Shown piece by piece: positions 1-22,651 of a DNA stretch of 22,651 nucleotides. The DNA lies in the IMG/VR virus record IMGVR_UViG_3300020578_003089, positions 1 to 22,651 of that record. One strand, 5' to 3'. This DNA comes from a virus. Both the position numbers and the translations under genes were made by a program. The notes beneath the pieces are model-generated. The model did not search any database and had not been told where the DNA came from. It saw only the letters and a program-made list of their open reading frames with translations. Each line of letters opens with the position of its first letter. The first letter of the stretch is position 1.

Positions 1-8
1 GCAGTTGC

Positions 9-57
9 GGCTTGTGTGTAGCAAGCCGACAGAAAACGCTTCGGGGAGCTTCCCCGA
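9..57. other. Two small hairpins upstream of the terminator
   Basis: Two perfect inverted repeats lie in the first 60 bases. GGCTTG (9-14) pairs with CAAGCC (22-27), and TCGGGGA (41-47) pairs with TCCCCGA (51-57) around a three-base loop. With the terminator stem at 63-98 they make three consecutive hairpins. A reading frame that enters the window at position 1 ends with TAG at 19-21 and may be the tail of an upstream gene, but six codons are too few to judge. They could be 3' end structures of an upstream transcript or part of a small RNA. Confidence 0.4.
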
Positions 58-62
58 CTTCA

Positions 63-107
63 CCCGCCGGCGAGCTTCTACCACAGCTTTCCGGCGGGTC
101 TTTTTTT
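63..107 (+). terminator. Intrinsic terminator ahead of the replication gene
   Basis: CCCGCCGG (63-70) pairs perfectly with CCGGCGGG (91-98), with a possible inner AGCT/AGCT pairing in the 20-base loop. Two bases later a run of seven T follows (101-107). This is the classic form of a Rho-independent terminator reading on the + strand. It ends only 10 bases before the ATG at 118, so it probably closes an upstream transcription unit or attenuates entry into the replication gene. Confidence 0.75.
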
Positions 108-117
108 GGGTGGTCTC

Positions 118-1080
118 ATGGCATGGATTAAAATTGAGGACACGCTTCCAAAGAAGCCGCAGGTGATGGAGCTGGCGGCCATTCTCAAGATCGATGAGCT
201 GTCCGTGGTCGGATGTTTGGTGAGGTTCTGGATTTGGTGTGACGCCAATTTGTCCCGAGATTGTCCCCGATTCAGGGGGACAAAAACGGGACTGGATGGC
301 GTGGCGGGTGTCGGCGGCTTCACGGACGCGATGATTGAGGTCGGCTGGATCGAGCTTCATGGGAAGGAGTTCAAAATTCCGAAGTTCGACTCACACCTGT
401 CCCGGAGTGCAAAAACACGGGCAGAAGAGCAGAAAAAGAAGCAGAATCAACGATTGTCCCCTAATTTGTCCCGTTTGGAGGGGGACAAAGTCGGGACAGA
501 TGTCCCTGAAGCTGCGGGACAAGATCGGGACCAGAGAAGAGAAGAGAAGAATAGTAATAGAGAGAGACAAACGCGCACGCGCGAGCAGACAGACGCGGAT
601 CGCCTTGCGGCGGACGCGGCGGCCTCCGAAAACGATCCTGTCGTCATCCCGGCCAAGATGCAGACAGAGCCGGTTTTAAAGGCCTTCCGGACATGGGTCC
701 GGCATCTCCGCCAAGTGGCTCCCGATCGCGTTCCGCCTCCGGGGTCTCCCCAGCTGCAGGAGTTCTGGCAGTTTGTCGGTCGCATGGGGCCAGAGCGGTT
801 CGTCGAGGCTGTGGCGTTTTCAGTTGCTCGGGGCTATCATAATCTTTACCAGGAGCGGGACGATCATGGATTGGGACAGGGCGGACGAACGGGGCAGCAC
901 TACCAGAGTCCCGCAGAACGGCGTGAGTCGAACAACGCCAAGGCCTTCACAGCAGTCTTCGGAGCCAGCCCGCCAGGTTGGGCAGGCTCTCCGGCTGCTC
1001 TGCAATGCGAAGCGGATCGAGTTCACGGCGGAGCAGCTGCTGACTTGGGTGACGGTGTTGAACTGCTTCCCGCCAAGTGA
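118..1080 (+). CDS. Phage replication initiator, O-like (N-terminal winged-helix type)
   Basis: The 320-residue protein probably initiates phage DNA replication by binding the origin. The N-terminus (MAWIKIEDTLPKKPQV, then a GxxDAMIxVGWI segment near residues 75-90) has the pattern of the replication proteins seen in many lambdoid and Pseudomonas phages. A charged middle follows (residues about 105-170, rich in Lys, Arg, Glu), then a C-terminal part with a Trp/Phe helix pattern (FRTWVRHLR, EFWQFVGRMG). I chose the ATG at 118 over an in-frame TTG at 106 because family members start with MAWIKV or similar. The gene contains an unusual cluster of TGTCCC/GGGACA motifs, a candidate origin. The last 71 codons overlap the next gene in another frame, and the final 35 residues look less protein-like than the rest. 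The family call is recognition by eye. Confidence 0.75.
   Translation: MAWIKIEDTLPKKPQVMELAAILKIDELSVVGCLVRFWIWCDANLSRDCPRFRGTKTGLDGVAGVGGFTDAMIEVGWIELHGKEFKIPKFDSHLSRSAKTRAEEQKKKQNQRLSPNLSRLEGDKVGTDVPEAAGQDRDQRREEKNSNRERQTRTREQTDADRLAADAAASENDPVVIPAKMQTEPVLKAFRTWVRHLRQVAPDRVPPPGSPQLQEFWQFVGRMGPERFVEAVAFSVARGYHNLYQERDDHGLGQGGRTGQHYQSPAERRESNNAKAFTAVFGASPPGWAGSPAALQCEADRVHGGAAADLGDGVELLPAK
249..572 (+). repeat. Iteron-like inverted TGTCCC cluster plus purine tract: candidate replication origin
   Basis: Within the initiator gene TGTCCC occurs at 251, 262, 399, 455, 467 and 501, and its complement GGGACA at 277, 482, 493 and 516. That is ten copies in under 300 bases, against about a dozen found by eye in the rest of the 22.6 kb. 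Several form hairpins: TTGTCCCC (261-268) with GGGGACAA (276-283), TTTGTCCC (465-472) with GGGACAAA (482-489), and GGGACA-GA-TGTCCC (493-506). Directly downstream, 533-567 is a purine tract with three pyrimidines in 35 bases. Lambda has the same plan: iterons inside the O gene next to a strand-asymmetric, easily melted region. The origin role is inferred. Confidence 0.5.
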
Positions 1081-1264
1081 CGTGGCCACAGCTGCGACTC
1101 GGCTGGCTCTGGGGTCTGAGCCGTTCCCCCAGCTCGGGGATCTGGTGAAGGCGATCCAGCGGGAGTTGGTGAAGCGGGCGGCGGTGCCGAATGTTGATCC
1201 AGAGAAGATCGGGGCGGGACTGGTGTCCAAGGTGATGCAGGCCATGCGGATTGGGGGTGAGTGA
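866..1264 (+). CDS. Small replication-associated protein, possibly helicase loader-like
   Basis: This encodes a 132-residue protein. The ATG at 866 has a good ribosome binding site (AGGAG at 851-855). The first 35 residues are polar and low in structure. From about residue 40 the protein is helical, with the pattern FTAEQLLTWVTVLNCFPP, then VATAATRLALGSEPFPQLGDLVKAI. Proteins with this W...L..FPP...v..A......FP...dL arrangement are frequent next to phage initiators, where helicase loaders or inhibitors of the G39P type sit. Position and pattern suggest a loader, without a decisive motif. It overlaps the initiator gene by 215 bases in the +1 frame, which is long. It joins the next gene by a TGATG overlap (1262-1266). 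Codon use is clearly coding from about position 960 on. Confidence 0.6.
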   Translation: MDWDRADERGSTTRVPQNGVSRTTPRPSQQSSEPARQVGQALRLLCNAKRIEFTAEQLLTWVTVLNCFPPSDVATAATRLALGSEPFPQLGDLVKAIQRELVKRAAVPNVDPEKIGAGLVSKVMQAMRIGGE

Positions 1265-1674
1265 TGAGCGAGCTGTGTTTTGAATGTGGCGACCCAGCAG
1301 ACCATGAGCACCATGTGGTGCCACGGTCAAGAGGCGGCACAAAGACCGTCCCTTTGTGCGAGCCGTGTCACGGAAAGGTCCACAGTCGAAGAATGAGCAC
1401 GAAGCAGCTAACGCGTGACGCGCTGCAGCAACGCAAGCAAAGCGGCCAGCGAACCGGGACAGTACCCTTTGGGTGGTTTTTGAGCCATAACGGAAAAACC
1501 CTGATTGAAAATACAGGACAGCAATTCTGGCTGCGAGAAATGCGGCAAATGCGAGCAAACGGAGAAACACTGCAGGCGATTGCGGAGCGATTGCAGGCGG
1601 CAGGGGTTAAGACAGCAAAGGGTCACGATAAGTGGCGAGCCACGGTTATTAAGAGACTGTGTGAAAGCGGCTGA
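1264..1674 (+). CDS. HNH nuclease-like protein with a serine-recombinase-type C-terminal domain
   Basis: This encodes a 136-residue protein. The N-terminal 40 residues form a zinc-binding HNH-type motif: CFEC (Cys5, Cys8), HEHHVVPRSRGG (His16, His17), CEPCHGKVH (Cys32, Cys35, His36, His40). The family normally nicks or cuts DNA. Residues about 62-136 (PFGWFLSHNGKTL, LQAIAERLQAAGV, then KWRATVIKRL) match the helical DNA-binding 'Recombinase' region of large serine recombinases. The catalytic resolvase domain is absent. So it looks like an HNH head on a recombinase-type DNA-binding tail. I used ATG 1264, overlapping the previous stop, with GGGGGTG just upstream, rather than the GTG at 1261. The canonical HNH asparagine is not obvious, so activity is uncertain. 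It could be a homing-type nuclease or a replication or packaging nuclease. Confidence 0.65.
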   Translation: MSELCFECGDPADHEHHVVPRSRGGTKTVPLCEPCHGKVHSRRMSTKQLTRDALQQRKQSGQRTGTVPFGWFLSHNGKTLIENTGQQFWLREMRQMRANGETLQAIAERLQAAGVKTAKGHDKWRATVIKRLCESG

Positions 1675-1700
1675 AGCGACGTTTATTTCAGGGGTCAGCA

Positions 1701-1952
1701 ATGTTTGAGCTGTGGCTGAAGATCAGAGACGTCCACGACGGGCACCAGTCCGACGCGGGCGGCGGTCGGTTTTCGTTCCTGATTGTCCCCGCAGGTGTGC
1801 CAGTCCGCAAAATCCACGGACCGGACTGGTTTTTTGTGTCGCGTGGACGCCGCGGCACGTTTGCCGAGCTGTGGCTCTGCCAAAAAGGCGTGCCAAATTG
1901 CGGACTTTTTAGCGGCCTAAAGGTACTTTTTTGCCAAATGTTTTCGTCCTGA
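1701..1952 (+). CDS. Small unknown protein (uncertain), with an internal terminator-like hairpin
   Basis: An 83-codon reading frame starts at ATG 1701 with AGGGG at 1690-1694, a well-placed ribosome binding site. The first 63 residues have a normal protein composition. The motif ELWL occurs twice (residues 3-6 and 56-59) because the 11-mer GAGCTGTGGCT is repeated at 1707 and 1866. The last 20 residues are Cys/Phe-rich and less convincing. A perfect intrinsic-terminator structure lies inside the frame at 1800-1835, which is unusual for a gene that must be transcribed through. I recognise no family. It may be a real gene, a leader peptide of an attenuator, or a decayed gene. Confidence 0.4.
   Translation: MFELWLKIRDVHDGHQSDAGGGRFSFLIVPAGVPVRKIHGPDWFFVSRGRRGTFAELWLCQKGVPNCGLFSGLKVLFCQMFSS
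1800..1835 (+). terminator. Terminator-like hairpin with T6 tract
   Basis: CCAGTCCG (1800-1807) pairs with CGGACTGG (1822-1829), followed directly by six T (1830-1835). The form is a good Rho-independent terminator on the + strand. A second copy of CCAGTCCG at 1745-1752 could pair with the same 3' arm, so two mutually exclusive stems are possible, as in attenuators. It separates the replication genes from the accessory operon that begins at 2072. Confidence 0.6.
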
Positions 1953-2071
1953 CCACCGGGAACAGCCATATTTTTCGACTAAATTTGTTTTCGTTTTGCT
2001 TTCGGTTCTTGCGTGCGGTAATTGTGCCGGTACAAATTAAGCCACCAGACACACCAGTAAAGGAGCTACGC
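1953..2071 (+). promoter_or_regulatory. AT-rich intergenic region with possible promoter for the 2072-4905 operon
   Basis: This 119-base gap is clearly AT-richer than its surroundings and lies between a terminator-like structure and a block of tightly overlapping genes. A weak sigma70-like pair, TTGCGT (2009-2014) and TACAAA (2031-2036) at 16 bases spacing, can be drawn, but the match is poor. AAAGGAG at 2058-2064 is the ribosome binding site of the following gene. Confidence 0.3.
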
Positions 2072-2458
2072 ATGTCGAGCAAGATTGAAAAGGCTTCCGA
2101 GGCAATTGCCAAGCGGCTAGAGACTCCCGAAAGGGGGTTTGTCGAATGGGTCGTTTTGCTAATGCCCGTTCTGCAGCAGCTGTTGTCGTGCCTATTTGAG
2201 AACGATGACGTTGGTCCAGCAGAAGTACAGTCGCGAGTGCGGCAGCTAAACGCGCGGAATCCAGCACGCCTTTTGCGCCGAACGAAGATGAACATGCGCA
2301 AACAGGCTCGCCGAGATGGTCAAAGAATGAGCGACGCTCAAGCCGAAGAAGCGGCGCAAGCTGCCATCGATGAATGCCTAAACGCAGATCAAGAGGACGT
2401 GGCAGCAGCTGGCCGTGAGGCTCAGGCCAGCGACTTTGACGGAGAGGATTTCAGCTGA
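2072..2458 (+). CDS. Unknown small helical protein
   Basis: This encodes a 128-residue protein of unrecognised family. ATG 2072 is preceded by AAAGGAG with ideal spacing, so the start is secure. Residues about 23-43 (FVEWVVLLMPVLQQLLSCLF) form one strongly hydrophobic stretch that may be a membrane-associated helix or a buried core helix. The middle is basic (LLRRTKMNMRKQARRDGQR), and the C-terminal 40 residues are Ala/Glu/Asp-rich and acidic. It is the first gene of an operon whose members overlap by one to four bases, and it is linked by TGATG to the secreted protein that follows. A small regulator, DNA-binding packaging factor or membrane-associated accessory protein are all possible. Confidence 0.7.
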   Translation: MSSKIEKASEAIAKRLETPERGFVEWVVLLMPVLQQLLSCLFENDDVGPAEVQSRVRQLNARNPARLLRRTKMNMRKQARRDGQRMSDAQAEEAAQAAIDECLNADQEDVAAAGREAQASDFDGEDFS

Positions 2459-3270
2459 TGCTGCTCTCGCTGCTGCTTTGCATTGCGGTTGATGAGCCGG
2501 CTTTGGTGTTTCCTGTCCAGCCAGTGCCGGCTATTGCGTCAGAGCCACCAGCCCCGAAAACGATCGACTCGATCGGGGCGGATGAACTCATGGTTGTCGC
2601 TGTGCCCTCACGGATCGCTCTAATCTCAGTGCCGGACGGGGCTGTCGAGATTGTCGAGGTGGAGCAGCCGAGCGGGACTAGCACGACGATCCGCGGCAAG
2701 TTTGCAGGCGGCGGCGGCAAAATAGAGCGGCGGCGATTTGATCATCCGTGGCTGTACGAAATCACGCCAAAAAAAACAGGGACCGTCGAGCTGATCGCTA
2801 TTCCGATCGGACTCACAGATCCCCAGCAAATCCAACGGCAAAGGTTAGAGCTGAGCGTGGGGCCAGCTCCGCCTTTGCCGTTGGTCCCGGTTCCTCCTGA
2901 GCCGGTTCCTCCCGAGCCGGTTCCGCCGGGGCCAAAGCCTTCTGAATTCCGAGTCTTGTTGCTGACGGATCAGTCGGATTCGGCTACAGCTCAGGCGGCG
3001 GCCGCGGCGGTTCCGGTAGTGCAGTGGCTTGACGCAAATTGCGTGCAGTCCAACAGTAGGGCTGAGTGGCGACGGTACGACAGGACATTGATGGAGACCG
3101 ACGCGGACGACGCTCCGCCAGTCTTTGCGAAGCTCTGGAAAGAAATCCGACCAAAGCTGCCGGACGGCCCTCAAGCGGTGGTGGCGTGTGGCTCTGAGGT
3201 TACGATCGTGGAAATTAAAGACGCGGAGCAGCTGCTCGACGCGCTGAAAACATTAAAGGGACAGCCATGA
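2458..3270 (+). CDS. Secreted proline-rich protein, unknown function
   Basis: This encodes a 270-residue protein with a short hydrophobic N-terminus (MLLSLLLCIAVDEPALVF) that looks like a signal sequence without a typical lipobox. Residues about 25-140 form a beta-rich domain with a Gly-rich turn (FAGGGGKIERRRFDHPWLYEI, ending TGTVELIAIPIG). Residues 144-161 are a PVPPE repeat linker. A C-terminal alpha/beta domain follows (FRVLLLTDQSD, WLDANC, AEWRRYD, KLWKEIRPKLP, AVVACGSEVTIVE), with a thioredoxin-like or small alpha/beta rhythm but no CxxC. In my recollection, two-domain secreted proteins with a Pro linker and this C-terminal pattern occur in Planctomycetes and their phages; this is not tested here. 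It overlaps its neighbours by one base upstream and by ATGA downstream, so it is co-translated with the DUF1353 and peptidase genes. Confidence 0.75.
   Translation: MLLSLLLCIAVDEPALVFPVQPVPAIASEPPAPKTIDSIGADELMVVAVPSRIALISVPDGAVEIVEVEQPSGTSTTIRGKFAGGGGKIERRRFDHPWLYEITPKKTGTVELIAIPIGLTDPQQIQRQRLELSVGPAPPLPLVPVPPEPVPPEPVPPGPKPSEFRVLLLTDQSDSATAQAAAAAVPVVQWLDANCVQSNSRAEWRRYDRTLMETDADDAPPVFAKLWKEIRPKLPDGPQAVVACGSEVTIVEIKDAEQLLDALKTLKGQP
2887..2931 (+). repeat. Three 15-base units encoding the PVPPE linker
   Basis: Three in-frame 15-base units (2887, 2902, 2917) encode PVPPE, PVPPE, PVPPG. They form an extended linker between the two domains of the secreted protein. Units differ at third codon positions, so the array is not a very recent expansion. 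Confidence 0.8.
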
Positions 3271-3662
3271 AAGACGGAAGCCGGCAGGTAAAATCGCAAG
3301 ATTCACTTCCGGTGTGTTTAGACGGAGATCGTCTCACCTTCCTGTCTGATGCTTGCATTGGCCACCAGATTGCAGGCGTGCCAATAGTTTTCACGGCTCC
3401 CGAGGGCTACAGCTGGGACGGAGCTTCAATTCCGCAATGGGCGTGGTCAGTCATTGGCCATCCATTAGAGGGCGATCTTCGGTTTGCGTCGTTGTTTCAC
3501 GATTGGCTGTGTGAGCATTCCGAGACGGCAGGCGATCGAATGTTTGCAGATGCGGTCTTTTTTAAGCTGCTAGAGGAAGCTGGCCTTTCCCGGTGGCGGC
3601 GCATGTGTCTTTGGGGTGCCGTAAGAGTTTACGCAGTGGTCATCTGGAGGCGGCGAAAGTGA
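3267..3662 (+). CDS. DUF1353 family phage protein
   Basis: This encodes a 131-residue protein matching the DUF1353 family. After a basic, polar N-terminus comes the conserved GYSWDGASIPQWAW segment (about residues 47-60), then a small-residue loop IGHPLEGDLRFASLFHDWLCEH that carries the conserved His-Asp, and RMFADAVFFKLLEEAG with the AD..F motif. The basic C-terminus (VRVYAVVIWRRRK) is typical in length and charge. The family is common in tailed phages, often near lysis or tail genes, and its biochemical role is unknown. ATG 3267 overlaps the previous stop (ATGA), and its own stop overlaps the GTG of the peptidase gene. Confidence 0.8.
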   Translation: MKDGSRQVKSQDSLPVCLDGDRLTFLSDACIGHQIAGVPIVFTAPEGYSWDGASIPQWAWSVIGHPLEGDLRFASLFHDWLCEHSETAGDRMFADAVFFKLLEEAGLSRWRRMCLWGAVRVYAVVIWRRRK

Positions 3663-4417
3663 TTATCGACGACGACACGACAATAGAGACAGATGAACGC
3701 TGCGGACTAGATTTAAGCTTGCGGCCTAACCAAGGGGGCTACGCCTATGCTGGTTACGCTGAGCCATTTCCGCGAGCTTTGCGGGTGCTGACAAAGGACG
3801 AAATAATTGACATGGCAAAGGAGGCGGAGAAATTCAAAACGCGGCCCTTGGATTCGATGCGATATTATCAGTGGCCAGTGAAGAATCAACAGCGCACAAA
3901 TTACTGCTGGGCGTATGCAACTGTGTACGCTTTGGAACTGGCAATGCTGCGGCAAAACCAGAAGATTCCGCGGCTGTCCGCGGCTAGCGTGGCGGCCCCG
4001 ATTAAGAACTTTCGCAACCAAGGCGGCTGGGGCCAAGACGCGCTCAAGTATCTTGCTGCAAAGGGCTGTGTTCCTGAAGACTTTTGGCCAAACGCTTCGA
4101 TCGATCGCAGACATGACTCAGAAGCGAACAGGCTGCGAGCCTTAAACTACCGGTGCCGCGAATGGATCGAAATCACACCGAGGAACAAGCTGCAGGCGGC
4201 AACGATTGTCCTTATGGGCTACGCAATCTCAGCCGGGTTTAACTGGTGGGGCCATCAAATCACGATCGTCGGAGTCTCGATTCGTAACGGTGAAATCGGT
4301 TGGCACATTGCGAACAGCTGGGGACCGGACTGGGGCGAGAACGGCCTTGGCGAGCTGCACGGGACGAAGGCACTCTTTGACGATGCGGTCTGCTGTTCTG
4401 CTGGGAGCCTATCATAA
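3659..4417 (+). CDS. Papain-like (C1 family) cysteine peptidase
   Basis: This encodes a 252-residue protein with the papain catalytic set. Gln77 and Cys83 lie in KNQQRTNYCWAYAT, with the same six-residue spacing as papain Gln19/Cys25. His199 is in WWGHQITIVGV, and Asn219 is in IANSWGPDWGENGLGEL. The order Q-C-H-N and the NSWG..WG motif are diagnostic of C1 peptidases, which cleave peptide bonds. The first about 65 residues resemble a short propeptide or linker. No signal peptide is seen. I chose GTG 3659 because it overlaps the previous stop (GTGA) and has GGAGG at 3646-3650; a longer in-frame start at 3593 would lie inside the DUF1353 gene. It is followed by a thioredoxin, which might keep the active Cys reduced. 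Target could be host envelope, host proteins or phage proteins. C1 enzymes are uncommon in phages. Confidence 0.85.
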   Translation: MIIDDDTTIETDERCGLDLSLRPNQGGYAYAGYAEPFPRALRVLTKDEIIDMAKEAEKFKTRPLDSMRYYQWPVKNQQRTNYCWAYATVYALELAMLRQNQKIPRLSAASVAAPIKNFRNQGGWGQDALKYLAAKGCVPEDFWPNASIDRRHDSEANRLRALNYRCREWIEITPRNKLQAATIVLMGYAISAGFNWWGHQITIVGVSIRNGEIGWHIANSWGPDWGENGLGELHGTKALFDDAVCCSAGSLS

Positions 4418-4905
4418 TGATCCGGACGCTTGTAGTGCTTATGGCGGCGGCCATGCTTGCCGATGACTTGTGGAAGTTCAAGGTGATCGAAATCCGCAAG
4501 GCGGCGAAGCCACAGCAAGAGCAGGGGACGCCAATCAAAACGACAGAGCAGCCAGAGCCAGCAGCAGCAGCCGAGCCGGAGTCGGAGTTTTATCTTGTGA
4601 TGTTTACAGCGAGCTGGTGTGGTCCTTGCCAGAAGTACAAGTCCACGACGCTCCCGGCGATAAAAGATTTTGTAAGCGTGACGGAGACCGACATGGACAC
4701 AAGTCCGGAGTATTGGCGAGCCCGAGTGGTCCGCGGCCCGGACGGGCGAAACCAGACGCTGCCAGGCGTGCAATCCATCCCAAGCTTTTGGCTGTGTCGG
4801 AAGTCTGATCGCTGGCCGGTGGCTCGCTGGACCGGTCCGCTCGCTCCAGCAACGCTGAAGGCGGAGATCGCGCGGCGGGCGGCGGCCCCGGCTCCGAGGG
4901 GCTGA
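4417..4905 (+). CDS. Membrane-targeted or secreted thioredoxin-like protein
   Basis: This encodes a 162-residue protein. Residues 1-15 are hydrophobic (MIRTLVVLMAAAMLA) and probably a signal sequence or membrane anchor. A Lys/Gln/Pro/Ala-rich linker covers about 27-56. The thioredoxin fold starts at FYLVMFTASWCGPC with the redox pair Cys68/Cys71. VQSIPSFWL supplies the cis-proline Pro122, and the C-terminal helix ends in an Ala/Pro tail. Such proteins reduce or exchange disulfides outside the cytoplasm. An insertion around residues 96-117 (YWRARVVRGPDGRNQ) is longer than in classic thioredoxin. The ATG overlaps the peptidase stop (TAATG), implying coupled translation with a cysteine peptidase, a meaningful pairing of enzyme and reductant. 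A phage role is inferred. Confidence 0.85.
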   Translation: MIRTLVVLMAAAMLADDLWKFKVIEIRKAAKPQQEQGTPIKTTEQPEPAAAAEPESEFYLVMFTASWCGPCQKYKSTTLPAIKDFVSVTETDMDTSPEYWRARVVRGPDGRNQTLPGVQSIPSFWLCRKSDRWPVARWTGPLAPATLKAEIARRAAAPAPRG

Positions 4906-4911
4906 GCGGCG

Positions 4912-6222
4912 ATGGTTGAACCATACCACCAGGACGAACGGGTCACACTGTACCACGGCGACTGCCTGCAGGTGCTGGCGGATCTGCCGGCGGATTCAGT
5001 GGACGCTGTTGTCACTGACCCGCCGTATGGTCTGGCGTTCATGGGCAAGCGGTGGGACTACGATGTCCCGAGCGTTGAGATCTGGCAGCAGGTGCTGCGA
5101 GTCCTAAAACCCGGAGGTCATTTGCTGGCGTTTGCGGGCACGCGGACACAGCATCGCATGGCGGTGCGGATCGAGGATGCGGGGTTTGAAATCCGGGATT
5201 TGATTATGTGGGTTTACGGCAGTGGGTTTCCAAAAAGTTTGGACGTCAGCAAGGCGATTGATAAGCGCGGCGGCAACGTTGCGGCGTTCACCGAGTTTCG
5301 CGATGCGGTCAAGGCAGCGATGCAGCGCAACGGGATGAGCCGCCAGCAGTTGCAGGATGCGCTTGGAAACTTTATGCTGTCGCACTACCTGACGGCGGGA
5401 AGCCAACCAGCCGTGCCGGTGTTGCGCGATTACCGCATCATCCGAGACACGGTTGGCCTTGGACACCAGTTCGACGAGCTGTTCAACGACGAAGCCGAGC
5501 GGGAGGTGGTGGGGCAGCGGGTCGGAGTGGATACCACAAAGCAGCGAATAGCATGCGCGACGTCAGCGCAAGGGTTAGACAAATCCGTTAGTCACACGTT
5601 TGACATTACAGCCCCCGCAACCGAAGCCGCGAAGCAGTGGGCGGGCTGGGGCACTGCTCTCAAGCCGGCGGTGGAACCGGTCACAATGGCACGCAAACCA
5701 CTGGCCGGCACCGTGGCGGAAAACGTGCTGCAGTACGGCACCGGCGGCATCAACGTGGATGGGTGCAGGGTGGGGACGGAAGTGGTCGGATGGTCCGGCG
5801 GTGCTGCTGGTGGGAACACATGGGACGCAACCAACTGCGGACTGAGCAAGCCGGGGGAGGCAAGGCCCGTTACAGGCCGATGGCCCGCAAACGTCATCCA
5901 CGACGGCAGCGAGGAAGTGGTGCGGCTGTTTCCGGAGACGGACGCGGATGGAGGCTCCGCAGCCCGTTTCTTTTACACGGCCAAAGCCGACGCCAGCGAA
6001 CGCCGAGGCAGCAAACACCCGACAGTCAAGCCGCTGGATCTGATGCGGTATCTGGTCCGATTGGTTTGTCCGGTGGGTGGTGTTGTGCTTGATCCATTCA
6101 GCGGATCTGGAACAACGATCGAAGCGGCACGGGATGAACATTGCCGGAGCATTGGCATTGAGATGAACGCGGAGTATCTGGCGGACACGTTGGAGCGACT
6201 CAAGCAGGGCGTTTTGTTTTGA
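4912..6222 (+). CDS. Site-specific DNA methyltransferase (N6_N4_Mtase family), orphan
   Basis: This encodes a 436-residue protein that transfers a methyl group from S-adenosylmethionine to an exocyclic amine in DNA. The catalytic motif IV DPPY (36-39) precedes the SAM-binding motif DPFSGSGTT (394-402), the order of beta-class enzymes. DPPY is most common in adenine-N6 enzymes, but N4-cytosine cannot be excluded. Between them lies a phage-type central region (AKQWAGWGTALKPAVEP, VLQYGTGGINVDGCRV). An extra block at about residues 120-215 contains an HTH-like stretch (GMSRQQLQDALG), probably part of target recognition. No partner restriction enzyme is next to it. It lies six bases after the thioredoxin and ten bases before the terminase. 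The probable role is protection of phage DNA or marking for packaging or expression. Confidence 0.9.
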   Translation: MVEPYHQDERVTLYHGDCLQVLADLPADSVDAVVTDPPYGLAFMGKRWDYDVPSVEIWQQVLRVLKPGGHLLAFAGTRTQHRMAVRIEDAGFEIRDLIMWVYGSGFPKSLDVSKAIDKRGGNVAAFTEFRDAVKAAMQRNGMSRQQLQDALGNFMLSHYLTAGSQPAVPVLRDYRIIRDTVGLGHQFDELFNDEAEREVVGQRVGVDTTKQRIACATSAQGLDKSVSHTFDITAPATEAAKQWAGWGTALKPAVEPVTMARKPLAGTVAENVLQYGTGGINVDGCRVGTEVVGWSGGAAGGNTWDATNCGLSKPGEARPVTGRWPANVIHDGSEEVVRLFPETDADGGSAARFFYTAKADASERRGSKHPTVKPLDLMRYLVRLVCPVGGVVLDPFSGSGTTIEAARDEHCRSIGIEMNAEYLADTLERLKQGVLF

Positions 6223-6232
6223 GGCTTGCAAA

Positions 6233-8326
6233 GTGATTACCGTGACAAAGCAAGGCAAGACCAAGCTGGACGCCGCGGAGCGTTACGCCAAAACGAAGGC
6301 GGCCATGGCGGCCCGCTCCCGCGAAGCCTCGGCCAGCGGTCGCGACATCGGCGAGCTTCCTGCAGTGGTCGAGCCCGAGCTGCGGCAGCAGTGCGAAGCG
6401 AGCCTCCGGCAGTTCTTGGAGATCTGCTTCCCGATGGCCTTCAGGCTCGGCTGGTGTGAGGATCACTTGGTCCTGATCGCAGAGCTTCAGCGGGTAATCC
6501 TCAGCGGTGGCTTCCGCGCAATCGGGATGCCACGCGGGACCGGGAAGTCTACGATCGTCATGCGGGCGATGATCTGGGCGATCTGCATCCGCAAACACCC
6601 CTTCAGCATGATCGCGGCGGCCAACGCCGGCAAGGCGGAGAAGCTGCTCCGAGACATCGTGACCGAGGTCTCCCACAATCAGACGCTAATGGATCTCTGG
6701 CCAGAAGTCTGCTACCCATTTAGACGACTGGAGGGCGTGGCCAATAGAGCCAAGGGCCAGCTATTCCGAGGGGCCAACACAAACATACAAGCCAGCACAA
6801 AGACGGTGGTTTTTGCTACGCTTGACGGCTTCCCCGGGACCGGGGCCATCGTCTCTGCAGCTGGTCTGATGGAGGCTGTCCGCGGGGCTTTGCATACGCT
6901 TCCGGACGGGCGAGTGATCCGGCCCTCGATGCTGCTTTGCGACGACTTCCAGACAAGGGAGTCGGCCATGAGTCCGCTTCAGTGCCACTCAAGGACCGAA
7001 GTGATCCAGAACGATCTGGTCGGGATGGCTGGCCCGGACTCGCCATTTTGCGCACTGGTGACGTGTACTGTGATTCGGGCGGACGACGCGGCGGATCGGC
7101 TTCTGAATCCCGAGCTGCATCCGGACTGGTGTGGAATCCGCCGGCAGTTTGTGCGGCAAATGCCGAATGATGACGCAATGAAGCTTTGGGCACAGTACGC
7201 CGACATTAGAGCGCAGTCCCTCCGGCAGCATGGCGACATTCGGGACGCCTCGGGATTTTACTCCCGCCACAAGGCCGAAATGGACGCCGGCTCTGAGGTG
7301 GCGTGGCCGGCTCGGTTCGCTGCGGATCGCGGTGAAATCTCAGCCCTCCAGCACGCGATGGAGTGGTATTACCGAAGCCGGAGTGGATTCTTTAGCGAGC
7401 TGCAAAACGAGCCTCAAAAGGACGACAACGAGGCTCGGACGTGGCTTACGTCTCAGGACATTGCGGAGACTCGCCGGATCAGGCTTCCGCGTGGCGTGGC
7501 TCCCGCCGGATTTCATCGACTGGTGGCGATGGTGGACGTCCAGCAGACGCTGCTCTATTACACGGTCGCGGCGGCAAAGGAGGACGGTAGTCTTCACGTC
7601 ATGCGGTACGGGACTTTTCCGGAGCAGGATGAGCCCTACTTCGCGCTTCGCGAAGCTCGCCGGAAGATCGTCTCGCGGTATCCCGGAGCCGGTGAGCTGG
7701 CGGCCCTATCCTTGGCCATCACGGACTTCGCGGACTGGCTCTTCACAACCAGCTGGCGGACGGAAACCGGAGATCATCTGACGCCGGAGCTAGTGGCTTA
7801 CGATGCTAGGTGGAAAACGGATTTGGTCAAGCAGGCTCTGGCCCGGAGCCCTCACGCGAAGTTGCTGATCGGATATCTGGGCCAGAGCTTCCGAGCGGCG
7901 GACAAGCCAATCCAAGAACGGAAATATGATCCGGGCTCACGGGTCGGCCTTGGCTGGGTTCTGCAACGCCGGAAGGCGGCGGCGGACGTTCGGACAATTC
8001 TCAGCGACGTGAATTTTTGGAAGACCAGTTTGGCGGATCAGATGGCGATCAGAATCGGCCATCCCGGAGCGGTGACGCTGTATGACGGACTTCACAGGAT
8101 GTACTCGGAACACTTGGTCAGCGAGTACGCAACGCAGACCGAGGGCAGAGGTCGCACGGTCATGGAATGGAAGCTCCGGGTCGGCCAAGAGAATCACTGG
8201 CTGGACTCGACGGTAGGCTGTCTGGTGTTGGCCAGTGTCCTCGGGTGTAACATTCCCGAGGTGGCCGAGGCTGGCGAGAAGCGGCGGAAGAAGAAACCAC
8301 GACGAAAAACGGAGGTCAGAACGTGA
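6233..8326 (+). CDS. Terminase large subunit, GpA-like
   Basis: This encodes a 697-residue packaging motor that translocates DNA into the prohead and cuts it. The ATPase domain shows Walker A GMPRGTGKST (Lys105) and a Walker B-like segment MLLCDDFQ with Asp237/Asp238. The nuclease half contains the MVDVQ motif (Asp435), typical of GpA-family terminases, followed by acidic positions such as ITDFADW and YDARWKTDLV. The basic C-terminus (KRRKKKPRRK) could bind the portal or DNA. The start is GTG 6233 with GAGG at 6221-6224; the gene overlaps the next by GTGA. The length is a little above the lambda gpA size of about 640. No small subunit is recognisable next to it. Confidence 0.88.
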   Translation: MITVTKQGKTKLDAAERYAKTKAAMAARSREASASGRDIGELPAVVEPELRQQCEASLRQFLEICFPMAFRLGWCEDHLVLIAELQRVILSGGFRAIGMPRGTGKSTIVMRAMIWAICIRKHPFSMIAAANAGKAEKLLRDIVTEVSHNQTLMDLWPEVCYPFRRLEGVANRAKGQLFRGANTNIQASTKTVVFATLDGFPGTGAIVSAAGLMEAVRGALHTLPDGRVIRPSMLLCDDFQTRESAMSPLQCHSRTEVIQNDLVGMAGPDSPFCALVTCTVIRADDAADRLLNPELHPDWCGIRRQFVRQMPNDDAMKLWAQYADIRAQSLRQHGDIRDASGFYSRHKAEMDAGSEVAWPARFAADRGEISALQHAMEWYYRSRSGFFSELQNEPQKDDNEARTWLTSQDIAETRRIRLPRGVAPAGFHRLVAMVDVQQTLLYYTVAAAKEDGSLHVMRYGTFPEQDEPYFALREARRKIVSRYPGAGELAALSLAITDFADWLFTTSWRTETGDHLTPELVAYDARWKTDLVKQALARSPHAKLLIGYLGQSFRAADKPIQERKYDPGSRVGLGWVLQRRKAAADVRTILSDVNFWKTSLADQMAIRIGHPGAVTLYDGLHRMYSEHLVSEYATQTEGRGRTVMEWKLRVGQENHWLDSTVGCLVLASVLGCNIPEVAEAGEKRRKKKPRRKTEVRT

Positions 8327-8568
8327 AGGCAGGCAGACCAAGGGGCTCATCCAGTTTTGAGCGCGATCTTGTAGACGCTCCCGTCAGCCGGTGCGCTCGC
8401 TGCGGATCGACGGAGCGGCTTGACTATCGCAACGTCGAAACAATCCACGGCGAAGGGCGAGATCCGCAGGGTCGGCCTTATACGGCGGTCGAGCTGCGGC
8501 CTACTAAGTGTATCAGTTGCGGGCAGTCGCGAATCGATCGGACGTGGATTTACTGCCCGGTGAAATAG
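8323..8568 (+). CDS. Small zinc-ribbon protein
   Basis: This encodes an 81-residue protein with two CxxC knuckles, CARC (Cys24, Cys27) and CISC (Cys63, Cys66), about 35 residues apart, which is the pattern of a four-cysteine zinc ribbon. The N-terminus is short and basic with Gly/Ser. The GTG start overlaps the terminase stop (GTGA). Such mini-ribbons in phages are DNA- or RNA-binding accessory proteins or translational regulators. The position between terminase and gpW-like joiner suggests a role in packaging or head assembly, but no family is recognised. Its TAG stop lies within an inverted repeat (8563-8581). Confidence 0.7.
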   Translation: MKAGRPRGSSSFERDLVDAPVSRCARCGSTERLDYRNVETIHGEGRDPQGRPYTAVELRPTKCISCGQSRIDRTWIYCPVK

Positions 8569-8581
8569 GGATTCCCTATTT
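8563..8581. repeat. Inverted repeat with a near-identical copy at 21006-21024
   Basis: AAATAGGG-ATT-CCCTATTT forms an 8-bp perfect stem with a three-base loop, overlapping the end of the zinc-ribbon gene and followed by a TAATATCTAG stretch without a T run. The same 19 bases, with one change (T to G), recur at 21006-21024 just after another gene. Confidence 0.6.
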
Positions 8582-8622
8582 AATATCTAGACGACTGCGC
8601 CGGAAGCTCGCACACTCCCGGC

Positions 8623-8823
8623 ATGACTACCGAAACAACGACGCAAAAGATCGCACGCCTCCGCGAGCTGCTAGAGTCAGGAGTAACATCCGACAGCAGA
8701 GACGGGGCCAGCACGTCCTTTGATCTGGAGTCTGTTCGCCGCGAACTGCTGCGGCTGGAGCAGGAAGCCGGGACACGCCGGCAGCGGCCTCGGGTGTTGA
8801 ATATGCAAATGGGGAGACGCTGA
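8623..8823 (+). CDS. Head-tail joining protein, gpW-like
   Basis: This encodes a 66-residue protein that fits lambda gpW, which fills the portal exit and connects head to tail. Similar features are the length (lambda has 68), an N-terminal helix (IARLRELLESGV), a Ser/Asp-Gly turn (SDSRDGASTSFD), a second helix (LESVRRELLRLEQEAG) and a basic, disordered tail (RRQRPRVLNMQMGRR). It lies between terminase and portal exactly as W lies between A and B in lambda. The ATG lacks an obvious Shine-Dalgarno sequence; a GCCGG/CCGGC inverted repeat ends at the start codon. Confidence 0.75.
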   Translation: MTTETTTQKIARLRELLESGVTSDSRDGASTSFDLESVRRELLRLEQEAGTRRQRPRVLNMQMGRR

Positions 8824-8826
8824 GCC

Positions 8827-10221
8827 ATGGCGCAGACGCTCCCGCAGACATCCGACTCCACCTATCAAGCCCTGAATCCCGGCAACCGCCGGCGATCCGC
8901 GAGCCAGCGGATCAGGCTGGAGGACAGACTCCTCACAGATCGACGCCGCGAGGCTCTCGCAGCCAACGCTCTCGACGTCCATCGCAATATGGGGCTGCTC
9001 GGCTGGGCGATTCGCCGGACGCTGGACTACTGCTGTTTGTGGGACTTTCAGCCACGCACGGGCGACAAAGGGCTGGACGCCGCGCTTAAGTCTCTAATGG
9101 CTCGCGACTGTGAGCCCGAGCGGGTAGATGTGTTTGGCCGGATGGACTGGGACGACTTTCGCCGCGTGGCGGAGGCTCAGAAGCTACTGACGGGCGACTG
9201 CTTTTTTATCAAGCAGAACGACTGGACACTTCAGCTGGTCGAGGGGGCGTGGTGTCAAAATCCAACGGACGCCCGGACTGACGCCGGCCAGTGGCTGAAC
9301 GGGGCCAAGCTGCGGAACGGGCGGATAGTCGCTTGGGCTTTCAACGAGGAAGATCCTCTTACGGGTGTTCGGTCAGCCCGGACGGTTCGGCAGTCGCAGG
9401 TTTGGCAGCACTGCCAATTCGAAGCCCGGCCCAATCAGATTCGGCCCCAGTCCCCAATCGTTGCGGCTCTGAATGAGTTTCGGGACGTCGATGAGACTTT
9501 CGATCACATGCGGGCAAAGGTCAAGCTCGATCAGTTGTTTGGCATCGCCTTTTCACGCAAGGACGATGCTGAGGCATTCGATCAGGACTCCGACGCCGAA
9601 GGCTCACAGGATCAGGCGGCTCGCGTGGTTGACTTTGGCCAAGGGCCGGCTGTGTTTGATCTCGATCAGGGCGAATCTGTCGAAGCAATCCAAAGCGGCA
9701 ATCCCGCGACGAACACACAGGATTTCCTCAAGCTCTGCATTCAGGTTGCGCTTAAAGTCCTTGATCTGCCGACGACTTTTTTCTTTGAGGATTACACGAA
9801 TTTCTTCGGATCGCGGGCCAGCTGGCTTTTGTTTGAGCGAGCTTGTCACGCTCGCCGGAAAACACAGGAGCGGCTTCATAAGCGATTCACCAGTTGGAAG
9901 CTGCTTCAGTGGACGCTGCCGGTCGAGTTCGGCGGGACGGGCGAGCTGGTTCTGCCAGCAGGCCAACTGATCACCGATCTCAAGTGGCGATGGGTGCCGC
10001 GTGGCGTGGCGTGGTGGAGACCGCAGGAAGAGCTGGACGTCGCGCTGCGGTCAGTCGCGGCTGGGCTTCAGTCCATGCAGGACATCTGCGACGAACGCGG
10101 CCTCGGGGATTACCTTGAGAACGTGGCTGAGATTATGAGGGAAAAGGAAGAGCTGGCGGCCATGGGCTTCCAGCAGGTTACAAACGCCGGAGCGATGATC
10201 CGGCTGGAGGGTCAGCAGTGA
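8827..10221 (+). CDS. Portal protein, lambda family
   Basis: This encodes a 464-residue portal subunit that forms the ring at the special vertex through which DNA enters and leaves. It shows the lambda-type portal pattern: an N-terminal basic segment (RRRSASQRIRLEDR), early helices (NALDVHRNMGLLGWAIRRTLDY), a mid-region with QIRPQSPIVAALNEFRDV (clip/stem helices), and a conserved late helix FFGSRASWLLFERACHARRK. The GTGA overlap with the protease gene follows the lambda B-C order. The length is slightly below lambda gpB (533), mostly at the C-terminus. It starts three bases after the gpW-like stop. Confidence 0.88.
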   Translation: MAQTLPQTSDSTYQALNPGNRRRSASQRIRLEDRLLTDRRREALAANALDVHRNMGLLGWAIRRTLDYCCLWDFQPRTGDKGLDAALKSLMARDCEPERVDVFGRMDWDDFRRVAEAQKLLTGDCFFIKQNDWTLQLVEGAWCQNPTDARTDAGQWLNGAKLRNGRIVAWAFNEEDPLTGVRSARTVRQSQVWQHCQFEARPNQIRPQSPIVAALNEFRDVDETFDHMRAKVKLDQLFGIAFSRKDDAEAFDQDSDAEGSQDQAARVVDFGQGPAVFDLDQGESVEAIQSGNPATNTQDFLKLCIQVALKVLDLPTTFFFEDYTNFFGSRASWLLFERACHARRKTQERLHKRFTSWKLLQWTLPVEFGGTGELVLPAGQLITDLKWRWVPRGVAWWRPQEELDVALRSVAAGLQSMQDICDERGLGDYLENVAEIMREKEELAAMGFQQVTNAGAMIRLEGQQ

Positions 10222-11426
10222 GCGCAACTTCGAGGCTGTGGCAGATCGATCCCCGGTGGCTTCAGGGCTACGCTCTAAAGGCGGCGGCCCGGTCAGGCGT
10301 ACGCGCTGACGGCATGAGCCCAGATAAGATCGACGATTACTTCTACGATATGTGGTCCGAGATGCTGGGCTTCGACACAGCGGCCCCGCTCGACTACACA
10401 GAGGACGGGATCGCAATCCTCACGATCGGCGGCCCGCTCGTGAAGGGCAAGACATCGCCTTATGTCAGCAACTACGCGGCAATCGAGGAGGGTCTCGATC
10501 AGCTGCTGCTGGCTCCTCCGCGGGCGGTGGTTCTGAAGATGGACAGTCCCGGCGGTATGGTCGCAGGCCTGGAGCGGTGCGTCCAAAAGATCAGCCGCCT
10601 GGCAGAGAATACCCTCGTGGTGGCCAGCGTGAACGGGGACGCCTTCTCCGCGGCCTACCGCCTGGCTTCGCAAGCTGGCTCGATCTGGGCCAGCTCTGAC
10701 AGCGAGATCGGATCGATCGGGACTTATTGGCAGCTCCTCGACTTTTCGGCGGCCTTCGCGGCTGACGGGATCAAGTCTGTCATGCTCACGACTGGACCGT
10801 TCAAGGGTGTCGGAGCTGTGGGTGAGCCGATCACGGACGACCAGACGGCCTTCCTGCAGGGCAAGGTGGAAGAAGCAAACACAAGATTCCTTGCGGATCT
10901 TATGACAGGCCGCGGACTGGCAGCAGACCAGATCGAAGCGGTCTCTGATGGACGATGGTGGTCCGCGGCTGAAGCCGTCGGGCTCGGTTTGATTGATCAG
11001 ATCGGGGGGCTGGGAGACGTTCTTGCAGCCATCCGCTCTAAGTTCGAAGGTGAGGTTAGTATGACGAAGGAAACCTTGACGCCGGCAACGGCTCAGGAGC
11101 CATCCGCAGCGGTCGAGGTTTCCGCGGCGGCGCAGGCAGCAACACCAGTCCCGGCGGCTCCCGGTCTGGCTCAGTACATGGCGGCGTTCGGCGATGCCGA
11201 AGGAGCCAAGATGTTTTTGGCTGGAACCAGCTGGCCAGACGCGCAGGCGGCCCAGCTCGAAACGCTGCGCGGTTCACTGCAGGACGCTCAGGCCGAGATT
11301 TCGCAGCTCAGGGGCCAGCTTGCCAACGTGGCGGCAGAAGCTCGCGGCGTGGCCTCCCCGGTGGCTGTCCCGCAGGGTCAGGCTAAGGCCCGCGGCCTTG
11401 CTGACGTGTCCAAGTTCCGCGGCTGA
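10218..11426 (+). CDS. Head maturation protease, S49 (SppA/gpC-like), with C-terminal scaffold region
   Basis: This encodes a 402-residue protein of the S49 (SppA/lambda gpC) family, which processes the portal and scaffold during prohead maturation. The catalytic dyad is visible: Ser144 in AFSAAYRLASQ and Lys196 in TGPFKGVGAVGEP. Their 52-residue spacing equals that known for Bacillus SppA (Ser147/Lys199). The preceding MDSPGG loop is typical. Residues 282-402 are Ala/Gln-rich with a coiled-coil stretch (LRGSLQDAQAEISQLRGQL) and match a scaffold domain. The GTG start overlaps the portal stop. A separate start at 11061 probably produces the scaffold alone. Confidence 0.88.
   Translation: MSATSRLWQIDPRWLQGYALKAAARSGVRADGMSPDKIDDYFYDMWSEMLGFDTAAPLDYTEDGIAILTIGGPLVKGKTSPYVSNYAAIEEGLDQLLLAPPRAVVLKMDSPGGMVAGLERCVQKISRLAENTLVVASVNGDAFSAAYRLASQAGSIWASSDSEIGSIGTYWQLLDFSAAFAADGIKSVMLTTGPFKGVGAVGEPITDDQTAFLQGKVEEANTRFLADLMTGRGLAADQIEAVSDGRWWSAAEAVGLGLIDQIGGLGDVLAAIRSKFEGEVSMTKETLTPATAQEPSAAVEVSAAAQAATPVPAAPGLAQYMAAFGDAEGAKMFLAGTSWPDAQAAQLETLRGSLQDAQAEISQLRGQLANVAAEARGVASPVAVPQGQAKARGLADVSKFRG
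11061..11426 (+). CDS. Nested in-frame scaffold protein (lambda Nu3-like)
   Basis: An ATG at 11061 lies in frame inside the protease gene and has AAGGTGAGG at 11047-11055, a strong ribosome binding site in the middle of a coding region. The product (121 residues) begins where the protease fold ends and contains an Ala/Pro-rich linker, a short domain and a coiled coil. In lambda, Nu3 scaffold is made in the same way from the 3' part of gene C. The nested start is inferred from site and architecture. Confidence 0.6.
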   Translation: MTKETLTPATAQEPSAAVEVSAAAQAATPVPAAPGLAQYMAAFGDAEGAKMFLAGTSWPDAQAAQLETLRGSLQDAQAEISQLRGQLANVAAEARGVASPVAVPQGQAKARGLADVSKFRG

Positions 11427-11443
11427 TCCGCGGCCTGTTTTTT
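11417..11443 (+). terminator. Weak terminator or attenuator between protease and capsid genes
   Basis: CCGCGG (11417-11422) and CCGCGG (11428-11433) pair around the five bases CTGAT, which include the TGA stop; T6 follows at 11438-11443 after four bases. The stem has six GC pairs, a moderate Rho-independent terminator. Partial termination here would lower readthrough, while capsid expression could come from its own initiation downstream. Confidence 0.45.
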
Positions 11444-11480
11444 CTGTGTTTATTCTCTGATGTTTTGAAAGGTTAGAACA

Positions 11481-12446
11481 ATGGCTGACACGCTCACTAC
11501 TTTGGCGGAACTGGTCCGCTTTAACTCGTTGGACGTCAATCCGGCTGAGATTACCGACATTTTGAACAAGGCTCCAGTCCTTGCGGCTCTGCACGCCATG
11601 CAGAGCAGTAACGGCACCACCCACAAGTTCAACGTCGAAACGACGGCTCCCGTCATCGGCTTCCGAGCGGTCAACGCCGGGGCGGATTACACGGCCTCAA
11701 TCTCGACTCAGACGTCGATCGATTTGAAGTACATTGACGCCAAGATCATCGAGGACGTGGCACTGTGTAACGCTTTTCGGGGCGGCCCCCAAGCGTTCAT
11801 GGCCTCGCGTCTCCGCCGGCAGCTGCGGGAAGCTCTCTTCGTCTTGGAGAAGCAATTCTTCAACGGGACCGTCGGCGGCAGCGCAACGGGCTTTCTTGGT
11901 TTGGCCGACTCTGCAAACTATAACCAAATTGCAGACGCTTTGGTTGTCAACGCCGCAGGAACTACAGCGGGGACAGGCTCCTCGGTGTATTTCTTGCGAT
12001 CAACTGCAGACGACAGCTCTGTCGCCTTGGTTGGTGCGGGTGACGCTCAGCTGGCCGGGCCGAACATCAATTTCACGGTCGGCGACATCTTCCAGTCCGT
12101 CGTCCCGGGCAGCAACAGCCTGAGCATGGTGGCTTACGCTCAAGACTGCGGCGGCCATCTCGGTGTGCAGATCGGCTCGAAGTTTGCGGTCTCCCGCATT
12201 GCAAACTTGACCGAAGATTCTGGCAAGGGTCTCACCGATCTGCTGCTTGCCAAAGCTTTGGCATTGTTCCCAGTTGGTGATCCGCCGACTCACATTTGTA
12301 TGAATCGCCGATCGCTGCGGCAGCTGCAGAGCAGCCGCACGACTTACAGCCCGATCGGAATGCCAGCTCCACGACCGACAGAGTACGAGGGCATTCCGAT
12401 CATCGTGACCGATGCTTTGTTAAGCACGGAAACTTTGCTGGTCTGA
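11481..12446 (+). CDS. Major capsid protein (HK97-fold type)
   Basis: This encodes a 321-residue shell protein. Position after protease/scaffold, strong ribosome binding site (GAAAGG at 11467), strong downstream terminator and sequence pattern fit a major capsid protein. The N-terminal helix region (TTLAELVRFNSLD), the segment around FNVETTAPVIGFR, the long central helix (MASRLRRQLREALFVLEKQFFNG) and the C-terminal PPTHICMNRRSLRQLQ followed by GIPIIVTDALL (the typical peptide end of P-domain/A-domain capsid proteins) are recognisable. No separate decoration protein is seen, which in lambda lies upstream. Confidence 0.85.
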   Translation: MADTLTTLAELVRFNSLDVNPAEITDILNKAPVLAALHAMQSSNGTTHKFNVETTAPVIGFRAVNAGADYTASISTQTSIDLKYIDAKIIEDVALCNAFRGGPQAFMASRLRRQLREALFVLEKQFFNGTVGGSATGFLGLADSANYNQIADALVVNAAGTTAGTGSSVYFLRSTADDSSVALVGAGDAQLAGPNINFTVGDIFQSVVPGSNSLSMVAYAQDCGGHLGVQIGSKFAVSRIANLTEDSGKGLTDLLLAKALALFPVGDPPTHICMNRRSLRQLQSSRTTYSPIGMPAPRPTEYEGIPIIVTDALLSTETLLV

Positions 12447-12465
12447 TCCGACTTGTGTTTTCGCT

Positions 12466-12530
12466 CCCCGGCTGCGGTTGGTCCTCCTCCTCACGTCACA
12501 GCCTCCGCAGCCGGGGCTCTTTTGTTTCTT
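12466..12530 (+). terminator. Strong intrinsic terminator after the capsid gene
   Basis: CCCCGGCTGCGG (12466-12477) pairs perfectly with CCGCAGCCGGGG (12505-12516): twelve base pairs, nearly all GC, with a 27-base loop. It is followed by a T-rich tail (CTCTTTTGTTTCTT, 12517-12530). It lies 20 bases after the capsid stop and 10 bases before the next start, so it likely limits transcription of downstream genes relative to the capsid gene. Confidence 0.85.
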
Positions 12531-12539
12531 TGGTGTCTT

Positions 12540-12905
12540 ATGGTCTCCCCAATCGCAGCAGCAGCCAAAGCAGCTCAAGCGGCCTCCATGCGAGTCCGCG
12601 GGGAATCCGTTACGTTTACACGCGGGGCCAACAGCTGCACGCTGCAGGCAATCCGTGGCCAAAGGCTCTGGGATCGCTCCGAAGCCGGCTCCGGTGTGCA
12701 GGTCGGCGATCGGTCTGAGGACTGGATTGTCAAGGCGGCGGACCTAGTGATTGACTCGGCGACAGTAACGCCAGTCCGAGGTGACACGATCACGGCGGAC
12801 GGAATTGTCTTTCGCGTCATGCCATTTGGCTCAGCCGATCAGCTCTGGCAGTATCACGACAGGGACCGGCTTTACATCCGAATCCACACCAAGGAGCGGA
12901 CGTAG
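12540..12905 (+). CDS. Head-tail joining (head completion) protein
   Basis: This encodes a 121-residue protein. Its pattern (FTRGANSCTLQAIRGQRLW near residues 23-41, SEDWIVKAADLVI, TPVRGDTITADGIVFRVMP and a C-terminal RLYIRIHTKE) matches the small beta-rich proteins placed directly after capsid genes in many phages and annotated as head-tail joining proteins. The first 18 residues form an Ala-rich helix. ATG 12540 has no evident Shine-Dalgarno site; the next in-frame ATG at 12585 would give a shorter protein that also keeps the conserved part. It ends in a TAGTG overlap with the next gene. Confidence 0.7.
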   Translation: MVSPIAAAAKAAQAASMRVRGESVTFTRGANSCTLQAIRGQRLWDRSEAGSGVQVGDRSEDWIVKAADLVIDSATVTPVRGDTITADGIVFRVMPFGSADQLWQYHDRDRLYIRIHTKERT

Positions 12906-13375
12906 TGGCCAGCAGAATTAGAACACTTTCCGCGGCGGTGGTCGCGGCAATCAACGCCGACGGCTCACTTCCGGCAGGCGTGACGGCTGAGCGGGTTCGC
13001 TCAGTGACGTATCTCACGGCGGGCTTCAGCAGCGGCACGCCGGGCAAGATCGGCGTGATCTGTCCGGGGACTGAGGATGAGTCCGATCGGTCTGGCGTGG
13101 CTGAATCAATCCGGCTTGCGGTGGTGTTTGTGGCTCGGTGCGCGGCTGAGGCCGTGGCAAGCTCGGACGCCTCCGAGGACTTTCTGGAGGGGCTCTGCGA
13201 TGCGATGCGGACGTCCACGACTTACGAGTCAATCAGCCTTGGCGGCGGCCTTGCGGCGCAGCGGCGAGACGTCCAAATTGTTACGACTTGTGACCCGGGA
13301 ATGCTGGATCAATCGGAGATGTTTGTCGGAGTGATCGAGGCTCGCTGGTTCGTTTCAGTGGGGGCCAGAGCATGA
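12905..13375 (+). CDS. Tail terminator/completion-like protein
   Basis: This encodes a 156-residue protein. N-terminal helix SRIRTLSAAVVAAINADG, beta strands (VTYLTAGFS, IGVICPG), a helix with Ser/Asp (EAVASSDASEDFLEGLCDAM) and a final FVGVIEARWFVSVGAR strand form an alpha/beta arrangement like phage tail terminators (gpU type). Its place between the joining protein and the HK97 gp10-like protein supports this. The GTG start overlaps the preceding TAG, and its stop overlaps the next ATG (ATGA). No catalytic motif is present. Confidence in the exact function is low. Confidence 0.6.
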   Translation: MASRIRTLSAAVVAAINADGSLPAGVTAERVRSVTYLTAGFSSGTPGKIGVICPGTEDESDRSGVAESIRLAVVFVARCAAEAVASSDASEDFLEGLCDAMRTSTTYESISLGGGLAAQRRDVQIVTTCDPGMLDQSEMFVGVIEARWFVSVGARA

Positions 13376-13905
13376 GCGGGATCGTCACGACAAACATGGA
13401 CGTCAAAATAAACGCTCGGTTCTTCGACAGGGAGCTGGCCAAAACGCTCGGCCCAACGATGCGGCGATACTTTACGCGAGCGGGCGGAGCGATCCGGACG
13501 ACGGCTAGGCGATCGTTGAAAAGGGCGGCACAAAAGCCACTCAGCGAGCTGACAGAAGAACAGCGGGCAAGCTACGAGGCGTGGAAGGCTCGCTATGAAC
13601 GTGGCCAGTCTGTACTGAAGCCGCGGCGGCCTGAAAAGTCTGCAAAGCCAGGCCAGCCTCCGTTGCTGCATCCAAAGCGCAGCGGCGGCAGTCTGCTCAA
13701 GTCTCGGCTGTTTTTTGCTCTGTCAGAAGATCGGACGTATGTCGTCATCGGTCCCGAGCTAATCGGGGCAAACAAGCGAATAAAGCGCGAAAGGCGTGGA
13801 CTGTCTTCAGTCGAGGAGCTGGAGCAGGGGTTTCCGTTTATGGAGCCGGCTTTTCAGGCGATTCTTCCTCAGCTTCCCAAGTATCTCGAAATGGCGAAAG
13901 GTTAG
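13372..13905 (+). CDS. HK97 gp10-like head-tail/tail completion protein
   Basis: This encodes a 177-residue basic protein. The N-terminal TMRRYFTRAGGAIRTTARRSLKRA helix and the C-terminal GFPFMEPAFQAILPQLPKYL segment are characteristic of HK97 gp10-like proteins, a family acting at the head-tail junction or tail end. A basic central loop (KPRRPEKSAKPGQPPLLHPKRSGG) carries a proline-rich segment. ATG overlaps the previous stop. Its TAG stop is part of the next gene's leader GAAAGGTTAGA. Confidence 0.7.
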   Translation: MSGIVTTNMDVKINARFFDRELAKTLGPTMRRYFTRAGGAIRTTARRSLKRAAQKPLSELTEEQRASYEAWKARYERGQSVLKPRRPEKSAKPGQPPLLHPKRSGGSLLKSRLFFALSEDRTYVVIGPELIGANKRIKRERRGLSSVEELEQGFPFMEPAFQAILPQLPKYLEMAKG

Positions 13906-13908
13906 ACC

Positions 13909-14373
13909 ATGCCAGCAGCAGCAGACGGTGCAGTCCTCGGTGATAATTGCCAACTTCATTTTTCCGCAACGCTCGGCGGTGCAGGGGCTCTCACCGAAGT
14001 CCCAGTGGTAATTGACGACGGCGTAAATTCAGAACGGCGAGTGGCGGAAGTCAACGCTCGTGGTGACGCCGAGATCACGGAGCTTCTGGGCAAGCCGAAG
14101 CACTCGATCTCGGCAAATCTGCTGTTCAAGCGAGGCACTCCGGGGGCGACGTTCGTGACGCTGCGGAACGCTTACGTCGCGGGTACGGTCCTTCACTTTG
14201 CCCTGACCAGCGGAGCTATCGCGGACACTGGCCAGCACGTCTTCCGCCTTGAGGGCCGGATTAAGTCTTGGAACGAGACGCGGCCAGACGGGGACACTGT
14301 GAAGGTGGCGATCGAGATCACAAAGGCGGCGGACAACAGCTACGCGAGTAACTGGTCAGTGGTCAGCAGCTGA
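13909..14373 (+). CDS. Major tail (tube) protein
   Basis: This encodes a 154-residue protein placed before the chaperone genes and tape measure, as the tube protein is in lambda-like phages. It has a beta-rich pattern: LGDNCQLHFSATLGG, then VVIDDGVNSERRVAEVNARG, KHSISANLLF, TVLHFALTSG, HVFRLEGRIKSWNETRPDGD and VKVAIEITKA. The TVKVAIEI strand followed by a short tail is common in tail tube proteins. AAAGG at 13897 gives a strong ribosome binding site; the leader matches that of the capsid gene, consistent with a high-copy product. A distinctive RIKSWNETRPDGDTVKV segment fits the tube-protein hairpin. Confidence 0.78.
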   Translation: MPAAADGAVLGDNCQLHFSATLGGAGALTEVPVVIDDGVNSERRVAEVNARGDAEITELLGKPKHSISANLLFKRGTPGATFVTLRNAYVAGTVLHFALTSGAIADTGQHVFRLEGRIKSWNETRPDGDTVKVAIEITKAADNSYASNWSVVSS

Positions 14374-14430
14374 TCCGCCGGGGTGACGTGGTGACGTGTA
14401 TTTTCTCTTATGGTGTTGGAGGCGTATGAC

Positions 14431-14595
14431 ATGGCAGGTCCATATATCGGACAGGTGGACGAAGTTTCGCTCGTAAATCCAGACGGCTCGCCGGTTCTGA
14501 GTGACGACGGGAAGCCCAAGGTGGTGAAGCTCACGGTGGTCGCCAGCACTGCTGGCCACGCTCCCGAGCCAGCTACGGAGGGTCCGCAGCAGTGA
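14431..14595 (+). CDS. Small unknown protein before the tail chaperone
   Basis: This encodes a 54-residue protein: a compact N-terminal part with DEVSLVNPDGSPVLSDDGKPK and a tail rich in Ala/Glu/Pro. GGAGG at 14418-14422 positions ATG 14431 ideally. An in-frame ATG at 14410 would add seven residues and is less well supported. The stop overlaps the GTG of the chaperone gene (GTGA). No family recognised; between tube and chaperone it may be an accessory tail assembly protein. Confidence 0.65.
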   Translation: MAGPYIGQVDEVSLVNPDGSPVLSDDGKPKVVKLTVVASTAGHAPEPATEGPQQ

Positions 14596-15074
14596 GCAGC
14601 TTTACTGATCTGGCTGGTGTGACGCGCAGCCTGTCAATAAATCTCGCTCACCGACGGACGATCAAACAGCAGACGGGCTGGGATCTGGTGGCTATGGCCC
14701 ACCAGCCAGCCGATCTCGATAAGTTTCTAAATGCCTTGCAGCAAGACGACGACGATCTCTTGTGGCAAATTATTGCCATCATTACTGGCACAAACGCGGC
14801 AGACTTAATGACGAACGCGGACGGGACAGTTTGGCGGGATGCTGCCGACGCGCTGATTGAGGCGGTCGTGGTTTTTTTCCCGGCCCAGAGCCCACTTCGG
14901 CGGCCTTTGGGCGAACATTTGCGTCAGCAGAAAAAGTCTCAGGCGGAAATTCAGTTGCAAGTGGAAAAGAGGATTCTGGAGGCGGTCAACGATATCCACT
15001 CGGGCATCTCTGGATTACTGGAGTCGACCAGTGGCTCTGGAGAATTGCAGCACTCACCCCAGGCGACTGGCTGA
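14592..15074 (+). CDS. Tail assembly chaperone, G-like
   Basis: This encodes a 160-residue product in the position of lambda gpG, made in excess and used to fold or hold the tape measure during tail assembly. It shows a short strand-rich start (RSLSINLAHRRTIKQQTGWDL), then helices (LDKFLNALQQDDDDLLWQIIAII, WRDAADALIEAVVVFF) and a Gln/Lys-rich helix (HLRQQKKSQAEIQLQVEKRILEAV). The last about 20 residues are Ser/Gly-rich and unlike a folded domain. The open frame in the -1 register continues to 15331, so a fraction of ribosomes probably makes a longer GT-type protein. GTG start, GTGA overlap. Confidence 0.75.
   Translation: MSSFTDLAGVTRSLSINLAHRRTIKQQTGWDLVAMAHQPADLDKFLNALQQDDDDLLWQIIAIITGTNAADLMTNADGTVWRDAADALIEAVVVFFPAQSPLRRPLGEHLRQQKKSQAEIQLQVEKRILEAVNDIHSGISGLLESTSGSGELQHSPQATG
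14930..14936 (+). promoter_or_regulatory. Candidate -1 ribosomal frameshift site (G AAA AAG)
   Basis: In the chaperone frame the codons AAA AAG (14931-14936) preceded by G form a slippery heptamer of the X XXY YYZ type; the A-site Lys-tRNA can re-pair fully in the -1 frame. Another perfect heptamer, T TTT TTC, lies at 14873-14879. Both are downstream of the last -1-frame stop (TGA 14858-14860) and upstream of the zero-frame stop at 15072, so either would give the same 246-residue fusion. I favour the 14930 site because the zero frame still looks structured between the two. Confidence 0.45.
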
Positions 15075-15331
15075 GCTGGAGTCTTAGTGAGCTTCTTTGC
15101 AGATATCAGGCGATTCAGTATGAGGGCGATAAGCGGACGGCTGAAATCGTCGCGGGCATCTACAATGTCGTTCGAACAAAAGGCGATCCCGTGTGGAGTT
15201 ATTTAGATCTTCATCCCAAACACTTCAGACCAGCAACCGCCCAGAGCGGTAAGGCTAAGCTGGCGGCCATCGCTGCGGCAATGGCTCCCGATATGGTCTG
15301 GAGTGCGACACAGAAGCCCGAGGTGATTTGA
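14936..15331 (+). CDS. T-like C-terminal part of a frameshifted tail chaperone (GT)
   Basis: This frame, -1 relative to the chaperone gene, is open from 14861 to TGA 15329-15331 and has no ATG, GTG or TTG before the conserved part, so it is probably read only by frameshifting. From about 15000 it encodes a convincing domain: LWITGVDQWLWRIAALTPGDW, then LSELLCRYQAIQYEGDKRTAE, IVAGIYNVVR and LDLHPKHF. The pattern sLrEL....., a helix, then .l...hN..R.......pf.P.dfhP is known from the second halves of phage tail chaperones. The stop overlaps the tape measure ATG (TGATG), as in the rest of this genome. It starts here at the codon after the preferred slip site. In lambda the GT product binds the tape measure and tube protein. 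Confidence 0.65.
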   Translation, partial: VSGGNSVASGKEDSGGGQRYPLGHLWITGVDQWLWRIAALTPGDWLSWSLSELLCRYQAIQYEGDKRTAEIVAGIYNVVRTKGDPVWSYLDLHPKHFRPATAQSGKAKLAAIAAAMAPDMVWSATQKPEVI

Positions 15332-16968
15332 TGGCCTCATCAAAAGCAATCGAGGCGGCTCGGGCCTTTGTCCGGCTGTTTATGGACGACAAGCAACTCA
15401 AGGCAAGTCTCAAGGGACTCCGCGGCCAACTGGCGGCGGCGGCCTCCGGGATTGGTGCCATGGGAAAGGCCCTGGGCGGTGCGGCTCTGTCCACAGGTGT
15501 CGGGGCGATCGCCTCTGGCTTTGCTGCAGCGACGGCTTCGGTCTGGCGGTTCGTGGACGCCGGGGCCGGGCTCGATGATATCGCCAACAGGACAGGAGCC
15601 AGTGCCGAGGGGCTCAGTCAGCTACGCTACGCGGCGGAACAGTCTGGGACGGATATTGTGGCGGTCGAGAAAGCCATGCGCAAGCTCGGCGACGTCCAGA
15701 CACAAGCGGCCAACGGCTCGAAGTCCGCAGCGGCGGCCCTCGCCTCGGTCGGTTTGTCCGCGGAGCAGCTGGCCGGGATGAGTGTGGAGGAGCGGTTCCT
15801 CGCGGTGGCCGAGGGGATCAGCAGAATACAAGATCCGGCGGCGAAGGCTTCGATTGCGATGGACGTCCTTGGCAAGTCCGGTGCTGATCTGGTTCCCATG
15901 ATGGAGGAGGGAGCCGGCGGGATCGCCGCTCTTATGGCCGAGGCGGACAAGCTCGGGCTGACGATCACAGGCCCGCAGGCAAAAGCCGCGGCGGCCTTTG
16001 ATGATACATGGCAGAAGCTGACGGCAGCCCTTCGCGCTGCTGGAAACGTGATTGCGGTGGCGGTGATCCCATACGTCACGCAATTCCTAGACGTGGCAGT
16101 CGCAGCCCTTCCGGCGATCCTAAATCTGGCCCAGGCTCTCGGCTCGACGCTTGTGGACGGGGCTCGCAACGCCTTCAACGCGATCGCCTCAGTGATCGAT
16201 CCGTTTGGGACGCTGCTGGAGGCGGCCCAAGACACGATCGGCGGAATTGGTGAGGCTCTCGCGGCTGGAGACATCGAGGCAGCGGCCAAGCTGTTCTGGA
16301 CGTCGCTCAAGCTCGCATGGCTGCAGGGCGTTAACGCTCTCGATCAGGAATGGCGGCTTTGGAAAAAAGCCTTCCTCGATACGTTCGCGAGCGCGGTCAC
16401 AGCGGTCCGGAGGATCTGGGCTGAGACTCAGGGCTATTTGTCCCGCGGCATTATTGATCTGATGGCTATGCTGGACAGCTCGATCAACGCCGAGGCGGTA
16501 AAGGCTGAGCTGGATCTGATGGTCTCTCAGCAGATCAACCAGATCGATCAGCAGTCCGCAGCGGATCAGGCGGCGAGGGATCAGGCGTTTGAGGCCAATA
16601 TCGGACGGGTGAATCAGGAGCTGGTGGCAGCCCGGCAGGCGTGGTCTGAGGCGGTGGCTCAGGCCGGCACAGCTGCGGAGCGGGCGGCCAACCAGCCGGA
16701 CGCGGCGGGGCTGGCGGCTGGAAAGTTTACGGAGCTGATTAAGGATTTGAAGACCGGGGACATCGCCACGCGAGTAGACAAGGCGGTCCAGCAGGCGGGG
16801 CCGGCTCAGGATCTCAGGACCAGCGGCGGGGCTGGCGTCCTTACAAACATTCTTAACGCTCAGGGCACAGTAACGGCTCAGCAGCAGAAGCTGCTGCTGG
16901 AGCAGCGAGACATCCAGAAGCGGCTTTTGGCGGTGACAGAACGCGGCTACTTAGCGTGGCAGGTTTGA
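15331..16968 (+). CDS. Tape measure protein
   Basis: This encodes a 545-residue protein that sets tail length. The N-terminus is helical with ARAFVRLFMDD, followed by Gly/Ala-rich stretches (GAMGKALGGAALSTGVG, AAATASVWRF) and the conserved tape measure core LDDIANRTGASAEGLSQLRYA with a MRKLGDVQTQA helix. Hydrophobic patches at about residues 235-275 could enter membranes. A long Ala/Gln-rich coiled coil runs from about 380 (INQIDQQSAADQAARDQ) to the end. At about 0.15 nm per residue this predicts a tail near 80 nm, shorter than lambda. ATG 15331 overlaps the T-part stop. No lysozyme-like domain is seen. Confidence 0.9.
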   Translation: MASSKAIEAARAFVRLFMDDKQLKASLKGLRGQLAAAASGIGAMGKALGGAALSTGVGAIASGFAAATASVWRFVDAGAGLDDIANRTGASAEGLSQLRYAAEQSGTDIVAVEKAMRKLGDVQTQAANGSKSAAAALASVGLSAEQLAGMSVEERFLAVAEGISRIQDPAAKASIAMDVLGKSGADLVPMMEEGAGGIAALMAEADKLGLTITGPQAKAAAAFDDTWQKLTAALRAAGNVIAVAVIPYVTQFLDVAVAALPAILNLAQALGSTLVDGARNAFNAIASVIDPFGTLLEAAQDTIGGIGEALAAGDIEAAAKLFWTSLKLAWLQGVNALDQEWRLWKKAFLDTFASAVTAVRRIWAETQGYLSRGIIDLMAMLDSSINAEAVKAELDLMVSQQINQIDQQSAADQAARDQAFEANIGRVNQELVAARQAWSEAVAQAGTAAERAANQPDAAGLAAGKFTELIKDLKTGDIATRVDKAVQQAGPAQDLRTSGGAGVLTNILNAQGTVTAQQQKLLLEQRDIQKRLLAVTERGYLAWQV

Positions 16969-16971
16969 CAG

Positions 16972-18141
16972 ATGGCAGCAACAGCAAGGCTTTACAGGCG
17001 TGGCAAGTGGCAGCAGTCTGAGGACGGCTCCGAAACGGTCACGGACGTTTGGGAAGTCCTCACGGATTCCGAGACCGAGACGATCACCAACGTCCTTGCC
17101 GCAGCTGGAGTCCCGGCAAAAGGGGCCAGTCATCCGGAGCGGACGTCCGCCATCGTAGTTGAGCGGTCCACAGATCACGACGACGGAGTTCTCACGCTGT
17201 GGCACGTTGAAGTAAGGTACTCGACGGCTATCACAACGCGCGAGGACACGGCTTACAACGTCCAGCGGGTGAAGGGCGGGATGCGGAGCAGCTCGATCGA
17301 GGTTCCGGCTTTTTATGACTCGCGCGGCTATCCTCTCGTCAACTCTGCTGGAGATCTTTACGAGGGACTTACGCGAAAGGTCAGGACACGGACTGTAAAC
17401 GTCACCTACAACGCCACGACCTTTCCGGATTGGCTGTTCGAGCTGAGCGACACGATCAACGCGGCGGCGGTCACAATTCACGGCATAACCTACGCGGCTG
17501 GGACGTGTGCGCTGCGAGACGTGGAACTGCCCGAGGAGCCGGAGCGAGACAACGGCGGCACGCTCTACTGGCCGGTGACGTACACGATCGAGATCAACCC
17601 CCTTGGGTATTTTGTTTTGTTGCCAAACAAGGGACCGAATGAACTGGTTTATCAAACGCGAGCTGGGTCAACGGCCCCTTGGGTAGATACGACCAAAGCA
17701 ATTTACGACGCAACTGCAGCTGCAAATCGTCGCGTAATCAAGCGGCCAATTCAAACAGAGGAGCAGATGCCAACGGGCGGCGAGATCTGGCTGGACTCGA
17801 TCGGCCAAGCCGTGAAGGTGCCAACGCTTTCAACAACGCAGCTCGGGACGGGGACGATCACGTCGGGGTCTAAGACGCTCACCCTTGCGACGGGCTTGTT
17901 TGACTCAACGAAGCACGTCGGCGCATTGGTTCGCGTCTTCGGAGCAGGCCCGAAGGGGCGAGCATTGGAGGCTCGCATAAAATCAGTGACGTCGACTACA
18001 GTTGCATTGCTAGAGGGGGCGGCGTTCACAACAATTAGCACGGCGAAAGCGGTCTGGTTGAGCGGCGTGATTGTGAACCAGTTTTTTCTTGATGATCAGG
18101 CGGACTGGACATCGGTCCCGCTTCCAAATAATCAACCGTGA
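16972..18141 (+). CDS. Distal tail protein, unknown
   Basis: This encodes a 389-residue protein starting three bases after the tape measure. The N-terminal two thirds are beta-rich (TVNVTYNATTFPDWLFELSD, GTCALRDVEL, TLYWPVTYTIEINPLGYFVLLP). The last about 110 residues carry a repeated-strand module (LGTGTITSGSKTLTL, GALVRVFGAGPKGRALEARI, STTVALLEGAAFTTIS) of the kind found at the start of phage tail spikes and adhesins (GAG..G..L...I motif). This suggests a tail-tip or receptor-contacting protein, perhaps the distal tail hub in place of gpM/gpL; no lambda homologue is recognisable. Codon use in the last third becomes AT-richer, matching what follows. Confidence 0.7.
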   Translation: MAATARLYRRGKWQQSEDGSETVTDVWEVLTDSETETITNVLAAAGVPAKGASHPERTSAIVVERSTDHDDGVLTLWHVEVRYSTAITTREDTAYNVQRVKGGMRSSSIEVPAFYDSRGYPLVNSAGDLYEGLTRKVRTRTVNVTYNATTFPDWLFELSDTINAAAVTIHGITYAAGTCALRDVELPEEPERDNGGTLYWPVTYTIEINPLGYFVLLPNKGPNELVYQTRAGSTAPWVDTTKAIYDATAAANRRVIKRPIQTEEQMPTGGEIWLDSIGQAVKVPTLSTTQLGTGTITSGSKTLTLATGLFDSTKHVGALVRVFGAGPKGRALEARIKSVTSTTVALLEGAAFTTISTAKAVWLSGVIVNQFFLDDQADWTSVPLPNNQP

Positions 18142-18148
18142 GGGCAAC

Positions 18149-18481
18149 GTGGCTGAAGACCTGCGCCCGATACTGGTGACACAACCGCAGGCTCGGCAGC
18201 TCGGCGAGCTGATCCGATCGGTCGGCGACGTCTCAATCGGTGCGGGATCTCCGGCGGCCATTGGCACAGACACAGCTTTAGTAGTGGCCCTAACAACTGC
18301 AATACCAGCGGGCTCCGTGGATACTGTGCAGGCAAACATAATGCGACTAGATGGAGTGACGTGGACAAACACTGGTCAGCAAATACCAGTGAGATCCGCG
18401 ACAGGTCTTGCGGTGTCTACCGCAGGGCGACGGATCGCAAAGAAGGTCGGGAAATATGGCTGGATTGTGGTAGAAACATGA
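18149..18481 (+). CDS. Small unknown tail-region protein
   Basis: This encodes a 110-residue protein from GTG 18149, seven bases after the preceding stop, with AGGG at 18141-18144. It has an N-terminal helix with ILVTQPQARQLGELIRSVGD and a beta-rich end (VQANIMRLDGVTWTNTGQQI, GLAVSTAGRRIAKKVGKYGW). Upstream in-frame starts lie within the previous gene and are disfavoured. No family recognised. It sits between two large putative tail-tip proteins and ends in an ATGA overlap. Confidence 0.6.
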   Translation: MAEDLRPILVTQPQARQLGELIRSVGDVSIGAGSPAAIGTDTALVVALTTAIPAGSVDTVQANIMRLDGVTWTNTGQQIPVRSATGLAVSTAGRRIAKKVGKYGWIVVET

Positions 18482-20148
18482 AGAGGCGAGCCGCAACAAC
18501 GCGAGCAGATGCTGGACGGCTGCTTCAGCTGCTGAGCGGAGCTGCAGGCGGCGGCCAGCTTAAACCGGCGGACGCGGCAAAACCGCCTAGCCTTATCGTG
18601 CAAGTATTAGCCGACATTGCTGCAGGAGATTACACGCAGCACGACGGCGCGATCATGACGATCAGCGCAAATACGATTACCGATACGCTGCAACGTGTCA
18701 AAATTCGCCACGTCGGACAAGGAAAAGTCACAGCTGGAACAATTGTTTTTCCTGTTTTGTGCGGTCAGCATGGTTTGTGTTTTGTGCGAACTAGCAACGG
18801 GCAGCCGGTCGTCGGAATGGGGGTGAACCGTTTTGCGAAATTGGTCGGCCCAATTCCCGGCGAACTAAGTGGGGCCAACGCCGAAAACACGGACTGGACG
18901 CTGGGAGGTACCACTAGTCAGAACTGGATCAATGATAATGGAGGATTCACTCACAACGGGTATTTCGCGGAGTTTTCGCTGGGCTCTGTGCCTACAACAG
19001 CTGGTACAGGGACGCCTCCGACGCAACCATGGAGCGAAACCATCTGGGTGCTGAATATGAAAGCGTTAAGGTTTCAAGTCAATTCACAAATTGACAACCC
19101 CTTCAACTGGGGCAACAATTTTGTCGCTCCTCCGGGGCAATCAGTTACCACTTCGTGGTACATGAACCCAATTAGACAAATTCAAGCCAGCTTTGGTGAC
19201 GTCGGTCCAAGCAACGTGACTGTAAAGTCCGGTTCGTTCTTGCATCCGATGACGATCGATTCAGTTGCGGTTCCGACATCTGGAGCGGCTTTTACCACGG
19301 CACTGTATGGGCCTTTTCGCGAGCAAAAACCTAACGCCTTTCCATGGTTGTCCTTGTATACAGTAGAATGCGACATTCGATTTATAAGAGTGTTTATCGA
19401 CGGCATTGATAAAACGGGAATCGTTTCGCCGAGCATTGGATGGAGCTTTCCATTAAGCCCACACGATAACGCGAAAAATTACAGAGCCCCTCTGTGTGGA
19501 CAACAGGCTGTGGCACAGCTCATGTCACCAGAGCTGCTTGCTAATAAGACAGTGCATTTTGATTTATGGTTACGGTATACAATTAAATACAACGGCGAGG
19601 CTCCCGGAGCTGCTGATTTTTGGGGGACGCCAAAACGATCAATAGCGGTGGTCATGCCAGACTGTCGAGGGCTTCCGGTTACGCTGTATTCGGCTGACGT
19701 GTTTACTACCTTCAGCCCAGGCAAGGTGTGGGAATTTGCTTTTTCAAGCAATGGACCCGGCGGCGTTTCTACAATTGAAAACAGGGAACAATCGGGATGG
19801 GCCTACGCGCCAACGACTGGCGGTTTTGTTTTGTCCTCGACGAGTGGACCGTTCGGTCAATTGTCGATGAATTTCAATCGGGAAATTCCATTTCTCAGAG
19901 TCCGCAACAGCAGTCCTGATGATGGTCTGTACGTTCCAGACGACGACGCGCATTTTGACAACATCACGCTTTCCAACGGCCAGCAGTGGAAACCCGGAAT
20001 CTGGAATCCAAACGCATCAACAACATTTAGGCTAGTCGGCACAACAGTAAATAACACGATGAGGGCCTATATGTCGCTGCGCGCTTTAAGTTCCTCGGCT
20101 AGTATGTGGGGCAATCTACCAGAAACAATCACGGTCACTCCGGTGTAG
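18478..20148 (+). CDS. Large putative tail-tip or receptor-binding protein
   Basis: This encodes a 556-residue protein of unrecognised family. The first about 40 residues are basic and helical with Ala/Gly (RRAATTRADAGRLLQLLSGA). The rest is beta-rich, with many aromatic, Asn and Gly positions (NWINDNGGFTHNGYFAEF, PFNWGNNFVAPP, FPLSPHDNAKNYRAPL), and ends with a likely beta-sandwich (DNITLSNGQQWKPGIWNP). That composition is typical of phage adhesins or tail fibre/plug proteins. The gene is clearly AT-richer than the capsid genes, with many A/T-ending codons, suggesting a different history. ATG overlaps the preceding stop. Role is inferred from place and composition. Confidence 0.7.
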   Translation: MKRRAATTRADAGRLLQLLSGAAGGGQLKPADAAKPPSLIVQVLADIAAGDYTQHDGAIMTISANTITDTLQRVKIRHVGQGKVTAGTIVFPVLCGQHGLCFVRTSNGQPVVGMGVNRFAKLVGPIPGELSGANAENTDWTLGGTTSQNWINDNGGFTHNGYFAEFSLGSVPTTAGTGTPPTQPWSETIWVLNMKALRFQVNSQIDNPFNWGNNFVAPPGQSVTTSWYMNPIRQIQASFGDVGPSNVTVKSGSFLHPMTIDSVAVPTSGAAFTTALYGPFREQKPNAFPWLSLYTVECDIRFIRVFIDGIDKTGIVSPSIGWSFPLSPHDNAKNYRAPLCGQQAVAQLMSPELLANKTVHFDLWLRYTIKYNGEAPGAADFWGTPKRSIAVVMPDCRGLPVTLYSADVFTTFSPGKVWEFAFSSNGPGGVSTIENREQSGWAYAPTTGGFVLSSTSGPFGQLSMNFNREIPFLRVRNSSPDDGLYVPDDDAHFDNITLSNGQQWKPGIWNPNASTTFRLVGTTVNNTMRAYMSLRALSSSASMWGNLPETITVTPV

Positions 20149-20163
20149 AACGCGAGATTTGTT

Positions 20164-21006
20164 ATGCCATTTACCGTACAGGCTTTGACTGCGGATTGGT
20201 GGAGCCCAGATGATTTAGCCGATCCGGATCGTCCGTATTTTGAAATCCTAGGCGCAGGAGAGGTCGAGTATGTTTGGACTCTGGCAACGCCGGTGGCAGC
20301 TACAGCTGGAGCGGCTATTCCAGAAGGGTTGTACAACTTAATCGCGCCAATCGATGGACAACGTATTTTTTTTCGCACAACCAGCGGTTCGGCAGATGTG
20401 ATCTATGCGGCCTCAGTCGGTGCGCCGTTAGATGTGGACGCTTGCGGCTTTGCGTGGAGTGGAGATGCTGGGGCCGATGAAGGCTGGGAGGGTCCGGCTG
20501 TGCAATTTGGCGTCGGTTTCGACGACGAGACCGTTAGGGCCGGAGCCAATCCTTACGAACAGGCGGCCTATCTGTCCACAGTGGCGGCAGGACTTGCGGC
20601 GGAAGACTCGGTGGATAATGCGTGGCTGACGATTCCATGGGTTTGCAGGCAAGCTGGTCGAACGCTTCGGATTTACGGGCTGGAATATAATGCCAGTCAG
20701 TTTGCCGAGATTGAAGATTGGGACGAACTGGAGGGCCTGACAAGAACGGCAGCCTACGTTGACGTCACAACAAGCGGCGAGCCTTATTTGCGAGTCGAGG
20801 TGACGTCAATTATTATCGAGCTGCAGGACGTGACCGGCTGGGATACCACAAGCCCGATTCAACTGTACGTTGAGGACACTGGCTCAGAGTTAACAGGCGA
20901 AAATACAATGGCTGACTTGATCGTAAATGGCAGAATTCCACGAATTGCCATTATGTTAACTGATGGCACAAATCCAATCGCAGGAGCTGGAATAGGCACG
21001 CCCTAA
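20164..21006 (+). CDS. Acidic tail-region protein, unknown
   Basis: This encodes a 280-residue acidic protein (many Asp/Glu). The N-terminus contains ADWWSPDDLADPDRPYFEI; beta strands alternate with short loops (EYVWTLATPVAATAGAAI, RIFFRTTSGSADVIYAAS). Later there is GLEYNASQFAEIEDWDELEG and a stretch of alternating hydrophobic residues (EPYLRVEVTSIIIELQDV). The C-terminus is Gly-rich. It starts 15 bases after the previous stop without a strong ribosome binding site. No family or catalytic motif recognised. Its position between a putative adhesin and the membrane proteins suggests a tail-tip or fibre-attachment part. Confidence 0.65.
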   Translation: MPFTVQALTADWWSPDDLADPDRPYFEILGAGEVEYVWTLATPVAATAGAAIPEGLYNLIAPIDGQRIFFRTTSGSADVIYAASVGAPLDVDACGFAWSGDAGADEGWEGPAVQFGVGFDDETVRAGANPYEQAAYLSTVAAGLAAEDSVDNAWLTIPWVCRQAGRTLRIYGLEYNASQFAEIEDWDELEGLTRTAAYVDVTTSGEPYLRVEVTSIIIELQDVTGWDTTSPIQLYVEDTGSELTGENTMADLIVNGRIPRIAIMLTDGTNPIAGAGIGTP

Positions 21007-21024
21007 AATAGGGATTCCCGATTT
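21006..21024. repeat. Second copy of the AAATAGGGATTCCC element
   Basis: This element differs from that at 8563-8581 at one base (AAATAGGGATTCCCGATTT), which breaks one pair of the stem. It begins on the last base of the TAA stop of the preceding gene. A small CTGT/ACAG stem with TTTT follows (21026-21044), too weak to call as a terminator. Confidence 0.55.
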
Positions 21025-21097
21025 GCTGTCTTGCGAACAGTTTTGACTAGAAGCAGAATTGAGGGTCTGGTGTCAAATCAACAGGCAGAGAGATACA

Positions 21098-21331
21098 ATG
21101 GCAGAGACTCCGGAAACGCCCCCGCCGGTGGAATCCGGAGACGACAAGCAACAACCGAAAAGCGAGGTTCTGAAAATCTCGCTGCCCGGTGTCACAATCA
21201 GAATTACAGACGCCACGCTCCGGACTATTTTTGAGTTCACGGGGCAGGCGTGGAAGTGGGTGGTCTACGCCTTGGCGGCGGCCATATTTGTTTACAGTCT
21301 CGGATACACTTGGCAGGCGTTCCAAACATGA
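21098..21331 (+). CDS. Small single-pass membrane protein (possible holin)
   Basis: This encodes a 77-residue protein. Residues 1-23 are charged and proline-rich, followed by a beta-like stretch (VLKISLPGVTIRITDATL) and one transmembrane helix at about 52-72 (WKWVVYALAAAIFVYSLGYTW). Size and topology are compatible with a holin or pinholin, or with a spanin or other small membrane protein. No sequence family is recognised. I chose ATG 21098 since the longer in-frame start at 21059 has a poor context. The stop overlaps the next ATG (ATGA), so both membrane proteins are produced together. Confidence 0.65.
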   Translation: MAETPETPPPVESGDDKQQPKSEVLKISLPGVTIRITDATLRTIFEFTGQAWKWVVYALAAAIFVYSLGYTWQAFQT

Positions 21332-21642
21332 TACCAGCATCCGATTTGACTCAGGAATTTTGGCGGGCAGCGGCAATCGCTTGGGGTTGTTTTGTCATTG
21401 GAGTGTATTGCTTTCGCGTTGCTATGGCAGATCCTCAGCGCGTTGGACAGCTGGTTGGAGTGGTGTTGAGCCGACTTCTGATTTTTTGCGGAATGATTGT
21501 GCTGACGGGGTTTGGTAGTCATGCAGTACAGGAATACAAACTTTTAGCCATTAGTCAGGTGGCCAATAGCGACGTTTCTTTAAATGCCGACGAAACACTT
21601 GTGGCACAGGTAACAGATGCAAGCAAAGGTGGCCATCGGTGA
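21328..21642 (+). CDS. Small two-helix membrane protein (possible holin partner)
   Basis: This encodes a 104-residue protein with two predicted transmembrane helices at about 12-29 (WRAAAIAWGCFVIGVYCF) and 42-62 (LVGVVLSRLLIFCGMIVLTGF), then a soluble tail of about 40 residues rich in Ser/Asp/Ala. The two-helix, about 100-residue form fits class II holins. Pairing with the upstream membrane protein through an ATGA overlap is suggestive of a holin/antiholin or spanin-type pair, although no muralytic enzyme is adjacent. The function is inferred. Confidence 0.65.
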   Translation: MIPASDLTQEFWRAAAIAWGCFVIGVYCFRVAMADPQRVGQLVGVVLSRLLIFCGMIVLTGFGSHAVQEYKLLAISQVANSDVSLNADETLVAQVTDASKGGHR

Positions 21643-21665
21643 TTTATTTGGCGAAAGGGTAAGAA

Positions 21666-22651
21666 GTGCCAATCTCAGCGTTTCCGTTTAGTGCAGTCCT
21701 CGACGTGTCGGCAAACACGATACTCGGGAACAACACCGGCAGCTCCGCAGCGGCGATCGCACTGACGGCAACGCAGGTGCGGACGCTGCTGTCCGTTTAC
21801 ACGTCCGCCGAGGTTGACACACTGCTGGCGGCATATCAACCGCTCGACGGCGATCTGACGGCAATCGCAGCACTGACGACTACCGCATTTGGCCGATCAT
21901 TACTGACGCTAGCAGACGGGCCGGCGACTCGCACAGCAATCGGTGCAGGCACATCCTCGTTTAGCGGAGCATACGGGGATCTCAGTGGTATTCCTGCGGA
22001 CTTCACGCCAGCGAGCCACACGCACGCAGCCAGCGACATCACCAGTGGCACGATTGCCACGCCGAGACTTGCCAGCGGCACGGCTGATGCAACGACTTTT
22101 CTTCGTGGTGATCAAACGTGGGCAGTTCCAAGTGGTGGCGGCGGCGGTATTACCAGCTTAAATTCGCTGACTACCGCCACGCAGACATTCGCCATAGGCA
22201 CAAGCGGCAACGATGTTGCATTTGCGTCGGCGTCTGGAGTTCACACTCTGCACATTCCCAACGCATCAGCATCCGCAAGGGGACTCATCACGACAGGCAC
22301 GCAAACTCTCGCAGGCCGAAAAACACTGAGCGAGGTGCATGTTGTTGGTTCGAGCAATCTCACGCAAATCGACATCACACCGGCGACCAGCCAATCGGTT
22401 AATCAGCAAATTTGGCGCACAAGTGCCGGCGCGGCTACCGGCGTAATTGATTCAGCGGGTCGTCCTGTATTTGGGAGCGGCAGTTGGACCTTAAACAATG
22501 CGTTTAACGCTGTCGCGTGGTCTGGTGCATCAATTGGCTGGGCATCGGGTGCCGTGACCGGAACATCAACTCATGACACTGGGCTCGTTCGTGATGGCGG
22601 TGCAGGGCTGGTCGGTCTGCGAGCGTCTACAACAGCACATACGCTGCGCAT
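21666..22651 (+). CDS. Tail fibre protein (partial, runs off the window)
   Basis: A reading frame opens with GTG at 21666 and is still open at the window end (328 codons visible). The start is fixed: TAA lies two codons upstream, and AAAGGG (21654-21659) gives a ribosome binding site. The product has tail-fibre features: ILGNNTGSSAAAIALTATQVR, AEVDTLLAAYQPLDGDLTAIA, SFSGAYGDLSGIP, ASHTHAASDITSGTI, ATTFLRGDQTWAVPSGGGGG and ARGLITTGTQTLAGRKTL. These repeats and the GDQTW linker are common in phage fibres that assemble as trimers. The C-terminal receptor-binding end is outside the window. Confidence 0.82.
   Translation, partial: MPISAFPFSAVLDVSANTILGNNTGSSAAAIALTATQVRTLLSVYTSAEVDTLLAAYQPLDGDLTAIAALTTTAFGRSLLTLADGPATRTAIGAGTSSFSGAYGDLSGIPADFTPASHTHAASDITSGTIATPRLASGTADATTFLRGDQTWAVPSGGGGGITSLNSLTTATQTFAIGTSGNDVAFASASGVHTLHIPNASASARGLITTGTQTLAGRKTLSEVHVVGSSNLTQIDITPATSQSVNQQIWRTSAGAATGVIDSAGRPVFGSGSWTLNNAFNAVAWSGASIGWASGAVTGTSTHDTGLVRDGGAGLVGLRASTTAHTLR

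Follow-up and report, generated by a model that had tools for sequence, protein, structure and literature searches.

A papain-family peptidase and a predicted exported thioredoxin in a phage gene cassette: possible lysis by reductive proteolysis

The peptidase cassette and its distribution

The DNA analyzed here (the window) is a 22.65 kb virus record, IMGVR_UViG_3300020578_003089, positions 1-22,651. Four consecutive genes on its + strand code for a secreted protein (hereafter the partner protein), a DUF1353 protein, a C1 (papain) cysteine peptidase, and a thioredoxin with a CGPC motif (Table 1). Measured at the junctions, the overlaps are 4 bases (partner protein/DUF1353), 4 bases (DUF1353/peptidase), and 1 base (peptidase/thioredoxin), which confirms the four frames and the overlaps of one to four bases given in a preliminary description of this DNA. 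The preceding ORF overlaps the partner protein gene by 1 base and is thus a fifth gene in the same overlapping run, and a DNA methylase gene starts 6 bases after the thioredoxin gene. In the window's lineage, the cassette lies just before the large terminase gene. We regard the frames as real genes because they are kept in relatives, in the same order and with 55-69% protein identity.

Table 1. Positions of the cassette genes, their domains and catalytic residues, and the holin candidates in the window
Feature	Positions	Strand	Basis
Conserved small gene, weak holin candidate	2072-2458	+	Hydrophobic stretch near N-terminus
Partner (secreted) protein, two domains, exported or membrane-tethered	2458-3270	+	Constant peptidase neighbor
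Beta-sandwich domain of partner protein, residues 34-133	2557-2856	+	Foldseek/VIA, fold likeness only
Thioredoxin-fold domain of partner protein without CxxC, residues 158-270	2929-3267	+	VIA, alignment
DUF1353 protein (optional), predicted to be a phospholipase A2	3267-3662	+	PF07087
C1 (papain) cysteine peptidase, GTG start, without signal peptide	3659-4417	+	PF00112, AF2
Catalytic residues Q77 (3887-3889), C83 (3905-3907), H199 (4253-4255), N219 (4313-4315)	3887-4315	+	Alignments
Thioredoxin, signal-peptide-like N-terminus; CGPC at 4618-4629	4417-4905	+	PF00085
Holin candidate far from cassette; small protein, membrane segment at C-terminus	21098-21331	+	Homologues in L075, L055
Small membrane protein, holin candidate, overlaps preceding gene by 4 bases	21328-21642	+	Homologues in L075, G004

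Relatives were collected by a terminase search (31) and from an alignment of the peptidase (51 viral loci), and these and four genome contigs were scanned by profile searches; genes outside the window were called with a simple codon-usage caller. We compared 54 peptidase loci, counted as loci and not as species, with loci from one contig only partly merged. The partner protein gene is directly upstream of the peptidase gene in 46 of the 54 loci, and in a further three (L013, L014, and L056) a DUF1353 gene lies between them; most of the other loci are truncated by the end of their contig. A thioredoxin gene is found downstream of the peptidase gene in about 31 of the 54. The family of the small gene at the head of the run occurs with the cassette more often (23/54 loci) than DUF1353 does (7/54). 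When DUF1353 is present outside the window's slot, it may be upstream of the block, as in L019, G001, and L075, or toward the opposite end of the contig, as in G004 (31.5 kb). The pair of partner protein and peptidase genes is present twice, in tandem, in L083. L101 contains a stop codon in frame.

These counts identify the partner protein and the peptidase as the core unit, with the thioredoxin a frequent and the DUF1353 protein an optional member. The preliminary description had treated the four genes as one operon and proposed a search for the same gene order. The core pair is indeed steady and the link between peptidase and thioredoxin is real, but DUF1353 is usually absent or elsewhere. 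As it occupies the same slot in only four loci (the window and three relatives), we rejected the four-gene set as a conserved unit. Prophages of Planctomycetota also carry the peptidase (see below).

The contig G001 (42 kb) has terminase, portal, and capsid genes unrelated to those of the window, but nevertheless contains the cassette, as a row of DUF1353, the small gene family, partner protein, peptidase, and thioredoxin; the cassette therefore travels between phages. Among the isolated phages of INPHARED, we found a single weak match to the peptidase and no match to the partner protein, and the window's terminase is only about 24% identical to those of isolated phages.

Properties of the encoded proteins

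The peptidase matches Peptidase_C1 (PF00112) in Pfam with 53 bits (cut-off 20.7; 8.7e-14). Of 43 aligned homologues, all have Q77, C83, and H199 and no fewer than 90% have N219, so the catalytic set pointed out in the preliminary description is retained. The top solved match to the AF2 model (pLDDT 93) is xylellain (3ois; Z 22.6), and the next structural matches are pro-forms of cathepsins and papain. Judged by its profile match, its modeled fold, and its Gln-Cys-His-Asn set, the protein is a member of the C1 family, and its similarity to the family extends over the pro-enzyme forms. It differs from other members in that the classical CGSC (with a Cys before the active site) has become NYC, in having a fixed phage partner gene, and in lacking a signal peptide, none being visible in close homologues. 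C1 peptidases cleave between L-amino acids, and the stem peptides of peptidoglycan largely lack such bonds; a protein is therefore a likelier substrate than peptidoglycan.

The partner protein matches no Pfam family. Its model (AF2, pLDDT 87) has a hydrophobic N-terminus, a beta-sandwich, a proline-rich linker, and a thioredoxin fold without CxxC. The thioredoxin-fold domain, which VIA matched to thioredoxins with Z 7.7 over a stretch of 89 residues, is kept in the shortest homologues, which lack the inhibitor-like sandwich domain. Foldseek and VIA matched the sandwich to the chagasin-type (I42) cysteine-protease inhibitors EhICP2, chagasin, and amebosin with Z up to 7.0, although a VIA match of Z 7.0 over 79 residues is of a strength that common folds also reach. 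With E values of up to 5 allowed, none of 39 records matched the PF09394 profile, and a profile search found no solved I42 structure. We therefore rejected its identification by sequence as an I42 inhibitor and kept the fold likeness only. Like chagasin-type inhibitors, the protein has a predicted beta-sandwich of similar arrangement and a C1 peptidase gene alongside, and the likeness is suggestive in this position; unlike them, it has a fused thioredoxin-like domain, its sequence does not match theirs, and the sandwich is missing from short homologues.

The thioredoxin was recognized by PF00085 (29.5 bits; Pfam cut-off 23.5), and its CGPC is invariant in six homologues. Its N-terminus is short and hydrophobic by eye, with a clear VHA/D-type site in the homologue from L004, and this resemblance to a signal peptide suggests that the protein is exported.

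The DUF1353 protein matches PF07087 with 68.2 bits (Pfam cut-off 22.5), and H78, D79, D90, and D95 are invariant in eight phage homologues. Phospholipase A2 activity has been measured for TtaP, which belongs to the same family (PMC11525133). The match to PF07087 and the conserved His-Asp pair are shared with TtaP, and we predict that the window protein is also a phospholipase A2. The two differ in context, the window protein being part of a phage gene block with an activity predicted from its family, and in the spacing from the His to the later Asp, which is 15 in TtaP and 12 or 17 in the window protein, depending on whether D85 of TtaP corresponds to D90 or to D95.

Host phylum and related gene pairings

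The peptidase gene is present on Planctomycetota MAG contigs (L052 and L053) and, in prophage settings on large contigs, in three further Planctomycetota genomes: G238, in which a 3.0 Mb contig also carries a phage portal and capsid, and G249 and G371, in which a terminase lies downstream of the peptidase. Relatives of the window's terminase, many of them full length and with 33-41% identity, were found in 46 of 372 Planctomycetota genomes. Beyond the seed genomes, the peptidase profile matched 3 of 391 Planctomycetota genomes and 0 of 387 in a sample of Pseudomonadota, a small difference in the expected direction. The peptidase also occurs in one gammaproteobacterial and one Burkholderiaceae MAG (L054 and L055), the binning of which is possibly in error. 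From these relatives, we infer that the host of the window phage belongs to the Planctomycetota. The suggestion in the preliminary description of a host with a protein-rich wall agrees with this placement, as planctomycete envelopes contain SDS-resistant, Pro- and Cys-rich protein that is stabilized by disulfides (PMC3035269, PMC2754498). Cys-rich YTV wall proteins are also found in planctomycetes (PMC8567305), and several peptidoglycan and division genes of Planctopirus are dispensable (PMC10632474).

We found a convergent ARRANGEMENTS in other planctomycete prophages, in which different cysteine peptidases are followed by an exported thioredoxin-like domain. In L024, L105, and the chromosomal prophage L142, another cysteine peptidase upstream of the terminase is followed by an exported CxxC protein; in L146 and L149, also upstream of the terminase, a third cysteine peptidase precedes two exported proteins, of which one is trypsin-like and has a CGPC segment and the other is a CxxC protein. 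In addition, the peptidase of the window's family is followed by an exported trypsin-like protease fused to a thioredoxin domain in L090, in the G238 prophage, and apparently in L097, and an exported trypsin-like protease is encoded downstream of it in L054 and L093. The CxxC segments in L024, L105, L142, L146, L149, and L097 are assigned to thioredoxin by motif and not by Pfam. The 348-aa peptidase of the L024 type gave no Pfam match, and its profile comparison went from 12% to 65% (E 6e-5) with three sequences, a comparison in which Cys, His, and SWG are colinear with a papain-like peptidase; it is probably papain-like. The peptidases of L146 and L149, on which Pfam is also silent, look NlpC/YiiX-like by eye.

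The strongest argument for a joint action of reduction and proteolysis outside the cytoplasm is that different proteases and different thioredoxin-like proteins recur in the same pairing. Keeping the peptidase's Cys reduced, as suggested earlier, is one possible role of the thioredoxin. Exported thioredoxin domains are, however, also fused to trypsin-like serine proteases, so that the reduction of wall disulfides is at least as good a fit. Against the generality of the pairing, no such genes precede the terminase in L133-L141, which are terminase relatives on planctomycete chromosomes.

A possible role in lysis

Phage lysis is usually understood as the work of a holin and a peptidoglycan hydrolase, and our literature search found no account of lysis by planctomycete phages. 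As the wall of the host phylum may rest on disulfide-bonded protein, another way of lysis should be needed. The preliminary description saw no ordinary muralytic endolysin in the window, and this observation held. Among the matches listed, Pfam gave no muralytic family for the window, G004, G001, or the G238 prophage, in scans of many proteins that returned the best 25 families at most (the best 25 of 44 PHROG matches for G004) and covered relatives of unproven completeness in which most phage proteins have no family. The cassette proteins themselves matched no known peptidoglycan-hydrolase domain in Pfam or PHROG.

Next to the window's cassette we identified no canonical holin, although there are candidates (Table 1). 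A Pam3-gp28 holin is encoded just upstream of the cassette in L067, and L069 has a similar protein. Homologues of the first of the two candidates far from the cassette lie directly after the thioredoxin gene in L075 (1.2e-16) and L055, and a homologue of the second adjoins the cassette in L075 and in G004. The product of the small gene at the head of the run has a hydropathy peak at residue 23 and is given no name by Pfam or PHROG.

From gene content and predicted folds, we consider the chances about even that the genes form a lysis cassette that works through reductive proteolysis. The peptidase, which has no export signal, would accumulate in the cytoplasm until a holin (one of the three candidates) opened the inner membrane at a set time and let it out. 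The thioredoxin, having been exported across the inner membrane beforehand, would reduce the disulfides of cystine-rich wall proteins and might also keep the peptidase's Cys reduced, and the released peptidase would then digest the protein wall. The two-domain partner probably binds the peptidase as a regulator, an anchor, or an inhibitor. Where present, the DUF1353 protein may hydrolyze phospholipids, so that the membranes would be opened more easily. The wider proposition, that Planctomycetota phages have exchanged endolysins for a peptidoglycan-independent lysis in which an exported thioredoxin opens wall disulfides for digestion by cysteine or serine proteases, and which was assembled several times from varying members of both classes, we advance tentatively, as somewhat doubtful.

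The envelope-breaching role raised in the preliminary description is supported by the retained catalytic residues, by the lack of a recognizable muralytic endolysin, and by a host phylum with a protein-rich wall. An alternative is a division of labor in which an unrecognized endolysin cuts the peptidoglycan and the cassette contributes a spanin-like last step on the protein layer and outer membrane. Peptidoglycan is present in planctomycetes (PMC4432595; see also the discussion in PMC10632474), a lysin could be missed because most of the phage proteins match no family, and the DUF1353 protein and the thioredoxin would fit a later envelope step; in phage FNU1, DUF1353 and an amidase are near each other (PMC6591296). 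However, four genomes or genome parts show no muralytic family among the matches listed, and the peptidase, like holin-released lysins, lacks the signal peptide that one would expect of a helper in the periplasm. We consider this arrangement unlikely.

The missing signal peptide and the adjoining membrane-tethered partner would also suit a cytoplasmic protease that serves host takeover or the processing of phage proteins under the control of the partner, with the thioredoxin engaged in an unrelated task. The recurrent neighbors of the peptidase, however, are exported (thioredoxins, trypsin-like proteases, and trypsin-thioredoxin fusions), an exported reductant would be pointless for an enzyme of the cytoplasm, which is already reducing, and head maturation is served by an S49 protease of its own; this explanation strikes us as quite improbable. 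Entry or exclusion in other phages uses envelope-directed proteins, and the DUF1353 protein matches a PHROG labeled tail assembly chaperone, as might be expected if the cassette supplied a virion-borne entry enzyme or a superinfection-exclusion factor that acts on the host envelope. No other cassette member has a virion match, and the cassette is located outside the structural genes and swapped without them. We found no support for the host-entry role that had been suggested earlier, and regard either function as very improbable.

If lysis by reductive proteolysis is correct, the cassette shows what bears the load in the planctomycete envelope, the question of peptidoglycan or protein becomes testable with the phages' own tools, enzymes for opening planctomycete cells become available, and several unannotated families of phage genes acquire a function.

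The cassette resembles the holin-endolysin(-spanin) cassettes of dsDNA phages in its grouped small genes near the packaging genes, in a putative lytic enzyme without a signal peptide, and in the holin-like membrane proteins beside several copies. It differs from them in that no muralytic enzyme was found and that its members are a C1 protease, a thioredoxin predicted to be exported, a partner with two domains, and, in some copies, a predicted phospholipase. The proposed logic of reducing and then digesting resembles the breakdown of keratin, in which a resistant protein layer is reportedly reduced by a disulfide reductase and then digested by a protease, a likeness that we draw as an analogy only.

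Mobile DNA methylase

The DNA methylase gene lies between thioredoxin and terminase in the window, but it is placed after terminase in three related loci (L026, L027, and L029) and is missing from others; we regard it as a mobile gene.

Coordinates of features in the window and compared loci
Locus	Position	Feature
Window	1261-1674	Small protein; HNH endonuclease motif joined to serine-recombinase segment
Window	4912-6222	DNA methylase
L041 (phage G001)	5379-5810	Exported SNase-like protein, weak match
L055 (Burkholderiaceae MAG contig)	1-3213	Peptidase gene end, thioredoxin, small membrane protein
L083	6317-8688	Two tandem copies of partner protein and peptidase genes
L091	8265-8843	Protein that by eye looks papain-like or NlpC-like; no Pfam match
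L142	4303-6374	Another cysteine peptidase with the exported protein(s) after it
L146	5674-7646	Another cysteine peptidase with the exported protein(s) after it
L149	7357-9113	Another cysteine peptidase with the exported protein(s) after it

Variation around the cassette

The first peptidase copy in L083 is the divergent one. In G001, the SNase-like gene overlaps DUF1353, upstream of the cassette. Apparent host housekeeping genes, one methionyl-tRNA formyltransferase-like by eye, adjoin the cassette genes in L055, an arrangement that reflects either integration or misassembly.

Other cysteine peptidases

In three planctomycete prophages (L142, L146, and L149), a different cysteine peptidase precedes terminase, with exported CxxC or trypsin-CGPC proteins between them. 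The L091 protein looks by eye akin to its L146 and L149 counterparts; its gene precedes that of the C1 peptidase, with a short distance of a few genes between the two.
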